Below are positions 1-64,000 of a stretch of DNA of 64,000 nt, piece by piece. This stretch comes from Deltaproteobacteria bacterium (GTDB taxonomy: Bacteria; Desulfobacterota; Desulfobulbia; Desulfobulbales; Desulfurivibrionaceae): the NCBI GenBank assembly GCA_013349285.1, contig DUZU01000008.1, positions 1 to 64,000 on the forward strand, in the 5' to 3' direction. Below the pieces are notes generated by a model. That model had not been told where the DNA came from. It did no database searches and was given only the letters and a program-made list of their open reading frames with translations. Within the stretch, counting starts at the first letter, position 1. Each line of letters begins with the position of its first letter. The translations under genes were made by a program, and so were the position numbers.

Positions 1-248
1 GCCATGAGTTGCCACTCGATAAACTGGTCCGGCGTAGCGGGAAGTTTATCTCCCTCCTCTTGCCAGTTTTTCCACCAGGCCTTATAATCATTGGCGGTAA
101 ATTCGACGCCGTTCAGAGTTACCAGCGGCTTCTCCCCCCAAAACCAAGCATGCGCAGGAGTAGGCAGACAGAAAAAACCTGCACTCAGGGTGAAACAGAT
201 AGCAGCTATAAAACATCCAAACAAGGGACCAGACCCTTTTTTTCCCAT
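1..248 (-). CDS. Secreted PPIase-like protein, N-terminal part only
   Basis: Reading from an ATG at 248-246, the minus strand stays open for 82 codons to the window edge. It encodes a signal peptide with a hydrophobic core and a cleavage-like AHA-W, followed by a segment (LVTLNGVEFTANDYKAWW) that resembles the N-terminal part of SurA/PpiC-type peptidyl-prolyl isomerases, where VNG followed by a short helix is typical. An AGGAG lies about 11 bases upstream of the ATG. The gene overlaps the end of the upstream lipoprotein gene by 43 bases, so it is the last visible gene of the cytochrome operon. A periplasmic foldase would suit an operon that exports a multiheme cytochrome. The isomerase domain is outside the window, so the family call is an inference from a short N-terminus. 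Confidence 0.5.
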   Translation of the reverse strand, partial: MGKKGSGPLFGCFIAAICFTLSAGFFCLPTPAHAWFWGEKPLVTLNGVEFTANDYKAWWKNWQEEGDKLPATPDQFIEWQLM

Positions 249-880
249 AACGTCAATATCTCCTGAACTACTATTTTCGACAAACCGGTTATACTGTTAA
301 CCAGTCCAAAATGGAGCATTTTCCGATACTCCTCACCTTCGCGTCTATGAATAGTGGCCACCAACAATTTGCCGGTGGAACCATCATAGATACACACCCT
401 TACCTCGACTTTCGGTTCAACCGCCTTGCCCCTTACCTTCTCTTCCATGGACAAAATCTCCCCCCCGATAACCCGTTCCACCCCGAGCCGGGAGGCAATA
501 ATCTTGATCTGCTCCGGGGTTGGTTTCACCCATGGCGCCAAGTGCATTTGCCGGTAAATCTTGCGAATATCACCCTCAAGCGTAACCTGCCATGATCCCG
601 CCTGGACAAGCTGCCCCATAAAAATTCGATAAAAGAGCCTTCCTGCCTGATTGTAACCAGTTTTACTGGAAAAAGGAAGAACAGCCACGCTACAAACCAC
701 GCCATAGGGGGCAGGAGAAAACTCCTGCAAATAAGGTCTCTTGTCCTTTACCAGATCAAGACCGACACAGGCGACAATGCCCTGCCCCATCAACAACAAA
801 GAAAACACCAAGCCGACCCGTTTCAGAAACCGGGGCAAGCCACTAAAAGCTACTGCTGCTGTAACCCTTTTAAAAATCAT
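206..880 (-). CDS. CsgG/TolB-N-like outer-membrane lipoprotein
   Basis: The product has 224 residues, with a signal peptide ending in a lipobox-like IVAC near residue 38, so it is probably lipidated. The following segment contains VAVLPFSS, the first strand motif shared by CsgG, GNA1162 and TolB-N type proteins, then a mixed alpha/beta domain that includes RVIGGEIL and a strand on variation of a subunit (VRVCIYDGSTGKLL). It starts inside the end of the upstream gene (11-base overlap) and its own end overlaps the PPIase-like gene, so it is translationally coupled. It is the third CsgG/TolB-N-like protein in a row. Whether it forms a CsgG-type pore is not visible; the transmembrane hairpins of CsgG were not recognised. 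Function unknown; a role in assembly or secretion of the cytochrome is inferred from context. Confidence 0.7.
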   Translation of the reverse strand: MIFKRVTAAVAFSGLPRFLKRVGLVFSLLLMGQGIVACVGLDLVKDKRPYLQEFSPAPYGVVCSVAVLPFSSKTGYNQAGRLFYRIFMGQLVQAGSWQVTLEGDIRKIYRQMHLAPWVKPTPEQIKIIASRLGVERVIGGEILSMEEKVRGKAVEPKVEVRVCIYDGSTGKLLVATIHRREGEEYRKMLHFGLVNSITGLSKIVVQEILTLWEKKGLVPCLDVL

Positions 881-2378
881 CTATCCCGCCAACTTCCGGA
901 GCAATAACCTCTTCCTCCACCTGATCTGAAGAATCCTGGGGAATCATCCCCAGCAAATCCTCAAATTTCCTGGTAATCTTGCCCCCGAAAATATCCTGCG
1001 CGACGAGCACCAACCTTAATTTCCCCTGGTTTTGCCCGGAGGTGGAAGATAAGATAAAACTATAAGGCAGACGATCCCCAGTGGCCTCGCGAATCACAAC
1101 TCCATCTTGACTGAGAATCTCCGCCCGCCAGTAAGACAAGGGCACATCATTGCCGTGACGCAAATCAATAACAAAATCTTTATCCTGCAATTCAACGGCT
1201 ATCTCCAGTTCAGGCGCCCGTCTGAAAACCTGAACCTGAGCGGGGACGGTCACTTCATTTTCAGCCCGATCCCAGGCGCTGAGCTCAATAGTATAATCGC
1301 CGTCCGGCACAAAATGACCATCAGCCAGTTTCCCATGCCAAACCAACCGCTCAGGCATTCCATTGCCGTGGTCGGCCATCAGGACAACTCCATCCTTGTC
1401 TAAAATGGTCATCTTCCAATGAGAGATAAGCTCACTGTCGAGCAGGATGGGTACGATATAGACCTTGTCCCGCAACACGACCCTGTCTTTAAACTTCGGC
1501 CCCAGAACCTGCAGTGAAAGCTGGGGCACGGTTCCGTCAACAAGATAGCTGCCGACAAAAATATTTTCACCATCCGCTCCGGCGCCTGAAACATTCAGGG
1601 TCACCGAATAACGGCCATCATTATCCGGCGCCCGCCACACAGCCTCATAGAGCTCTGCATCTTCACGAAATACGGCCTCAACCTCCCGGGTTCCGACCGA
1701 CAACATAACTTTCCTTTTGCCGAAAACAGCCGGGCTGCCAAACAGCTTAACCCGGCATGTCACCAGCCCGCCGGGCCTCAACACCGCCGGGGCCAAGCTG
1801 ACATTATCAACCAACCGTTGTACCTGTTCGCTGGTTATGGTTGTAAAACTTTTAGGCATGGCCGCCAGCAACCGCTGGAGCGCCATGGCCTCGATATCCG
1901 CAAAGGTCTGGGGCTCTGCCAGCCCCAGCAGGTGCTGAACGTCAACCGTGCACAACTCGCCGCTGCCGGCCCATATCATCCGCACATCCGCCGTTCTAAT
2001 CAACATGGCGGACAGCCCGATAGCCGATGGGGCTTTCTGGCGCAGCTGATTCACCGAGCCGAACAAAATAAAATCGACCCCCAGCTCTTCCCTCAGTTTA
2101 ACCACATTGGTCGAATCGAGATAACCGAGCCAGCGGATTCTATTGCGCACCATGAAGTCAATAACCGCATCTTCGGAAAGAACGGTATGCCCCCCCTGCC
2201 GCAGAGCCGTAATCAGACTTACGGTCAGTGACTGATTATAGCCGTTAACCCCCTGACTGAGATCCTCGATCGGCATAACCGCCAATGTTATCTTTTTTGC
2301 AAAAACAACCCCTGGGGTCATCAACAATGCAATACAGAGCGCAAGAAAGAGCCTGCTATGTCCGGCTTTCAAAACCAT
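870..2378 (-). CDS. Secreted protein with CsgG/TolB-N-like and FlgD-like Ig domains
   Basis: The product has 502 residues with a signal peptide of about 27 residues (core LFLALCIALL, ending VFA). Residues of about 29-185 carry ITLAVMPIEDL and a later GVDFILFGSV, the pattern of the TolB-N/CsgG-like fold. The remainder is beta-rich. Around residues 345-390 it shows a FlgD-type Ig-like signature (WHGKLADGHFVPDGDYTIEL followed by AWDRAEN), a module also common in extracellular and cell-surface proteins. No lipobox was seen, so it may be periplasmic or loosely outer-membrane associated. It lies 12 bases after the preceding lipoprotein gene and overlaps the next by 11 bases. Function is not known; the neighbours suggest a structural or assembly part of the cytochrome locus. 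Confidence 0.7.
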   Translation of the reverse strand: MVLKAGHSRLFLALCIALLMTPGVVFAKKITLAVMPIEDLSQGVNGYNQSLTVSLITALRQGGHTVLSEDAVIDFMVRNRIRWLGYLDSTNVVKLREELGVDFILFGSVNQLRQKAPSAIGLSAMLIRTADVRMIWAGSGELCTVDVQHLLGLAEPQTFADIEAMALQRLLAAMPKSFTTITSEQVQRLVDNVSLAPAVLRPGGLVTCRVKLFGSPAVFGKRKVMLSVGTREVEAVFREDAELYEAVWRAPDNDGRYSVTLNVSGAGADGENIFVGSYLVDGTVPQLSLQVLGPKFKDRVVLRDKVYIVPILLDSELISHWKMTILDKDGVVLMADHGNGMPERLVWHGKLADGHFVPDGDYTIELSAWDRAENEVTVPAQVQVFRRAPELEIAVELQDKDFVIDLRHGNDVPLSYWRAEILSQDGVVIREATGDRLPYSFILSSTSGQNQGKLRLVLVAQDIFGGKITRKFEDLLGMIPQDSSDQVEEEVIAPEVGGIDDF

Positions 2379-2390
2379 TCGTAAACTTTA

Positions 2391-2990
2391 TTAAGCCCCC
2401 CCTCGAGGAATGGTATCCAACAGATCATCCACCAAATCGAGAATAACCTCAAAAGTACCCTTGGCTCCCACCCCGAAAAGACGGCGGCCGAGAGAATCAC
2501 CGCTACCGTTTCCAGTGGCCTGCCAGACAACCAAACCACTCTGGGTATCAAGTAAACGAAGGGTCAAAGTCATTTCCGAGGCACCGGACGAACCCTTACC
2601 GCTTTCGCCGACCTGATCAACCACTCCCAAAAAAATTGCCTGGACACTCAGCCGCTGACCAAGACGACGCAAGGCCTGCGGGTCTAAAGGTTCACCGGGT
2701 TGAACATTTTCCTCCCGCAGAATGCTGTCGACCACTCCCTTATCCGCCACATCGAAAACCCTGGACGACAACATCTGGGTTATGGTTATATCACGCACCA
2801 TTTCAGACACATATTGATCTTTGCTGTTGTTGGAAAACGGCAACACCGCAATTTTTTTTATAAACCCGAAATCAACATTTTCGCGAAAAAAAGGCTGCGC
2901 TCCCCCAGCTGTTTGCAAAATGCATCCATTAGCAAACAGCATCAAAAACAAAACACTAAATCTACCGGCAATAATCATTTTTTTTAACAT
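2391..2990 (-). CDS. CsgG/GNA1162-like lipoprotein
   Basis: The product has 199 residues from the ATG at 2990, chosen because AAGGA sits about 8 bases before it; an ATG 36 bases further upstream lacks this signal. The N-terminus is a lipoprotein signal (LMLFANGC). Then comes KIAVLPFSNNS, the hallmark first strand of the GNA1162/CsgG-like family, and helices ending in a typical VVWQATGNGSG motif shared with CsgG-like proteins. It follows the beta-barrel gene and is 12 bases upstream of the 502-residue protein. It is the first of three related proteins in the operon. CsgG itself forms an outer-membrane export channel for curli, but small GNA1162-like members are lipoproteins without a demonstrated pore, so the function remains open. 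Confidence 0.75.
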   Translation of the reverse strand: MLKKMIIAGRFSVLFLMLFANGCILQTAGGAQPFFRENVDFGFIKKIAVLPFSNNSKDQYVSEMVRDITITQMLSSRVFDVADKGVVDSILREENVQPGEPLDPQALRRLGQRLSVQAIFLGVVDQVGESGKGSSGASEMTLTLRLLDTQSGLVVWQATGNGSGDSLGRRLFGVGAKGTFEVILDLVDDLLDTIPRGGA

Positions 2991-3073
2991 CGTTTTTTCC
3001 TTCTTAAACTTCCGCACCAGACACAATCCCTAATCCTCAGCACATCACCCAAACAACTTAAACGACGACCTTG

Positions 3074-5164
3074 TCACTGGGTAGAAAAACGGGCAAAAAC
3101 ACGGCCCGCCATCTGCCAGGTCTTCTCGATGCCGGTGTCGGAGAATGATGCGTTCCCTTGAAAATCAAAATGGTTACTTAACTTCCAACTCATAAAAAAA
3201 TTATAGCCCTGAGTTATTTGATCGCTGGTCTTACCGTAATTATAGCCCAAACTTGTTTGAATTTTGCTGGTGGCGGCCAAAAAGGCGGAGAGACTCAAAG
3301 TTCGATTAACCATGACCGAATCGGCCCAACTTTGACCAACCCCGGCATTGAGAGAAAGCATGTCTGACTTGCGCCAGTTTACACTGAAGGTTGCATCCAT
3401 ACTATCAGAGGTTGTTGTCGCATGTGCTTGCCTATATGACCCGTTAAAACTTGCCGTCATCCTCGGAACCAGCCGGGCCGTCAAATTCAGAGTTGTATCA
3501 TAACTCTTACTTGAGGATGAGTCATTCTCATTCTTACTATCGCTATAATTCAAAGCCAGACGCCCACCTAGATCGGGATAAAGCTGGGCGGATGTCGATA
3601 TGCCAACCCCCTGGCTGACATTCTGCAACACCCCGTCATCATAATTCTCGGTTCGGGTCAGACCGAAATCCATATTCAGAGTTGGTAACAATACCGACCC
3701 GATATTCAAACTATAGTTTCGCCCAACAGACTCAGGGGAGTTTCCTGATTTATCCTGGCTCTGACTTAGCGCCAAAGAGGAGTTCAAAAAATCAAAAGGC
3801 TGCCACCGCAATTGCCCTGAGTGTGAACTCTGCTCGCTGGTCAAGCCGGAATAAAGGTCGCTACTGTTCATGGAAAAAGCATAGCTCACCGACATGGCCG
3901 GAGAGAAGGTGTAGCCTAAATTAATATCAGTACCCATAGAGGTCTGTTTCTTATCCAGGGTCACGGTTGAAGCGGAACTTAAAACCTCGTCATAGATCTC
4001 AATTTCGGTAAAATCAACCTGAACAGCGGCGGAACTACTGGTGACGACAAACTTCAACCAGCGGGTCTGCAGGCTGGACACCGTAAACTCAAAGCGACGC
4101 TCAGCGGAATTATACAAACAGGATGGGGAGAGCACGGTGAGATTAGCGGTATTAAGCACCCAATCGGTACCATTGACGCTGGTGTAAAGATCAAAGGTAA
4201 AAGCGGCAACGTTGGCGGCTTCATCCTCATCGGTATAGAGATAGATCAGATCAACTTCATTATAGTCAACGGCAAAGGCGATATTAAGAGGCGGCGGCTC
4301 AGAGCCATCGGTAAAAACATCCCCCGGCGTCTCTGTATTGCCGTCGCGCAGAAAGCTCTTGGAAGTAAGTTCCCCGACCGAGGAGATAAGGGGGGTGTCG
4401 TCGGTGCCGGCCAACACCTGGGAAATAACCTGTTTTATGTCGGCCGTACCGCCTGAGCCAACCGCTGCGGAAGACGCGCTTGTATTCAGGCCAAACTGCT
4501 GGGATGCCCCCAATCTGAGCTTATTATCCAGAAATGTTTGATCCGTAACCAACCTGGCCATGTGGTTGGTGTTTTGCTGATTGGTTTGCCGCACATTATT
4601 GGTTGTATCGGACAAATCAAAATTATAATTGAACTGACAATACTTTAAATCCCAACCGATATTGGCGCTCTCATCATAAGATTCGGTGTCAACCACGCTC
4701 GGCGACCTGTCATCCTTCCTGTAATCTTCACTGTAGGACAATCTCAAGGTGGGCCAAAAAGGTTTATTCCATTTACTGCTCCACGATGATTGCCATGCAC
4801 TGGATTGGGTATTGGCGGAGGAGGAATTCTTACGTTGACTGACCCGGCCATCAAGGTCAAAGGAAAAAAGGTAATTGTCCAGAGTCAAACCCAGGGAGGG
4901 ATCATAACTCTCGGTAATCACCCCCTCATTGCGCCCCTGGGAATATCGAAAAGACTCAGAGAGCTTCATGAGTTCAGTAAGTCCCTGGGAGAGGCTGAAT
5001 GAATAATTAACCCGTTGCTGATCAGTGGCCTCCTGCCCTTTGCTCTTATTATGGAGCCATTGGCCGGAGAGATTCTGCGAAGCAAAAATCTCTCCGGGGC
5101 CAACCACGAGCAAGATCAGCAGCAAGAGCAGGCCGAAAAAAAGAGAATTAACATATTGTCCCAT
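3074..5164 (-). CDS. Outer-membrane beta-barrel with discoidin-like insertion
   Basis: The product has 696 residues with a long hydrophobic signal peptide (FFGLLLLLILLVV). Residues about 30-230 and 400-690 alternate polar and aromatic residues in repeated strands ending in short turns (for example NLGYTFSPAMSVSYAFSMN), the look of a large transmembrane beta-barrel. Between them, around residues 250-395, sits a different domain with FTFDLYTSVNGTDWVL and RWLKFVV, which resembles the F5/8 type C (discoidin) fold and would lie in an extracellular loop. The gene is immediately downstream of the 16-motif cytochrome gene. Porin-cytochrome conduits in related bacteria place a barrel and multiheme cytochromes together, so a conduit or an exit pore for the filament cytochrome is an inference. 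The family could not be named from sequence alone. Confidence 0.7.
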   Translation of the reverse strand: MGQYVNSLFFGLLLLLILLVVGPGEIFASQNLSGQWLHNKSKGQEATDQQRVNYSFSLSQGLTELMKLSESFRYSQGRNEGVITESYDPSLGLTLDNYLFSFDLDGRVSQRKNSSSANTQSSAWQSSWSSKWNKPFWPTLRLSYSEDYRKDDRSPSVVDTESYDESANIGWDLKYCQFNYNFDLSDTTNNVRQTNQQNTNHMARLVTDQTFLDNKLRLGASQQFGLNTSASSAAVGSGGTADIKQVISQVLAGTDDTPLISSVGELTSKSFLRDGNTETPGDVFTDGSEPPPLNIAFAVDYNEVDLIYLYTDEDEAANVAAFTFDLYTSVNGTDWVLNTANLTVLSPSCLYNSAERRFEFTVSSLQTRWLKFVVTSSSAAVQVDFTEIEIYDEVLSSASTVTLDKKQTSMGTDINLGYTFSPAMSVSYAFSMNSSDLYSGLTSEQSSHSGQLRWQPFDFLNSSLALSQSQDKSGNSPESVGRNYSLNIGSVLLPTLNMDFGLTRTENYDDGVLQNVSQGVGISTSAQLYPDLGGRLALNYSDSKNENDSSSSKSYDTTLNLTARLVPRMTASFNGSYRQAHATTTSDSMDATFSVNWRKSDMLSLNAGVGQSWADSVMVNRTLSLSAFLAATSKIQTSLGYNYGKTSDQITQGYNFFMSWKLSNHFDFQGNASFSDTGIEKTWQMAGRVFARFSTQ

Positions 5165-5320
5165 TTTTCCAACCTTCCCCTTTAATAAACCTTACTACTC
5201 GAACTCTATTCCCCTGGCCATAACCATAATTATCAGGTCTCCCTTGAGAGATAAGGTCAACTCCAACAACAAACCGTTAATTATCCATCAGCAAAAAGAT
5301 AAAAGCGCAAGCCTTAAATA

Positions 5321-7087
5321 CTACCTGCTCGGCTTTATCTTGGGACTGCTCCGGTCGTATGATTTGGGGGCATGACAACCCACAACACAGGTGCCGCCGG
5401 TTGTGGTTTTGGTAATTGAAATCGGATAGGACCAAGCGCCAAAGGGGACGTCATAACGGATATGCTTGGCCTGGTTGCTGGCATGGGGATCATGACAGGC
5501 AACGCAGTTTCTGCCTTTCTTGCGGTTCACATGGAAAAAATGAAGGTTGTACTCACCATCGCGAAAGTTGGTGAGGGTCTTGGTGAATTTCTTTTTTGCT
5601 ATATCTTTATTATGACAGCCGAAGCAAAGATCATAATTGTCCGAGTCGTAATCCTTATAAAACTCCTCGGGAAAGTATCGCACTAAAATCCGACTATTTT
5701 TTGAGCCATGCACCTTATGACAGGCCATGCAATCACCGGTCTGCACCGGTCCATGGCGAAATTTACTGCCGGCAACATTATCACTCAACTCATCATGGCA
5801 GGAGAAACAGAGTTTTTCGGTGGAGGCGGCCAACAATGACCGCTCATTGGAGGAATGGGGCCGATGGCACGAGGTACACTTGCCCTGGGCGACCGGCTCA
5901 TGTTTGTACACCGCGGTCTCGATATCGTCAAAAACCTTGGGGCTCAACTTTTTATGACAGCCGGCACAGAGGGCATCCGCTTTTTTATGAAGTTGAAAAC
6001 GGGTATCGGAACTGTGCGGGTCATGACAAAGGTTACAATCTTGACCAACCGGTTTATGAACATGCTTCATGGTGAATTCATCCTGCCGATCCTTATGACA
6101 CTGAAAACAGACCTCGCCTTTCGCGGAGGGCGCTATGAGCAGACTGGCATTTTTGCTGGCATGGGGTTGATGACAGGCAATACAATCACCGGCGCCTACC
6201 GGGCCGTGCCGGAATTTCTTGGTAAAAATGGCGGCCTCATGACAGGTGAAACAGAGACTGCTGACACTGGTCCCGTTGCCGCGCAGCTGAAAACGCATCG
6301 CGGATTCATGGGGATTATGGCAATCGATACAGCCCTCCTCAACCGGGGCGTGCACAACCTCGTTTTTGAACTCTTCCCGCTTGGCCTGGTGGCAGACCAA
6401 ACACAACTCCTGGCCGGTGCGCTCAATGGCCATCGGCTCGAAGGAGCCATGGGGGCTGTGGCAGGAAATACAGATCCCGGCGCCAACCGGGCCATGAACA
6501 TGGGCGGCCTTGCCCATCTTGCTGTGACACCCGCCGGTGGTACAGTTGGCCCGAACGGGAATTATCCGCTGGTAATCAAATTTGCCCCGCCGAAACTTGT
6601 GACATTCTTTACAGTCAAGCGACGCGGGGGAGGCATGAACAAAAAACCTCTTAAAGCCTTTGGGGGCCTTGCCACCTTTGGCCGCATCTTTGGAGGAGAG
6701 ATAATAAACCTTGACACTCTTCTGTAACTTGCCGGCGGCTAGCTCGATAACGTTCTCACCATCTTTCAAGTGAATCAACGAGCCGAAGGAACCGCTGTCA
6801 ACCTCGATAATACCGTTGGGGTTCTTATTGCCGACCCCTTTGATCGTTACCTTGGTCGCTTCGCTGTCAATCAGGCGCCCGGCTAAAAATAAATCCTTTT
6901 CAGAAACCCAGACCATATCCGGGGGCGAGACTACGACCAACTGAGGGATTGCTTGCGGAGGCGCGGCCAACAGGCGCGATGGAAAAGAGACTGAGCCGAG
7001 CAGTATCATCAAGATAACGATGACTAAATCAATCAGCCGAATGCCGTGTCCTGAACCAAAACCACCCTGCGCCACTTCCTTTGCCAA
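5321..7087 (-). CDS. 16-motif c-type cytochrome with Ig-like N-terminal domain
   Basis: The product has 588 residues. The start is a TTG at 7087, supported by GGAGG seven bases upstream. A hydrophobic segment at residues 17-42 is a signal peptide or anchor. Residues about 47-132 form an Ig-like beta domain, then fourteen CXXCH motifs follow from residue 159, many in the doubled CXXCH pattern (CIDCHNPH, CIACHQPH). Two further sites are non-canonical: CTTGGCH (CX4CH) and, near the C-terminus at 567-572, CVVGCH (CX3CH). This could give 16 hemes. It lies downstream of the OmcS-like gene and its terminator and upstream of the beta-barrel gene. It shares its layout (Ig-like domain, then tandem hemes) with the decaheme protein at 11954-13132. 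A periplasmic or surface electron conduit is likely. Confidence 0.9.
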   Translation of the reverse strand: MAKEVAQGGFGSGHGIRLIDLVIVILMILLGSVSFPSRLLAAPPQAIPQLVVVSPPDMVWVSEKDLFLAGRLIDSEATKVTIKGVGNKNPNGIIEVDSGSFGSLIHLKDGENVIELAAGKLQKSVKVYYLSSKDAAKGGKAPKGFKRFFVHASPASLDCKECHKFRRGKFDYQRIIPVRANCTTGGCHSKMGKAAHVHGPVGAGICISCHSPHGSFEPMAIERTGQELCLVCHQAKREEFKNEVVHAPVEEGCIDCHNPHESAMRFQLRGNGTSVSSLCFTCHEAAIFTKKFRHGPVGAGDCIACHQPHASKNASLLIAPSAKGEVCFQCHKDRQDEFTMKHVHKPVGQDCNLCHDPHSSDTRFQLHKKADALCAGCHKKLSPKVFDDIETAVYKHEPVAQGKCTSCHRPHSSNERSLLAASTEKLCFSCHDELSDNVAGSKFRHGPVQTGDCMACHKVHGSKNSRILVRYFPEEFYKDYDSDNYDLCFGCHNKDIAKKKFTKTLTNFRDGEYNLHFFHVNRKKGRNCVACHDPHASNQAKHIRYDVPFGAWSYPISITKTTTGGTCVVGCHAPKSYDRSSPKIKPSR

Positions 7088-7167
7088 AACCTATCCTCCC
7101 ACTAAAAAAACACCGAGGCTTGGCTGACCATCGCCTTCCACCCCTCAAAAAACATGCTGATTTCGTT

Positions 7168-7202
7168 AAAAAACCGCGCCGACAACTAAGCCGACGCGGT
7201 TT
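7168..7202 (-). terminator. Intrinsic terminator after the OmcS-like gene
   Basis: On the minus strand the sequence reads AAACCGCG, a 16-base loop, CGCGGTTT and then further T residues, giving an eight-base stem with a six-T tract. It begins 35 bases after the stop codon of the hexaheme cytochrome gene and lies before the next gene. It would end most transcripts after that gene, with partial read-through to the rest of the operon. The plus-strand side is also T-rich, so weak activity in the other direction is possible. Confidence 0.7.
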
Positions 7203-7236
7203 ATATTTATTACACTATCAAGATTAAGTCAAACGA

Positions 7237-8307
7237 TTAACTATTATCCTTGGTAGTATGACAGGTGAAACAACCGGTATTACCAGTGACGCCGTTATGC
7301 GCATCCATGGTGCTGTAGTTCCAGCGCAACAGATCGGCGTATGGCGAACCATGGGCCCGATGACAAGAAACACAGACCACAATACCGTTACCGGCGGTTT
7401 GCACGTTGGTGTTCACCAAAGTAGTAACCACGCCACTGGTAAGAACGGAAGTAGCCACCGGAGCCTCAACCGAATAGGTGGTGTAATACTGATATTCCTT
7501 ATTGGCCTTGTCCACGATTGAAGAAAGATCGAAATCGGTTGGATGCCTTACCCATGGTGAATCCATGGCGCCGGCATAGCTGATCTCGCCGGCACCGGTA
7601 TGAAAGGTGCCGTGACACTGGGCACAGAGAGCACTGATGGTCCCAGCATCATCAGCGGTACCATTATCAGTACCCCGATCAACCCCGTAATACTGGTTAT
7701 GATCGCCAGCCCCATTGGTATACTCCCAGTTGGTGTCTTCCTTACCCAGAATCCCGCTCAGGAAACGATAACTGCCGGCCAGAGATAGGCCGTTAACAGT
7801 CGAGTCATTGCCATGATGGGCGCCGGACATCGCGGTAAACTGATCTAATTCAGTCTTTTTCCCATGGCATCCGGCGGTACCGGCGCAGGTGATCTGGGTG
7901 GCCAAAGCGGTGCCACCGTTACCCGGAGGGGTGATCCCAAGGGCACCATCGCGTGTGGCAATACCCTGGACGTTATGGCCGGCAGCATCACTGCCATCGG
8001 CAACCCACTTGAAGTTACCTCCGGCAAGGGTGTTGGTGCCATAAGCCGCAGTTGTACTAATGACATAGGGAATATCGTTAAGGCCATCATTGGTTCCGGT
8101 ATGACAACCGACACAACCGCCCTTGGTCAAGGCCCTGCTCACCCCGGCGGCAACAACGTCGACACCGTCTTGGCTGTTATGCATGGTATGACAACCTGAA
8201 CAAACCCCGGAAACCCTGGCTCCGGCAACGGCCGGCAGCATCCAGATCGCCCCCACGACGCTAGCTGCAACAACTATTGATTTTGTACTAATAAGCTTTT
8301 TCATCAT
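7237..8307 (-). CDS. OmcS-like hexaheme extracellular cytochrome
   Basis: The product has 356 residues with a signal peptide cleaved near residue 30 (VAGA). Heme motifs are CSGCH (36-40), CVGCH (65-69), an unusual CAGTAGCH (CX5CH, 141-148), CAQCH (228-232), CVSCH (312-316) and CFTCH (346-350), six in all. Low-complexity Gly/Asn/Thr-rich stretches lie between them. Several landmarks match what I remember of Geobacter OmcS in the same order: CxGCHTMHNS at the first heme, GGNFKWV, GHN, SYRFLSG, a C-x-x-CH followed by xFH and RHP, CxSCHRAHxS with a following RWNY, and a last heme at the C-terminus. OmcS polymerises into extracellular filaments with six hemes per subunit. AGGAGGAG precedes the ATG pair at 8307; the first ATG was taken. 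Polymerisation is inferred, not shown. Confidence 0.85.
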   Translation of the reverse strand: MMKKLISTKSIVVAASVVGAIWMLPAVAGARVSGVCSGCHTMHNSQDGVDVVAAGVSRALTKGGCVGCHTGTNDGLNDIPYVISTTAAYGTNTLAGGNFKWVADGSDAAGHNVQGIATRDGALGITPPGNGGTALATQITCAGTAGCHGKKTELDQFTAMSGAHHGNDSTVNGLSLAGSYRFLSGILGKEDTNWEYTNGAGDHNQYYGVDRGTDNGTADDAGTISALCAQCHGTFHTGAGEISYAGAMDSPWVRHPTDFDLSSIVDKANKEYQYYTTYSVEAPVATSVLTSGVVTTLVNTNVQTAGNGIVVCVSCHRAHGSPYADLLRWNYSTMDAHNGVTGNTGCFTCHTTKDNS

Positions 8308-8572
8308 TAACTCCTCCTCACTTTTTCCCTCGTTTTCTTCTTCCCAAGATCACCGAAGGCCGCCAATCGGCATGCCAACTTATTTCTTCCCCTAACTCCT
8401 CCCCTCAATTCAGCTTTTAAAAAATCACTCGGTAACTCTTTCCCAACAACCTTCCCTGCCCCACCAACCCTAATTATTGGGGTGGGACCCCGGTGACAGC
8501 GACTGGAGGGTAGTTGTCATCTGTCACCGGGGGTGGTGAGGTGCCCTTTTTACAGGATTAAAAAATTAATCC
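8308..8572 (-). promoter_or_regulatory. Long structured leader upstream of the OmcS-like gene
   Basis: If transcription begins at the candidate promoter at 8580-8608, the cytochrome mRNA has about 265 untranslated bases. They start with a 7-base palindromic stem (GGATTAA, loop, TTAATCC at 8555-8572), followed by the strong 12-base inverted repeat at 8488-8532, a second imperfect stem (CCCACC with TTGG/GTGGG, about 8457-8487), and a purine-rich tract leading into GTGAGGAGGAG before the start. I did not find the conserved GEMM-I or GEMM-II c-di-GMP riboswitch cores. The leader may regulate, stabilise or process the transcript. Confidence 0.45.
8488..8532. repeat. Perfect 12-base inverted repeat in the cytochrome leader
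   Basis: CCCCGGTGACAG at 8488-8499 and CTGTCACCGGGG at 8521-8532 are exact reverse complements separated by 21 bases. As RNA it would be a very stable stem with a 21-base loop; no T tract follows on either strand, so it does not look like a terminator. As DNA it could be an operator for a dimeric regulator with widely spaced half-sites. Confidence 0.75.
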
Positions 8573-8910
8573 CATAACTAATATAATACTCTTTAAGCTG
8601 GAGTGCAAGAATTCTTTAAAAAAAACTCAACTTGCAACCCCCTGTTTTCATTGCCTCATTTTTCGAAGCATAACCAAATCATAACCTTATCTATTTCACG
8701 TTTACCTGACAACCATAATTTAAAATTGCAATTACCATACCAAACAACATACCCCAATTACGATTACAAGCAAACCACGCACAAACAACAAGATAGAACT
8801 AACTGCAACACGGCGCCCCTCCTCCCCGCCCAAACAGCAGCCACCCACAACGCCAGAAGCTGGCCACCTCGCGACCAGTTTCTGACCACCCAGACCACCG
8901 CCCCTCACAA
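8573..8910. other. Non-coding stretch with a possible sigma-54 site (minus strand)
   Basis: These 338 bases between the cytochrome leader and the regulator gene have no convincing coding frame. On the minus strand TGGCCAGCTTCTGGC at 8865-8851 places GG and GC ten bases apart, as in the -24/-12 promoters used by sigma-54, and keeps TGGC, G, T and GC of the consensus TGGCAC-N5-TTGC. The same bases on either strand form a GCCAG/CTGGC palindrome, so chance or another function is possible. The rest is C-rich on the plus strand near 8810-8910 and AT-rich near 8640-8760. Confidence 0.25.
8580..8608 (-). promoter_or_regulatory. Candidate sigma-70 type promoter for the OmcS-like gene
   Basis: On the minus strand TTGCAC (8608-8603, three of six to TTGACA) is followed after exactly 17 bases by TATATT (8585-8580, five of six to TATAAT). 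The predicted start is near 8573, next to the small palindrome at 8555-8572. The -35 match is poor, so an activator or another sigma factor may be needed. Confidence 0.35.
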
Positions 8911-10251
8911 TCAAACAAAGGGATTAACAATATTATAATCCGCTATTTTTTTGCGCAGGGTGGTCGGCGAAATAGCCAGACGCTTTGCGGCTTGGCTGAT
9001 ATTCCACTGCAAGTCGGCAAGAGTTTTTACAACATGCGCCCGCTCCGCCTCGGCAAGGGTAACCGGCTCAAGGGACTCACCCCCCCCGGCCTCCGGGGTC
9101 ACCATCCGCAGGTCATCAGCCGCCAGCATCGCATCGGTGGACAACACCACCGAGCGGGTCAAAACATTTTCCAACTCCCGCACATTGCCGGGCCAGTCAT
9201 AGGCCATCAACTTTGCCATTGCCCCTTGGCCGAGAACAGGCTTGCCGCGCTGAAACCTTGAGGCAATCCTGGCCAGCAACACTTCAACCAGCAGCGGAAT
9301 ATCCTGCCGCCGCTCACGCAGGGCCGGCAGAACAAGCGCCGAAACACTCAAGCGATAATAAAGATCCCGCCGAAAACGGCCCTGGCGGACGAGCTCCTCA
9401 AGGTCACAATTGGTAGCAGCCACCACCCTCGCCTTAAAGGGTATAACCTCAAGCCCACCCACCCGCACAAACTCCTCTTCCTGCAGAACCCTTAACAGCT
9501 TACCCTGTAGATCCATGGGCATATCGCCAATCTCATCGAGAAAAACCGTGCCCGCCTTGGCATATTCCAGCTTGCCGATCTTGAGCCGGTCAGCTCCGGT
9601 AAAGGCGCCTTTTTCATGGCCGAAGAACTCGCTCTCGAGCAGGGTCGAAACCACCGCCGAGCAATTTACCGCCACAAAAGGCTCGTCCGGCGAACTGGCC
9701 CCATGCAGAATCCGAGCGGCCAACTCCTTACCGGTTCCTGATTCGCCGCCGATTAGCACCGTCACCTTGCTGCGGGAAAGCAGGCCGATGGCCTTATGCA
9801 CCTCAACAATCAAGGGATGGCCGCCGATCATCTCGACCTGCCCCTGCTCCGCCCCCATGCCCACCGGCTCCTTGCTCGCCCCCCCGCCCTGGGCGCGATG
9901 CCGCGCCACCCGCTCGATCAACGCGGAGATATCATCGAAATCAAGGGGCTTGCGCAGATAATCAAAAGCACCGTTCCGCATGGCCTCAACCGCCGCGTTA
10001 TTATCTGCCTCGCCGGTCATTATGACCACGGTGGGCAAGGAGGAGCCGGTCAAAAATTGAGGTAAGGCCTTCAAGCCGCTCTGATCCGGCAGATTGAGAT
10101 CAAGCAGAACTAACTCGGGCACAAAGCCCTCAACCTGGGCGAACCCGGAATGAACATCAAAAGAGCACCGCACCTCATGGCGCTTAAGCCCTAACTGCAG
10201 CTGCAAGGAGCGACAAAGCGCCTGATCATCGTCAACAATAAGTATTTTCAT
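8911..10251 (-). CDS. NtrC-family sigma-54 dependent response regulator
   Basis: The product has 446 residues from the ATG at 10251, which has GGGAGG nine bases upstream and begins MKILIVDDD as receivers do; a longer frame upstream lacks these signs. The receiver has D7-D9, phospho-acceptor D51 in LLDLNLPD and K101. The AAA+ domain has Walker A GESGTGKE (169-176), GAFTGA (215-220) for sigma-54 contact and Walker B VFLDEIGD (about 236-243). A Fis-type helix-turn-helix closes the protein. It should activate sigma-54 promoters. No kinase is next to it on the same strand, but the orphan-looking histidine kinase at 14546-16600 ends the divergent arm of the locus and is the natural partner. Its targets are probably the two cytochrome arms. 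Confidence 0.95.
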   Translation of the reverse strand: MKILIVDDDQALCRSLQLQLGLKRHEVRCSFDVHSGFAQVEGFVPELVLLDLNLPDQSGLKALPQFLTGSSLPTVVIMTGEADNNAAVEAMRNGAFDYLRKPLDFDDISALIERVARHRAQGGGASKEPVGMGAEQGQVEMIGGHPLIVEVHKAIGLLSRSKVTVLIGGESGTGKELAARILHGASSPDEPFVAVNCSAVVSTLLESEFFGHEKGAFTGADRLKIGKLEYAKAGTVFLDEIGDMPMDLQGKLLRVLQEEEFVRVGGLEVIPFKARVVAATNCDLEELVRQGRFRRDLYYRLSVSALVLPALRERRQDIPLLVEVLLARIASRFQRGKPVLGQGAMAKLMAYDWPGNVRELENVLTRSVVLSTDAMLAADDLRMVTPEAGGGESLEPVTLAEAERAHVVKTLADLQWNISQAAKRLAISPTTLRKKIADYNIVNPFV

Positions 10252-10855
10252 TACCGCAAACCTCCCAGCCACACCCCTTCCGAAAAAATTCAAGTAGAGA
10301 GTATATATAAAGATACAGCCAACATAAAAACACTTGAAGAAATTACCATAAAGCAAATATGGGTTATACCCCACGAAGGCCAGGAAAAAAAATAAAAACA
10401 GCCGATATACTTCGCGGCTAACTAATCAAGTTGAGCCCCATGCAGTTTACCTCTTATCAGTATCAATCTCGCCCCTGCCCGAAACCCCAAGCTTGAGTTT
10501 AACATTTTTTCACGAGAGCGGATTTCTTCGCGACCAACACCGCGACCCACATCTATCTATTTAATTTTACAACAGAAGTCAGCAATCAGCAAAACAAACA
10601 GCCCCCAAGCAACCCCCAGCCAAGCCAAAGTTAACAACCAGCTGCAACGACGGTATCATTATCCTTTTTTTTACAATAAGCTATTGATCATTCATTAAAT
10701 TAAATGTATAAAATATTGAAATCTGGCAATAATCCCCTAACTCTTCCCAGCCAGAACACTTTTAAACAATCACCTCCCATGCTCAAACTTTACCTTTTAT
10801 TTCACGGCATTAGGGGAAATTGCGCTTTGTCACCCACAAGAAAACGAGGTTACAA
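10252..10855. other. Divergent intergenic region between regulator and plus-strand cytochrome arm
   Basis: These 604 bases separate the minus-strand regulator gene from the plus-strand arm. No protein-coding frame is convincing. The stretch around 10630-10760 is AT-rich and contains the candidate promoter at 10684-10712. I searched for GG-N10-GC sigma-54 sites on the plus strand and found none that also keep the flanking consensus. Confidence 0.5.
10684..10712 (+). promoter_or_regulatory. Candidate promoter of the TPR/decaheme/NHL arm
   Basis: TTGATC (10684-10689, four of six) and TATAAA (10707-10712, five of six) are separated by 17 bases in an AT-rich context. The predicted start near 10719 leaves a leader of about 137 bases before the chosen TTG start. 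Confidence 0.45.
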
Positions 10856-11893
10856 TTGAAAATTAAATATAGCTTTCACACTGTCATTTTCTGTTTTTTA
10901 TTTACTTTCTGCGCATTCATTACCACCGGTTCGGCCGAATCTTTTCCCTTCCGCTCGGTGAGCCCTGGGGACACCTTGCCCGCGACCACCGTGACCAGCA
11001 TTAATTCCGGTAAAGAAATGACGATCGGTCAGCACACGGGGCGGCCCACCGTCCTCGTGTTTTGGGGCGGAGATCTGCCCACCAAAAAACAACGGGCCAT
11101 CACCGCACTCACCCAGCTCCATGAACTTGCTCCGTTTTTGAAAGAAAAAAAAGTTGACATGGAAATCATTAATGCCCTGGGTGACACTTCGGCGACCATC
11201 ACCGAAGTAACCTCGGCCGCCGGAATCAGCGGTGAAACCTACGTCGACCAGGATCAAAAGACATACGGCAGCCTGGGGATTTTCGTAATGCCGGCAATCA
11301 TGCTGGTCGACCCGAAGGGTAAGATCGTAACCGGGATGGGGTACAGCCACAACATGATCCCCAGACTCCAAGGAGAAATAGAAATATTACTCGGCGAAAA
11401 AACCAGGGAACAACTTGAAAAAGATCTCCACCCCACCATGGTCGACAAAAGCGAAGAAGAAAAGGACGCCAACCGGCACCTTAACATGGGAAAAATCATG
11501 ACCATGCGCGGCCAGCTGGAACCAGCGGTCCGGGAATTCAAATCAGCCATTGAAAAAAATCCCAAACTCGGCGCCGCCCAGATTGAATTGGGCTGCCTCT
11601 ATGTCCAATTGGACAACCTGACCGAAGCACAGAAGGCCCTTGACCTTGGACTTGAGATGGAACCAGGCTCCCTGGAAGGGGAGATCTGTTATGCCCAGAT
11701 TCAGGCCAAGCAGGGCAAGGTGGATGAAGCGATCGGCGATCTCCAGGCCCTTTCCTTCCGCAATGGCCGCAACCCCGACCTTCATTATGTTCTCGGCACC
11801 TTATTGGTCCAAAAAGGCGCTTTCGACAAAGCGGCCGCCGAACTAAGCAAGGCCTATGAACTGCTGAACAAACAGAAAAATTTTGAACATTAA
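10856..11893 (+). CDS. Secreted thioredoxin-fold protein without CXXC, fused to TPRs
   Basis: The product has 345 residues from a TTG at 10856, chosen because GAGG lies six bases before it; a TTG at 10820 is possible but its GGGG is too close. A signal peptide (VIFCFLFTFCAFITTGSA) directs export. The next 140 residues have the TlpA/ResA-like layout (PGDTLPATTV, then VLVFWGG, and a cis-Pro-like VMPAIMLVDPKGKIV), but the place of the W-C-x-x-C catalytic motif reads WGGDLP, with no cysteine. It is therefore unlikely to exchange disulfides. The C-terminal part (about 200-340) contains tetratricopeptide repeats, with residues such as AAQIELGCLYVQLDN. It leads the plus-strand arm, 60 bases before the decaheme gene, and may be a binding scaffold or chaperone for cytochrome maturation or assembly. 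Confidence 0.85.
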   Translation: MKIKYSFHTVIFCFLFTFCAFITTGSAESFPFRSVSPGDTLPATTVTSINSGKEMTIGQHTGRPTVLVFWGGDLPTKKQRAITALTQLHELAPFLKEKKVDMEIINALGDTSATITEVTSAAGISGETYVDQDQKTYGSLGIFVMPAIMLVDPKGKIVTGMGYSHNMIPRLQGEIEILLGEKTREQLEKDLHPTMVDKSEEEKDANRHLNMGKIMTMRGQLEPAVREFKSAIEKNPKLGAAQIELGCLYVQLDNLTEAQKALDLGLEMEPGSLEGEICYAQIQAKQGKVDEAIGDLQALSFRNGRNPDLHYVLGTLLVQKGAFDKAAAELSKAYELLNKQKNFEH

Positions 11894-11953
11894 CCACGAA
11901 TAACAAAAACCGGTCCAAGGCAAGAGCAGAATAAAGACAGACAAAGGTTGACA

Positions 11954-13132
11954 ATGAAAATTCCGGTTATACCCACTGTTGGTAACCAATTCGCGCAAAC
12001 CGGCATGGCCATCGGCCTGCTGGTTTGCCTTTTTTTTAGCGCGACTCTCCTGTCACCCCGGCCCGCACTTGCCGAAGAACCGGAAATTCTATCTCCGCCC
12101 GCCGATGCCATCATCTATGCCAGGGGACCGCTCACCCACGTCATAGTCCGGCAAAAAGACACCCGCACCGCCAATCAGGTGCGAATCAGAACAAGCGACG
12201 ACACCCTGATCGCACCGGTAAGAATCCAACCTGGAAAAGATTACTCATACATCCATTTCGAGGTGCCGCTGATCCCCGGCAAAAACCTTTTTGAAATTAC
12301 GCCCTCCGGCAAAGAACTTTCCGTCAAATATCGACCGCTGCGCTCATTGTTAAATGCCAAGTTCAATGCCAAGAATGTCTACCTCTTCCACCGCACCGAA
12401 GCAATCCCGGCCTCCTGCAGCCAATGTCACAACCCGGATAAGATCAAACCGCTCGAAGGCATCAGCGGCCAGGCTCAACCGCTGTGCTATTCCTGCCATA
12501 AAAACATCCTGGACCAAGCAGTATGGAAACATTCGCCGGCGGTCAACATGCAGTGCCTCGCCTGCCACCAGAAATCCGAGTCACCGCTGACGATCTCCAT
12601 TCCGGAAGGCAAAGTGGAATCAACCTGCTTTAAATGCCATACCAACAAAAAGTCATGGCTGGCCAAGAACCATATCCATGGCCCGGTGGGAACCGGCGAC
12701 TGCACGGTGTGCCATAATCCCCACGGCGACAATTACTATTCCCAACTCTGGGCCGACGGCAAGGCGGAACTCTGTGTCGCCTGCCACACCGACAAGAAAA
12801 CATTAATCGAAGATGATAGCCCGATCTATTACATCCACGGCATTCTCAAAGGCGCAGGCTGCACCATCTGCCACAGCCCCCATGCCACTGATATTCGGTT
12901 CCAGCTTTACAAACCGATCAACGAACTCTGCACCAGTTGCCACACCGCATTAAAGGGGGTCACCAAGGGCCACCCGGTGGGCGGCCATCCGAACACCGGG
13001 GTAAAAGACCCGCGGCGGCCGGAAAGAATGCTGGCCTGCACCAGCTGCCACAATCCCCATGGCTCGGACTTCAAGTTTCTACTCATTGGTGATATCTTAG
13101 GCGGACATGTGTGCAGTCAATGCCATAACTAA
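11954..13132 (+). CDS. Decaheme c-type cytochrome with Ig-like N-terminal domain
   Basis: The product has 392 residues from the ATG at 11954, with AAAGG six bases before it. A signal peptide ends near ALA at residue 40. Residues about 44-130 form an Ig-like beta domain; ten CXXCH motifs follow from residue 155 to the last residues: CSQCH, CYSCH, CLACH, CFKCH, CTVCH, CVACH, CTICH, CTSCH, CTSCH and CSQCH. Several are doubled-CXXCH units with xPH after the motif. The layout matches that of the 16-motif cytochrome on the opposite arm, suggesting a duplicated pair. Its end overlaps the beginning of the longer NHL reading frame. It is likely periplasmic and carries electrons between the inner membrane and the outer-membrane parts. 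Confidence 0.93.
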   Translation: MKIPVIPTVGNQFAQTGMAIGLLVCLFFSATLLSPRPALAEEPEILSPPADAIIYARGPLTHVIVRQKDTRTANQVRIRTSDDTLIAPVRIQPGKDYSYIHFEVPLIPGKNLFEITPSGKELSVKYRPLRSLLNAKFNAKNVYLFHRTEAIPASCSQCHNPDKIKPLEGISGQAQPLCYSCHKNILDQAVWKHSPAVNMQCLACHQKSESPLTISIPEGKVESTCFKCHTNKKSWLAKNHIHGPVGTGDCTVCHNPHGDNYYSQLWADGKAELCVACHTDKKTLIEDDSPIYYIHGILKGAGCTICHSPHATDIRFQLYKPINELCTSCHTALKGVTKGHPVGGHPNTGVKDPRRPERMLACTSCHNPHGSDFKFLLIGDILGGHVCSQCHN

Positions 13133-13145
13133 GGAAATACGTTTG

Positions 13146-14492
13146 ATGCCGAACTCCGACCAGCAGCAAACAGCAACCGCCACCATAACGCCGCGGCCCC
13201 GCAAAGCTCCTCGGTGGTATGGACTGCTGATCTTGGCGCTTACCTTTTTGCCGGTTCCGTCTCTCCATAATCCTTGGCCCGCCCAGGCAGCGGAAAACGA
13301 ACCGGGCCAGCAGATGGTCAGCATTGCCACCATCCTTACCCAGGACATGGAGGGCAAACCCCTCCGCTTTCCCTCGGCGGTGGCCTTTGACAAGGACCAG
13401 GAAGAGCTGTACCTGATCAGCAACAGCAAGGACGGCATTATCGTCTATGATAATGACTTTTTCCCATACATCGCATTGGGCAAGGGAAGAGGGATCACCG
13501 CCCCGACCGGTATTTTTTTCGATGGGCAAAGCGGAGATATTTATATCTGCCAAGATTTGGCGCCACCAAAACCGCCCCGGCTGACCATCGTCAACAGCGC
13601 GTTTTTTCTGCGTAAAGAGATAACCTTTAAACAAATGCCCGATGGCGGCAACTTCAGCCCCAAATGCGGAACGATCGGCAAAAACGGCAACATCTATCTC
13701 GCCGGCAACAACACCAAAGGCGTTCTTGTTCTTGACAAGGACGGCAACTATCTCCGCTGGCTGAAACCGCTCGACCTGGTCCGCGCCCCAACCGCAAAAA
13801 CCGACGAAACCGCCCAGGAACCAAATGGTCTAACCGAAGTTTCGCAAAATGAATTGAATCTAACCGAACCCTCTCCTGAGGCAAAAGAGGCCGACGAAGG
13901 CTTTGGCCTGCCTGAAAATCTTCGCCCGAAATCAAGCTCCATGGCCCCCCCCAGGAAAGACGGTCGCGAGATGGCGCCGGTACAAATCGTTAATGTAACT
14001 TCCGACCAGGATGGCCATCTCTTCCTGCTGAGCGAAGACACCAGCAAAGTTTATGTCTACAGCCCCTCCGAAACCCTGCTCTTCTCTTTCGGCGAAAAAG
14101 GAGGCTCCGGCGGCAAAATGAGTCGCCCCCGGGGAATCGCCGTCGATGACAACAAAAAATGCATTTATGTCGTCGATTATATGCGCCAGACCATCCTGGT
14201 TTTTGACATGGGCGGCAAGTTTATCTTTGAATTCGGCGGGCGCGGCACCGGCCCCTTATGGTTTAATTTCCCCACCTCGGTCACCACCGACCGTCTTGGA
14301 CGAATAATTGTGTCCGATCTATTCAATCACCGGATCCAGATCATGAAACCGTCTTTCGACATGAGCTTTCCTCTTTTTTATGACGCTAATAAAGCCGAAA
14401 ACAAGCTGAAAGAAGAAACGGAAGGGAGCCCCGAGGAAATCGGACCCGCGCCTCAAGACGACTCTTCAATATTTTTCAAAGACAACGATTAA
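13146..14492 (+). CDS. Secreted NHL-repeat beta-propeller protein
   Basis: The product has 448 residues from the ATG at 13146, preceded by AAGGA about nine bases away. A signal peptide or anchor follows at residues about 22-45 (WYGLLILALTFLPV). The rest contains repeated blade motifs of the NHL/six-bladed propeller type: FPSAVAFDKDQEELYLISN, APTGIFFDGQSGDIYICQD, RPRGIAVDDNKKCIYVVDY and FPTSVTTDRLGRIIVSDLFNHRIQI. A Pro/Glu-rich low-complexity insert separates the third and fourth blades (about 220-270). The gene follows the decaheme cytochrome by 13 bases. Propeller proteins of this kind are repeatedly found beside multiheme cytochromes in Geobacter-like bacteria, from memory, and their role is unclear. 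Confidence 0.85.
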   Translation: MPNSDQQQTATATITPRPRKAPRWYGLLILALTFLPVPSLHNPWPAQAAENEPGQQMVSIATILTQDMEGKPLRFPSAVAFDKDQEELYLISNSKDGIIVYDNDFFPYIALGKGRGITAPTGIFFDGQSGDIYICQDLAPPKPPRLTIVNSAFFLRKEITFKQMPDGGNFSPKCGTIGKNGNIYLAGNNTKGVLVLDKDGNYLRWLKPLDLVRAPTAKTDETAQEPNGLTEVSQNELNLTEPSPEAKEADEGFGLPENLRPKSSSMAPPRKDGREMAPVQIVNVTSDQDGHLFLLSEDTSKVYVYSPSETLLFSFGEKGGSGGKMSRPRGIAVDDNKKCIYVVDYMRQTILVFDMGGKFIFEFGGRGTGPLWFNFPTSVTTDRLGRIIVSDLFNHRIQIMKPSFDMSFPLFYDANKAENKLKEETEGSPEEIGPAPQDDSSIFFKDND

Positions 14493-14545
14493 CCCAAGAA
14501 AAGCCATTGGACCTGATTGTCGGCAGATAGTTTGAACATAAGGCC

Positions 14546-16600
14546 GTGCCGGCCAACTCTGTAAAAAACAAACAGGGCCGGCGGCAATTACAAGTTTTCA
14601 CCCAAAAGGATGTTATTAAAAATTTCATCTTGCGTTGTTGCCTCCTATATGTAATCACATTAAAGGTGATCACATATAAATTCCCCCATCTATTCTCACG
14701 GACGTCCAGCATAAAGACCAAGGTCTTTATCTGTGTTTTTATCGCCCTTGCCGGATACTTTATCGCCACCCTTTCCAGCTTCTACGCGAGCAGCACCCAG
14801 ATCACCCGGCTCACCCGGCTGCAGAACGTTTATTTTCCCCTGGCGATGATGGCCGACGACCTGGTTTCCTCGTTTAAAAAACAAACGGATCTATATAATG
14901 ATGCATTTATTTCCGGAGAGACCGGAAAAATAATTGAGGCGGAGCTTATCAGCAATACCGTATCTCAGTTATTCGACCACCTGGAAAAAGTGGTGGCCCA
15001 CGACCCGACTCTTAGCCATGAACGGATACAGATTCCTGAATTAAGAAATAGATACCGCGATTTTTATAAACTTGCCGCCAAGATCTCGCCGAGACGCAAA
15101 CCAAACACCGCCGCGGATCTGCAACAAAAAAGACTGACCTTAGTCAACATGCAGAACACGCTGCTTAGCGACTTTAACGATCTTGCCCACCATTTTTCCA
15201 AAGTTACCGAACAGGCCATTCAAAATGAAAAGCGCTTTTCTCAAGCCAACAACATCTTTCTCGGCATCTTTTTCGTTTTGGTCTTAATCGTTGCCGCCCT
15301 GTCCAGTCGCTGGTTTGCAAACCAACAGTTGATCACCCCCCTTGCCCGCATCCAGGAAATGGTTTCCCGCTTTGCCCGGAACAAGACGGTCGCGCCACCG
15401 CCGCCCCATGGCAACCGCAATGATGAAATCCATAAGCTGGCCACCTCCTTCTGGAACATGACCGAAGAACTCAAGCAGACCATGGTTTCCAAAAACTACG
15501 TCGACAACATTATCAAACGGATGACCGGCCCCCTCATGGTGCTGTCCCCAAATCACTCGGTGATAAAAACCAACGACAACTCGGCAAAACTGCTTGGTTT
15601 TTCTGAAAAAGAGATGTTGGGCCGCCCGATTACCGATTTTGTGGCGGAGGAGTCGCTTGAGTTGTTTGCAGAACAGGGGCTCCAAACCCTGGCCTTAGGG
15701 GAGGACGTCATTAATCTGGAAATATTTTTCCTTAAAAAAGACCACACGACAATCTCGGTTTTATTTTCGGGCTCTGTTATGTTTAACAATCTTAACTTAC
15801 CCGAAGCGGTGATCTGCGTTGCCAACGACATTACCGCCCACAAAAAAGCGGAAGAAATGCTGCGCAAAATCGAGATAGAACAGGCACTGGCCAAAACCGC
15901 CACCCTGGCAGCCATCGGCGAGTTGACCTCCAGCATCGTTCACGAGATGCGCAATCCCCTCTCGTCGATCAAGATGAACACCAAGGCCATCCACCAAAAA
16001 TTAGTGGCAACGGATGACGTTTTTGCCGAACTTGCGGCAATAACCATCCAGCAATCCCTTCGGCTGGAAAACATGCTCAATGACCTGTTGAGCTACGGGA
16101 AACCCTTATCCCTTCAAATAAGCCCGATCACGGCCGAAGAACTGATCAGCGCCACCCTGAACTCGGTGGCCCAAGAAAAAAACGAGAGAAAAATAGGGGT
16201 GGAAATCAGCAATGAACTAGGCGAACGAATCCTGCATCTGGACAAGGAGCTTTTCACCAGAGCGCTGTCCAACCTGGTATTAAATGCCATCCAATGGTCG
16301 CCGCCGGAAAGCAAAGTGCAGGTCTTGATCTCTGCCGCCGACAACCCCTGCCACCAATCGGAGCAGTTAATCTTTGAGGTTAGAGACCACGGCCAGGGAA
16401 TAAACGAGGAAAAGAAACAGCGCCTCTTCCAACCCTTTTTCACCACCCGCAGGGATGGTATCGGCCTGGGGCTGGCCAATGTCAGAAAAATCGTGGACTA
16501 CCATGGTGGCAGGGTAACGGCGGAAAACAGCAACAGGGGCGGCGCGGTATTCACCATCATGATTCCGGCGGAGATAGCACAACGCCGCCTGCCGTCTTAA
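14546..16600 (+). CDS. Membrane histidine kinase with PAS domain (likely partner of the NtrC-type regulator)
   Basis: The product has 684 residues if the GTG at 14546 is used; this start has no good ribosome binding site and about the first 50 residues have no recognisable domain, so the true start may be further in (for example TTG at 14630 or GTG at 14668). TM1 is at about 58-80, a periplasmic loop of about 155 residues follows, then TM2 (237-256), HAMP, PAS (about 322-435), HisKA with H466 in SIVHEMRNP, and a HATPase with NLVLNAIQW, DHGQGI and GIGLGLANV. It lies 53 bases after the NHL gene and is convergent with the PilZ gene. It should phosphorylate the regulator at 8911-10251. The input signal is unknown. 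Confidence 0.9.
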   Translation: MPANSVKNKQGRRQLQVFTQKDVIKNFILRCCLLYVITLKVITYKFPHLFSRTSSIKTKVFICVFIALAGYFIATLSSFYASSTQITRLTRLQNVYFPLAMMADDLVSSFKKQTDLYNDAFISGETGKIIEAELISNTVSQLFDHLEKVVAHDPTLSHERIQIPELRNRYRDFYKLAAKISPRRKPNTAADLQQKRLTLVNMQNTLLSDFNDLAHHFSKVTEQAIQNEKRFSQANNIFLGIFFVLVLIVAALSSRWFANQQLITPLARIQEMVSRFARNKTVAPPPPHGNRNDEIHKLATSFWNMTEELKQTMVSKNYVDNIIKRMTGPLMVLSPNHSVIKTNDNSAKLLGFSEKEMLGRPITDFVAEESLELFAEQGLQTLALGEDVINLEIFFLKKDHTTISVLFSGSVMFNNLNLPEAVICVANDITAHKKAEEMLRKIEIEQALAKTATLAAIGELTSSIVHEMRNPLSSIKMNTKAIHQKLVATDDVFAELAAITIQQSLRLENMLNDLLSYGKPLSLQISPITAEELISATLNSVAQEKNERKIGVEISNELGERILHLDKELFTRALSNLVLNAIQWSPPESKVQVLISAADNPCHQSEQLIFEVRDHGQGINEEKKQRLFQPFFTTRRDGIGLGLANVRKIVDYHGGRVTAENSNRGGAVFTIMIPAEIAQRRLPS
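14646..14678. promoter_or_regulatory. 33-base imperfect palindrome at the 5' end of the histidine kinase gene
   Basis: The stretch runs TATATGTAATCAC, a seven-base centre, GTGATCACATATA; 14 of 16 base pairs of the dyad match. It lies inside the longest possible reading frame of the kinase but before its first transmembrane segment. Its GTGATCACA half is reminiscent of CRP/FNR-class or GntR-class operators. It might be an operator if the true start of translation is downstream or close to it. Confidence 0.5.
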
Positions 16601-16615
16601 AAAAACGCGGACGGG

Positions 16616-17332
16616 TCAGCCGGCGGACCTGCGAAAAACCTGAACGCCACCCAACACCCTCCCCCCGCTGTCAAGCAAGGGAGAAGCACTGATACTGGTC
16701 CCGATTTTATTGCCGTTGGCGTGGGTAATTTCGATATAGCGGTTTTCAACGGGCTTGCCGGTACGCAGGCTTTCGGCCATGACACACTCATCTTTGCCGC
16801 AGCAGTTCGACTTGAACACTTCCTGACAGGTCTTGCCGATGGCATCCTCGCGGCGCCAGCCGGTCAACTCCTCGGCTGCCCGGTTAAAGGATGTAATTCT
16901 CCACTTCTGGTCAACGGAAAAAACCCCGTCGAGGATACTGTCGAGCACAAAGTCGGAAGGAGTGGTTTCCCCGGTTACCGGTTGGGAAACATAGGTTTTG
17001 GTAAGAACCGGCAGAGGAATGGGCCAGTCGATTTTACGCTCAAAGGTGATTCCGCACCTGAAATCAGACCCGCCGTTGATCGGCTTGACCCAACAGATGC
17101 GGCCATGGACATACTGCACATCCATCGAGTAATCATCCGGCCACAACTCCACATCCATATCGACCGTCACCGGCGCATTGGTCTCGACCAGAATGCCGGA
17201 CGAATGGATATTATAACTCCTGGCCGGATAGGTATGGCTGGCGCTCTCATCATCCCGCAGGCGGAACTTGAGCGTAAAAGGCATACGAACCACGGATCGC
17301 CGTTCATTAGCTTTATTCTGCACAGTATTCAC
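16616..17332 (-). CDS. PilZ-PAS protein (c-di-GMP receptor)
   Basis: The product has 238 residues. Residues about 10-110 form a PilZ domain with the RRSVVR arginine motif and NIHSSG, matching the RxxxR and (D/N)xSxxG signature for c-di-GMP binding. Residues about 125-238 form a PAS domain of the type seen in many NtrC-like activators, with a Cys cluster (CQEVF, NCCGKDEC) and a terminal GGVQVFRR. No output domain follows, so it would act through a partner. It is convergent with the kinase (16-base gap) and has its own upstream region of about 250 bases. Confidence 0.9.
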   Translation of the reverse strand: MNTVQNKANERRSVVRMPFTLKFRLRDDESASHTYPARSYNIHSSGILVETNAPVTVDMDVELWPDDYSMDVQYVHGRICWVKPINGGSDFRCGITFERKIDWPIPLPVLTKTYVSQPVTGETTPSDFVLDSILDGVFSVDQKWRITSFNRAAEELTGWRREDAIGKTCQEVFKSNCCGKDECVMAESLRTGKPVENRYIEITHANGNKIGTSISASPLLDSGGRVLGGVQVFRRSAG

Positions 17333-17588
17333 ACCTCCTTATCCAGGTTGTCACCACAAACACCATGAACTTTAAAAGCAAGAGGTCCCGGTAGACAAAA
17401 GACTAGCCTGCAAAACAAAAAACCGCAACCCTCCCTTGGCCGAGCAGTTATTCATTGCCATAAATACCCCAGATCAACAAGAACATGCAACGTCTTGATT
17501 TAAGCGAGTTAACCGAGCCAACATCGCCCATGATCGGCCACCATTTTTCCGGGGCGCGCCATCACCTGGCTAAAAAAAGCTCGCCGCC

Positions 17589-18557
17589 TCAACCCGTTTT
17601 CCCGGATTCGATCGCAGCCAAAACCAGGGAGGCCAGCCCCTTGATAAAGCGTGGCCGGGTATTCAAGGATTCGACCCGGGTCAGACCAAGCCCTAATGAC
17701 TCAGCAAGTTCCCGGTATTGAATATCGATCTCATAGAGAGTTTCAACATGATCGGAGATAAAACTGATGGGCACCAGCAGCACATCTTTGACGCCGCCCG
17801 CCGCAAGCTTTGCCAGCATATCGGGAGCTGAGGGCGACAGCCACTCGACCGGGCCGCTCCTGCTCTGAAAACAGAGATTCCCCTTCTTGCCGGTAATCCG
17901 CTCCACCGCTGAAATAGTTTCTTTAATCTGGTCAAGATAGGGGTCGCCATCCTTGATAAATTGCACCGGCAGACTATGGGCGCTGTAAACAACCTCAACC
18001 TCCCGGCCTGTTAACTTAGCCAGCCCCTCGTTGATGGTGGCGGCCAACTCCCCGATGTAATCCGGCTGGGTCGGCCACTGGCTCACCTCAACGATCTCAA
18101 AGGAGCTGTTCAGCGTTGACGCCGCCTGCCGCAAATCATCCAGGGAAGAACCGGTGGTGGCTTTGGAGTAATGGGGATAGAGGGTCAGCGCGACGATCCG
18201 GGAAATGCCGGCCTGGGCAAACATGGCCAAGGTCTCCCGGGCCGAGGGATGCCAGTAGCGCATGGCCATCCGCACCTTAAAGGCACCATGCTCGGCAAGC
18301 AGCTGTTCCATGGCCTGCCCCTGGGCGCTGGTTATCCGGGCCAGGGGAGAGCCACCGCCGATGAGCCGATAGGATTCCCGGCTTTTCGGGGCGCGTTTTG
18401 CCGCAATTTTTTTGGCAATGAATTTCTGCAGAAAGGGAAAAGGGCTTAACCTGATAATCTGGCGATCGGAAAAAAGATTAAAGAGAAAAGGCTCTACATC
18501 ATCAAGGGTGTCTGGTCCGCCTAAATTGAGAAGAACAACACCAATTGTTTCAGACAT
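17589..18557 (-). CDS. hemH: Ferrochelatase
   Basis: The product has 322 residues from the ATG at 18557 (an adjacent TTG at 18560 is possible; GAGGAG lies upstream of both). The family landmarks are VVLLNLGGPDTL at the N-terminus, IGGGSPL, the catalytic histidine in YSAHSLP and the acidic FISDHVETLYEID near the end. It inserts iron into a porphyrin, protoporphyrin IX or coproporphyrin III depending on the branch in use. It is the last gene of the heme run with the radical SAM protein, hemE and the HD protein, and supplies heme for the many cytochromes around. Confidence 0.95.
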   Translation of the reverse strand: MSETIGVVLLNLGGPDTLDDVEPFLFNLFSDRQIIRLSPFPFLQKFIAKKIAAKRAPKSRESYRLIGGGSPLARITSAQGQAMEQLLAEHGAFKVRMAMRYWHPSARETLAMFAQAGISRIVALTLYPHYSKATTGSSLDDLRQAASTLNSSFEIVEVSQWPTQPDYIGELAATINEGLAKLTGREVEVVYSAHSLPVQFIKDGDPYLDQIKETISAVERITGKKGNLCFQSRSGPVEWLSPSAPDMLAKLAAGGVKDVLLVPISFISDHVETLYEIDIQYRELAESLGLGLTRVESLNTRPRFIKGLASLVLAAIESGKTG

Positions 18558-18602
18558 CAATTTTTCTCCTCTGTCCCGCCCTATTGCTACTCTTAAAAAA
18601 AA

Positions 18603-19178
18603 TCACAGGCGAAAGCCACCCAGATCAAGGGCATGACCGTTTACCAAATCGACAACCTCATGGGGCGCAAAGTGAAGAGAGCTGAACAGCTGCTCCTCAA
18701 TCTGATGAGCGTGTTGAAAGTTGCGGCGGATCCGCTCGCCCATCAACTCATCGCCATTGCCGTAGCGCTCGATGATATATTCCAGCCGCGCCCCTAATGC
18801 GACAATCTCATGGTGCAACACCCGCTTGTCGGCATAATACACAATCTCTTTTTCGGTGCAGCAGCCGGATTCCACCCCGTTTTTCAAGACCACATGCTCG
18901 GCCACGATATCGGCCAGCTCATCAAAGCCATGCCGCAGGCAGATCTGACGCCCCACCTCGTCATGACGCAGATCGGAATTCAGGGTGGGGGTTTTGGCAA
19001 TGTCATGGAGCAGGGCGCCGCTCACCGTCAACTCCAGGGAAAGCGGCAGCCCGGCTTCAATCGCCCCCTTGGCGATCAAGCCGGCGACCCGGCCCACCAT
19101 AACCGAATGCTCCCTGATGTTGGGGAGCATCTCGTAGAGATCCATGAGCTGGAAACATTCGGCCACGGCTGGAATCAT
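18603..19178 (-). CDS. HD-domain phosphohydrolase-like protein
   Basis: The product has 191 residues. An HD fold is indicated by REHSVMVGRV, SGALLHDIAK and the later AEHVV, supplying the metal-binding His and Asp residues. The gene lies three bases from the end of hemE and 45 bases before hemH, an HD protein within a heme operon. The substrate is unknown; nucleotide or phosphate-ester hydrolysis is the general property of the family. Confidence 0.85.
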   Translation of the reverse strand: MIPAVAECFQLMDLYEMLPNIREHSVMVGRVAGLIAKGAIEAGLPLSLELTVSGALLHDIAKTPTLNSDLRHDEVGRQICLRHGFDELADIVAEHVVLKNGVESGCCTEKEIVYYADKRVLHHEIVALGARLEYIIERYGNGDELMGERIRRNFQHAHQIEEQLFSSLHFAPHEVVDLVNGHALDLGGFRL

Positions 19179-19181
19179 CGA

Positions 19182-20219
19182 CTACCCTTTGCGGCTGAGC
19201 CGATGCACGGTCTCGACAAAGAACTTGGCCTTGGCCGGCGGAATTTCGGGAACAATACCGTGGCCCAGATTAAAGATGTGCCCCCGGGCGCCCTTGGCCT
19301 GATTGAGAATATTGGCAATTCGCTCTTCCATCTTCTCTTCCGGCAGCAGCAGAGCGATGGGGTCCATGTTGCCCTGCAGGGAAACCCTGGAGCCGACCAC
19401 CTTCACCGCATCGTTAATATTGATCCGCCAGTCAAGACCGAGGACATCGGCGCCGCTCTCCAGGGACTGGGGCAGCAGGGTGGCGCCGTTGTTGGCAAAA
19501 TAGATGATCGGCACGGTAACCCCGCTCTCTTTAAGGGCGGCAATGATCCGCTTGACATAGCCGATGGCGAACTCGGCAAAATCACGGGGGGCGAGCACCC
19601 CGGCCCAGGAGTCGAAAATCTGCAGGGCCTGGGCGCCTGCCGCGGCCTGGGCCTTAAGATATTCAATGGTGCAGTCGGTAATCTTGTTCAGCAGGTCCGC
19701 ATAGAGCTGCGGGTCGGTGTACATCATCTTCTTGGTCTGGAAATAATTCTTGGAGGAGCCCCCTTCAATCAGATAGGTGGCCAGGGTAAAGGGCGCCCCG
19801 GAAAAGCCGATGAGCGGCACCCGACCGGTCAGTTCCTTACGCAGGATCCGAATCGTATCCATAACATAGCCCAGATCAGCCTCGGGATCGGGGATAACCA
19901 GTTTATCAACGGCGGCCCGGCTCCGGATCGGCTCCAGAAAAACCGGCCCCCTTGCTTCCTGAAACTCCAGGGGCGCGCCCATCTTTTCCAGGGGAACCAG
20001 GATGTCCGAAAAAAGAATGGCCGCGTCCACCCCTAAAATATCAATGGGCTGGATGGTGACCTCGGCCGCGGCCTCCGGAGTTTTGCACATCTCCAGAAAG
20101 GTGTAATTTTTGCGGACCGCGTGGTACTCGGGCAGGTAGCGGCCTGCCTGGCGCATGAGCCAGACCGGGGTATGATCAACCGCTTCACCGCGGCATGCTT
20201 TCAAAAAGGTATCGTTCAT
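19182..20219 (-). CDS. hemE: Uroporphyrinogen decarboxylase
   Basis: The product has 345 residues, the usual length. The signature MRQAGRYLPEY is at the N-terminus, with GFSGAPFTLATYL, DSWAGVLAP, GLDWRIN, GNMDPIALL and FNLGHGIVP in order. It converts uroporphyrinogen III to coproporphyrinogen III in the cytoplasm. It lies between the radical SAM gene (43-base gap) and the HD gene (3-base gap), so it is co-transcribed with them. Confidence 0.96.
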   Translation of the reverse strand: MNDTFLKACRGEAVDHTPVWLMRQAGRYLPEYHAVRKNYTFLEMCKTPEAAAEVTIQPIDILGVDAAILFSDILVPLEKMGAPLEFQEARGPVFLEPIRSRAAVDKLVIPDPEADLGYVMDTIRILRKELTGRVPLIGFSGAPFTLATYLIEGGSSKNYFQTKKMMYTDPQLYADLLNKITDCTIEYLKAQAAAGAQALQIFDSWAGVLAPRDFAEFAIGYVKRIIAALKESGVTVPIIYFANNGATLLPQSLESGADVLGLDWRININDAVKVVGSRVSLQGNMDPIALLLPEEKMEERIANILNQAKGARGHIFNLGHGIVPEIPPAKAKFFVETVHRLSRKG

Positions 20220-20261
20220 TTAATACTCCGTTTTATTAGGGGATAACCAGATCCTTCCGGC

Positions 20262-21323
20262 CTATTTTCTCATCTTGGGCGGGACATAGGTACAGAACGG
20301 CTCTTCCGCCATGTAGTCGCCGGAAACCGCATAGGCCCGGGCCCGGCAACCGCCGCAGACATTGACATATTCACAGGAGCCGCACCGGCCCTTGTAACTC
20401 TTGAAATCGCGCAGGTCATGGAACAGCTCAGAATTTTCCCAGATATCCTTGAACGACTGCTCCCGGACATTACCGGCCGCCATCGGGAAATAACTGCAGG
20501 GCAGGACATTGCCGTCCACATCGATCAGGGAGATGAGCTGGCCGGCCAGGCAGCCCTTGGCGCCGCCGGTGGAAAACTGCAGGGTGCGCCGCTTGAAATC
20601 ATCCCCCTGCTCCTTGGCCTTCTGCAACACGACCCGGTAGTAGTTGGGGGCGCAGGTGGGGCGGACCAGGATATCGCTCTCGCCTTTTTCCATCTCATAA
20701 TGCCATTCCAGCAGCTTTTCATAATCATCCGGGGCAATGAGCTCGTCCATGATATCCTCGCCGCGACCGGTGGGTACGATCATGAACATATACCAGGCCG
20801 TGGCGCCGATCTCCTTGGCCAGTTGATAGATCTTGGGGATCTCATCCTGGTTGCGCTTGGTAAAGGAGGAGTTGATCAGAAAAGAGATGCCATGCTTTTT
20901 GAACAGACGGGCGGCATTAATGGTCCCGTCGAAGGCGCCGACCTGGGATCGGAAATCATCATGCACCGCAGCGGTGGAACCGTCGAGACTCAGAGAGACC
21001 ATCTTGATCTCAGCCTCTTTAATCTTCGCACAGATCTCCTCGGTGACCAGGGTGCCGTTGGTGGCCAGACACATGCGCAGCCCCTTGCCGCCGCCGTATT
21101 TGGCAATATCAAAGACATCCGGCCGCAACAGGGGCTCGCCGCCGGAGAGCACCACCACCGGTTTGGCATAGGAGGCGATATCGTCAAGCACCCTTTTCGC
21201 CTCGGCAAAATCAAAATCAGGGTGGCCGGCCGCCTCAAGCTCGGAGGACGAACGACAATGCACACATTTCAAATTACAACGCCGGGTTATTTCCCAGGCG
21301 ATCCATTTCGGCTCAAAATCCAC
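20262..21323 (-). CDS. Radical SAM/SPASM protein, AhbD/NirJ-like
   Basis: The product has 353 residues. The radical SAM cluster motif CNLKCVHC is at residues 16-23, GGEP follows, and the C-terminal SPASM-type Cys set includes [13 protein letters not shown] and a final C before the end. The combination resembles the AhbD (heme synthase) and NirJ (heme d1) families. It lies directly upstream of hemE, so a role in tetrapyrrole modification is likely, but PqqE-like proteins share this architecture and the exact substrate cannot be told here. Confidence 0.82.
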
Positions 21324-21430
21324 GATAACTCCTTAGGGGGTATCTACCATATTACAGTCAGATAAGCGTTCACTTACCATTCGGCACAAGCTACCATTAT
21401 ACCAATCACTGACAAAAGGACAACCGCCAT

Positions 21431-22765
21431 TTACAGAAGATCGGCGGCGGCGGCGGCCATGCTGCTCCGTTCACTCTTGACCAGGGTGATATGACCATGG
21501 AAAGCCTGGCCTTTCAGGCGCTCCACCGCATAGGTCAACCCGTTACTGCTGGAATCGAGATAGGGATTGTCGATCTGATAGGGGTCGCCGGTAAGCACCA
21601 TCTTGGTACCCTCGCCGGCCCGACTGACAATAGTCTTTACCTCATGGGGGGTCAGGTTCTGGGCCTCATCCACGATCACGAACTGGCGGGCGATGGAACG
21701 GCCGCGGATATAGGTGAGCGCCTCCAGTTCCACCACATGGCTGTGGAGCAGATGATCAACCTTCTGCTTGGCCGACTCATCCTTATCCAGATCCTTGTCA
21801 TGCTCCTTCTTTTTGGCGCCGTCAGCCATCAAAAAGGTGAGGTTATCAAAAATCGGCTGCATCCAATGGGCCAATTTCTCATCCTTGTCACCGGGCATGT
21901 AACCAAGATCCTTGCCCAGCGGAATAATGGGCCGGGAAACGAGAATCCGGTCATAGCGCTTGAAATTAATGGTGCACTCCAGGGCTGCGGCCAGGGCCAA
22001 CAGGGTCTTGCCGGTGCCGGCCTGGCCGACCATGGTCACCAGCTCGATCGCCGGATCCATCAGCAGCTCAAAGGCCATGCGCTGTTCCTTGCTGCGGGAG
22101 CGGATATTCCACACCGCGTCAGCCTGCTCCTGAAGAGGAACCAACATTTCTCCGTCACGGGCCCGGGTCAAGGCGGTATGCTTCTCGTTGCCCTCGTCGA
22201 TCAGCAGCACAAACTCATTGGGCATCAGATCAAGCCCAGGATAGACCAGGCTTTTCTCCTGATAGAACTTATCAATAAGCTCACCGGCAACCGTCACCTG
22301 TCGCTGTCCGGTGAACAGCTCGTCAAAGTTGACCTTTTGCTTTTCAAAGTCCATTACCCCGATGCCCAACGCATCGGCCTTGAGCCGGGCATTGATATCC
22401 TTGGACACGAAAATAACCTTTTCCCCTTGCTGGAGCAGGGTATAGGCCACGGCCAGGATCCGGTTGTCGGCGACATGCATGTTCAGACCGGGATCAACGC
22501 ATTTGCCGCCGCCTTCGGTAAAGATCCGCAGAACGCCGCCGCCCTCCATATCAACCCCCTTGGCCAAATTACCCTTGGTGCGCAACGAATCGAGCTCTCG
22601 GATAACCTGGCGGGCGTTTCGGCCCAACTCGTCGTTATGGGATTTGAATTTATCAAGCTCCTCGATAACCGACATGGGCAACACCACGACGTTATCGGAA
22701 AAGGAATTGATCGAATCGGCATTATGCAGCAAGACATTGGTGTCCAGAACAAAATATTTTTTCAC
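21431..22765 (-). CDS. PIN-PhoH family ATPase
   Basis: The product has 444 residues from a GTG at 22765, chosen for CAGGAG six bases upstream. An N-terminal PIN domain begins KYFVLDTNVLLH with conserved acidic residues; a PhoH-type P-loop ATPase follows with GQAGTGKT, VDEAQNLTPHE and TGDPYQID. PIN-PhoH fusions (YlaK/PhoH2-like) act as RNases and RNA helicases in other bacteria. It is divergent from nadE. Context gives no further clue. Confidence 0.9.
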   Translation of the reverse strand: MKKYFVLDTNVLLHNADSINSFSDNVVVLPMSVIEELDKFKSHNDELGRNARQVIRELDSLRTKGNLAKGVDMEGGGVLRIFTEGGGKCVDPGLNMHVADNRILAVAYTLLQQGEKVIFVSKDINARLKADALGIGVMDFEKQKVNFDELFTGQRQVTVAGELIDKFYQEKSLVYPGLDLMPNEFVLLIDEGNEKHTALTRARDGEMLVPLQEQADAVWNIRSRSKEQRMAFELLMDPAIELVTMVGQAGTGKTLLALAAALECTINFKRYDRILVSRPIIPLGKDLGYMPGDKDEKLAHWMQPIFDNLTFLMADGAKKKEHDKDLDKDESAKQKVDHLLHSHVVELEALTYIRGRSIARQFVIVDEAQNLTPHEVKTIVSRAGEGTKMVLTGDPYQIDNPYLDSSSNGLTYAVERLKGQAFHGHITLVKSERSSMAAAAADLL

Positions 22766-22956
22766 TTTATGCTCCTGGTTGGACCGGGCAACCACAAACT
22801 GTCAGCCGCCTGCCGGGAATGATAATATAAGGAAATAAAAGGAATCGCATTGCCTCCAAATTAGCCGTTTTATGACTCTTATTGCAAGAAAAATGATACC
22901 GGCCAAACAGATGAGCGCCAGCACTTGCTTTTTCCATGCCAATTAACAATTGACTG

Positions 22957-22965
22957 TGCTATATT
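22957..22965 (+). promoter_or_regulatory. Extended -10 promoter close to the nadE start codon
   Basis: TGCTATATT fits an extended -10 element (TGN-TATAAT with one mismatch). The predicted start of transcription, about 22972, is only a couple of bases before the ATG at 22974, and no Shine-Dalgarno sequence is visible, so nadE may be translated from a leaderless mRNA. Confidence 0.45.
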
Positions 22966-22973
22966 AACCACCC

Positions 22974-24635
22974 ATGAAAATCGCTCTGATCCAAACCAAT
23001 CCCGTTATCGGCGACTTTGCCGGTAACATTGAAACCATCAGCCGCCGGCTCGACAAGGCCAAGGAAAAGGGCTGCGCCCTGGCCATTTTGCCGGAGCTGG
23101 CAATCAGCGGCTATCCCCCCCAAGACCTGCTCGAGCGGCCCGCCTTCCTCGACGACCATGATCGGGCTTTCGACAATCTGGTGAAACAGACCAGCGGCAT
23201 CGGCGTGCTCTGCGGCCTGGTCACCCGCAACTTGGAGCACATCGGCAAACCGCTGTGCAACAGCGCGGTGCTCTTTTGCGACCAAGAAATTATTGCCACC
23301 AGCAGCAAGCGGCTGCTGCCCACCTACGATGTTTTCGACGAGTCCCGCTACTTTGAACCCGGCCAGCAGAGCAATACCGTGCAATTCAAGGGACTCAACC
23401 TCGGGCTGACCATCTGCGAGGATATCTGGAACGACAAGAATATCTTTTCCCGCCGCCTCTACCAGGTGGACCCGGTCGGCGCCCTGCTGGCCGGCGCGAA
23501 AGAGCATGTCGATCTGTTGATCAACATTGCCGCCTCCCCTTTCAATCTGGGCAAGGCTGAAATCAAACGGGAAATCTTTGCCAATATCTGCAACAAGTAT
23601 GGCCTGCCCCTTATCTATGTCAATCAGGTGGGCGGCCAGGATTCTCTGATTTTCGACGGCGCCAGCCTGGCCATGGACCAGACCGGCAAGGTGGTGGCCA
23701 GAGCCGCCAGGTTTAAAGAAGATCTGGTGGTGATCGACACCGATACCTGGCAGGGCGACGACCACAGCAACCCGAAACAGGACAACCAGGAAACCGCCGA
23801 CGTTTACCGGGCCCTGCGGCTGGGCACCAGTGATTATCTGCGCAAATGCGGATTCAGCAAGGTGATTATCGGCCTGTCCGGCGGCGTGGACTCGGCCCTG
23901 ACCGCGACCATTGCCACCCATGCCCTGGGCCAGCAAAATGTCCTGGGTGTCGCCATGCCCTCACCCTACTCCTCCCCCGGCAGCATTGAGGACGCGGAAC
24001 AGCTGGCCAAGAACCTGGGAATCGAGTTCCGGATCATCCCGATCGCCGACATCTTCAACAAATACCTGGACACCCTGGCCCCGATCTTCGCCGGCCAGGA
24101 GCCGGATGTCACCGAACAGAATATCCAGGCCCGCATCCGCGGCAACCTGCTGATGGCCATCGCCAACCGCCAGGGCCGCCTGGTGCTCTCCACCGGCAAT
24201 AAATCGGAAATGGCGGTGGGCTACTGCACCCTGTACGGCGACATGAGCGGCGGCTTGGCCGTGATCTCCGATGTGCCCAAGCAGCTGGTTTACGAGCTGT
24301 GCCGCTACATCAACCATAAGCACGAAATCATCCCCTGGTCCACCATCGACAAACCGCCCAGCGCCGAGCTGGCCCCGAACCAGAAGGATGAGGATGATCT
24401 GCCCCCCTATCCGATCCTCGATCAGATTCTGGCCGCCTACCTGGAAGATAATCTTTCCAGCCGGGAAATCATCGCCATGGGCTTTGACCGGCAAGTGGTG
24501 GAGGATGTCCTGCGCCGGATTCGCATCAATGAATACAAGCGCAAACAAGCGCCGATGGGCCTCAAGGTAACGACCAAGGCCTTTGGCTATGGCCGCCGCT
24601 ACCCCACCGCCGAACGATACCGGGAAGGGTTATGA
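22974..24635 (+). CDS. nadE: Glutamine-dependent NAD+ synthetase
   Basis: The product has 553 residues. The N-terminal nitrilase-like glutaminase domain has PELAISGYPPQDLL (catalytic Glu), KRLLPTYDVFDE (Lys) and LTICEDIW (Cys). The C-terminal synthetase has the P-loop GLSGGVDSAL and NKSEMAVGYCTLYGD. It makes NAD+ from deamido-NAD+ with glutamine and ATP. The end overlaps the next cytochrome gene by four bases, so the two are translationally coupled. Confidence 0.97.
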   Translation: MKIALIQTNPVIGDFAGNIETISRRLDKAKEKGCALAILPELAISGYPPQDLLERPAFLDDHDRAFDNLVKQTSGIGVLCGLVTRNLEHIGKPLCNSAVLFCDQEIIATSSKRLLPTYDVFDESRYFEPGQQSNTVQFKGLNLGLTICEDIWNDKNIFSRRLYQVDPVGALLAGAKEHVDLLINIAASPFNLGKAEIKREIFANICNKYGLPLIYVNQVGGQDSLIFDGASLAMDQTGKVVARAARFKEDLVVIDTDTWQGDDHSNPKQDNQETADVYRALRLGTSDYLRKCGFSKVIIGLSGGVDSALTATIATHALGQQNVLGVAMPSPYSSPGSIEDAEQLAKNLGIEFRIIPIADIFNKYLDTLAPIFAGQEPDVTEQNIQARIRGNLLMAIANRQGRLVLSTGNKSEMAVGYCTLYGDMSGGLAVISDVPKQLVYELCRYINHKHEIIPWSTIDKPPSAELAPNQKDEDDLPPYPILDQILAAYLEDNLSSREIIAMGFDRQVVEDVLRRIRINEYKRKQAPMGLKVTTKAFGYGRRYPTAERYREGL

Positions 24636-26416
24636 CCATGAAGCCCCTGGCGCCGCGCTGGACAATTCTACTGCTGCTTCTCATTGTGCTGGCCCTGGTC
24701 ATCCGCGAAAACATGACCAAGCGACCGGATCGCCTTTACCAGCTGGCAAGCGGCAAGGTGGAGATGTGCCTGAGCTGCCATAAGGATGAACAGCCGGACC
24801 CGGCCCATGGCCGCGAGGTGTTGGGCTGCGCCGCCTGCCATCTGGGGAACGCCTTGGCCATTGACCAAGAAAAGGCGCACCAGGGCATGGTCCTCAACCC
24901 CGGCGACCTGCGGGTGGTGGAACAAACCTGCGGCAGCGAAGGCTGCCACGCCCCGGACGTCAAGAAGGTGAAAAACTCGCTGATGGCCACCAACCGCGGC
25001 ATCCTGGCCACCCTGCGCTTTTACTGGGGCGAGGCCGATACCCAGAACGGCGACTTCTCGGTGGAGCAGCTCCTCAACAGCCAGGAAAACTCCCTGGCCC
25101 TCGACTATTTCCGCAAACTCTGCGCCACCTGTCATCTCTGGAAACAGCGGGGCGATCTGCCGGACAAGCCGGAATACGGGTTTTTCAATGAAAAGGGCGG
25201 CGGCTGTACGGCCTGCCATTACATCCGCCCCCAGGCCCCCACCGCGATTAAACCCTGGGAAAGCTTCTTCCGCTTCGGCTCCCAGAAGAAAAACCCCCAC
25301 CCCCTTATCACCCGCAAGGTGCCCATGGAAAGCTGCATCCGTTGCCACAACCGCAGCGGCCGGGTCGGCACCTCCTATATCGGCATCTATGAAGGGGAAA
25401 ACTACGGCACCCCCTATGAGCAGGGCGGCCCCTCCCAAAAAAGACTGCCCGGCGACCGCTTCTATCAGGAATTACCAAGCGACATCCACCACCAGAAAGG
25501 GATGGCCTGCATCGACTGCCACACCCGGGACGAGATCATGGGGGACGGTGAACGCTACGCCCATTACGAACAGGCCCTGGAAATCTCATGTAAAATGTGC
25601 CACACCAGCAGCACGCCGGGGGTCACCGGCAAAGGCAAAAAAATCAACAACCTGCAAACCAACGCTGATGGCAGCCATGTCCTGGTCGGCAAGCTGACCG
25701 GCACCAAGCATCCATTACGCCCACCCAAAAAAGATGTCTGTGACTACCCGGGCCACAAACGGATCAACTGCGAATCATGCCACTCAAGCTGGATCCCGCA
25801 ATGCTATGGCTGTCACGCCAAACGGGACATGCGGGAAAAACACCTGGACAAGCTCAGCGGCGAGGAGACCCCGGGCTGGTGGGAGGAAGGCCGCTCATAT
25901 CTGCGCTACGAAAGACCGATGCTGGCGGTGTGGGGGGATGAAATCGTCACCGTCACCCCCGGCTGCCAGGACATCGTCACCCTGATTGATGAAGACGGCC
26001 AAACGGCCGGCGGCTTTACCCGCCTGACCATGGCCGCCCTCAATCCGCATACCACCCAGACCAAGGGGCGCGACTGCGCCGGTTGCCACACCTCGACCAA
26101 AACCTTGGGCCTGGGAGAAGGCACGGTCTGGAAAGAAAACGGCCAATGGCGCTTTGCCCCGCTTGACCAGGGGATCAACACCGCAGCCGGCCGGACGCCT
26201 CCCCTGGACGGTTACGTGGACATCGAGGGCCAGCCGCTGCAAAACAGCGCTCGCCCCGATCTGCGTCCCTTTAACCGCGAAGAACTCGCCGGCATCCTGC
26301 GGGTGGGACTCTGCCTGGACTGCCATCAAGATTATGCCGATAAGATCTATAAAAAATATGACCGTGCCAAAAAATGTCCGGTCTTTGACGAAGAAAACAA
26401 CGTTGCCATAAAATAG
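24632..26416 (+). CDS. Membrane-anchored 12-motif c-type cytochrome
   Basis: The product has 594 residues. The ATG at 24632 overlaps the nadE stop; a second ATG six bases on is also possible. One hydrophobic helix (WTILLLLLIVLALVI, about 10-26) anchors it to the inner membrane facing the periplasm. Eleven CXXCH motifs are visible (CLSCH, CAACH, CATCH, CTACH, CIRCH, CIDCH, CKMCH, CESCH, CYGCH, CAGCH, CLDCH) and one CX4CH (CGSEGCH). The middle of the protein has long non-heme segments. I could not assign a known family; a quinol-linked or substrate-reducing role is possible. A terminator follows at 26435-26464. Confidence 0.9.
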   Translation: MTMKPLAPRWTILLLLLIVLALVIRENMTKRPDRLYQLASGKVEMCLSCHKDEQPDPAHGREVLGCAACHLGNALAIDQEKAHQGMVLNPGDLRVVEQTCGSEGCHAPDVKKVKNSLMATNRGILATLRFYWGEADTQNGDFSVEQLLNSQENSLALDYFRKLCATCHLWKQRGDLPDKPEYGFFNEKGGGCTACHYIRPQAPTAIKPWESFFRFGSQKKNPHPLITRKVPMESCIRCHNRSGRVGTSYIGIYEGENYGTPYEQGGPSQKRLPGDRFYQELPSDIHHQKGMACIDCHTRDEIMGDGERYAHYEQALEISCKMCHTSSTPGVTGKGKKINNLQTNADGSHVLVGKLTGTKHPLRPPKKDVCDYPGHKRINCESCHSSWIPQCYGCHAKRDMREKHLDKLSGEETPGWWEEGRSYLRYERPMLAVWGDEIVTVTPGCQDIVTLIDEDGQTAGGFTRLTMAALNPHTTQTKGRDCAGCHTSTKTLGLGEGTVWKENGQWRFAPLDQGINTAAGRTPPLDGYVDIEGQPLQNSARPDLRPFNREELAGILRVGLCLDCHQDYADKIYKKYDRAKKCPVFDEENNVAIK

Positions 26417-26434
26417 AGCGCATGACTCCCTTAG

Positions 26435-26464
26435 ACAGCGACCGCCTGCCTGGCCGCTGTTTTT
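26435..26464 (+). terminator. Intrinsic terminator after the nadE-cytochrome operon
   Basis: ACAGCG (26435-26440) pairs with CGCTGT (26455-26460), extended by CC/GG after one bulge, and is followed by T residues. It lies 18 bases after the stop codon of the cytochrome gene. Confidence 0.7.
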
Positions 26465-26551
26465 CACCCCCACCCACGCACCGGCCGGGCCGCAACAGAT
26501 CGTTAGGCCTGGCCAATAAAACCTTTTGCCTTTCCAGATTATTGCTTCTGA

Positions 26552-26560
26552 TGATATAAT
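26552..26560 (+). promoter_or_regulatory. Extended -10 promoter of the binding protein-kinase operon
   Basis: TGATATAAT is a full extended -10 element. A TTTCCA at 26531-26536 lies 18 bases upstream with four of six matches to the -35 consensus. The start would be about 26567, some 60 bases before the gene. Confidence 0.6.
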
Positions 26561-26627
26561 AAATACTCGCGCAACAACTCACTGATATTTCGCACTTTCA
26601 ACCGAACCTTATTAATAGGGGCTACAA

Positions 26628-27602
26628 ATGAAAAGAACGATTTCCGTCTTGGTACTTATCGCAGCACTGCTGACGGCATCATTCTTCACCTTTTCCCCAG
26701 CCTCGGACCAACCAAAACAATTCACCATCGGCGTGGTCAATCCCAATCACGGCACCCAAGCCATCCAGCAAGGCTTTATCAACTATCTGAAAAAAGCCGG
26801 CCGAGAGCAGGGCTGGGAAATCTCCTTTCAACAATGCGAAGCAGCCAATGAGGTAACCCCGGCCCTGCAGCAGATGCTCGCGAAAAAGGTCGATCTGATC
26901 TTCACCGTCACCTCACCCGCCACCATTAAAATGAAAGAAATGACCAGGAGCAACAAGGTGCCCGGCATCTTCGCCCTCTACAACCCGATAAAATCCGGAG
27001 TCATCAAAAACCTTGCCCGGCCGGAGGATAACCTCACCGGCGTTCAGATCAGCGGGAGCGTGCCCAAGGCCCTTGACTGGCTTTTGAGCTTGGCCCCGGC
27101 CACGAAACATATTTTCGTGCCCATCAAATTCGACACCGAGGCGGCGCATCAAAGCCTGGCGATTCTCAGCAAAACCGCAGCCGCGGTCGGCATCAAAATC
27201 ACGGTTGCCGAGGTCGACAGTGAACAGGAACTAAGCGCAACCCTTGCCGATATCCCTAGCGATGTCGACGCCATTTTCGTAATGCATTCAATTTTAATCT
27301 CGACCCACGCCGACAAAATCGCCGCCGCGGCAATTGCCAAAAAGATCCCGACCGGCGCCGCCATCGGCAAAAGCGACCAAGGAATTCTTTTCTCTTACAG
27401 CCCAAGGCTTAACGATATCGGCAGACAGGCCGGTCGCTTGGCCATGATGGTTTTACAAGGGGAAGCGCCGGCCAACATTCCAACGGAAAAGGCCAATTAT
27501 TTTCTCGGAATAAACATGGATACCGCCCAAAAGATCGGGATGAAGATCAGCAACGACATCCTGATCCAAACAGATTACCTCATCCACAACCAGGCTCAGT
27601 AA
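26628..27602 (+). CDS. Periplasmic substrate-binding protein, ABC_sub_bind (PF04392) type
   Basis: The product has 324 residues with a signal peptide (LVLIAALLTASFF). The mature part starts FTIGVVNPNHGTQ and contains FTVTSPATIKMKE, GIFALYNPI and SDQGILFSYSPRL, as expected for the family annotated as ABC transporter substrate-binding. No permease or ATPase gene is next to it. Instead it overlaps a sensor kinase gene by one base, so it may present a ligand to the kinase rather than serve transport. Confidence 0.85.
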   Translation: MKRTISVLVLIAALLTASFFTFSPASDQPKQFTIGVVNPNHGTQAIQQGFINYLKKAGREQGWEISFQQCEAANEVTPALQQMLAKKVDLIFTVTSPATIKMKEMTRSNKVPGIFALYNPIKSGVIKNLARPEDNLTGVQISGSVPKALDWLLSLAPATKHIFVPIKFDTEAAHQSLAILSKTAAAVGIKITVAEVDSEQELSATLADIPSDVDAIFVMHSILISTHADKIAAAAIAKKIPTGAAIGKSDQGILFSYSPRLNDIGRQAGRLAMMVLQGEAPANIPTEKANYFLGINMDTAQKIGMKISNDILIQTDYLIHNQAQ

Positions 27603-30184
27603 TGAAAGACAGTATCCGAAAATGGTTGATAACCCCGCTGCTGGCCTTTGTCGTCACCTGCCTGCTGCTGGGATCTTTTCTCGCCTGGCAGAACTATCTT
27701 TCCGAAAAAAAAATGATCTTGCAACAACAACAGAATTTTACCGCGCTGGCCGCCGACAATATCTCACTCTTTCTGCACGAACAGAGACTAATCATCCAAT
27801 CCATGCTCAACACCAATTACCTGCCCGGCATGGAAAAAAAAGAGCGGGAAATAATTCTTGCCAAATTTTTACGCTCGATCAAAGATGTCAAACACGGCCC
27901 GGTTTTCAACAAAACCAGCATGCTTGACCGGGACGGCCGGGAAACAATCAGGATTTCCCGCTCCCAGCTGATCCGGGAAAGCGACCTCACCGACTGGGCC
28001 TATGCCGAAGAATTTATTGTCCCGACCACCACCGGCAATGCCTACTACAGCCCGATCTACTTTGACCCGGAAACCGGCGACCCGCTTATCAAGTTAAGCC
28101 TGCCGCTGCTTGAGCTCTCCTCCGCGGAGATCAAAGGGGCGTTGGTAACCGAGATCAACCTGCGGCTGATGTGGCACCTGATCAATGCCTTGCGGATCGG
28201 TAAACAAGGCGCCGCCTTCATCGTCGACGACCATGACCGGGTAATTGCCCATCCGAACCGTTCCATTGTTCTCAAAAACACCGTTTTTCCGCCCCCGGCA
28301 ACAACCACCATCATGCCCGGCCTCCTGCACAAAAAAGCGGTTATTGCCGCGGAGCAGATCACTTACGGCAACCAGAAGCTCTTTTTCATCACCGAATTGC
28401 CGGCCGCCGAGGCCTTGCAGCATATAACCAGGGCCATAACCATTTCCGTGATTTTTCTGTTTTTCATATTCCTGGGCGCCCTGGCCCTGGGGGTAATCCT
28501 GATCAAACAGATCATTCGGCCGATTGAAGCCCTGGCCGGCACCGCCCGCAAGGTCAGCCAAGGCGATCTTAATCAGAAAGCCGCAACGGACAGAAAAGAT
28601 GAGCTCGGCGAACTGGCTGAATCCTTTAACTTCATGCTCACCCGGCTTTCCTCGACCATCTCCGACCTGAAACGGGAGAAAGATTTTATCCGCAACACCA
28701 TTGAATCGCTGACCCAACCGTTTTACGTTATTAATGTTAAGGATTACACTATTAAGCTCGCCAACTCAGCGGCAAACTTCGGCGAGCTCAAACCGACCGA
28801 CACCTGCTACCGACTCACCCACAAGACCGACACCCCCTGCGAAGACAAAGACCATCCCTGCGTGATCAAAGAGGTGCAAAGAACCAAGGGGCCGGTGATG
28901 GTCGAGCACCGGCACCTAAACCAAAAGAATGAAATCTCCACCTTTGAAGTTTATGGCTACCCCATTTTTGACGAACATGGCGAAATCAGTCAGGTAATTG
29001 AATATAATATTGATGTCACCGAGAAAAAAAGCCTTGAAGCCCAACTCATCCAATCCCAGAAACTTGAGGCGATCGGCAGTCTCACCGGCGGGGTGGCCCA
29101 TGATTTCAACAATTTTCTCTCCACCATCATCGGCTACAGCCAACTTGCCCTCACCGAGCTTAGCGAAGACACCCCCTTGCGTCGCCGCCTTCAAGCCATC
29201 TTCCAGGCAGGCGAAAAAGCGACGATCCTGACCAAGCAGCTCCTGGCCTTCAGCCGAAAACAGGTGATGGAGATCAAGGTGATCAGCCTCAATGAACTCA
29301 TCGCCAACATGGTAAAAATGCTCAAACGACTGGTTGGTGAACATATCGAAATCCAACAAAAGCTTAAAGAGAACATCGGCAATATCAAGGCCGACCCGGG
29401 CCAAGTCGGCCAGATCATTATGAATCTGTTGGTAAATGCCCGGGACGCCATGCCCGATGGGGGCACCATCTTCCTGGAAACCGACTCGATTAATCTGGAT
29501 GAAAACTACTGCCGGACCCATGACAATATCACCCCCGGCGCCTATGTCGTCTTTGCGGTAACCGACACCGGCTGCGGAATCGATCCGGAAATCCAGGATA
29601 AGATTTTCGAACCATTTTTCACCACCAAAAAAAAGGGCGAGGGAACCGGGCTCGGCCTGTCAATGGTATATGGGGTCATCAAACAGCTCGGCGGCCATAT
29701 CATCGTCTACAGCGAACCGGGCAACGGCACGACTTTTAAAATATACTTCCCTGAGGTTATGGAAGAAAAAGAGACCATCGTCGAGGAAAAACCGCCGACC
29801 CTGCAACAGGGAACCGAGACCATCCTGGTGGTTGACGACGAACCCACCATTCGCATGCTTGCCCATGACATCCTTGCCCCTTTGGGTTACGATGTCATCA
29901 TCGCCGAATCAGGAGAAGCGGCCTTGACTAAGGCCCAGGCCGCCGACCGCCCCATTGACCTGCTGTTAACCGATGTGGTAATGCCGGGCATCAACGGCAA
30001 AGTGCTGGCCGACAAACTTGAAATCATGTTCCCAGCCATGAGCACTATCTTCATGTCCGGTTATACCGATAACATCATTACCCACAAGGGAGTACTCACC
30101 CCGGGCACCACCTTTATCAACAAACCGCTGGTACCGATTCAGCTCGCCCATAAAATCAGACAAATTCTCGACGGCAAAAAATAA
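27602..30184 (+). CDS. Hybrid histidine kinase with Cache, HAMP, PAS and receiver domains
   Basis: The product has 860 residues. TM1 is at about 10-30 and TM2 near 275-300, enclosing a Cache-like sensor domain (about 35-270). HAMP, then a PAS domain with a Cys-rich stretch ([16 protein letters not shown]), HisKA with [12 protein letters not shown], HATPase with [14 protein letters not shown] and [11 protein letters not shown], and a C-terminal receiver with VVDDEP and [10 protein letters not shown] follow. It begins in the stop codon of the binding-protein gene (TAATG), so that protein is its probable extracytoplasmic partner. No response regulator follows; output is unknown. Confidence 0.93.
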
Positions 30185-30339
30185 CCCCCGCCCCGGAGAA
30201 GCGCGCCGCCCTTGATTGTCCGTTTCATAACGGCCTCTCCCCGCCCGCTTGCTTGCGGGGCCAAGGGCTAAGTAAATTTTCATTGCACCTCCCGATCATT
30301 TCCGGCATAACTCCCCTTGAAATTTTACCGGGAATAAGC

Positions 30340-30369
30340 TTGATTACATAAATACAAACTTTTTATAAA
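30340..30369 (+). promoter_or_regulatory. Candidate hisD promoter
   Basis: TTGATT (30340-30345, four of six) and TATAAA (30364-30369, five of six) are 18 bases apart in an AT-rich stretch, about 50 bases before hisD. An unlinked CCCCGC/GCGGGG stem at 30239-30260 lies further upstream and may close the preceding transcript. Confidence 0.5.
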
Positions 30370-30418
30370 GATAAAGACCAACAGCCACCCATTACCGCAC
30401 ACCAACGAGGGTTACACC

Positions 30419-31729
30419 ATGATCATAACTCCGGTTGCCACTTCATCCGCAGAGGGCAAAAAGATCCTCGGCCAACTTGCCGACCGTTTCCAGCTGGCGG
30501 ATACCCAATGCCGACAGGGCGTTACCGAGATCATCGCCGACATCAGGCAACGGGGCGACGAGGCCCTGATCGAATATATCCGTAAATTTGACGCGCCGAC
30601 CATTACCGCCGATAAACTGCGGGTAAGCGAGGAGGAACTCCACGAAGCGCTTACCCTGGTCGATGAAGAATTCCTCGATACCCTGGAACTGGCCATCGAA
30701 CGGATCTATGCCTTCCACGAACACGAAAAAGAGCAATCATGGATGGTGACCCGGGAAGACGGCACCATCACCGGCCGGCTCGTCAACCCGGTGGACTCCG
30801 CCGGCCTCTATGTGCCGGGCGGCCAGGGCGGTAAAACCCCGCTGGTGTCCTCGGTGCTGATGAACGGCATTCCCGCCGCCATTGCCGGGGTGGAAGAGAG
30901 GATCATGGTCACCCCGCCCGATGAAAACGGCAAAATCAACCCGGCCCTGCTGGTCGCGGCCCAGGAGATCGGGATCACCGAGATTTACAAGGCGGGCAGC
31001 GCCTGGGCCATCGCCGCCCTGGCCTACGGCACCGAAACCATCCCCAAGGTCGACGTCATCGTCGGGCCGGGCAACCAGTATGTCACCGAGGCCAAACGCC
31101 AGGTCTCGGGCCGGGTGCGGATCGACATGATCGCCGGCCCCAGCGAGGTGCTGATCATCGCCGACCAGACCGGGGTGCCGGCATACATCGCCGCCGACAT
31201 GCTGGCCCAGGCCGAGCACGATCCCCAGGCCCTGGCCATGTGCATCACCACCGACCAGGCCATGGCCGAGCAGATCGTTATTGAACTGGACAAACAGTTG
31301 CTCGAGTTGAGCCGGGCCGAGATTGCCGAAAGATCCCTGCGCGAACGGGGCGTCATTCTGGTGGCCGAGGATCTGGAGGAGGCGATCTGGCATGCCAACA
31401 AAATTGCCGCCGAACATCTGGAATTGATGATTGACAACCCTTTCGAGTGGCTCACCCGGATCAGGCACGCCGGCGCCATCTTCCTGGGCAGGCACACCCC
31501 GGAGTCGGCCGGCGATTATCTGGCCGGCCCCAATCATGTGCTGCCCACCATGGGCACCGCCCGTTTCTCGTCCGCCCTCGGGGTGGAAACCTTTATCAAG
31601 AAATCAAGTCTCATTGCCTATTCGCAGGAGGCGCTGATCGCCGACAGCCACCACATTCAGAAGCTGGCCAACCTGGAGGGACTGACGGCCCATGCCCGGT
31701 CGGCGGCCATCCGCACCACCAAAAAATAA
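30419..31729 (+). CDS. hisD: Histidinol dehydrogenase
   Basis: The product has 436 residues, the family length. [59 protein letters not shown] and GPNHVLPT appear in the usual order, and include the Zn and catalytic His/Glu residues. It oxidises histidinol to histidine in the last two steps of the pathway. No other his gene is in the window; the small lipoprotein gene follows by 13 bases. Confidence 0.97.
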
Positions 31730-31742
31730 CCAAGGAAAAAGT

Positions 31743-32003
31743 ATGCGCAACTCTATAACAATCGTCCTCGTGGCCGCCACCCTGCTGCTGCTCATCGGTT
31801 GCAGCAAGGTCAACCAGGAAAACTACCATAAACTCAAGGTCGGCATGAAATACGCCGAGGTGGTCGCCCTGCTCGGCAAGGCGGATAACTGCAACGAAGC
31901 CCTGGGCAGCAAAAGCTGCATCTGGGGCGATGAGAACAAAAACATCACCGTTAACTTTATCGGCGACACCTGCATCATCTTCTCCAACACCGGTCTCCAG
32001 TAA
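31743..32003 (+). CDS. Small BamE/SmpA-like lipoprotein
   Basis: The product has 86 residues from the ATG at 31743 with AAGGA upstream. A signal peptide ends in the lipobox LIGC. The mature part (NYHKLKVGMKYAEVVALLGKADNC, split by a Cys pair and SCIWGDENKNITVNF) resembles the SmpA/OmlA and DUF3862 fold, small outer-membrane lipoproteins. Function unknown. Confidence 0.8.
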   Translation: MRNSITIVLVAATLLLLIGCSKVNQENYHKLKVGMKYAEVVALLGKADNCNEALGSKSCIWGDENKNITVNFIGDTCIIFSNTGLQ

Positions 32004-32017
32004 AGAGCCGGTCCGCC

Positions 32018-32713
32018 ATGGCTTTCACCTTATCCGAAGTGGTGCCCTGGGGCAGAACCTTCGACGAATACCTAGCCATGTTCGCCATGAGCCCGGATGA
32101 TCTCGCCTTAAAAATTCTCGGTTGCGGTGACGGCCCGGCCTCGTTCAACAGCGGCCTCACCGCCAGGGGCGGCCGGGTCGTCTCCATCGATCCGCTCTAT
32201 GCCTTTACCGCCGGCGAGATCAGCCGGCGCATCGACGAAACCTACGCGACGGTTATGGCGCAAACCCGAAAGAACCGCGATGAATTTACCTGGCAGACCA
32301 TAACCTCGGTCGAGGAGCTGGGTCGATTGCGGCTTAGGGCAATGGCCGATTTTTTAAAGGATTACGCCCCGGGCAGGCTTGCGGGCCGATACCTTGCAGG
32401 CGGCCTGCCCCAGCTGCCCTTTGCTGATCATCAATTCGATCTCGCCCTATGCTCCCACCTGCTCTTTCTCTACAGCGCACAGCTATCCGCAACCTTCCAC
32501 CTGGAATCGATCAAAGAGCTTTGCCGGGTTGCCCGACAGGTAAGAATTTTCCCCCTGCTGGAATTAGGGGCGAAACCATCCAGACATCTCGATACTGTTT
32601 TTAACAAATTACAAAATCTTGATTATCGGGTAAAAAGAAAAAAAGTACCTTACGAGTTTCAAAAAGGCGGCAATGAAATGATGATCATTTCAGCAGCCCG
32701 GCATCAAGGGTGA
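32018..32713 (+). CDS. SAM-dependent methyltransferase-like protein
   Basis: The product has 231 residues. A Rossmann-like motif I region (ALKILGCGDGPASFN) and an acidic strand end (RVVSIDPLY) are followed by a motif resembling IV (FDLALCSHLLFLYS). These suggest a class I methyltransferase fold. No substrate is suggested by the context, between hisD, a lipoprotein and a diguanylate cyclase. No strong ribosome binding site was seen. Confidence 0.75.
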   Translation: MAFTLSEVVPWGRTFDEYLAMFAMSPDDLALKILGCGDGPASFNSGLTARGGRVVSIDPLYAFTAGEISRRIDETYATVMAQTRKNRDEFTWQTITSVEELGRLRLRAMADFLKDYAPGRLAGRYLAGGLPQLPFADHQFDLALCSHLLFLYSAQLSATFHLESIKELCRVARQVRIFPLLELGAKPSRHLDTVFNKLQNLDYRVKRKKVPYEFQKGGNEMMIISAARHQG

Positions 32714-32746
32714 AATAAGTTCCCGCAAGACTCCCGAGGTGCCTAA

Positions 32747-33664
32747 ATGCCGGCAAACTCCAGGCAAGGGGAGCGCACCATGGCCAAGAACAAGGCGAAT
32801 ATCGATTTAAAGCAATCCTTTGAAAAAATCAGAAACGACCTTAGCCATTTTATCGATCTCTCCCAGCAGGAGGATGAAAAATCCTGGCTTGACTGGATCG
32901 CCTCCATCACCACCAAAATCGAAACCAAGTGCTGGGAAAGAAAAAACTGCAAAAACATCAACTGCCCGGCCTACAAAAATTCATGCGGCCGATGCTGGAT
33001 CATCGCCGGCACCATGCTGCCGGGCGCGATTCATTGTGATTTCGCCCAGAAATATGAATCCTGCAAAACCTGTGAAGTTTATCAGGATGCCGTTTGCCGT
33101 GATCCCATCACCGAAATCGAAGAGCACCTGTTCGTGCTGGTCCACAGCCTCAGGCAACGCCAGCAGGAATTAAAGGAAATAGCCACCACCGATTTTCTAA
33201 CGGAAATCCATAATCGGCGTTTTTTTGACTCATACCTCTCCCATGAATATGAAAAAATTAAACGTAACGACACCTCCCTCGCCATCATGATGATCGACGT
33301 TGATTTCTTCAAGGAGATAAACGACTCCTATGGCCACGGCATGGGCGACCAGGTCTTAAAAGAATGCGCCCAGATCCTGCTCAAGGCAACCAGACAATCG
33401 GACATGGTCGCCCGTTACGGCGGCGATGAATTTATCATCGCCCTGCATGAAAACCAACAGAATCAAAACCATCCGAGCGTGCTTATTAAGCGGATTGAAG
33501 AATATCTCGCCCATAGAAATTCATGTAAGGGCAAAAACGTGCCGGCCCTCTCCCTTAGTTTCGGCTATGCCATCCTTACCAAAAACAAAGATATTGCCGA
33601 GACCATCAAGAAAGCCGACGAGAACATGTATTCGGATAAGGCCCGTCGAAAAACCATGCAATGA
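32747..33664 (+). CDS. Diguanylate cyclase with two-CW domain
   Basis: The product has 305 residues if the ATG at 32747 is used (GAGG eight bases before); an ATG at 32780 is an alternative. Residues about 65-120 hold a Cys-rich two-CW type domain (CWERKNC, CPAY, CGRCW, CKTC). The GGDEF domain at about 145-305 has DFLTEIHNRR, the I-site RQSD and ARYGGDEF, so it should make c-di-GMP and be feedback inhibited. No membrane segment was seen, so the Cys domain may sense redox or metal in the cytoplasm. Confidence 0.92.
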   Translation: MPANSRQGERTMAKNKANIDLKQSFEKIRNDLSHFIDLSQQEDEKSWLDWIASITTKIETKCWERKNCKNINCPAYKNSCGRCWIIAGTMLPGAIHCDFAQKYESCKTCEVYQDAVCRDPITEIEEHLFVLVHSLRQRQQELKEIATTDFLTEIHNRRFFDSYLSHEYEKIKRNDTSLAIMMIDVDFFKEINDSYGHGMGDQVLKECAQILLKATRQSDMVARYGGDEFIIALHENQQNQNHPSVLIKRIEEYLAHRNSCKGKNVPALSLSFGYAILTKNKDIAETIKKADENMYSDKARRKTMQ

Positions 33665-33738
33665 GTTATCGGCCGGGACCGGCTCATCCCCCCGCCAGGA
33701 TTAAATCCATAGATTTACTGTCGGGATTAAAGTTTCCA

Positions 33739-33747
33739 TGTTATAAT
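33739..33747 (+). promoter_or_regulatory. Extended -10 promoter of the PAS protein gene
   Basis: TGTTATAAT is a full extended -10 element; no good -35 was seen. The start would be near 33754, about 65 bases before the ATG at 33819. Confidence 0.5.
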
Positions 33748-33818
33748 AATGCCGATTCCGGTGGCCATCCCTTTTTGGTTAGATAACCTGTGACCAGACA
33801 ATCCGGCGTTTTGTCCGC

Positions 33819-34739
33819 ATGAAAAACATGCGCAACCTAAAAAATAATACGGATGGCAATCCGCTCCATATGGAAAAAATACCAACCCCGTCATTTCGTA
33901 TTCTTACGGTGAGTTTACTCGCAATTTTTATCGCTGAGATCTTATTCTCCTTCACGATTCATGCCTTAAACATCTCCTCCTCCGTCAAAATATTACTCGA
34001 GGCCTCACTCCTGATCACCCTGCTCTATCCGGCCCTTTATTTCCTGATCTTCAAACCGTTAAACTCCCAGATCGCCCAACTTGCAAAAAGCAAAACCAGC
34101 CACGAAACCATGCATAACATGCTCCTTTCCGTGCTGGACAGCCTGGACGCCATCGTCTATGTGGCGGATATCAAAACCTATGAATTGTTATTCCTCAATA
34201 AATACTCCCGGGATATCTTCGGCGACACCATCGGCAAAAAATGCTGGGAAACCTTACAGACCGGCCAAACCGGCCCCTGCGATTTCTGCAGCAACGACAA
34301 GCTGCTCACCGAATCCGGTGAACCGAAGGGCATGTATCTATGGGAATTTAAAAACACGGTAAATAATCATTGGTATGACATCCGGGATCGGGCCATTAAA
34401 TGGATCGACGGCCGCACGGTCAGGCTTGAAATCGCCACGGATATCACCGACCGCAAAAAAGCCGACCACGAGAAAGAAAAGCTGATCGACAAACTACAAG
34501 AGGCGCTGAACCAGGTTAAGACCCTACAGGGCATTCTGCCCATCTGCTCACACTGCAAAAAAATCCGCAGCGACCAAGGCTCCTGGAGCCAGATCGAGGC
34601 ATACGTGACTCAGCACACAACGGCTCAATTCAGCCACGGCATCTGTCCGGAATGTATGCACCGCCATCACCCGGAGATCCACGCTAAAATGTATCCATCC
34701 GGCTCCGCCCGGGCCAGCAAAACCAACCCGGAAAATTAG
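33819..34739 (+). CDS. Membrane PAS protein with C-terminal Cys-pair module
   Basis: The product has 306 residues. Two transmembrane helices (about 29-50 and 56-77) are followed by a PAS domain with a Cys-containing core (KKCWETLQTGQTGPCDFC) and a coiled coil. The C-terminus carries a recurring module, GILPICSHCKKIR, then SWSQIEAYV, and HGICPECM, with two CxxC pairs that could bind zinc. No kinase or cyclase domain follows. This module appears behind PAS or receiver domains in many related bacteria, and its role is unknown. Confidence 0.85.
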   Translation: MKNMRNLKNNTDGNPLHMEKIPTPSFRILTVSLLAIFIAEILFSFTIHALNISSSVKILLEASLLITLLYPALYFLIFKPLNSQIAQLAKSKTSHETMHNMLLSVLDSLDAIVYVADIKTYELLFLNKYSRDIFGDTIGKKCWETLQTGQTGPCDFCSNDKLLTESGEPKGMYLWEFKNTVNNHWYDIRDRAIKWIDGRTVRLEIATDITDRKKADHEKEKLIDKLQEALNQVKTLQGILPICSHCKKIRSDQGSWSQIEAYVTQHTTAQFSHGICPECMHRHHPEIHAKMYPSGSARASKTNPEN

Positions 34740-34991
34740 GCCGCGGCAAAACCAGGTACTCATCTTCAGCAGACGCCATGCGCCATCCGCACTATTCACC
34801 ACGGAAAACAGGCATGACGCCTATAGCTTATAGATAAAAACAACATGGGTTATAAAATGCCGGTAAAAACTGTGACGAATCGGGCCGAATAAGTTATTTT
34901 CAAGCCGTAAACTTTTTTTTAAAAAAAACGTGACCCATTGCCTTGAGGACGGCGGCATGGGCTTCACCTTAGCCCTAACGAGAACAAAGAA

Positions 34992-35162
34992 ATGACCTTT
35001 TCCTGTAAAAATTATGATTTCAGCAATGATTGCTGCCGAAAATTAAAATGCGAATGCATTCCGGGCCGACGTGGTTGTGTTCTCGAAGGCAGGGTTACGG
35101 TGAGCGAGGAGCTTGACAAGCGAATCAAAGAACTCGAAAAGACCAGAAAAGCAACAAGTTAA
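34992..35162 (+). CDS. Small Cys-rich protein (56 residues)
   Basis: This short frame begins ATGACCTTTTCC and encodes six cysteines in the first 35 residues, in the pattern CKNYDF, NDCCRKLKCEC, PGRRGCVLEG, followed by a charged helix rich in Glu and Lys. I recall similar short proteins in related bacteria, which supports coding, but no family name. The start has only a weak ribosome binding site. The upstream 250 bases (34740-34991) contain a T8A8 run at about 34914-34929 but no obvious gene. Confidence 0.6.
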   Translation: MTFSCKNYDFSNDCCRKLKCECIPGRRGCVLEGRVTVSEELDKRIKELEKTRKATS

Positions 35163-35219
35163 CCACCGCCGACAAAAAAAATAAACAGTTGGCCGGCCGC
35201 CAACATTCGATATAAAAAG

Positions 35220-35528
35220 ATGAAAAAATACAGATTACTTATCAATGGTCAAAATTTTCTTATTGAAAGCGATGGTAAGCCGCGGAAACATGGATTTTAC
35301 CAAAACTTCTTCATTGAGGCCGCCAACCCCAAACAGGCGGAACTGATCGTTACTTCACGGTTATGGCATGACAAAGAACTTACCAAAATAACCCTGAACA
35401 AAAAAAAAGACCCGCCCAGGATCAAACTCTGCACCTTCTGGGAGCTTGATATCCTCAATTATGTGGGCAAGCTCAATACCGACCGCAACTTTTACCTCGA
35501 AAAACGATGGTGGCAATTCTGGAAATAA
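35220..35528 (+). CDS. Conserved hypothetical protein (102 residues)
   Basis: The product begins KKYRLLINGQNFLI and has a charged, beta-rich sequence with KHGFYQNFFIEA and a Trp-rich end (RWWQFWK). No signal peptide or domain was recognised. The family is likely conserved but unnamed. It lies 57 bases after the Cys-rich small gene and 26 bases before the SrkA-like gene, forming a small cluster. Confidence 0.7.
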   Translation: MKKYRLLINGQNFLIESDGKPRKHGFYQNFFIEAANPKQAELIVTSRLWHDKELTKITLNKKKDPPRIKLCTFWELDILNYVGKLNTDRNFYLEKRWWQFWK

Positions 35529-35554
35529 CCGGATCAGGGACATCCCTTAAGCAA

Positions 35555-36565
35555 ATGAAGAAACAATCCGAGCAAAACATGCGGACAGGCTTCGGCAACC
35601 TGCCCCCGGACCTGGTCCTCAATCTGGTCGAGAACGCCCTGGCCACCCGCTGCACCAACATCTGCCGCCCTCTGAACAGCTATATCAACCGGGTCTATGA
35701 ACTGGAACAGGCCGACGGCCTCGGTCTGGTCGCCAAGTTCTACCGGCCGGGCCGCTGGTCCCACGAGGCTCTGCAAGACGAGCATGATTTCCTCATGGAT
35801 CTTGCAACACATGAGATCCCGGTGGTTGCCCCCTTAAGACAAATAAACGGGGAAACCCTGGGCTGTCACCAGGGCATGTTCTTTGCCGTGTTCCCTAAAA
35901 AAGGGGGCCGCAGCTTTGATGAGTACAGCGACGAGCAGTGGCTGCAGCTCGGCCGCCTGCTGGGCCGGGCCCATGGGATCGGCGCCCAACGGACCCCCAG
36001 GGATCGTCTCAGCATGGCCCCTGATCGCTCAACCCGGGCCCAGATCGATTATATCCTGCACGGTGATTTCATGGACCCTGATCCGGCCCGGCAATTTGAG
36101 TCGATCACCAGGGAACTGCTCACGGTGATCACCCCCCTGTTTGACAATATCGAGATGATCCGAATCCACGGCGACTGCCATTTCTCAAACCTGATCTACC
36201 GGCCGGACGAATCATTCTACCTCATCGATCTCGACGACATGGCCGTCGGCCCCCCGGTTCAGGATTTCTGGATGCTGCTGCCCGGCTACCTGAACGATTC
36301 CCTGGCCGAAATCGACATGTTCCTTGAGGGCTACGAAACCTTCCGCGACTTTGATCACCGCAGCCTGCGCCTGATCGAACCCCTGCGGGCCATGCGCTAT
36401 ATCCATTATACCGCATGGTGCGCCCACCAGTTTGCCGAGGACGGCCTCTCCCGGGTGGCCCCCGATTTCGGAAGCCGGGACTACTGGCAACGGGAGATCC
36501 GCGACCTGACCGAACAACTTGAGCGGATCAAAGAGCTGCCCGAACCAATGGGCAACTTCTGCTGA
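35555..36565 (+). CDS. srkA: SrkA/YihE-like aminoglycoside-phosphotransferase-fold kinase
   Basis: The product has 336 residues from the ATG at 35555; longer and shorter starts are possible and none has a clear ribosome binding site. LNSYINRVYELE, LVAKFYRPGRWSHEAL, HDFL, IHGDCHFSNLIYR (catalytic loop) and FYLIDLDDMAVGPPVQDFWMLL (metal-binding DxD) define a SrkA-type protein kinase with the APH fold. SrkA (YihE) of E. coli is a stress-response Ser/Thr kinase. Substrates here are unknown. Confidence 0.9.
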   Translation: MKKQSEQNMRTGFGNLPPDLVLNLVENALATRCTNICRPLNSYINRVYELEQADGLGLVAKFYRPGRWSHEALQDEHDFLMDLATHEIPVVAPLRQINGETLGCHQGMFFAVFPKKGGRSFDEYSDEQWLQLGRLLGRAHGIGAQRTPRDRLSMAPDRSTRAQIDYILHGDFMDPDPARQFESITRELLTVITPLFDNIEMIRIHGDCHFSNLIYRPDESFYLIDLDDMAVGPPVQDFWMLLPGYLNDSLAEIDMFLEGYETFRDFDHRSLRLIEPLRAMRYIHYTAWCAHQFAEDGLSRVAPDFGSRDYWQREIRDLTEQLERIKELPEPMGNFC

Positions 36566-36626
36566 TTATGGCCAACAGCTTGCGAACCGGCGATTGACGA
36601 GCAACATAGCACAGGACCGATTATTG

Positions 36627-38435
36627 ATGAAGACAACCCCCCTGAACAGCCTGAAAAATATCTTCGGCTATCAAGCCTTCCGCCCGCCCCAACAGGAAAT
36701 CATCGAAGGCCTGATCCGGGGCGAGGACGCCTTTGTCCTGATGCCCACCGGCGGCGGCAAATCGCTCTGCTACCAGATCCCGGCCCTGCACCGGCCGGGG
36801 GTGGGGATTGTGGTCTCGCCCCTGATCTCGCTGATGAAGGACCAGGTGGACGCCCTCAATGCCTGCGGGGTCAAGGCCTCGTTCTATAACTCGTCGCTGA
36901 AAAGCATGGAAGCCCGCCAGGTCCTGGCCAAGCTGCACGACAATGAACTCGACCTGCTCTATATCGCGCCGGAACGGCTGTTAAGCGAGGATTTTCTTGA
37001 ACGGCTCAAGGAGATCCCCATTGCTCTTTTTGCCATTGACGAGGCCCATTGTGTTTCACAGTGGGGCCACGATTTCCGGCCCGAATACTGTAAGCTTGGC
37101 CTGTTGCGCCGCCATTTCCCCAAGATTCCGCTGATCGCCCTCACCGCCACCGCCGAGCCCCACACCCGCGCCGACATCATCGAGCGGCTGAATCTGGGCC
37201 GGGCCCAATGCTATATCGCCGGTTTTGACCGCCCCAATATCCGCTACACGGTAAAACCCAAAAACAACCCTTTTCCCCAGCTGCTCACCTTTTTAAAAAG
37301 CCGGGACACAGAGGCGGGCATCGTCTACTGCCTCAGCCGCAAACGGGTGGAAACGGTGGCCGCCAAACTGGCGGAAACCGGGGTGGCCGCCGCCGCTTAC
37401 CACGCCGGCCTCTCCGCCGACCAACGGCAACAGGTCCAGGACGACTTTCTTCGCGATGAGATCAGGATCATTGTCGCCACCGTGGCCTTCGGCATGGGCA
37501 TCGATAAATCCAACATCCGCTTTGTCGTCCATTATGACATCCCTAAAAACATTGAAAGCTATTACCAGGAAACCGGCCGGGCCGGGCGGGACGGATTGGC
37601 GGCGGAGGCCCTGCTGCTCTTCGGCTACGGCGATATTGCCATGGCCCGGGGGCTGATCGAAAAATCCCTCAATCAGGAGCGCAAACGGATCGAATTGCAC
37701 AAACTCAACGCCATGGTGGGATTTGCCGAAGCCACCGGCTGCCGCCGCCGGGTCCTGCTCGGCTACTTTGATGAACGACTGGACACCAACTGCGGCAACT
37801 GCGACATCTGCCTCAATCCGCCGAGCGTAACCGATGTGACCGAAAACGCCCGCAAGGCCCTTTCCTGCGTTTACCGGGTCGGTCAATCCTTCGGCATGGG
37901 CTATGTGATCGATGTGCTGCAGGGCTCTAAAAAAGAGCGCATCCTCAGCCTCGGGCACGACCGCCTCTCCACCTATGGCATCGGCCGCGACCAGGACCGG
38001 CAATACTGGTCCGCCCTGATCCGCCACCTGATCCACCACGGCTACCTGGAACAGGATGTGGGTAATTATTCGGTACTCAAACTCACCGACCTGGCCAAGC
38101 CGCTGCTCCGCGGCGACCAGTCCCTGACCATGGCCATGCCCCGGGCCACCGAAAAAAAAGCGGCCACCTCAAGCCGCCGATCACCAGGCGCCATCGACTG
38201 TGATCAAGAACTGTTTGCTCAACTCAAGGTTCTGCGCAAAAAAATAGCCGACACCGCTGGCGTGCCCCCCTTCGTTATTTTCAGCGACGCCTCCCTGGCG
38301 GCAATGGCCGCTTTTCTGCCCACCAACGATGCCGCCTTCCTTGAGATCCAAGGAGTCGGCGCCCATAAACTTGAAAAATACGGCCCGGAATTTATGACCG
38401 AGATCATAAAGTTCAACCACCTCGGCAAAGTATAA
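36627..38435 (+). CDS. recQ: ATP-dependent DNA helicase RecQ
   Basis: The product has 602 residues from the ATG at 36627. Motifs include FGYQAFRPPQQEII, PTGGGKSLCYQIP, DEAHCVSQWGHDFRPEY, TATAEP and TGRAGRDG; the RQC region has a zinc-binding set ending TNCGNCDIC, and an HRDC domain lies near the C-terminus (about 520-600). It unwinds DNA 3'-5' in recombination and repair. The long frame can start 108 bases earlier, but the MKTT start fits RecQ length. Confidence 0.96.
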   Translation: MKTTPLNSLKNIFGYQAFRPPQQEIIEGLIRGEDAFVLMPTGGGKSLCYQIPALHRPGVGIVVSPLISLMKDQVDALNACGVKASFYNSSLKSMEARQVLAKLHDNELDLLYIAPERLLSEDFLERLKEIPIALFAIDEAHCVSQWGHDFRPEYCKLGLLRRHFPKIPLIALTATAEPHTRADIIERLNLGRAQCYIAGFDRPNIRYTVKPKNNPFPQLLTFLKSRDTEAGIVYCLSRKRVETVAAKLAETGVAAAAYHAGLSADQRQQVQDDFLRDEIRIIVATVAFGMGIDKSNIRFVVHYDIPKNIESYYQETGRAGRDGLAAEALLLFGYGDIAMARGLIEKSLNQERKRIELHKLNAMVGFAEATGCRRRVLLGYFDERLDTNCGNCDICLNPPSVTDVTENARKALSCVYRVGQSFGMGYVIDVLQGSKKERILSLGHDRLSTYGIGRDQDRQYWSALIRHLIHHGYLEQDVGNYSVLKLTDLAKPLLRGDQSLTMAMPRATEKKAATSSRRSPGAIDCDQELFAQLKVLRKKIADTAGVPPFVIFSDASLAAMAAFLPTNDAAFLEIQGVGAHKLEKYGPEFMTEIIKFNHLGKV

Positions 38436-38448
38436 TATCTTAAAATCA

Positions 38449-38491
38449 TTACAAGAACATGCTTGCTCGACCTTGTAAATTTTATTACAAC
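38449..38491. repeat. Three TTACAA/TTGTAA half-sites between recQ and the TonB receptor gene
   Basis: TTACAAG (38449-38455), CTTGTAA (38473-38479) and TTACAA (38486-38491) form two overlapping dyads: one with a 17-base loop and one, TTGTAA-N6-TTACAA, perfect. They could be an operator, or the first dyad a weak terminator of recQ since a few T residues follow. Confidence 0.45.
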
Positions 38492-38642
38492 TTAAATATC
38501 ATCAATCTAAAACAATAAGAGAACAACCGACTATTATTTTAGATTGCGGGTATTAAAATCACCCCAAAAGAAACAAGACACGTTAACAACTTGATTTTAC
38601 GTAAGGACAACTTGCCTATTTTTTAATCATATGGGGAACCGG

Positions 38643-40721
38643 ATGTCGCTTGCCTTGACTAACAAGAACCACATTCTGACTTTAGTCTTTTTTTTGATTA
38701 TCCTCGCCTTTCACCCGGCCCAGGCCCAAGAGCTCACCCCGATTACCAACGATCTAACGGAACTAAGCCTCGATGAATTAATGAATGTCACCATTGTTTC
38801 CGCCGCTAAAAAAGAGCAAAAAATATCCCACGTGGCGGCCTCAGCTTTTGTTATCACCGATGAAGACATCAAACGTTATGGCTACCGCACCTTAGGTGAG
38901 GCCCTGCAAAGAATCAGCGGAATGTACCTAAGTTCCGATCGCAACTATGATTATCTCGGGGTGCGGGGCTTCAGCCTGCCCGGCGATTACAATTCAAGAA
39001 TCCTGGTCCTAGTTGACGGCCTTAGAACCAATACCATCTTGTACGATCAGGCATATATTGACGCGACTTTTCCCATCGACGTTGAGTCCATCAAAAGAAT
39101 TGAAGTGGTTAAGGGGCCCGGCTCCGCCCTTTGGGGAAGCAATGCCTTGTTCGCGGTGATCAACGTCATTACCCAAAAAGGCAATGATCTTGACGGGGGC
39201 CGCCTCATGGTGGAAACCGGCAGCCATGCGCGCCGAAAAGCTTATCTGGAGTACGGCAAGATTTTTGCGGGCGGGCTCAACTTATCGGGCAGCATTGCCG
39301 CTCTTGGCTCAGACGGCGAAAATCACATTTATTTTCCGGAACTAGATCAGCCCGGCTTCAACAACGGCCTGGCTGAAGGAGTCGACGCCGAAGAGGCATA
39401 TAAAGGCTATCTGACCATATCCTATAAAGACTTCGGTCTGCTGTTCAATAAAAGCCGGCGAACCAAAACCGTGCCGCCGGCGGCATGGGACGGGGCCTTC
39501 AACAACCCCGCCGGCTACACTGTGGATGAAGTGTCAAACCTTGAGATAAACCATCAAAAAAATATTGCCGACGGCATGAATGGTCGGCTCTTTACCAGGA
39601 TTTACCATAACACCTTTGAGTATTACGGCGATTACCCCTATTTTGCAGACGGGGGCTGGCTCGGCAGCTATATCGTCAACAAAGACCAAGGCTCGTCAAA
39701 ACAATGGGGAGGCGAGATTCGTTACGGCCTGGATCCCCGGCCGGAGCTCGCCGTTACCATCGGCCTTGAATACATGAAGAGCTGTGAGATAATTCAGAAG
39801 AACTATGATGACGCCCCTAATTATTCATTGGCTCTTGATACCGGCGATGCCGGCGCATACCATACCAGTGCCTATTATGGACAGGGAGAATACAGCATCC
39901 TCGACAATCTACAGCTGATCGCCGGGCTCAGAGTGGACGACTACTCGACCTTTGGCGAACAATTAAGCCCCAGGATCGCCCTGCTTTACTCACCCCGCCT
40001 GGCAACCACCCTGAAATTACTTTACGGTAAAGCCTTTCGCGCCCCGAACAACTTTGAAAGTTTCTATGAAGACGGCTACGCCATGACCGGCAACCCTAGC
40101 TTGCAGCCGGAAGAGATTAAAACCTGGGAACTTGTTTTTGAACATAATTTCAGTAACCATACCCGGCTGGTCGCCAGCCTCTTCCGCTTTGAGGTTGACG
40201 ACTTAATCAGTCAGGTAACAATCCCGGCCCTCCCTGATGATCTTCTCCAGTTTCAGAATCTAAGCGGCACGGTCAGAAGCGACGGGGCGGAAATCCAGCT
40301 GGAATCACATCTTGAAAACGGCATCAGCGGATTTTTAGGATTAAGCCTTGCCGACACCAAAGAGCTGGCCCAGGATAGCCGCCTGAACAATTCGCCGACC
40401 TTTATCATCACCGGCGGGGTATCGGCCCCCGTTTACTCTGAAAAGCTCTATATCTCGACCAATTTTCAGCATCTCAGCCGTCGTACCTCGCCGACCGTGG
40501 ATGTCGAGGCCTATACCCTGGTCAACCTGGCGATAACCACCGGCAGCCTTCTTGGCAACATCGATCTGTCTTTTAACATCTACAACCTGTTCGATCAGAC
40601 CGTTAATGTCCCCGGCGCCGGAGAACATTACCATTACGACCCCAATACCGACGAAAACATTTTGTTCAATATTCCCCAGGACGGCAGAACCTTTCGCATG
40701 CAACTTTCATACAACTTTTAA
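38643..40721 (+). CDS. TonB-dependent outer-membrane receptor
   Basis: The product has 692 residues from the ATG at 38643, which has GGGG six bases before it; an ATG 12 bases earlier lacks this. A signal peptide is followed by a TonB-box-like region, the plug domain (IVSAAKKEQKISHVAASAF, VLVDGLRTN, VEVVKGPGSALWGSNA with ALWG) and a 22-strand type barrel, ending in an aromatic Phe. Substrate unknown; the plug sequence resembles the siderophore and vitamin receptors broadly. It begins a receptor-YfiR-hybrid kinase operon (18-base and overlapping junctions). Confidence 0.93.
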   Translation: MSLALTNKNHILTLVFFLIILAFHPAQAQELTPITNDLTELSLDELMNVTIVSAAKKEQKISHVAASAFVITDEDIKRYGYRTLGEALQRISGMYLSSDRNYDYLGVRGFSLPGDYNSRILVLVDGLRTNTILYDQAYIDATFPIDVESIKRIEVVKGPGSALWGSNALFAVINVITQKGNDLDGGRLMVETGSHARRKAYLEYGKIFAGGLNLSGSIAALGSDGENHIYFPELDQPGFNNGLAEGVDAEEAYKGYLTISYKDFGLLFNKSRRTKTVPPAAWDGAFNNPAGYTVDEVSNLEINHQKNIADGMNGRLFTRIYHNTFEYYGDYPYFADGGWLGSYIVNKDQGSSKQWGGEIRYGLDPRPELAVTIGLEYMKSCEIIQKNYDDAPNYSLALDTGDAGAYHTSAYYGQGEYSILDNLQLIAGLRVDDYSTFGEQLSPRIALLYSPRLATTLKLLYGKAFRAPNNFESFYEDGYAMTGNPSLQPEEIKTWELVFEHNFSNHTRLVASLFRFEVDDLISQVTIPALPDDLLQFQNLSGTVRSDGAEIQLESHLENGISGFLGLSLADTKELAQDSRLNNSPTFIITGGVSAPVYSEKLYISTNFQHLSRRTSPTVDVEAYTLVNLAITTGSLLGNIDLSFNIYNLFDQTVNVPGAGEHYHYDPNTDENILFNIPQDGRTFRMQLSYNF

Positions 40722-40739
40722 AACAGGCCGAAGATACCC

Positions 40740-41327
40740 TTGAAAAAATCCCCACGCGCCATAATCCGAACCATGCTGTGCCTGACCACGCTGATGTTGC
40801 CGGGCATAACCGTGAGCACGGCGGCACCGGCCGGCGCGGGGGAAAAAGCCATGGCGGAGTATGAAGTCAAGGCGGTGTACCTCCTGAATTTAGGCAAATT
40901 TACCCAATGGCCGCAGACCGCCTTTACCGAACCGGAACAGGAGCTGGTGTTGGGCCTGTTCGGCGAAGATGTTTTTGGTGAGGCCCTGGAGTTGATCACG
41001 GCTAAAAAAATCCAAGGGCGAAGGCTGATTATAAAAAAATTGGGCAAGGGCGGCGATCCCCGCGGCTGCCATATCCTGTTTATCAGCGCCTCTGAAAAAA
41101 GGAGGCTTAAACAGATTTTGTCACTGCTGGCCGATCAACCGGTCCTTACCGTCTCGGATATGAGCGGATTTGCCGAAGAAGGCGGCATGATCGGCCTCAA
41201 GGAAATGGACAATAAAATAAACATCATCATCAACGTCATGGCGGCAAAAGAAGCAGGCCTGATCCTGCGATCGCAACTTCTTAACATCTCAACCATAATC
41301 AACAAGGACAACCCGCTTACCCGATGA
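40740..41327 (+). CDS. YfiR-family (DUF4154) periplasmic protein
   Basis: The product has 195 residues from a TTG at 40740. After a signal peptide, [57 protein letters not shown] and INIIINV follow the YfiR pattern throughout. YfiR of Pseudomonas aeruginosa restrains a diguanylate cyclase across the membrane. Here the partner is the downstream kinase, which overlaps by four bases. Confidence 0.93.
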
Positions 41328-44164
41328 TAACACAAAAAATCAAAGATATGCCGATCACCCACAAACTGATGGCGGTGATCATGTCCACCGTCACCATCGC
41401 CTTGCTGCTGTCGGCCATCGCCTACTCTGTTTTCGAAACCAGCAACGAGAAAAAAGAGATAACCGGCGAACTATGGAACCTGGCCGAGATTATCGGCCGC
41501 AACAACACCGCCGCCCTGATTTTCAAAGATCATGTGGCCAGCAGAGACAGCCTGGCCACCTTGAAGGCAAATCCCTGGATCGTCTCCGCCCATATCCACT
41601 CCCAGGATGACTTAATCTTTGCCAGTTACTTTGCCGAAGACTTCTCGGATCTGGAAATAAAAAAACACCGAGAAATCAGGCAAGAAGCCCCATTTTTCGG
41701 ACACCACCAAGACAATGGATACATGCACCTCAGCCGCCCCATCATGCTTGACAAGGAACAGATCGGCACAATTCACCTCATATATGATATGCAGCACCTG
41801 ACCCAAAAACTGCGCCATTATTTTTTGATCGCCGGCTCCATCAGCATCCTCACCTTTATTATTGTTTTTTTTGTTTCGGTTCGAATGCAAAAAATAATCT
41901 CCGCCCCCATTCTCAGCATCATGCATACCATCAACAAGGTAACCAGAAACAAAGACTACTCAACCAGAACCATCAAGGTCAGCAACGACGAACTCGGCAC
42001 TCTGGCCGACGGCTTGAACAACATGCTGGAACAGATCCAGATCAGGGACTGGGATCTGGCCAGTTACAACTTTCAACTGGAAAACAAGGTCGAGGCCCGC
42101 ACTGAAGAACTGAAAAAATCAAACACGGAACTGGCCCAAACCATAGAAAAGCTGAAAACCGCCAAAGAGAAAGCGGAAACGGCGAACATCGTCAAGTCGG
42201 AGTTTCTTGCCAACATGAGCCATGAGATTCGTACCCCCATGAATGGCGTGCTGGGAATGGCGGAACTGCTCAGTCGAACTAACCTTGACGATGACCAAAA
42301 AAACTACACCGAAACCATTATGCGTTCCGGCCGGTCATTGATGAGCATTATTAACGAAATCCTTGATTTTTCCAAGATAGAAGCCGGCAAACTGATTCTT
42401 GAAAATATCGACTTCCGCCTCCGGGAGGTTATCGAGGAAACGGTCAACCTGCTGGTGGAAAAAGCCCACAAAAAAGGCCTGGAACTTATTTTGGCAATCC
42501 CCCCCCAAATTCCACGCCTGGTAAAAGGCGATCCTGAACGCCTGCGCCAGGTTCTGGTAAACCTGATCGGCAACGCCATCAAGTTTACCGAGCAAGGGGA
42601 GATCATCATCCGAGTCTCCACCGACCAAGAAAGCAACATCTTTTCCTTTGCGATCAGTGATACGGGGATAGGCATTGCCCCGGAAGCCATGACCAAGATC
42701 TTCGATTCCTTTTCCCAGGCAGACACCTCCACCACCCGCAAATACGGCGGCACCGGACTGGGGCTGACCATCTCCAAGCGGCTGATCGCCCTGATGGGCG
42801 GAGAAATACATGTCGACAGCGCCCCGGGCCGGGGAAGCACTTTTAGATTCACGGTGAACCTGACCAAAAACTCCCCGGAACATGATCTCCCTCAACACCA
42901 TGCCCTGCGGGGCAGGCGGTTATTGATTGTTGACCCCAATCAAACCCGCCGGGAAATTCTGCAGCAGGACAGCGAATACTGGAACATGTCCAGCGATTGC
43001 GCCACCAGCCGTCAGCAAGCCGTGGAAATGGTCATCAGGGCCGGGGTCGCCCAAAAACCATACGACATAGCCCTGATCGAATCCAATCTTATGCGAGAAA
43101 ACGATTTTGCCCTGATCGAAGAACTGCAGTCCAGCCCGGTCACCGCCACGGTTAATCTGGTGGCGTTAAACTCAAAAATAGATGAGAGTAAAATCGAACA
43201 CCGGGCCATCAAGCACACCATCCCCGCCCCCCTGTCCAATTTCGACCTCTACCTCTGTTTTATCAATATCCTGAGCCCGAAGGATTTTCAGGCCATACAG
43301 AAACGAGATAAAACGCGACCGGTCGCCGCCTCCTTTGCCGGAAAAAAGATCCTGCTCGCCGAAGACAATCCCATAAATCAACAGGTGGCCACAAGCTTTC
43401 TCGATATTTTCGATTGCCAAACCGAGGTGGTCGCCAATGGCGAAGAAGCCATTGCCGCCTATGACCGGAACTGTTACGACTTGATCCTGATGGACTGCCT
43501 GATGCCGAAAAAAGACGGCTATGAGGCCACTGCCGCCATCCGCAACATGGAAGAAGCAAGAAAGGACGACAGCCACATCCCGATCATAGCGCTAACCGCC
43601 CATACCCTGCAGCACGCCAGAGAAAAATGCCTCATCGCCGGCATGGATGACTATCTGTTCAAACCCTTTACCACCAAGCAACTCCAGAGCATCCTTGAGC
43701 GCTGGCTGCGGGGCGATGAGGACAAGGTGTTGCCTGAGCGCCGATCAACCTCGGAGCAAACAACCGATGAGCGGCAAGGGGCCGAAACAACGCCGGAGGA
43801 CCAGGATCTGCTCAACCGGGATATGCTGCAACAAATCAAAAATGTACAGCGGCCAGACGCTGAAGATCTGCTGGCCAAGCTTATCACCATGTACCTGGAA
43901 AATTCACGGGAAACGATGAATCTTCTTCGAGATGGGGTTATGACAAACAATGCCAAGGCCATCCGGGAGGCGGCCCATGATCTAAAATCGACCAGCGCCA
44001 ACCTCGGCGCCACCAAACTGGCCGATCTCAGCCTGCAACTCGAAATCCTGGGCCATGAAAACCGGACCGATAAAGCGAGCGAGATTTTTATCGCCATCCA
44101 ACAAGCCCACGATATGACCTGCCAAGCCCTTGATGAGTTGCTGCGCCAAAATCAGACCCCCTGA
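41324..44164 (+). CDS. Hybrid sensor kinase with two receivers and Hpt
   Basis: The product has 946 residues. TM1 (about 15-35) and TM2 (about 165-188) enclose a small sensor domain of the kind found in YfiN-like proteins ([20 protein letters not shown]). HAMP, coiled coil, HisKA ([13 protein letters not shown]), HATPase ([19 protein letters not shown]), then a first receiver that appears degenerate ([11 protein letters not shown] lacks the Asp acceptor), a second with [12 protein letters not shown] and [13 protein letters not shown], and a terminal Hpt ([14 protein letters not shown]). A phosphorelay kinase controlled by YfiR is the likely role. Confidence 0.93.
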
Positions 44165-44225
44165 GGAGCAGAGCCGGGGATAATCCGCCCCCCCAATCGT
44201 CAGGCTCCCCCCCGGCCTTGGCCAC

Positions 44226-44247
44226 AGGAGGGCCGATCTCCTTTTTT
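44226..44247 (+). terminator. Short intrinsic terminator after the hybrid kinase
   Basis: AGGAG, a seven-base loop and CTCCT are followed by five T residues. The stem has only five pairs, so it may be weak. Confidence 0.45.
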
Positions 44248-44340
44248 AGGCGATGCTATCCGGTATAATTGTCTTGTGTTTATAAGGGGGCAGGCTATAT
44301 ATTTCAGACCCCACCCCAAAGAAAACCGAGGCAAAACATT

Positions 44341-44544
44341 ATGAGCGACGAGAGACTGATCGACATTGAGATAAAAATCGCCTTTCTGGAAGATACGATC
44401 CAGGAACTCAACACCGTGGTCTGCGAACAACAAAAACAGATCGACAGGCTTGAGGCGACCTGTAACTTCTTGCTAAAACGGGTAAAAATACTCTCCGAAG
44501 CCACCGGCGACAATATCCCCAATGAAAAACCGCCCCATTACTGA
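44341..44544 (+). CDS. slyX: SlyX-like protein
   Basis: The product has 67 residues from the ATG at 44341, with GAGG nine bases upstream. It is a coiled coil from residue 5 to about 50 with the typical SlyX order (IDIEIKIAFLEDTIQELN, VVCEQQKQIDRLE, LLKRVK) and ends PHY as SlyX proteins do. The role of SlyX is unknown. Confidence 0.9.
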   Translation: MSDERLIDIEIKIAFLEDTIQELNTVVCEQQKQIDRLEATCNFLLKRVKILSEATGDNIPNEKPPHY

Positions 44545-44559
44545 TTACCTCAGCCATTC

Positions 44560-45420
44560 ATGACAATTTCCAACAAACAACTGCTCCCGGATTATGAATT
44601 ACTCGACTGCGGCGACGGCCGCAGGCTGGAGAGGTTTGCCCAAATCATTGTCGACCGCCCCGCCCCCCAGGCCGTTTGGCCGAAGAGCAAGAATTGTTTA
44701 GACTGGCCCCGGGCCCATGCCTATTATGAGCGCCCGGCAACCGGCAAGGGGGGCTGGCGGACAGGCTCTTTTTTCCCCAACCCGTGGCGGCTGCCCATTG
44801 ATGAGATAATCCTGGAACTAAGGCCGGCCGCCAACAATCAGGTAGGAGTTTTCCCGGAACAACTTCCCAACTGGCGCTGGCTGAAAAAACGGCTCTCCGA
44901 AGGCAAAGGGCCGCTGCGGGTGCTCAACGGTTTTGCCTACACCGGGGCGGCCACCCTCGCGGCGAGCAGCGCCGGCCCACATGTCGAGGTCTGCCATGTG
45001 GACGGCGCCAAAACCGCGGTGGCCTGGGCTCGGCGCAATGCGGCACTTTCAGGCCTGGCCGAACGGCCGATCCGGTGGATCGTTGATGATCTGCTGAAAT
45101 TCATGGGCCGGGAGATAAAACGGGGGCAAAGATATGACGCCTTTATCCTCGACCCGCCCGCCTTTGGCCGGGGGCCGGGGGGCGCCTGGCAGCTGGAACG
45201 AGATCTGCCCCGACTGCTCGACTGCGTGGCGCAACTGGTAAGTTCCAGCCCCAGCTTCATCATCCTCAGCTGCCACGCCCCGAACCTGCGCGCGAATGAC
45301 CTGCTGAAGATGCTCCAAGCGATCCGGCCGTTTCAGGACCGAACCGGCGAGGCCCTGGAGCTGACCATTCCGGCCGCCAACGGTAATGCCCTGCCCTCCA
45401 GCATCTGCGGCAGAATCTAG
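44560..45420 (+). CDS. RlmI-like class I methyltransferase (PF10672 type)
   Basis: The product has 286 residues. A SAM motif (RVLNGFAYTGAATLAASS), the acidic VCHVDGAKTAVAWARRNA, and a DPPAFGRG catalytic motif mark the RlmI-like/PF10672 methyltransferases. The N-terminus DYELLDCGDGRRLERF is also family typical, and no PUA domain is seen. The substrate is probably an RNA base, but is not proven. It follows slyX by 15 bases. Confidence 0.9.
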   Translation: MTISNKQLLPDYELLDCGDGRRLERFAQIIVDRPAPQAVWPKSKNCLDWPRAHAYYERPATGKGGWRTGSFFPNPWRLPIDEIILELRPAANNQVGVFPEQLPNWRWLKKRLSEGKGPLRVLNGFAYTGAATLAASSAGPHVEVCHVDGAKTAVAWARRNAALSGLAERPIRWIVDDLLKFMGREIKRGQRYDAFILDPPAFGRGPGGAWQLERDLPRLLDCVAQLVSSSPSFIILSCHAPNLRANDLLKMLQAIRPFQDRTGEALELTIPAANGNALPSSICGRI

Positions 45421-45472
45421 CCGCCGTTAACGATGCGGCTAAGATTGCAGGCCGGGCGCCCCCTCAAGCCAT

Positions 45473-46657
45473 TCAGGCATATTGGCCGGCACACCAGCCC
45501 GAAGACCAGGCCCACTGCAGGTTATAGCCGCCAAGCCAACCGGCGACATCAAGCACCTCACCGACAAAATAGAGCCCGGCCTGCTCCCGGCTCTCCATGG
45601 TTTTGGACGAAATCCCATCGCAATCAACCCCGCCCAGGGTCACCTCCGCGGTCCGGTAGCCCTCGGTGCCGCCGGGCTTGATCCGCCATTGCTGCAGCAG
45701 CTCGGCAACCTGCTGCAGGCGACTTTGCGAGATGGCCTGCAAGGTACTTTCCAAGTCCACTTCATCAATAAAAGCCGCAATCAGCCGTTTGGGCAAGAGT
45801 TCGGCCAACACCGATTTGAGTTTACGCTGGGGCCGCTGCGCCTTCGCCCCTTTTAGCAGGGCAAGCAGATCAAGCCCGGGCAGCAGGTTGATCACAATCT
45901 CCTCCCCCGGCTGCCAATAAGAAGAAAGCTGAAGAATGGCGGGCCCGCTCAAACCCCGATGGGTAAAGAGAATATTTTCCCTGAAACTCCGGCGCTGATT
46001 GGCCGCCTCACATAACACCGCGATCCCGGCCAGGGGCGATAATTTTTCTTTGTCCGCCGGCTGCAGGGTAAAGGGGACCAGCCCGGCCCGGGTCGGCCTG
46101 AGTTTGAGGCCGAACTGCTCGGCAAGCCGGTAGCCGAAAGGGGTGGCGCCGATGGCCGGCATCGACAAGCCGCCGGTGGCCACCACCAGGGAGTGGCAGC
46201 GCAACTGACCCCAAGCGCCGGACACCCTGAACTCATGCTCCCCGCATTTCTCGACCCCGGTGATGGTCGTGTTAAAGCGAAAATTCACCCCGGCCCGGGC
46301 GCACTCGCCGAGCAACATATCCAGGATCTCCCGGGCATTCCCGTCACAAAAAAGCCGGCCCTGCTCGCGCTCATGAAAGGGGATACAATGCAGCTTGACC
46401 AGATCGATGAAATCCCATTGACTGAAACGGCTGAGGGCTGATTTGCAGAAATGGGGGTTATGGGAAAGATAATTGGCGGCGTCAAGGTGGTAATTGGTAA
46501 AATTACAACGGCCGCCGCCGGTAACCAGTAGTTTTTGGCCGGGCCGGGCCGCATGATCGAGGACCAGCACCTTGCGCTGCCGCCGGCCGGCGGACAACGC
46601 GCACATCAAACCGGCAGCCCCGGCCCCGATAACTATCACATCTGCTCTTTCCATCAT
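45473..46657 (-). CDS. BaiN/RdsA-family flavoprotein
   Basis: The product has 394 residues from the ATG at 46657 (adjacent ATG at 46654 possible). ADVIVIGAGAAGLMCALSAG is the dinucleotide-binding fold, TGGGRCNFTN the family hallmark, followed by RLFCDGNAREIL, a HI0933-like insertion and a C-terminal YFVGEVLDVAGWLGGYNLQWAW. It is a predicted NAD(P)/FAD-dependent oxidoreductase of unknown substrate. It is convergent with the methyltransferase gene. Confidence 0.92.
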   Translation of the reverse strand: MMERADVIVIGAGAAGLMCALSAGRRQRKVLVLDHAARPGQKLLVTGGGRCNFTNYHLDAANYLSHNPHFCKSALSRFSQWDFIDLVKLHCIPFHEREQGRLFCDGNAREILDMLLGECARAGVNFRFNTTITGVEKCGEHEFRVSGAWGQLRCHSLVVATGGLSMPAIGATPFGYRLAEQFGLKLRPTRAGLVPFTLQPADKEKLSPLAGIAVLCEAANQRRSFRENILFTHRGLSGPAILQLSSYWQPGEEIVINLLPGLDLLALLKGAKAQRPQRKLKSVLAELLPKRLIAAFIDEVDLESTLQAISQSRLQQVAELLQQWRIKPGGTEGYRTAEVTLGGVDCDGISSKTMESREQAGLYFVGEVLDVAGWLGGYNLQWAWSSGWCAGQYA

Positions 46658-46836
46658 TGCTCGTATAAAAATCCAGTTATTGCTTTGGCGCGGCAACAGG
46701 CCTTGGCTGCTTTTATTTTTCAGGATCCGGCCAAATATGGCTGGACAGTACCCCCGGTAATTTCTAATATAATAAAATATATAGAAATGATCTCGAAAAA
46801 CAGCCTTACCGACAATTCAGTCCCGGGGATGACAGG

Positions 46837-47319
46837 ATGGACAATGATAAACTTATAACTCTTTTGGATGAAAGCATCGTTCTCGAGATGAATATGGCGT
46901 CATTATACCGGATATTTCAACATGAATTTGCCGATGACGCCCTTTTCTGGGGACAATTGGCCGAAGAAGAACTTGGCCACGCCGCCTTACTCAGATCGGT
47001 AAAAGAACACCTGGGCACCGATTGCGATGAATTGCCCAAAATCTTCCTCTGCGAATCATTGGACAAAATCAAGGCCACCAACCAAAATATCGCCGGCCAG
47101 CTCGATAAGATCCGCGCCGACTGCCCTTCCCGGCGCAAGGCCTTTGATCTGGCCTTTGCCCTTGAAAACTCCGCCTGCGAGATCCATTACAATTATTTCA
47201 TGAACAAAATCGCAGTGTCGCCGGTGGAAGAAATTTTGCAGGAGCTCAACCAAAACGACAAGGACCACGCCCAGCGAATCAGCAAGTACATGGCCAACAA
47301 CAACATCGACATGGATTGA
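46837..47319 (+). CDS. Ferritin-like diiron protein
   Basis: The product has 160 residues of four-helix type. Possible iron ligands are E17, ExxH in EEELGH (E45, H48), E110 with H117 nearby and D141/H144 in NDKDHA, which follow the spacing of rubrerythrin-like domains without a rubredoxin part. It may store iron or scavenge peroxide. It is followed five bases later by a DUF4177-like gene and then by a CDF transporter. Confidence 0.8.
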   Translation: MDNDKLITLLDESIVLEMNMASLYRIFQHEFADDALFWGQLAEEELGHAALLRSVKEHLGTDCDELPKIFLCESLDKIKATNQNIAGQLDKIRADCPSRRKAFDLAFALENSACEIHYNYFMNKIAVSPVEEILQELNQNDKDHAQRISKYMANNNIDMD

Positions 47320-47323
47320 TAAA

Positions 47324-47539
47324 ATGACCAAGGAATACAAGATCGAGGTCGTGGTGGAAGGGGCTTTGGGGACTCTTTTTCTCGGCGCCAGCAAACTACC
47401 GATCAACAAGATGGAAGAAGTGATGAACCAATACGGCGCCAAAGGCTGGAGCCTGGAGTTCATGGTGGTCGAGCAGAAACGATTCATGCTGTTCTGGCAG
47501 CGCGAGGCCGCAATCATCACCTTTTCCAGAGAAACTTGA
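47324..47539 (+). CDS. DUF4177-like small protein
   Basis: The product has 71 residues with beta-strands around YKIEVVVEG and an end (NQYGAKGWSLEFMVVE) matching the DUF4177 pattern, in which a GW motif is conserved. Function unknown. The CDF gene overlaps its end by four bases. Confidence 0.75.
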   Translation: MTKEYKIEVVVEGALGTLFLGASKLPINKMEEVMNQYGAKGWSLEFMVVEQKRFMLFWQREAAIITFSRET

Positions 47540-48477
47540 CCGCCGCTCCCCCTGAAACCATGCCCCCGGCCAACCCATCACAAAAAAACGACCGCCTGCT
47601 CCGGATCGCCACCTACGCCTCCAGCTCCACCGCCATCCTGCTGATCGGCGTAAAAGCCGCGGCCTGGTTTCAGACCGGCTCCTTGAGCATCATGGCCTCA
47701 TTGGTGGACTCGCTGATGGACGCGGCCGCCTCTATTCTCAACCTGCTGGCCGTCCGCTATTCCCTCAAATCGCCGGATGCGGATCATCAATTCGGCCACG
47801 GCAAGGCCGAGTCGCTGGCCGGTCTGGGCCAGGCCTCCTTCATTGCCGGCTCAGCCATCTTCCTTATGATCCATGCCGCGGAAAGGCTCAACAATCCGCA
47901 CCCCATAAAAGACATTAATATGGGAATCGGGGTCATGCTCTTTGCCATCGGGGCCACCCTGATCCTGCTTGCGGTCCAGGGCTATGTTATCCGGCGCACC
48001 AATTCCACGGCCATCCGGGCCGACGCCCTTCACTACCAAACCGACCTGCTCACCAACATCAGCACCATCGCCGCCCTGTTCTTTGTCGCCTCGGGCTGGC
48101 CCATCCTCGACCCGCTCTGCGCCGCCGGCATCAGCATATACATCCTGTACAGCGCCTGGCATATCGGCCACGAAGCGATGCAGAATTTGATGGATCGCGA
48201 ACTTGACGACAAAACCCGCAAGGCGATCTGCGACATCGGTCTGGCCCATGAAACCGTACTCGGGGTCCATGATCTGCGCACCCGCCAGTCCGGCCAGACC
48301 ATGGTGATCCAGCTCCATCTGGATCTGGCTGAAAATCTCCCCCTGGCCGATGCCCATCAAATTGCCAAAGAGGTGGAAAAAAAAATTATCGAAAGCTTTC
48401 CCACCGCCGATGTCATCATTCACCAGGATCCGGTACCCCCCGAGCACTACTTTTGCAAACCGCAATCCGGCAACTGA
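47536..48477 (+). CDS. Cation diffusion facilitator (FieF-like)
   Basis: The product has 313 residues from a TTG at 47536 that overlaps the previous stop; an ATG 24 bases further in is an alternative. Six transmembrane helices and the metal motifs MASLVDSLMDAAA and ADALHYQTDLLTN (DxxxD and HxxxD) place it with the FieF-type Fe/Zn exporters, and a cytoplasmic C-terminal domain with VIIHQDPV follows. It should export divalent metal. The link with the ferritin-like gene suggests iron. Confidence 0.93.
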   Translation: MTAAPPETMPPANPSQKNDRLLRIATYASSSTAILLIGVKAAAWFQTGSLSIMASLVDSLMDAAASILNLLAVRYSLKSPDADHQFGHGKAESLAGLGQASFIAGSAIFLMIHAAERLNNPHPIKDINMGIGVMLFAIGATLILLAVQGYVIRRTNSTAIRADALHYQTDLLTNISTIAALFFVASGWPILDPLCAAGISIYILYSAWHIGHEAMQNLMDRELDDKTRKAICDIGLAHETVLGVHDLRTRQSGQTMVIQLHLDLAENLPLADAHQIAKEVEKKIIESFPTADVIIHQDPVPPEHYFCKPQSGN

Positions 48478-48519
48478 GCAACCTCCCGCTCCGAACTTAA
48501 AAAAAGAAGCATCCCGGAC

Positions 48520-48548
48520 CTGACAGACAAAAGAGAACTTGTTATAAT
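48520..48548 (+). promoter_or_regulatory. Strong sigma-70 promoter of the kinase-LysM-pentapeptide operon
   Basis: CTGACA (48520-48525, five of six) and TATAAT (48543-48548, perfect) are separated by exactly 17 bases. The start is near 48555, about 70 bases before the kinase ATG. It is the best match to the housekeeping promoter in the window. Confidence 0.75.
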
Positions 48549-48596
48549 GGCTCGTAATTTTTAAGTAATTTATTTATCGACCTATCTACTTTCTGT

Positions 48597-48610
48597 TTGT
48601 TGCGCAACAA
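48597..48610. promoter_or_regulatory. Perfect 14-base palindrome upstream of the Ser/Thr kinase gene
   Basis: TTGTTGCGCAACAA lies 16 bases before the ATG at 48626, within the predicted untranslated leader. It could be an operator that blocks elongation or an mRNA hairpin near the ribosome binding region, where no standard site is visible. Confidence 0.4.
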
Positions 48611-48625
48611 TGCGCGGATAACACC

Positions 48626-50389
48626 ATGGCCGAGTTTAAACCACAACAGTACGGTAAATTCATCCTCCTCGATCGCATCGCCCGCGGTGGAATGGCCGAA
48701 CTTTATCGAGCCAAGAGCATCGGCTCCAAGGGTTTTGAAAAACTCGTGGCCATCAAGAAAATTCTGCCCCACCTGGCCGACCAGGAAGAGTTTGTCGCCG
48801 CCTTTATCGATGAAGCCAGGCTGGCCGCCTTCCTTCAACACCATAATATCGTACAGATTTTCGACTTCGGCGAGATGGCGGGCAGCTATTTCATCTCCAT
48901 GGAGTATCTTTCCGGGTTGCCCCTGCGTACGGTCATGAACAAGGCGACCAGCAGCGGTCCCCCCTTTGACCTCCGACTCGTTTTCTACATCATTGCCCAA
49001 ATATGCGCCGGGCTCCACTATGCCCACAACCTGAAAGACTTTGCCGGCAGCCCTCTCAATATCATCCACCGGGACATGGGCCCCCAGAACATCTTCATCA
49101 CCTATGACGGCCAGGTTAAAATTATCGATTTCGGCATCGCCCGGGCGGCCAGTCATAATTCGGCGACCTCCCTGGGCTCGCTCAAGGGCAAGCTGTCGTA
49201 CATGTCACCGGAGCAGGCCGGGGGACTGGAGATAGATCACCGCTCCGATATCTTTTCCGTGGGTATCAGCCTGTATGAACTGGCCACCGGCCAGCATATG
49301 TACACCGGCGACTCTCAACAATTATTGGGGAAGGCGGCCAATGCCTCATTTACCCCGGCCCGGGAAATAAGAGAAGATCTGCCGCCGCGGCTCTACGCCA
49401 TTATCGATAAGGCCCTGGCCAGAAACCCGAACCTGCGCCACCAGTCGGCGGAGGAGATGCAGGCGGATATTGATGATTGCGCCCGGCAATACAGCAACCA
49501 GGCGACGGCCAAGGATCTGGCCTCGTTCATGGCCGAACTTTTCCGTGACGAAACAGCCCTGGAAGAGCAAGCCCTCTGTCAGGCCGCCGACATCGAACTG
49601 CCCTACCCGGAAGATGCGGCCGAAGCCACGGCCACCCTCGCCCAGGAGGAAACAATCTTTCTGCCCCTCTCTAAACCAGCCACGCCCCCCTGGCGGCTGA
49701 TCTTACTCGGCGCCCTGCTGATCACGCTAACGGCCGCCGCGTTATGGCTGCCCAAGGTCCGCGACCCCCTTGAGCATTTCCTGGTCACCCGCCTGGAGCA
49801 ATCCGGGATCATCTCGTTTCCCGCCGCCCCCTCCCACGCCACAGTGGACCAATACGCAGCGGCCAAAGCATTCTTCACCACCCTGCTTGCCGACCAAGAT
49901 CCGCCTGCCGGCGCAAGGCACCTTCCCTCACCGGATCTTGCGGAATTTGAAAAACACGCCAGCTTTCTCGTGGGCAACAAGCCGGAAGAGGCCTATGAAA
50001 TTTTAAGAAAACTTACAAAAAAATTTCCAGAGACCGCCCTGGCCCACTTCCTGCTCGGCCGCCTCTACACCTTCCGTCAACAACCAGACCGCGCCATGGA
50101 TTCCTATCTAAAAGCCACCGAGCTCGACCCAAAGCTGACCGAGGCTTTTTTTAATCTGGGCTATCTCTATGCCAAGAATAATGATTATCTCACCGCGGAA
50201 AAAATGTATACTCAGGTGATAAGGCTTGCCCCGCCGTACCGGGACGAGGCCCTGTTCAACCTGGCGATTATCAAGAAAAATCAGGGCGATAACGCCGCGA
50301 GCCTCAATTATGCCCGCCAGGCCGTGGTGGCCAACCCAAATAACCAACAGGCCGCCAAACTTATCAACCGACTTACAGAAACGCGGTAA
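48626..50389 (+). CDS. Transmembrane Ser/Thr protein kinase with TPR domain
   Basis: The product has 587 residues. The kinase domain (10-290) has a Gly-rich loop (ARGGMAELYRAK), Lys44 in VAIKK, HRDMGPQN (148-155; the usual Lys after D is Gly), DFG at 168-170 and MSPEQAGG. A transmembrane helix is at about 356-375, and the C-terminal part (about 440-587) outside the membrane carries TPRs (ALAHFLLGRLYTFRQQPDRA). Other bacteria use this layout for cell envelope signalling. It shares its stop codon with the next ATG (TAATG). Confidence 0.95.
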   Translation: MAEFKPQQYGKFILLDRIARGGMAELYRAKSIGSKGFEKLVAIKKILPHLADQEEFVAAFIDEARLAAFLQHHNIVQIFDFGEMAGSYFISMEYLSGLPLRTVMNKATSSGPPFDLRLVFYIIAQICAGLHYAHNLKDFAGSPLNIIHRDMGPQNIFITYDGQVKIIDFGIARAASHNSATSLGSLKGKLSYMSPEQAGGLEIDHRSDIFSVGISLYELATGQHMYTGDSQQLLGKAANASFTPAREIREDLPPRLYAIIDKALARNPNLRHQSAEEMQADIDDCARQYSNQATAKDLASFMAELFRDETALEEQALCQAADIELPYPEDAAEATATLAQEETIFLPLSKPATPPWRLILLGALLITLTAAALWLPKVRDPLEHFLVTRLEQSGIISFPAAPSHATVDQYAAAKAFFTTLLADQDPPAGARHLPSPDLAEFEKHASFLVGNKPEEAYEILRKLTKKFPETALAHFLLGRLYTFRQQPDRAMDSYLKATELDPKLTEAFFNLGYLYAKNNDYLTAEKMYTQVIRLAPPYRDEALFNLAIIKKNQGDNAASLNYARQAVVANPNNQQAAKLINRLTETR

Positions 50390-50814
50390 TGGATAACACG
50401 ACCCCTGCAACTTTCCCCGTAACCTGGATAACGATCATGGCTCTGCTGCTGAGCCTTTTCGGCTGCATGCACACCGGCAAAGAGAGCTGGCCGCCGGTGC
50501 AGGCCCGGCAGAAGCTGACGGTGCACGTCGTCCAGTGGCCGGGCGAAACCTTGCCGATAATTGCCCAATGGTATACCGGCAACAGCCGGAACTGGAAAGA
50601 ACTCGTCAATGCCAACCCGAATATCGTGCCCGGCCGCCTGGCGGCCGGCGATCGCATTATTGTGCCGGCCAAGCTGCTCAAAACCACCAAGATGATGCCG
50701 AAAGAATTCATGCAGCCTCTGCTCGCTCCCTCATCTCCGCAGCCATCCTCCCCCGCCGACAAGGCGCCCTCAACCCCGGATAAAGATGAATTTGAACTCT
50801 TCGGCCCTAAATAA
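50389..50814 (+). CDS. LysM-domain lipoprotein
   Basis: The product has 141 residues. A signal peptide ends in a lipobox-like LFGC, followed by a LysM domain (HVVQWPGETLPIIAQWYTGN, NWKELVNANPNI, RIIVPAK) and a Pro/Ser-rich end. It may bind peptidoglycan. It is coupled by one base to the kinase and overlaps the next gene by 29 bases. Confidence 0.88.
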   Translation: MDNTTPATFPVTWITIMALLLSLFGCMHTGKESWPPVQARQKLTVHVVQWPGETLPIIAQWYTGNSRNWKELVNANPNIVPGRLAAGDRIIVPAKLLKTTKMMPKEFMQPLLAPSSPQPSSPADKAPSTPDKDEFELFGPK

Positions 50815-52729
50815 CAACCTGAGCCGGCCCTGGTTGCCTTTGGCCGCAGCCCTTCTGCTTGCGCTGTTTTTCGGCATCTTCCGGCCGACGCCAAGCATGG
50901 GCCAGACCGGCCGCAACCAATTAAACCCAGCAGAGCTCCGGCAATTACTGCAGACCAGCCGGGTCATCTCCCACCGCAACCTCGACCGGCTCGACCTCCA
51001 CGGCTTGACGCTTAATCACCTCCGAATTGATAACTCCAGCCTGCAGCAGGTCAACCTCGAACAGTGCAAACTCAACAATGCCATCATCATTGACAGCGAT
51101 CTCCAGCAGGCCAACCTGCTCAAGGCCGATCTTTCCGGAGGTAAACTGCAAACCGTCAACCTCAACTCGGCCAGGCTTGATCACGGGGATCTCAACCGGA
51201 TCATCATCATCAAAGGCGACCTGCAAAAGGCCCAACTACGCCAAGCCAATCTCAGCGGGGCGGTCATTGCCGATAGCAACCTGACCGCCACCAACCTCCG
51301 GGGCAGCAACCTGAGCAACGCCGATCTCCGGGAGGTGCGCCTGGACCAAGCCGACCTGGCGGGCGCCGATCTCCATGGCGCCAGCCTGACCGAGGTCCAA
51401 CTGCAAAACAGTGACCTATCCCAATGCAATCTCAGCGGCGGCAACCTTCGCAACATCGACATGGGCGACCGCAACGGCAAGGGTGCCAGCCTGGTTGAGG
51501 CAAACCTCAATCACATTTTTATGCACAACGTCAATCTTGAGCGGGCGAATGGACGGGATGCCTACTTTTTTGGGGCATATCTGCAGAACTGTTCATTTAA
51601 GCAGGCTGATCTGAGCAACGCCGATCTGGACAATGTTTCTCTGATCCAAGGCAATTTCCAGGATGCGGATCTTCGTTTTACCTCCTTGGCAAACGCATCA
51701 TTAAGAGACAGCAGTTTTTCCGGGGCAAACCTCAGCGGCGCAAACCTTGCCGGCGCCGAGTTGAGCCGGAACAATATGGAAAACACCCTGCTGGTAACAG
51801 CATCTCTTCCCGACAGCAGCCTGACCGAGGTAAACCTGGACAAGGCCAACCTGACCGAAGCCGATCTGCAACGGGCGACCATTCGCGACTCCCGCCTGAA
51901 CCGAGCGGATCTCACCTCGGTTAACCTTGATAAAAGCCAACTCAGTAAAACCCAACTCAACCATGCTATCTTAAAAAATTGCCGAATGTCCGCGGCCACG
52001 CTTCAGGCGGTGGCTCTGATCGATTCTGATCTGATGGGGGCAAACCTGAGCCGCTCCTTGTTTAATGAAACCGACCTTACCGATTCCCGGCTGAGCCGGG
52101 CCGATCTCAGCCGGGCCACCTTCAACAACTCCAATCTGAAACGAGCCGAGCTCATCAACGCCGATCTCACGCAAACCAGCTTCATCAACTCAAATCTCAG
52201 CTACGCCGATCTTTCCAACGCCCTGTTAGTCAAAACCATCTTCACCGACACCCTGCTCTATGCCGCGATCTTTAAAAACGCGAGCATGGCCGAAATAAAC
52301 CTCAGCGGCCTCAACCTGCAAAACGCCGATTTGACCGGGGCGGATCTCCACAACGGCCTGTTGACCAATAGCGATCTAAGGGGCGCCATTTTAGAAAACG
52401 CCGACCTCCGCGGCTGCAACCTTGCCGGGGCCAACCTGACCAACGCGAATCTGGTCGGCGCCGATCTCACCGGCAGCATTCTCACCGGGGCGAAATTAAA
52501 TGGCGCCAACCTGAGCCGCGCCCGTCTGCAGCAGGCTAATTTACGCAACAGCATCCTCAAGTCGTGCAACTTCAACCAGGCCGACCTCAGCGGGGCCGAC
52601 CTGGAGAATGCCGATCTCAAGTACGCCGATTTCAACAACTCGATCCGCACCGGGCTCAAAAACATGGCCAAGGCCTTCAACCAAGACAAGGCCAAGGGGT
52701 TAACCGACCCCGACCCGGTCACCCCATAA
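50786..52729 (+). CDS. Large secreted pentapeptide-repeat protein
   Basis: The product has 647 residues. A signal peptide (about residues 10-35) is followed, from about residue 55 to 620, by some hundred tandem pentapeptides of A(D/N)LXX type (for example ADLAGADLHGASL, ANLSGANLAGA), broken once near 230-265 (DMGDRNGKGASLVEA). The repeat forms a right-handed quadrilateral beta-helix rod. It is coupled to the LysM lipoprotein and the TPR kinase. Small intracellular members (Qnr, MfpA) mimic DNA, but this one is exported and very long, so a scaffold or envelope role is more likely. Function unknown. Confidence 0.93.
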   Translation: MNLNSSALNNNLSRPWLPLAAALLLALFFGIFRPTPSMGQTGRNQLNPAELRQLLQTSRVISHRNLDRLDLHGLTLNHLRIDNSSLQQVNLEQCKLNNAIIIDSDLQQANLLKADLSGGKLQTVNLNSARLDHGDLNRIIIIKGDLQKAQLRQANLSGAVIADSNLTATNLRGSNLSNADLREVRLDQADLAGADLHGASLTEVQLQNSDLSQCNLSGGNLRNIDMGDRNGKGASLVEANLNHIFMHNVNLERANGRDAYFFGAYLQNCSFKQADLSNADLDNVSLIQGNFQDADLRFTSLANASLRDSSFSGANLSGANLAGAELSRNNMENTLLVTASLPDSSLTEVNLDKANLTEADLQRATIRDSRLNRADLTSVNLDKSQLSKTQLNHAILKNCRMSAATLQAVALIDSDLMGANLSRSLFNETDLTDSRLSRADLSRATFNNSNLKRAELINADLTQTSFINSNLSYADLSNALLVKTIFTDTLLYAAIFKNASMAEINLSGLNLQNADLTGADLHNGLLTNSDLRGAILENADLRGCNLAGANLTNANLVGADLTGSILTGAKLNGANLSRARLQQANLRNSILKSCNFNQADLSGADLENADLKYADFNNSIRTGLKNMAKAFNQDKAKGLTDPDPVTP

Positions 52730-52800
52730 ACAAGGTCACGGCTGGTTGCGTGCGCGACACAAACCCAACCACCGCCATCCCCCTGGCAATTTTTTGCATT

Positions 52801-52819
52801 AAAAATGATAATCATTATT
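52801..52819 (+). promoter_or_regulatory. Near-consensus Fur box
   Basis: AAAAATGATAATCATTATT matches 16 of 19 positions of the classic Fur box GATAATGATAATCATTATC and is palindromic around its centre. It lies about 80 bases before the diguanylate cyclase at 52901, so it should repress that gene under iron-replete conditions. Confidence 0.7.
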
Positions 52820-52900
52820 GACTCCCGCCTTTTGATTTGTTATGAGTTTGAGTCCAGGGGGAAAACATGCTCATAATCATCGTAAATCAGTAACTTCGCC

Positions 52901-54160
52901 ATGACACTGCAAGACGGAGTTACAAATAAAAAAATCTGGTTGCCCTTCACCATCAATATCAGCATGGTCATTCTGCTGATAATACTTGGTATTTTCATCG
53001 GCCTGTTCATCAACAACAAACGGCTGATCGAAGCGGAACTGGAAACCAGGGCCCGCTCCCACTTCAACAATATCGTTCTGACCAGACGCTGGAATGCGCA
53101 TTACGGCGGAGTATATGTTGAAAAAAAAGCAGGGGTCGCCTCTAACCCCTACCTGAAAAATCCGGATATCGTTACGGCGGACGGCACCGTCTACACCAAA
53201 AAAAATCCGGCCCTGATGACCAGGGAAATCTCGGAGTTGGCGGCAACAGAGGGGGACTATCAATTCCATATCACCAGTTTGCAGCCATTGAACCCGGCCA
53301 ACAAAGCCGACGAGTTTGAAACAAAAGCACTGAAGTTGTTCGAACAGGGTGAAAAAGAGATTTTCACCAAGGAGCGCCGCGGCGGAAAAAATATTTTCCG
53401 CTACATGGCCCCCCTATACACGGAACAAAGCTGCCTGGAGTGCCATGATCAACAGGGCTATCGGGTCGGCGACGTCCGGGGCGGCATCAGCCTTCATTTT
53501 GATATCGGTGATATTGAAAGTCTCCTGACCCACAACCGGCAGATCCTTATTATTCTCTACCTGCTAACATCGATTTTATTGCTGGGAATCATATACCTGC
53601 AGATAGCCCAACTCTTCAGAAGACTCAGGGCGGCCCAGGAACAAATAAGGCTTATGGCCATTACCGACGACCTGACCGGGCTCTACAACCGCCGCTATTT
53701 TTTCAGCAGGTTCAACACGGAAATCGCCAGATCCATTCGCCAGGACCATAGCTTGAGCCTGATTATCTTTGACCTGGACCACTTCAAAAAGGTCAATGAC
53801 ACCCATGGCCATAATGTTGGGGACATCGTCCTCAAGCAAACCGGCGCCATGCTTTATCAGAACTGTCGCAGAACCGACATTGTCGCCCGCTATGGCGGCG
53901 AGGAATTTATCATCCTGCTGCCGGACTGCGACCTGGAATGCGCCGTGCACACCGCGGAAAAACTGCGGCAGATCACCGAGAAACAAACCTTTACCGTCAA
54001 CCGCACCACCGAAATCACCATTACCGCCAGCTTCGGGGTGGCATGCTTCAGCAAGACGGACATTTCGGCGAAGGATAGCGCGGAACAACTGGTTAAGATA
54101 GCCGATCTGGCCCTGTACCGGGCCAAGGCCAAGGGCCGCAACCGGGTGGAGACCGCCTAG
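52901..54160 (+). CDS. Diguanylate cyclase with periplasmic heme c-binding sensor domain
   Basis: The product has 419 residues. TM1 is at 14-36 and TM2 at about 214-234; between them is a DUF3365/Tll0287-like sensor domain with a single CXXCH (CLECH, 178-182) in YTEQSCLECHDQQGYRVGD, which should carry covalently bound heme. The cytoplasmic GGDEF domain has an intact I-site (RRTD, 323-326) and GGEEF (332-336). It should sense redox state, oxygen or NO, and control c-di-GMP. Its upstream Fur box ties it to iron. Its end overlaps the convergent hydantoinase gene by four bases. Confidence 0.93.
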   Translation: MTLQDGVTNKKIWLPFTINISMVILLIILGIFIGLFINNKRLIEAELETRARSHFNNIVLTRRWNAHYGGVYVEKKAGVASNPYLKNPDIVTADGTVYTKKNPALMTREISELAATEGDYQFHITSLQPLNPANKADEFETKALKLFEQGEKEIFTKERRGGKNIFRYMAPLYTEQSCLECHDQQGYRVGDVRGGISLHFDIGDIESLLTHNRQILIILYLLTSILLLGIIYLQIAQLFRRLRAAQEQIRLMAITDDLTGLYNRRYFFSRFNTEIARSIRQDHSLSLIIFDLDHFKKVNDTHGHNVGDIVLKQTGAMLYQNCRRTDIVARYGGEEFIILLPDCDLECAVHTAEKLRQITEKQTFTVNRTTEITITASFGVACFSKTDISAKDSAEQLVKIADLALYRAKAKGRNRVETA

Positions 54161-57100
54161 CCGGGGCGGCCGTACCCGCCGCCGCCCGGGGTTTTGATCA
54201 CGAAGCAATCCCCGGCCCCCATCTCCACCTGATCGGCATAAGAGAGCGCCTGCCTGGCCCCCCCGACCCGCTCCACATAATTTTCCCCGGACCGACCTGC
54301 TTCACCACCCATTAGGCCTTGGGGCGCTTGCCGGCGATTATTGGAGATAATCGCCGCGCTCATCGGCTGCAGAAACCTGATTTTCCGGACCAGCCCCTCG
54401 CCGCCCCGGTAGCGACCGGCCCCGCCGCTGCCTTGCCGCAGGGCAAAGGATTCCAGCAACACCGGAAAGCGGAACTCCAGCACCTCGGGATCGGTGAGCC
54501 GGGAATTGGTCATATGGCTCTGCACCCCGGAGGCGCCGGCAAAACCCGGACCTGCCCCGGCGCCGCCGGCAATGGTTTCATAGTACTGGAAGTTAGCATC
54601 GCCAAAGGTGAAATTGTTCATGGTGCCCTGGGAGCAAGCCACCGCTCCGAGGGCGGTAAACAGGGCATCGGTCACCGCTTGCGAGGTTTCCACATTGCCG
54701 GCCGCCACCGCGGCGGGATAGCGGGGATTAAGCATGGTGCCTTCCGGGACGATGATCGCAAGGGGCACCAGGCAACCGCTGTTAAGCGGAATCGCATCCC
54801 CCACCAGGCAGCGGAACACATAAAGCACCGCCGCCTTGCACACCGCCAGGGGGGCATTGTAGTTTGATCCGAGCTGGGGCGAGGTGCCGGTGAAATCGAT
54901 AGTCGCCGTCCGCTCCTGTTTATCCACCGTCACCTTAACCGCGATCCGGGCGCCGTTATCCATCACATACTCGGCCCGGCCATCGGCCAGGCTAGCGATC
55001 ACCCGCCGCACCGCCTCCTCGGCGTTGTCCTGCACATGCTGCATATAGGCCTGCACCACCGGCAAACCATAACGTTGCTCCATCCGCCGCAGCTCGGCAA
55101 CCCCTTTTTCATTGGCGCCGAGCTGGGCCTTGAGATCGGCCAGATTCTGCTCAGGGTTTCTGGCAGGCCAAGGATTAGCGGTCAACATTCGCCGCAGCTG
55201 AGCTTCGCAAAACCGGCCCTGATCCACCAGCTTGAAGTTGTCGAACATGACCCCCTCCTCGTCCACCGTAACCGAAGCGGGGGGCATGGAACCGGGGGTC
55301 AGGCCGCCGATATCGGCGTGGTGGCCCCGGGAGGCCACATAAAAAAGCAGGGCGCCTTTTTGCTCAAAAACCGGGGTAATCACCGTGATATCGGGCAGGT
55401 GAGAGCCGCCGTTATAAGGGGCATTGGTCATATAGACGTCACCCGGCGCCATGGTCCCCTGCCGGGCGGCGATAACCGCCTTGACACTTTCGGCCATGGA
55501 ACCGAGATGAACCGGCACGTGGGGGGCGTTGGCCACCAGGTTGCCGTAACAATCGAAGATGGCGCAGGAAAAATCAAGGCGCTCCTTGATATTGACCGAA
55601 TGGGCGGTTTTGGCCAGCACCGTGCCCATCTGCTCGGCAATGGCCATATAGAGATTATTGAAAATCTCCAACCGCACCGGATCCTTGGCGGTGGCGGCGA
55701 GCGGCGGCCCGGCCTTGACCGCAACCCGCTCCAGCAGTAGATCAAGGCCCCCGGTAATTGCGGCCCGCCAGCCCATCTCCACCACCACCGTGCCGTGGGC
55801 CTCGACAATAATCGCCGGGCCGCTGACCCGATTGCCGGGGATCATGCGCTTCCGTTGCAGAACCGGGGCCGAATGATAGCGGCCATTGCTGAAAAAACGG
55901 CAGGTTTCAAGTAAGGCCGCCGGAGGCAGTGGTTGGGTTGGTTGCGGTTCTTGATCGATCCCAGGGGCCTCCTGCGTCCGGCCGACGGCTTCCACCACCA
56001 GCGCCGCGACAATCAGAGGTTTGTCCTGATCGACAAAGCCGAATTGCCGCTGATGCTCTCCGGCAAAAGAGGCGACCATGGCCCGGGGCGAATCATAATC
56101 AACGAGCAGGGAGGTGTCGGAGCCCTGATATCTCAGCTGGGCCTTGCGGGAAACCACAATCCGGTCCCTGGCCACCCCCTGCCCGATCAGCTCGGCGCAG
56201 GCCCGATCCGCAAGCAGGGCGCAACTTTCATCTAACTCTGCGGCAAGAGATGCGACCAGCCCCTTTTCCACCGCCTGTTCCGCCATGGCCGAAAGATCGG
56301 CCAACCCCATACCGTAGGCGGAAAGCACCCCGCTCAAGGGATGAAGCAGGATAGTCTTAATGCCCAGGGCATCGGCAACCCGGCAGGCATGCTGGCCACC
56401 GGCCCCACCGAAACAGGTAAGGGTGTAGCGGTCAAGGTCATGGCCGCGCCGGGTGGAGATTTTTCTGATCGCATTAGCCATGGCGTCCACCGCAATGGCG
56501 AGAAAACCGTCCGCCACCTGCTCCGGGCTTTGCAGCTCACCGGTGGCCGAGGCGATCTCCGTGGCCAGGGCGGCGAACTTGGCCAAAACCCCAGCGTAAT
56601 CCAAGGGCTGGTCCGCCGCAGGCCCGAAGAGGGCAGGGAAATAGCGGGGCAGAATCTTGCCGCAGACCACGTTGCAGTCGGTCACGGTCAGGGGCCCGCC
56701 TTGACGATAGGCGGCCGGGCCGGGAGCCGCCCCGGCGGAATCGGGGCCAACCCGGTAACGGCTGCCGTCAAAATGCAGAATCGAGCCGCCGCCGGCGGCC
56801 ACGGTATGGATATCCATCATGGGTGAGCGCAGCCTGACCCCGGCCACTTCGGCCTCAAAGGCGCGCTCCAGCTCGCCGCGATAATGAAAAACATCGGTGG
56901 AGGTGCCACCCATGTCAAAACCGATAATCTGCTTAAAGCCGGCCAGCTCCGCGGTGCGCACCGCCCCCACCACCCCGCCGGCCGGGCCGGAAAGCAGACA
57001 ATCCTTGCCGGCGAACAGCCGGGCCCGGGTCAGGCCGCCGTCGGACTTCATGAACAGCAGCCTGGTGTCGCCCAGCTCAACCGCCAGCCGCTCAACATAA

Positions 57101-57783
57101 CGGTAGAGCACCGGCGAGAGATAGGCATCGAGCACCGTGGTCTCGCCCCGGGCCACAAACTTGATATGCGGGCTCACCCCATGGCTCACCGACACCTGGC
57201 TAAACCCGACCTCCGCGGCCAGAGCCGCCACCAGTTGTTCATGCGCCGGATAACGATAGCCATGCATAAACACAACCGCCACCGCCCTGAGCCCGGCCGC
57301 AAAAGCCTTTTGCAACCCGGCCCGCACCGCGGCCGCATCAGGCGCGGCCAGCACCTCGCCCCGGGCCGTAACCCGCTCATCCACCTCCAACACGTCATGG
57401 TAGAGCATCCGGGGCAGCACGATCTGCAGGGCAAACAGAGAGGGCCTGCTCTGATAGCCGATGCGCAAGCCGTCTCCAAAGCCCTTGGTGGTTACCAGCA
57501 ACACCGGCTCCCCCCGCCGCTCAAGCAGGGCGTTGGTGCCGACGGTGGTGCCCATCTTCACCTCGGCCAGCAGGGAGCGGTCGATGGCCTGCCGATCCGA
57601 TAAGCCCAGCATGGTCCGGATGCCGTGCAGGGCCGCATCATGATACTGAGCCGGATTTTCAGATAAAAATTTCCCCGTGACGATTTCCCCGTCCGGCCGC
57701 CGGGCAACCAGATCGGTGAAGGTGCCGCCCCGATCGATCCAGAAGGACCATTTATTACCAAGCTCTCCTTGCTCTCTTTTCAC
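54157..57783 (-). CDS. Fused hydantoinase A/B-type protein (5-oxoprolinase family)
   Basis: The product has 1208 residues from a GTG at 57783, with GAGG about nine bases upstream. The first half is HyuA-like ([54 protein letters not shown]), with the actin-like ATPase fold. The second half, from about residue 690, is HyuB-like ([58 protein letters not shown]). Fusion of both halves is typical of eukaryotic-like 5-oxoprolinases and some bacterial homologues. It cleaves 5-oxoproline with ATP or a related hydantoin; the substrate cannot be told. It has no partners nearby. Confidence 0.93.
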
Positions 57784-58013
57784 CCGCCATTACCTCTTTA
57801 TGCAAATAACGATTACCGCACCCGGTCATAAATCCCGGGGCACAATACTCTGCAAAACCTGCCGGCCGCCCGCCCGCAACCTCAATCCCTTGTTTTAATT
57901 TTTTTAAACCACTAAAAATAAGTTAAGGGGAGTAAAAATTAGAATTTATCTTTTATTGCAATATGATATACAATATTTGGTAACAAACTTTCATTTAGAC
58001 ACGAGGAGAAACC

Positions 58014-59945
58014 ATGCCCGAGCAGAATAACGACAATAAAGGGTTGCTCGATTTCCTTAATTGCAACTCCCATAACTGGGGGGGCTGCTTTATCAGAAAA
58101 TGTCTTGATACCAGCATCACCGGCAAACTCCTGGGCATGCTGGTGGTTTCCCTCCTCGGCTTTACCGTGGTCTGCGTTCTCCACAATATCGCCCTCCATA
58201 ACATCAAAATCCGCAACCATGAAATAAAGGAAGTAAGCATCCCCCAATACAAGGTCAGCCAATTTATCCTGCGCAGCATCAACGGCTTCAAGATCTCTCT
58301 GCTGCACATCTTAAACGAACCGGAACTCAACGTAGACAATAAAAATATCCTGGCCAACCAGCAACGGCTGAAAGAACTGGAACGGATGCTCATTGCCCTG
58401 AAAAAGGGGGGGGCCTTGCTCGACGTGGCCAAATCATCCCAAAAGACATTGGATGTTATCAACCTGATTCCCTCCACCAACCCACAGGTGCTGGCCCAGA
58501 TCGAATCCATCGACGAAGAGTTTGTCGAACTTTCCGAAAACTTTCAACTGCTGATCAAGGCCTTTACCCAACCCGGCGCCCAGACGACCCGAGATGAAAC
58601 CCTGGGCGATGTGATCGGCAATCTCAACGAACTGCACGAACAGCTGACTACCCTCGCCCTGCTGACCAATACCCTTTACAATAAAAACCTCAAGGAAACC
58701 GAGGAAATTATTAACAGCTCCCAGCAGCAATCCATCCTGATCAGCCTTATAATCGCCGTCATCCTCACCTTAGGCACCATCCTCTACATCATGCTCATCG
58801 TCGCCCCTTTGCGCGATATCCTTGAAAAGATAAAATTCATCGCCAAGGGCGAGGGCGACCTTTCCCACGGCATCGAAGTGCGGACCGACGACGAAGTCGG
58901 GCTGTTGGCCCGGCAACTGAACACGCTGGTGGACAACATCTTCAGCCTCAACTCGTTCAAAGCGGTCATCGAAGAAGAAGAGACCACCACCGATGTCAAT
59001 TTGCGCCTGGCCAATCTCCTGAGGGAACGCTACGGGTTTGACAAGCTCTTTGTTTATGAGGTCACCGGCAACAAGAACAACATGAGCATCGCCTACTGCT
59101 CATCCAACAAGGAGGTGTGCAGCACCGATATCCTCGACGACAGCAACTTCTGCCGGGCCAAACGCACCGGCCATCCGATTTCCTCTTTCCAGTTCCCGGA
59201 AATCTGCAAGAAGTTCCCCTACGCCGACAAATTCGAGCACCATTGTATTCCCATGATCGCCAATGGCCGGGCCGTGGGCATTGTCCAGTTTCTCCATGAA
59301 AAAAACCGGCCGGCCTCCGAGCTGGAATCTTTTGAAACCAGGGTTAAGCGGGCCAGCCGCTATATCAAGGAAGCCACCCCGGTTATCGAGGCCAAACGGT
59401 TTGCCTCCGCTCTGCAGGAAACAACCCTGAAAGACCCGATGACCGATCTCTACAACCGCAGATTCCTGGAGACCTACAGCGACAATCTGGTGGCCAGCAC
59501 CTTGCGGCGCGGCTCAAAAGTCGGGATCCTGATGTGCGACATGGACTTTTTCAAGGAGGTCAATGACAACTACGGCCACGAAAGCGGCGATATCGTCCTG
59601 ATCAAGACCGCGGAAATCCTCCAGCATTGCGTAAGGACCGCCGATATCGTCATCCGTTACGGCGGCGAGGAATTCCTGGTCCTGCTCACCGATGTGCACA
59701 GCAACGAGGATATTGCCGAACTGGCGGAAAGAATCAGGTCGATCATGGAGAGCACCGCCATCAAACTGCCGGAAGGCAGCCTGAAAAAGACAATCAGTAT
59801 CGGCTACAGCCTGTTCCCGGACGATACCGATGCCTTCTGGGAAGCGATTAAATACGCGGATGTGGCCCTTTACCGGGCAAAAGAAACCGGCAGAAACCGG
59901 GTGGTTGGTTTTGACAAGGAGATGTGGGACCAGGAAAAATATTGA
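58014..59945 (+). CDS. Membrane diguanylate cyclase with HAMP and GAF-like domains
   Basis: The product has 643 residues from the ATG at 58014, with GAGGAG eight bases before. A transmembrane helix (about 38-56) precedes a four-helix periplasmic domain (about 60-245), the second helix is at about 246-268, then HAMP, a GAF-like domain (about 310-470) with several Cys residues, and GGDEF with DPMTDLYNRR, I-site RTAD and RYGGEEF. It should be an active, feedback-inhibited c-di-GMP synthase. The ligand is unknown. Confidence 0.94.
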   Translation: MPEQNNDNKGLLDFLNCNSHNWGGCFIRKCLDTSITGKLLGMLVVSLLGFTVVCVLHNIALHNIKIRNHEIKEVSIPQYKVSQFILRSINGFKISLLHILNEPELNVDNKNILANQQRLKELERMLIALKKGGALLDVAKSSQKTLDVINLIPSTNPQVLAQIESIDEEFVELSENFQLLIKAFTQPGAQTTRDETLGDVIGNLNELHEQLTTLALLTNTLYNKNLKETEEIINSSQQQSILISLIIAVILTLGTILYIMLIVAPLRDILEKIKFIAKGEGDLSHGIEVRTDDEVGLLARQLNTLVDNIFSLNSFKAVIEEEETTTDVNLRLANLLRERYGFDKLFVYEVTGNKNNMSIAYCSSNKEVCSTDILDDSNFCRAKRTGHPISSFQFPEICKKFPYADKFEHHCIPMIANGRAVGIVQFLHEKNRPASELESFETRVKRASRYIKEATPVIEAKRFASALQETTLKDPMTDLYNRRFLETYSDNLVASTLRRGSKVGILMCDMDFFKEVNDNYGHESGDIVLIKTAEILQHCVRTADIVIRYGGEEFLVLLTDVHSNEDIAELAERIRSIMESTAIKLPEGSLKKTISIGYSLFPDDTDAFWEAIKYADVALYRAKETGRNRVVGFDKEMWDQEKY

Positions 59946-60027
59946 TGCGGCCCGGCTTGCCGGCCCCCGGAACTGAGCGGGGGCCACAAACTTTTACAGT
60001 ACAGCCGGACCCGCCTGAGCCGGCAAC

Positions 60028-60465
60028 TCAGGCGTTCTTCAACAGGGCGGCGATTTCTTCGGAGGTCAATACCTGGCCGTAATTGTCCCAATCATCCAGG
60101 ACATCACCGATATTCTTGCCATAGGCCCCATGATAATTTCGGGCGGCGGCCTTCATTGAGCCCTGGGTCGTTTTTTTAGGCGGCTCAACCAGATTGCCGG
60201 GCATAACCCCCTTCATATCGCGCACATGGATAAAAGCCAGGGCCGTACGGCAGGCCAGAGGTATCCGCTCCGGATCGTTAAGAGCCATGGCCCGCCAGCA
60301 GATTTCACACTTGACCGGGATCGGTCGACAGCAATGCCCTTCGGATTTAGCCAGCAACCGGCGCATCTTGGCGCATTGCAGCTTACGCCATGGCGCGCCG
60401 CCGGCCAAGCGCCAGTTTTTCCTCTTCCGGCGGACAGAGGCAGATGCCCCTTTATTGAATTTCAA
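60028..60465 (-). CDS. Hypothetical protein (145 residues)
   Basis: The frame starts with TTG at 60465, with a G-rich GGGGGG tract five bases before. The product is basic at the N-terminus (RRKRKNWR) with Cys pairs (CCRPIPVKCEIC) in the middle and a more acidic C-terminus (IGDVLDDWDN). No family was recognised. It is between two plus-strand genes. Confidence 0.55.
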   Translation of the reverse strand: MKFNKGASASVRRKRKNWRLAGGAPWRKLQCAKMRRLLAKSEGHCCRPIPVKCEICWRAMALNDPERIPLACRTALAFIHVRDMKGVMPGNLVEPPKKTTQGSMKAAARNYHGAYGKNIGDVLDDWDNYGQVLTSEEIAALLKNA

Positions 60466-60843
60466 TGAGTCCCCCCCTCATTTCATTCCACAAACTTGAG
60501 ACTTTATACTGCGACCGGAAGGCTCATGAGCATAAGCCCCCTGGCATAATGGTTAATCTGCGGCTGAAGCCATAAACCGGTTTAAGCTTCGCCATATCAG
60601 CAAGATGGCATCTAGCTGATTTTCTTAAAAAGATTACTTCCATTGCCAGGCATAACTTTAACTCCTTCGATCGAGGGGCGCAAGGGGGGATTAAAAATAA
60701 ACCAACCCGGGAAAAGCTTTGCCGCTCTGCCCTTTTCAATCAGTGAGCCCGGGTGGCTGCTTGCAAAGAGCATAAAAGCGTTGTAGAAATACAGGCCTTC
60801 AACTATAAAGTCAGAAAAACGGCTGGGAGATGGAATCACCATA
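60466..60843. other. Non-coding stretch with a 23-base palindrome
   Basis: No convincing gene fits in these 378 bases. They contain TCAGCAAGATGGCATCTAGCTGA at 60597-60619, a dyad with ten of eleven pairs, and two related stretches CTGGCATAATGG (60541-60552) and CCATTGCCAGGCATAA (about 60641-60656) that are partly inverted copies. This could be a regulatory region or an old mobile element fragment. Confidence 0.4.
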
Positions 60844-61512
60844 ATGACGCTAAACGAAAAAACAAAGCTGCTAAACCAGGGGCTGGCCATCCTTAACCTC
60901 GACCTTGGGCCCACGGCCATCGACCAGCTCGGGGTTTATTGCGATGAACTGATCAAGTGGAACCGAAAAATCAATCTGGTGGGCAAGGCGGAGCTCAAGG
61001 AGCTTATTGAAACCCATTTTCTCGATTCCCTGACCCTGTTACCGCTGATCACCGCATCGCCCTTGGCCGACATCGGCACCGGCGCCGGCTTCCCCGGCCT
61101 GGTCCTTAAAATCGCCCGGCCGGAGCTTGCCGTTATCCTGGTGGAACCGCGCCAGAAACGGGTTTCCTTTCTCAACCACATCATCAGAACCCTGGGCCTC
61201 AAAGAGATCGAAGTCCGCTGCGGCAGGCTGGAAAAGGACAGCAACCTGGTGGCCGGCAAGGAGTTGAGTGCCCCGCTCATCACCAGCCGGGCCTTTACCT
61301 CGGTTGCCGACTTTTTGGCGCTGGCCGACCCGATCAACCCGCCGGGGGGCAAGATCCTCTGCATGAAAGGGCCGCGCGCCGAAGAAGAAATCAAACAATG
61401 GCAAGAGGAACAGCCGATCAGCCCCTATCGCCTCAGCCAAACCATCAGCACGGCCCTGCCCTTTTCCGGCAACAGCCGCAATCTGCTTATCTTCACCAAA
61501 CAGGACGATTAA
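60844..61512 (+). CDS. rsmG: 16S rRNA m7G methyltransferase RsmG
   Basis: The product has 222 residues. [26 protein letters not shown] and [19 protein letters not shown] are family signatures, with [13 protein letters not shown] and RAFTSVADF further on. It methylates G527 of 16S rRNA. cobQ follows after two bases. Confidence 0.95.
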
Positions 61513-61514
61513 CC

Positions 61515-63008
61515 ATGGCCCCCTCCAAAACCCCGGCGCTCATGTTCCAGGGCACCTGCTCCAATGCCGGTAAATCAGTGCTCACCGCCGCCATGTGCCG
61601 GATTCTGCTCCAGGACGGCCTGCGGGTGGCCCCGTTCAAGGCCCAGAACATGTCGCTCAACTCCTTTGTCACCCGGGACGGCGGCGAGATGGGCCGGGCC
61701 CAGGTGGTGCAGGCCCAGGCCGCCCGGCTCGATCCGGATGTGCGAATGAACCCGGTATTGCTCAAACCCTCCAGCGACACCGGCAGCCAGGTTATCGTCA
61801 TGGGCCGGCCGGTGGCCAATATGAAGGTGAGCGAATATGTGGCCTACAAGGGCCAGGCCTTTACCGCGGCCCAGCAGGCCTACGATTCGCTGGCCGGCGA
61901 GTTCGAGGTCATGGTCCTGGAAGGGGCGGGCAGCCCGGCCGAGGTCAACCTCAAGTCCCACGACATCGTCAACATGGCCATGGCCCGTTATGCCGAGGCC
62001 AAGGTGCTGCTGGTGGGGGATATCGACCGGGGCGGGGTCTTTGCCTCCTTTGTCGGCACCATGGAGATTCTCGATCAGTGGGAACGCGATCTGATCAGCG
62101 GCTACGTGGTCAACCGCTTCCGGGGCGACGCCTCCCTGCTGGATGACGCCTACAGCTATATGAGGCAAAAGACCGGCAAAGAGGTGCTGGGCACGGTCCA
62201 CTACATCCACGGCCTCGGCATCCCGGAAGAGGACTCGGTCAATTTCAAGGCAGGCCTATTTTCACCCACCCGGCCCAGCGGCGACCATATCACCATCGGC
62301 CTGATCGATTTGCCCCATATCTCTAATTTCACCGATTTCGAGCCCTTTCTCGCCGAGCCGGATGTCCATATCAAGATCGCCAGAACCCCGGCCGAGCTGG
62401 CCGAGGTCGACGCCATCATCATCCCGGGCAGCAAAAACGTGATCAGCGACCTGAAATGGCTCAAGGAAAAAGGGCTGGCTCAGCAGATCAAACAGCTGGC
62501 CGGCGCGGGCCACATTGAGATCATCGGCATCTGCGGCGGCTTTCAGATTTTAGGCAAAGGCATCGCCGACCCGCATCAGATCGAGTCGGCCGGCGAAAAC
62601 CTTGAAGGGCTCGGATTGATCGATCTGACCACGGTGCTGGAGGCGGACAAAACCCTGACCCGCCAGGAGGGCACCCACCACGCCTCCGGGCAAACGGTGC
62701 ACGGCTACGAGATCCACCACGGCCAGAGCCGTTCGCAGAATACCCGCGAGATCCTCACCTTCAGCAACGGCGAGAGCGGGGCGATCTCCATTGAATCCGG
62801 CAAGATCTGGGGCAGCTACCTGCACGGCATCTTTGACGCCGACCCCTTCCGGCGCTGGCTGATCGACCAGATCCGCCAACAAAAGGGGCTGGCCCCCTTG
62901 ACCACGGTCCAGGCCGCCTATGACCTGGAACCGGCCTTTGACCGGCTGGCCGAGCTGGTGCGCAGCCAGATCGACATGGGCAAAATCTATCAACTGCTGG
63001 GGATATAA
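61515..63008 (+). CDS. cobQ: Cobyric acid synthase
   Basis: The product has 497 residues from the ATG at 61515, which fits family length. [17 protein letters not shown] is the Mg-ATP binding P-loop, [10 protein letters not shown] follows, and the C-terminal glutamine amidotransferase domain has [10 protein letters not shown] with the catalytic Cys. It amidates adenosylcobyrinic acid a,c-diamide four times. It is coupled to cbiB by one base. Confidence 0.96.
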
Positions 63009-63970
63009 TGGCCCTTACCTATCAGATCCTGCTCGCCGTGCTCCTGGACCAGCTCCTAGGCGACCCCCGGTGGCTGCCGCACCCGGTCCGGCTGATCGGT
63101 GCGGCCTGCAGCCGCTTTGAAAAAATCACCCGAAAAATCCTGCCGCCGTTTGGGGCCGGCCTCACCTCGGTGCTGCTGGTGCTGACCGCAACCGCCCTGA
63201 CGGTGCACGGCCTGCTTTTGGCCGCCAACCTGATCCATCCATCCCTGGCCACGGCCATGTCCGTCTACCTGCTCTACACCACCATTGCCGCCCGCGACCT
63301 GACCCGCCACAGCAAAGAGGTCTACCAGGCCCTGGCCAAGGATGATCTGCCCGAAGCCCGCAGGCGGGTGGCGATGATCGTCGGCCGGGATACGGCGGCC
63401 CTTGATCGGCAGGGGGTGGCCAAGGCGGCGGTGGAAAGCGTGGCCGAGTCCATGGTCGACGGCATCACCGCCCCGCTCTTTTTCGCGGTGGTGGGCGGCC
63501 CGATGGGGGCGATGCTCTACAAGGCGATCAACACCATGGATTCGATGTTCGGCTATAAGAATGAACGATATGAAAAATTCGGCTGGGGTCCGGCCCGGCT
63601 GGACGATCTGGCCAACTTTATCCCGGCCCGGCTCACCTCGATGCTGATCCCGGCGGCGGCCTGGCTCCTGCGGCTGGACGCCAAACGGGCGCTCTACACC
63701 CTGGCCCGCGACCGCCTCAACCACAGCAGCCCCAACTCGGGGCACAGCGAGGCGGCGGTGGCAGGGGCCTTAGGGGTGCAGCTCGGCGGGCCCTCCATCT
63801 ACTTCGGCCGGCTGGTTGCCAAAGCCACCATAGGCGATGCCACCCGACCCATCGAACCGAGCGACATCCTGCGCAGCAACCGCCTGGTCCTGACCAGCGC
63901 CGCCCTGGCTCTGCTCTTCTTGCTGGCCATGCGCCTGCAGATTTTCACGCTGCTCGACCGCGTATTTTAA
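63008..63970 (+). CDS. cbiB: Adenosylcobinamide-phosphate synthase
   Basis: The product has 320 residues with several transmembrane helices. LAVLLDQLLGDPRWLPHPVRLIG, VESVAESMVDGITAPLFF, GAMLYKAINTMDSMFGYKNERY and GWGPARLDDLANFIPARLT are family landmarks. It joins aminopropanol phosphate to adenosylcobyric acid in the inner membrane. It is the last complete gene in the window. Confidence 0.95.
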   Translation: MALTYQILLAVLLDQLLGDPRWLPHPVRLIGAACSRFEKITRKILPPFGAGLTSVLLVLTATALTVHGLLLAANLIHPSLATAMSVYLLYTTIAARDLTRHSKEVYQALAKDDLPEARRRVAMIVGRDTAALDRQGVAKAAVESVAESMVDGITAPLFFAVVGGPMGAMLYKAINTMDSMFGYKNERYEKFGWGPARLDDLANFIPARLTSMLIPAAAWLLRLDAKRALYTLARDRLNHSSPNSGHSEAAVAGALGVQLGGPSIYFGRLVAKATIGDATRPIEPSDILRSNRLVLTSAALALLFLLAMRLQIFTLLDRVF

Positions 63971-64000
63971 GCTGCGTAAAGATTGCCCAAACCAGAGCCC

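Follow-up and report, generated by a model that had tools for sequence, protein, structure and literature searches.

PelC-like domain proteins beside an OmcS-like cytochrome: a variant of the Geobacter osc cluster with a split OscG in a Desulfobacterota genome

Do three tandem genes for CsgG/TolB-N-like proteins, lying next to a gene for a filament cytochrome, encode an exit route for a nanowire subunit? The question was raised by the initial annotation of a stretch of 64,000 nucleotides (the window, bases 1-64000 of contig C8 from a Deltaproteobacteria bacterium), which placed the three genes at 206-2990, and their coordinates, their AVLPF/AVMPI motifs and the lipoboxes in two of the products are confirmed here. 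All genes discussed in the window lie on its reverse strand. Gene A (2391-2990) encodes a putative lipoprotein of 199 residues, counted from an ATG at 2990, with an AVLPF motif and the lipobox NGC; gene B (870-2378) a predicted periplasmic protein of 502 residues, with an AVMPI motif and a signal sequence without lipobox; and gene C (206-880) a putative lipoprotein of 224 residues, with an AVLPF motif and the lipobox IVAC, all as read from the sequence. The spacing is tight, with -11 bases between C and B and 12 bases between B and A. Upstream of A, the operon goes on with BAR (3074-5164), a predicted outer-membrane beta-barrel according to its profile and the model of a homologue, a 14-heme c-type cytochrome (5321-7087) with a sub-threshold N-terminal match to Glucodextran_B, and an OmcS-like cytochrome (7237-8307); the intervals between these genes, from A onwards, are 83, 156 and 149 bases. 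A strict sigma-54 promoter pattern had 0 matches within the window, against 0.07 expected.

At its other end the operon runs off the contig. C8 starts within the gene for X, a PPIC-type peptidyl-prolyl isomerase (PPIase), of which the window holds the N-terminus (1-248, with the start at 248), truncated at the contig end. The remaining part, with Rotamase domains according to Pfam, is found on contig C1 of the same genome (G000:C1:3-1574), and the two contigs share an exact overlap of 127 bases at their starts. Beyond the overlap, C1 carries the remainder of the PPIase gene, then genes for two cytochromes with 26 hemes (C1:1540-3501) and 16 hemes, for an NHL protein, for another OmcS-like cytochrome (OMC2) and for a beta-propeller protein, so that the joined order is BAR-A-B-C-X-26h-16h-NHL-OMC2-propeller. 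The window holds one half of a conserved cluster, and contig C1 the other half.

The OmcS-like cytochrome of the window has 356 residues, with five CXXCH sites and one conserved CX5CH site. Its description as a filament cytochrome stands only at the level of the family: a search of the PDB with the single sequence gave no match, whereas a profile of 16 sequences matched OmcS and nothing else (6ef8, E 3.1e-23). On this profile evidence, the operon includes a cytochrome of the OmcS family.

Among the three tandem proteins, A alone is recognized by Pfam as related to CsgG (24.4 bits, cut-off 20.8) and to LpoB (26 bits, cut-off 22.3), and it matches TIGR02722 as well. Neither B nor C reaches the CsgG or LpoB cut-off, and the sole Pfam match of C is a weak one to DUF3313. 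The FlgD-like immunoglobulin (Ig) domains that had been ascribed to B stay below the cut-off for FlgD_ig (20.9 versus 27); profile matches in the PDB are 2yn3 (E 1.9e-4) and FlgD, and B is read as having FlgD/SiiE-like Ig domains downstream of its PelC/TolB-N-like domain. A Pfam scan of ten window proteins showed neither CsgE or CsgF nor any pel gene product.

The genes and their order recall a cluster from Geobacter. Two papers refer to an osc (omcS-companion) cluster of Geobacter sulfurreducens with a role in secretion, reported by Shen et al. (2025) (PMC13194489, PMC12977616). According to the latter paper, the eight genes GSU2500-GSU2493, which lie downstream of the hexaheme gene GSU2501, have recently been connected with the maturation and secretion of OmcS, and strains H2geo, L1geo and luticola are among those that have the block (PMC12977616); all three are represented among our loci (L095, L127 and L099, respectively). 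In excerpts of the other, GSU2501 is oscC, the cytochrome genes GSU2495 and GSU2494 are oscI and oscJ, and roles are proposed in folding for OscH, in secretion for OscE, OscF and OscG, and in morphology for OscD (PMC13194489). In named Geobacteraceae, the hexaheme gene is followed by eight genes in the order propeller-BAR-A-B-PPIase-26h-16h-NHL (for example in L098 and L127), and the positions of the OscI and OscJ cytochromes match those of the 26-heme and 16-heme cytochromes. Counting along the block therefore assigns OscD to the propeller, OscE to BAR, OscF to A, OscG to B, OscH to the PPIase, OscI to the 26-heme and OscJ to the 16-heme cytochrome; the letters rest on the gene order in the named Geobacteraceae loci. 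Pfam matches of the propeller (YNCE, Lactonase) and of the PPIase (Rotamase) fit the assignments to OscD and OscH. In one locus, L093, an NHL gene sits between the hexaheme gene and the eight-gene block.

In Geobacter, OscG is a single protein, and the profile of C matches its C-terminal half in 32 of 32 Geobacter-type proteins, with a best i-E of 1e-20; the idea that C is an addition to which nothing in Geobacter corresponds was dropped on these grounds. That A, B and C belong to one fold family follows from comparisons of their profiles with each other (hhalign probability 98.8-99.7%). The A profile also finds all 37 C sequences and 30 of 41 window-type B sequences (full-sequence E < 1e-3), and neither this profile nor that of C matches the propeller family, used as control. 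The best hhalign scores pair OscF with A (225), the N-terminal half of OscG with the N-terminal domain of B (184-189) and the C-terminal half of OscG with C (159-170), although C scores equally well with A (160). The same pairs appear in a tree of 78 domains, 13 drawn at random from each of six groups and computed by a quick method without bootstrap, with SH-aLRT values of 98 for B and OscG-N, 90 for A and OscF, and 85 for C and OscG-C. Profiles, hhalign scores and tree pairings together indicate that three related domains are kept in both types of cluster. By these comparisons, the N-terminal domain of B and the whole of C correspond to the two halves of OscG, which in window-type clusters is split in two, with Ig-like domains added to B.

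Judged from sequence and gene order, then, the cluster is the osc cluster of Geobacter, with BAR as OscE, A as OscF, and B plus C as OscG. Gene content and gene order next to an OmcS-like cytochrome are common to both, including X as OscH and the 26-heme and 16-heme cytochromes as OscI and OscJ. They differ in the division of OscG and the gain of Ig domains by B, in the 14-heme cytochrome before BAR, in the position of the propeller gene (oscD) at the far end and in the CX5CH site of the OmcS-like cytochrome. Because OscG is not a single protein here, we class the cluster as a variant of osc. A second set of genes bears a likeness to it: in the parts of Murali et al. (2023) available, oetABI of syntrophic sulfate reducers (Desulfobacterota) is described as a porin:cytochrome conduit, its barrel OetI is read as an electron conduit, and the cassette adjoins omcX/omcS-like genes (PMC10553843). 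Common to both, in Desulfobacterota, is a barrel with large cytochromes in the neighbourhood of omcX/omcS-like genes; the difference lies in the reading as an electron conduit, and the term CsgG is absent from the available text of that paper (PMC10553843). It is very likely that oet is the same cluster as the one described here, and OetI seems to correspond to BAR.

These parallels bear on the novelty of the exit route, which the initial annotation took to be not described. A publication of 2025 treats the cluster in terms of secretion, and one of 2023 seems to treat it, as oet, in terms of electron transfer. The observation itself was accurate and concerns part of a known nanowire cluster. 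An exit route as such is supported, though not new, because A and B are, by homology and synteny, the equivalents of OscF and OscG, which together with OscE are the proposed parts for OmcS secretion (excerpts of PMC13194489); the CsgG mechanism that had been attached to it is not upheld. What is new here is the split of OscG, the one-to-one mapping of domains, the rule of three domains and the comparison with PelC. A literature search, run without the primary osc paper, found no paper that links CsgG or PelC to these clusters.

How constant is the association of these genes? Matches to A were found in 60 of 97 genomes (relatives and the genome of the window itself). We gathered 118 stretches of DNA, comprising 40 that lie nearly all around A matches, 20 more from the phylum and 58 named loci obtained with five Geobacter-type A proteins as queries. 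One of them (L065), with a weak CsgG-profile match in the own genome and without A, was excluded. The other 117 (L033-L150) include eight repeats of the same contig, which leaves about 109 distinct loci; one repeat pair (L085/L114) differs by 100 bases. Genes were counted by a stop-to-stop scan, the gene caller having missed genes in GC-rich loci. BAR accompanies A in 115 of the 117 stretches and B in 109, while a gene with at least four CXXCH sites is present in 110 and one with at least 20 in 98. The seven stretches without multiheme gene are five of 4.6-9 kb and the L085/L114 locus, which is counted twice (about 20 kb). C is present in every window-type locus but one, L064 (45 of 46), and absent from all 71 Geobacter-type loci. 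Cluster order is kept in most of the 40 stretches.

At the level of genomes, A co-occurs tightly with the 26-heme cytochrome. Among 395 genomes of the phylum, 49 have a strong A match (at least 130 bits), 49 a 26-heme protein (at least 500 bits) and 45 both, by thresholds that were set after viewing the lists, at visible gaps. Fisher's test gives p = 1e-49, a value that ignores shared ancestry. The exceptions are four genomes with A and without a full 26-heme gene (G314, G439, G283 and G422, the last two with a piece of it at a contig end) and four with the 26-heme gene and without strong A (G373, G445, G278 and G254). A wide occurrence of the genes apart from cytochrome filaments, which the initial annotation had named as speaking against its idea, is not what these counts show, as 45 of the 49 strong-A genomes have the 26-heme protein.

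For the barrel, the family was modelled on a homologue from Geobacter sp. AOG1 (pLDDT 86, pTM 0.64), with an alignment of 39 rows that includes BAR of the window at 18% identity. Window-type and Geobacter-type BAR families are homologous by profile comparison (hhalign 100% over 640 columns, versus 0.5% for the propeller family as control). The model contains 30 strands at least 10 residues long, as counted on the DSSP line, which is not a count for the closed barrel, and no TPR helices. MtrB of the Mtr complex is its first match by Foldseek (E 2.4e-9, TM 0.38) and by VIA (Z 15.1, rmsd 9.5), with other barrels within 1 Z (14.9). Because the lead of MtrB is small, we take the model to predict a large beta-barrel and no more.

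A was modelled from an alignment of 37 sequences (window and named-locus proteins), with pLDDT 87 and pTM 0.77. PelC is the closest solved fold, with a Foldseek E of 4.9e-9 to PelC of G. metallireducens and a VIA Z of 15.2 (rmsd 2.6, 138 residues), ahead of FlgT (13.2), GNA1162 (12.6) and TolB (12.3); LpoB is also within the list. Against the PDB, one sequence profile of A is led by PelC and another by GNA1162, then PelC, and the profile of C is led by PelC (E 2.4e-7). A is therefore predicted to have a PelC-like fold, within a group that includes GNA1162 and LpoB. In the PelBC complex, the PelB barrel carries twelve PelC lipoproteins on its periplasmic rim, Trp-149 of PelC being a membrane residue and Asp-119 a contact to the barrel (excerpts of PMC12141448). 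Like PelC (5t0z, 5t10, 5t11, 9h80), which is the best fold and the best PDB profile match, A is a predicted lipoprotein whose gene adjoins a barrel gene. Unlike the single PelC, A, B and C are of three domain types; other residues take the places of Trp-149 and Asp-119 in the profile alignment of A to 9h80; and BAR, whose family has far more strands than the 16 of the PelB barrel, lacks the TPR stalk that PelBC needs for assembly. As Trp-149, Asp-119 and the stalk are absent, we do not class A as PelC, although it may work like it.

Together, our data suggest that A, B and C form the periplasmic collar of an osc-type export machine, a reading to which we give a probability of about 0.68. The ring, its docking, its substrate and the direction of transport are what we infer. 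A and C, each with a lipid anchor in the outer membrane's inner leaflet, would build, with B, a mixed ring of three domain types, which would dock on BAR at its periplasmic rim in the manner of the twelve PelC on PelB. The PPIase may aid the periplasmic folding of the heme-loaded OmcS-like cytochrome, the collar would gather and position it, and the wide barrel would release it, while the 26-heme and 16-heme cytochromes could supply the wire with electrons at its base. Against the collar speak the differences from PelC and PelB given above (Trp-149, Asp-119, the TPR stalk and the number of strands), and what seems to be this very barrel has been read as an electron conduit (Murali et al., 2023).

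The Pfam match to CsgG would suggest a pore of a different kind, in which A, or A with B and C, would form its own transmembrane channel from hairpins, like CsgG of the curli system. A belongs to the same fold superfamily as CsgG, is over the Pfam cut-off, and has CsgG chains in its fold list with Z up to 11.8 (rmsd 4.8). However, CsgG-like membrane hairpins were sought in the model of A alone and none was found. The model has no strand between residues 164 and 178, which we take to correspond to the second hairpin of CsgG, and a short turn at 130-137, presumably the place of the first. Residues 153-165 of CsgG, the location of its first membrane hairpin, are a 13-residue insert that is absent from all six domain groups (those of A, B, C and OscF/G). 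hhalign against E. coli CsgG gives a probability under 2%, PelC is the better fold, and a separate barrel gene adjoins. On the missing hairpin and insert we reject a CsgG-type pore, and we give hardly any credence to a self-made channel in general. The matches of A to LpoB and TIGR02722, and LpoB and TolB in its fold list, would fit proteins that activate cell-wall synthases or open the wall where the wire leaves. This envelope-remodelling role is very improbable: PelC comes first by structure and by one sequence profile of A, A is strictly linked to the barrel and the cytochromes, and no cell-wall synthase was found among the cluster genes scanned.

An electron conduit deserves a closer look, with BAR as the porin sheath around a multiheme cytochrome (OetA/OetB with OetI), A, B and C assembling or stabilizing it, and the filament leaving by another way. 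MtrB as first Foldseek match of BAR and the 26-heme and 16-heme genes in the same cluster speak for it, but the lead of MtrB over other barrels is small, and we know of no Mtr-type conduit with three PelC-like proteins. As far as excerpts go, the conduit cassette oetABI adjoins omcX/omcS-like genes in Desulfobacterota (PMC10553843), yet the same eight genes are linked to the maturation and secretion of OmcS (PMC13194489, PMC12977616). On balance, we regard a pure conduit as unlikely. A bolder version of the collar, which we put forward tentatively and would sooner expect to fail than to hold, has three distinct PelC-like domains (A, B and C) alternating in one ring beneath a barrel whose strands number about twice those of PelB. 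This gate would export a folded, heme-loaded protein and stay wired to the base of the filament, the barrel serving as exit and electron port.

According to a 2025 review, in the part available, how OmcS wires are secreted and anchored in the membrane is still a matter of speculation (PMC12307469). Our analysis joins osc and oet, gene sets that were named separately, and if the mixed gate were true, the secretion reading of the former and the conduit reading of the latter would be reconciled. The domain mapping offers a concrete, testable architecture of collar plus barrel, with three PelC-like domains as its conserved unit.

The cluster at the start of the window is flanked, within 8911-16600, by genes for a sigma-54 response regulator, a redoxin-TPR protein, a multiheme cytochrome, an NHL protein and a histidine kinase, and several genes of this flank are found again at the cluster in close relatives. 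The window-type cluster, with OscG split into two proteins, and the Geobacter-type cluster, with OscG as one protein, occur together in three genomes: G041 (loci L051 and L068), G071 (L050 and L069) and G104 (L082 and L081).

Among the cluster's proteins, the lipoprotein corresponding to the C-terminal half of OscG (206-880) has, in addition to its lipobox cysteine, two further cysteines, C63 and C220, that at least 90% of 21 relatives share and that possibly form a disulfide. Four homologues of OscF (L110, L123, L128 and L132), from source records labelled Acidobacteria or Vicinamibacterales, have no clear lipobox, which is present in their relatives. In the model of the predicted outer-membrane beta-barrel protein from L093, an OscE homologue, residues 285-412 appear as a long insertion separating barrel strands, with short strands and reduced confidence.

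In L044 (14359-17391), L064 (8416-11541) and L070 (14846-17911), the 26-heme and 16-heme cytochromes appear to be encoded by a single gene with 42 CXXCH motifs and a product of 1010-1041 amino acids. The OmcS-like cytochrome of the window (7237-8307) has five CXXCH motifs and a sixth site, CX5CH (CAGTAGCH), at codon 141. This site aligns near the position of a normal OmcS CXXCH, and both its cysteines and its histidine are invariant in all 16 aligned relatives; it may be an unusual heme site.

Follow-up and report, generated by a model that had tools for sequence, protein, structure and literature searches.

A three-gene operon encoding a TPR-bearing membrane kinase, a LysM lipoprotein and an exported pentapeptide-repeat rod: a candidate receptor kinase of the cell envelope

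Organization of the operon

Three overlapping genes on the forward strand of the window (the whole stretch of 64,000 nucleotides that was analyzed) encode a membrane kinase, a LysM lipoprotein and an exported pentapeptide-repeat protein, referred to below as the rod. The features of the locus are as follows.

48520-48548, forward strand: promoter-like site, CTGACA-17-TATAAT, with TG before the -10 (extended -10); consensus match only
48626-50389, forward strand: kinase gene, 587 amino acids (ORF reading)
48659-49459, forward strand: Hanks-type kinase domain, predicted cytoplasmic, residues 12-278 (Pfam Pkinase, 131.7 bits)
49697-49753, forward strand: single transmembrane segment, residues 358-376 (hydropathy 2.23)
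49973-50365, forward strand: C-terminal TPR domain, predicted periplasmic, residues ~450-580 (profiles; common to the ExeA-type and transmembrane-only relatives)
50389-50814, forward strand: LysM lipoprotein gene, 141 amino acids (ORF reading)
50518-50673, forward strand: LysM domain, residues 44-95, beta-alpha-alpha-beta (profile, predicted fold, structure matches)
50786-52729, forward strand: exported pentapeptide-repeat rod gene, 647 amino acids (ORF reading and Pfam)
50786-50902, forward strand: likely signal peptide at the N-terminus of the rod, residues ~1-39 (hydrophobic core 17-31)
50794-50811, forward strand: C-terminal motif ELFGPK of the lipoprotein; these bases are shared with the beginning of the rod gene
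50966-52633, forward strand: single-register run of about 112 pentapeptides across residues 61-616, equivalent to about 28 coils (register count)
51455-51514, forward strand: non-canonical stretch of the rod, residues 224-243, around MGDRNGKGASLVEANLNH, common to the operon rods
52901-54160, forward strand: gene of a Tll0287-like and GGDEF protein, downstream of the rod (domain profiles)

The coordinates of the three genes bear out the overlaps given in the initial annotation: a single base between the kinase and lipoprotein genes (TAATG) and 29 bases between the lipoprotein and rod genes. The promoter, described there as near-perfect, matched 11 of the 12 consensus bases and ranked highest among 12 candidates within 6.9 kb. 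In the relative G004, the extended -10 element TGTTATAATGG is kept upstream of the same operon, but the -35 is not; in G004 and in the window alike, the operon comes after the end of a cation-efflux gene, and the two efflux genes match.

The rod gene of the window is separated by 171 bases from the downstream Tll0287-GGDEF gene, whose membership in the operon is uncertain. In G004, the ATG of this gene overlaps the stop codon of the rod gene (L025:4976-6244, reverse strand), and the operon there consists of four genes. A general link to c-di-GMP was considered, given this gene in the window and in G004 and the PilZ genes located upstream in L145, L148 and L141, and was rejected, the association not being general.

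The kinase and its TPR domain

The first gene product is predicted to be an active membrane-bound Ser/Thr kinase of the Hanks type, and agrees with the membrane kinase with external TPRs that had been proposed: Pfam Pkinase scored 131.7 bits, one transmembrane segment follows, and the C-terminal TPRs scored above the cut-off. The membrane topology that we infer for the system would place the kinase domain in the cytoplasm and the TPRs in the periplasm. All five catalytic residues are present, namely K44 (the VAIK Lys), E63 (the alpha-C Glu), D150 (the HRD Asp), N155 (Asn) and D168 (the DFG Asp), and they are conserved in 29 of the 30 members of the kinase family. The profile of the PASTA kinase equivalog PknB (NF033483) reached 261 bits against a cut-off of 450, and domain profiles detected no PASTA domain in the protein, the ectodomain of which is composed of TPRs.

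Two relatives showed unusual kinase genes. In L125 (2518-4413, reverse strand) the HRD Asp is replaced by Asn and the alpha-C Glu by Ala, with the TPR and LysM partner kept, and the product is probably a pseudokinase. In L031:6153-7976 the kinase and TPR parts lie in two ORFs, reflecting a frameshift, a sequencing error or a true split.

The LysM lipoprotein and its C-terminal motif

The second gene product contains the lipobox LFGC at residues 23-26, with Met at position +2, and Cys26 is invariant across a 15-row alignment. Since no Asp was found at +2 in any of the 38 members with a readable lipobox, sorting to the outer membrane is plausible, by a rule that is enterobacterial and not proven for these bacteria. 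Although the LysM domain of the window alone fell below the Pfam cut-off (17.6 versus 20.9 bits), the earlier designation as a LysM lipoprotein stands: the predicted structure is beta-alpha-alpha-beta, at a pLDDT of ~90, and was matched by Foldseek to the LysM structures 5k2l and 5ylg (TM-score to target, 0.79-0.83). The relative L044 carries three LysM copies, which pass Pfam at 39.8 bits. Going by family membership only, the domain may bind peptidoglycan, and with one LysM copy this binding could be weak.

The motif L-F/Y-G-P-K/R, or a close variant, was detected in the Pro-rich tail of 44 of the 46 members, either terminally or no more than ~30 residues from the C-terminus, while no F/Y/I-G-P occurred in the other 6,570 residues of these proteins. 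Its retention in a tail that is otherwise little conserved is a strong sign that it serves as a binding motif, and the TPR domain, as the only other constant part, would be its obvious candidate partner. Mirror-tree correlations (0.63 for LysM versus TPR and 0.79 for LysM versus the kinase domain) do not single the TPR domain out.

Two other roles for the tail were rejected. The first was that of a general C-terminal sorting tag: a search for the FGPK DNA pattern in 13 genomes gave few further matches, none of them ending lipoprotein genes, and in the genome of the window the LysM gene was the only gene ending in FGPK. The other was that of a free-carboxylate TPR ligand resembling EEVD, as many tails continue past FGP. 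Most lipoprotein partners of the ExeA-type proteins (see below) bear a further extension, ending in L-E/D-T-I-E/D. At L153:8053-10942 (reverse strand), three successive proteins, each with a terminal LysM region and an FGPK tail, adjoin a TPR protein.

Distribution of the TPR-LysM pair

Lipoprotein searches covered 258 genomes of the order and a 297-genome sample of the phylum, in which strong matches were obtained in 31 and 17 genomes, respectively. Collection of loci by kinase alignment yielded 80, most of them for unrelated kinases, and the neighborhoods, largely from draft genomes, were read with profiles. In this reading the lipoprotein gene directly follows the gene of a TPR-bearing membrane protein; it lacks a TPR neighbor in L132, L133 and L143, and some others lie at contig ends. 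A gene order limited to close relatives, which the initial annotation would have taken as speaking against its proposal, is not what the loci show. The kinase-LysM pair proved widespread across the phylum sampled: beyond the window it occurs in 29 loci, of which one has the kinase split in two ORFs and one comes from a record classified as Myxococcota, and its genes mostly overlap or abut. Only in nine genomes was the rod present as the third gene.

The place of the kinase is taken in six loci by an ExeA/GspA-type AAA protein with intact Walker motifs and in two loci by a transmembrane segment and TPRs with no enzyme domain. Because the TPR domain and the lipoprotein are kept with a kinase, with an ExeA-type ATPase or with no enzyme, they are, on this sequence comparison, the constant unit, the cytoplasmic half being exchangeable or absent. 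Their retention despite the swapped half points to a contact between TPR and LysM protein. The ExeA/GspA-type loci with a TPR ectodomain and a LysM partner (L032, L033, L127, L131, L135 and L149) possibly encode a new variant of GspA.

The kinase-LysM pair is apparently an old, widely shared and undescribed envelope-sensing module. The earlier remark that the system was not recognized from the literature can be kept in part: a literature search found no description of this three-gene set, but rod-less pairs have ties to type VI secretion (T6SS) clusters and the kinase has an architecture like that of PknS (PMC13147305).

The pentapeptide-repeat rod

The third gene product scored 345 bits with Pfam Pentapeptide and, having at least eight tandem pentapeptides, belongs to the pentapeptide repeat proteins. 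Within the single register 110 of 112 positions are hydrophobic, and the rod would be about 13 nm long if the rise per coil is ~0.48 nm; its regularity is deduced from sequence, since AlphaFold2 on the rod alone returned a mean pLDDT of 43. The N-terminal hydrophobic signal segment, in which no lipobox was found, is matched by such segments in the orthologues, and the protein is probably exported, in line with the 647-residue exported protein of the initial annotation.

The non-canonical stretch at residues 224-243 is unmatched in the other large pentapeptide protein of the genome. This second protein, of 852 amino acids, is encoded elsewhere (G000:C7, L040:4716-7274, reverse strand) and carries two Cys-rich zinc-ribbon-like motifs before a transmembrane segment; its relatives, of ~820-910 amino acids, occur across the order and are unlinked to this operon.

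A gyrase-protecting function of the Qnr/MfpA kind was rejected, given scores below the cut-offs (145 versus 240 bits for Qnr and 119 versus 360 for MfpA) and the presence of a signal peptide. The HetL equivalog profile scored 273.9 bits against a cut-off of 260, over four stretches of a long repeat protein, and likely reflects repeat inflation. HetL itself is short and cytoplasmic.

Nine genomes, from the families f1, f3 and the distant f47, contained full-length orthologues of the rod, in each case immediately downstream of the lipoprotein gene and nowhere else. In the kinase tree, the rod loci fall into one well-supported clade of ten and a separate f47 pair. Three genomes of genus g3, from the window's own family, carry the kinase-LysM pair without a rod, and as read from the tree the rod was lost in this genus, within the clade of ten. 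Because most kinase-LysM loci have no rod, the comparison marks it as an accessory, lineage-specific third gene that the kinase-LysM core does not need.

Association with type VI secretion genes

Several rod-less pairs are located beside T6SS genes, including a sheath gene (L122), VgrG (L038) and Hcp (L139), and in L147 a PP2C phosphatase, a twin-FHA protein and a sheath-like protein adjoin the pair. In eight genomes (G257, G301, G486, G393, G375, G071, G096 and G506) the sheath and lipoprotein genes lie on one contig, within ~25 kb. Recurrent neighbors in L035, L036, L037, L039, L128, L142 and L147 are a Cache/HAMP class III cyclase, a LysM polysaccharide deacetylase and a LysM/TPR lipoprotein, in some of these loci together with an FHA-GAF-HisKA protein or DUF4280.

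The sheath protein VipB was present in 14 of 21 genomes with rod-less pairs versus none of the nine with the rod (Fisher p = 0.0009, not corrected for phylogeny and resting on two rod lineages). Neither the window's genome nor the other rod genomes contained VipB and, since several of them are 98-99% complete, this absence is not due to incompleteness. FHA proteins occurred in all ten genomes tested from the window's clade and f47; the two FHA matches in the window's genome are unlinked to the operon. A PP2C phosphatase was found in eight of the nine other genomes tested and was not found in that of the window (89% complete).

A proposed mechanism and its alternatives

An envelope signaling or scaffolding system, as proposed in the initial annotation, is still the best reading of the operon, but the conserved unit is TPR plus LysM, the rod is confined to nine genomes and the kinase domain may be swapped or absent. 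More specifically, we consider, with a probability of about 0.5, that the kinase and the lipoprotein together constitute a receptor kinase spanning the envelope, to which the rod is accessory; the docking site, the ligand, the kinase activity and the role of the rod are all elements that we infer. From a probable location in the outer membrane, the LysM lipoprotein would bind the glycan of peptidoglycan and dock, perhaps via its FGPK tail, on the TPR domain that the inner-membrane kinase exposes in the periplasm. An altered spacing or state of the wall or outer membrane would change this contact and hence autophosphorylation of the kinase, and the phosphothreonine could then be read by FHA proteins encoded elsewhere. 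The rod would be a periplasmic partner gained in lineages that lack type VI secretion, and would most likely serve as a modulator or spacer of the kinase-lipoprotein complex; there, the signal of the pair would go to other targets, FHA proteins being available. The best explanation is that such a receptor would work like PpkA/TagQR (PMC10482370) or PknS (PMC13147305).

A rather improbable alternative is that the kinase-LysM pair forms a signaling unit and the rod acts in the envelope independently, linked to the pair only by a common transcript. The many kinase-LysM loci without a rod, among them the three g3 genomes of the window's family, fit such independence, whereas two findings argue against it: every full-length orthologue found follows the LysM gene immediately, across three families and two separate branches of the kinase tree, and the genes of the window overlap by 29 bases. 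Less probable still is a unit that mainly acts as a scaffold, using the wall to assemble or position a machine of the envelope in the way that ExeA/ExeB assemble a secretin, with the kinase domain as a regulatory extra. The six loci with an ExeA/GspA-type ATPase, the two with no enzyme and the presence of rod-less pairs in T6SS clusters would suit a scaffold, but the catalytic site is fully conserved in most members, no secretin or pilus genes were noticed beside the pairs, and the rod genomes are without the T6SS sheath gene. That last absence, set against the frequency of VipB in rod-less genomes, would also be expected if the operon were a decaying relic of a type VI secretion system since lost. 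We regard this as very improbable: the rod clade has retained the catalytic residues, the tail and the LysM core, the gain of a third gene is not decay, and the f47 rod lineage is separate.

The split receptor kinase, if correct, would add to the few known routes by which the state of the wall or outer membrane is reported to Ser/Thr kinases in Gram-negative bacteria, and can be tested directly, the receptor being conserved, made of two proteins and equipped with a clear candidate for the docking motif. In these lineages the pair may also be the sensor, missing until now, that acts upstream when type VI secretion is controlled through threonine phosphorylation, and the rod offers a natural example for asking what role pentapeptide-repeat proteins have once exported. 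We further suggest, tentatively and with less confidence than in the receptor itself, that TPR plus the FGPK-tailed LysM lipoprotein may be a general, exchangeable unit coupling wall to cytoplasm across the phylum, with a kinase, an ExeA-type ATPase or nothing as its output; L-F/Y-G-P-K/R would then be a new docking motif, and the rod, gained in T6SS-less lineages, would gauge or set envelope spacing.

Comparison with known systems

In its architecture, the kinase resembles PknS of Xanthomonas citri, likewise a Hanks-type kinase with one transmembrane region and C-terminal periplasmic TPRs. The periplasmic TPR domain of PknS modulates phosphorylation and appears to restrain it, and the gene lies in a T6SS cluster, as do many of the rod-less relatives; PknS acts on the sigma factor EcfK, and the available part of its report describes no LysM lipoprotein or rod (PMC13147305). 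In the T6SS threonine phosphorylation pathway PpkA-TagQ-TagR-Fha-PppA, a membrane Ser/Thr kinase similarly has an outer-membrane lipoprotein and a periplasmic protein upstream, and the FHA reader and PP2C phosphatase have counterparts beside the rod-less pair of L147. In contrast to that pathway, the ectodomain here consists of TPRs, the lipoprotein carries a LysM domain, a pentapeptide rod is the third protein, and T6SS sheath genes are absent from the window's clade (PMC10482370).

The PASTA kinases PknB, StkP and PrkC provide the closest solved kinase domains by sequence and share the idea of wall sensing, but the wall-binding part is here on a separate lipoprotein and there is no PASTA domain. 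ExeA/GspA with ExeB/GspB have an ATPase and a peptidoglycan contact in common with the six relatives, while the window's protein is a kinase and no secretin was noticed adjacent to it (PMC4098917, PMC9239104).

The rod, like YjbI and Rfr32, is predicted to combine a signal peptide with a quadrilateral beta-helix in the envelope, but at ~28 coils it is far longer and its gene is in an operon with that of a Ser/Thr kinase (PMC12864828, PMC8145042). Its six cysteines are scattered, unlike those of YjbI, which are paired at two ends (PMC12864828). The exported YjbI silences or dampens two envelope-stress two-component systems in Caulobacter (PMC12864828) and would, by analogy, be the nearest functional precedent for the rod.
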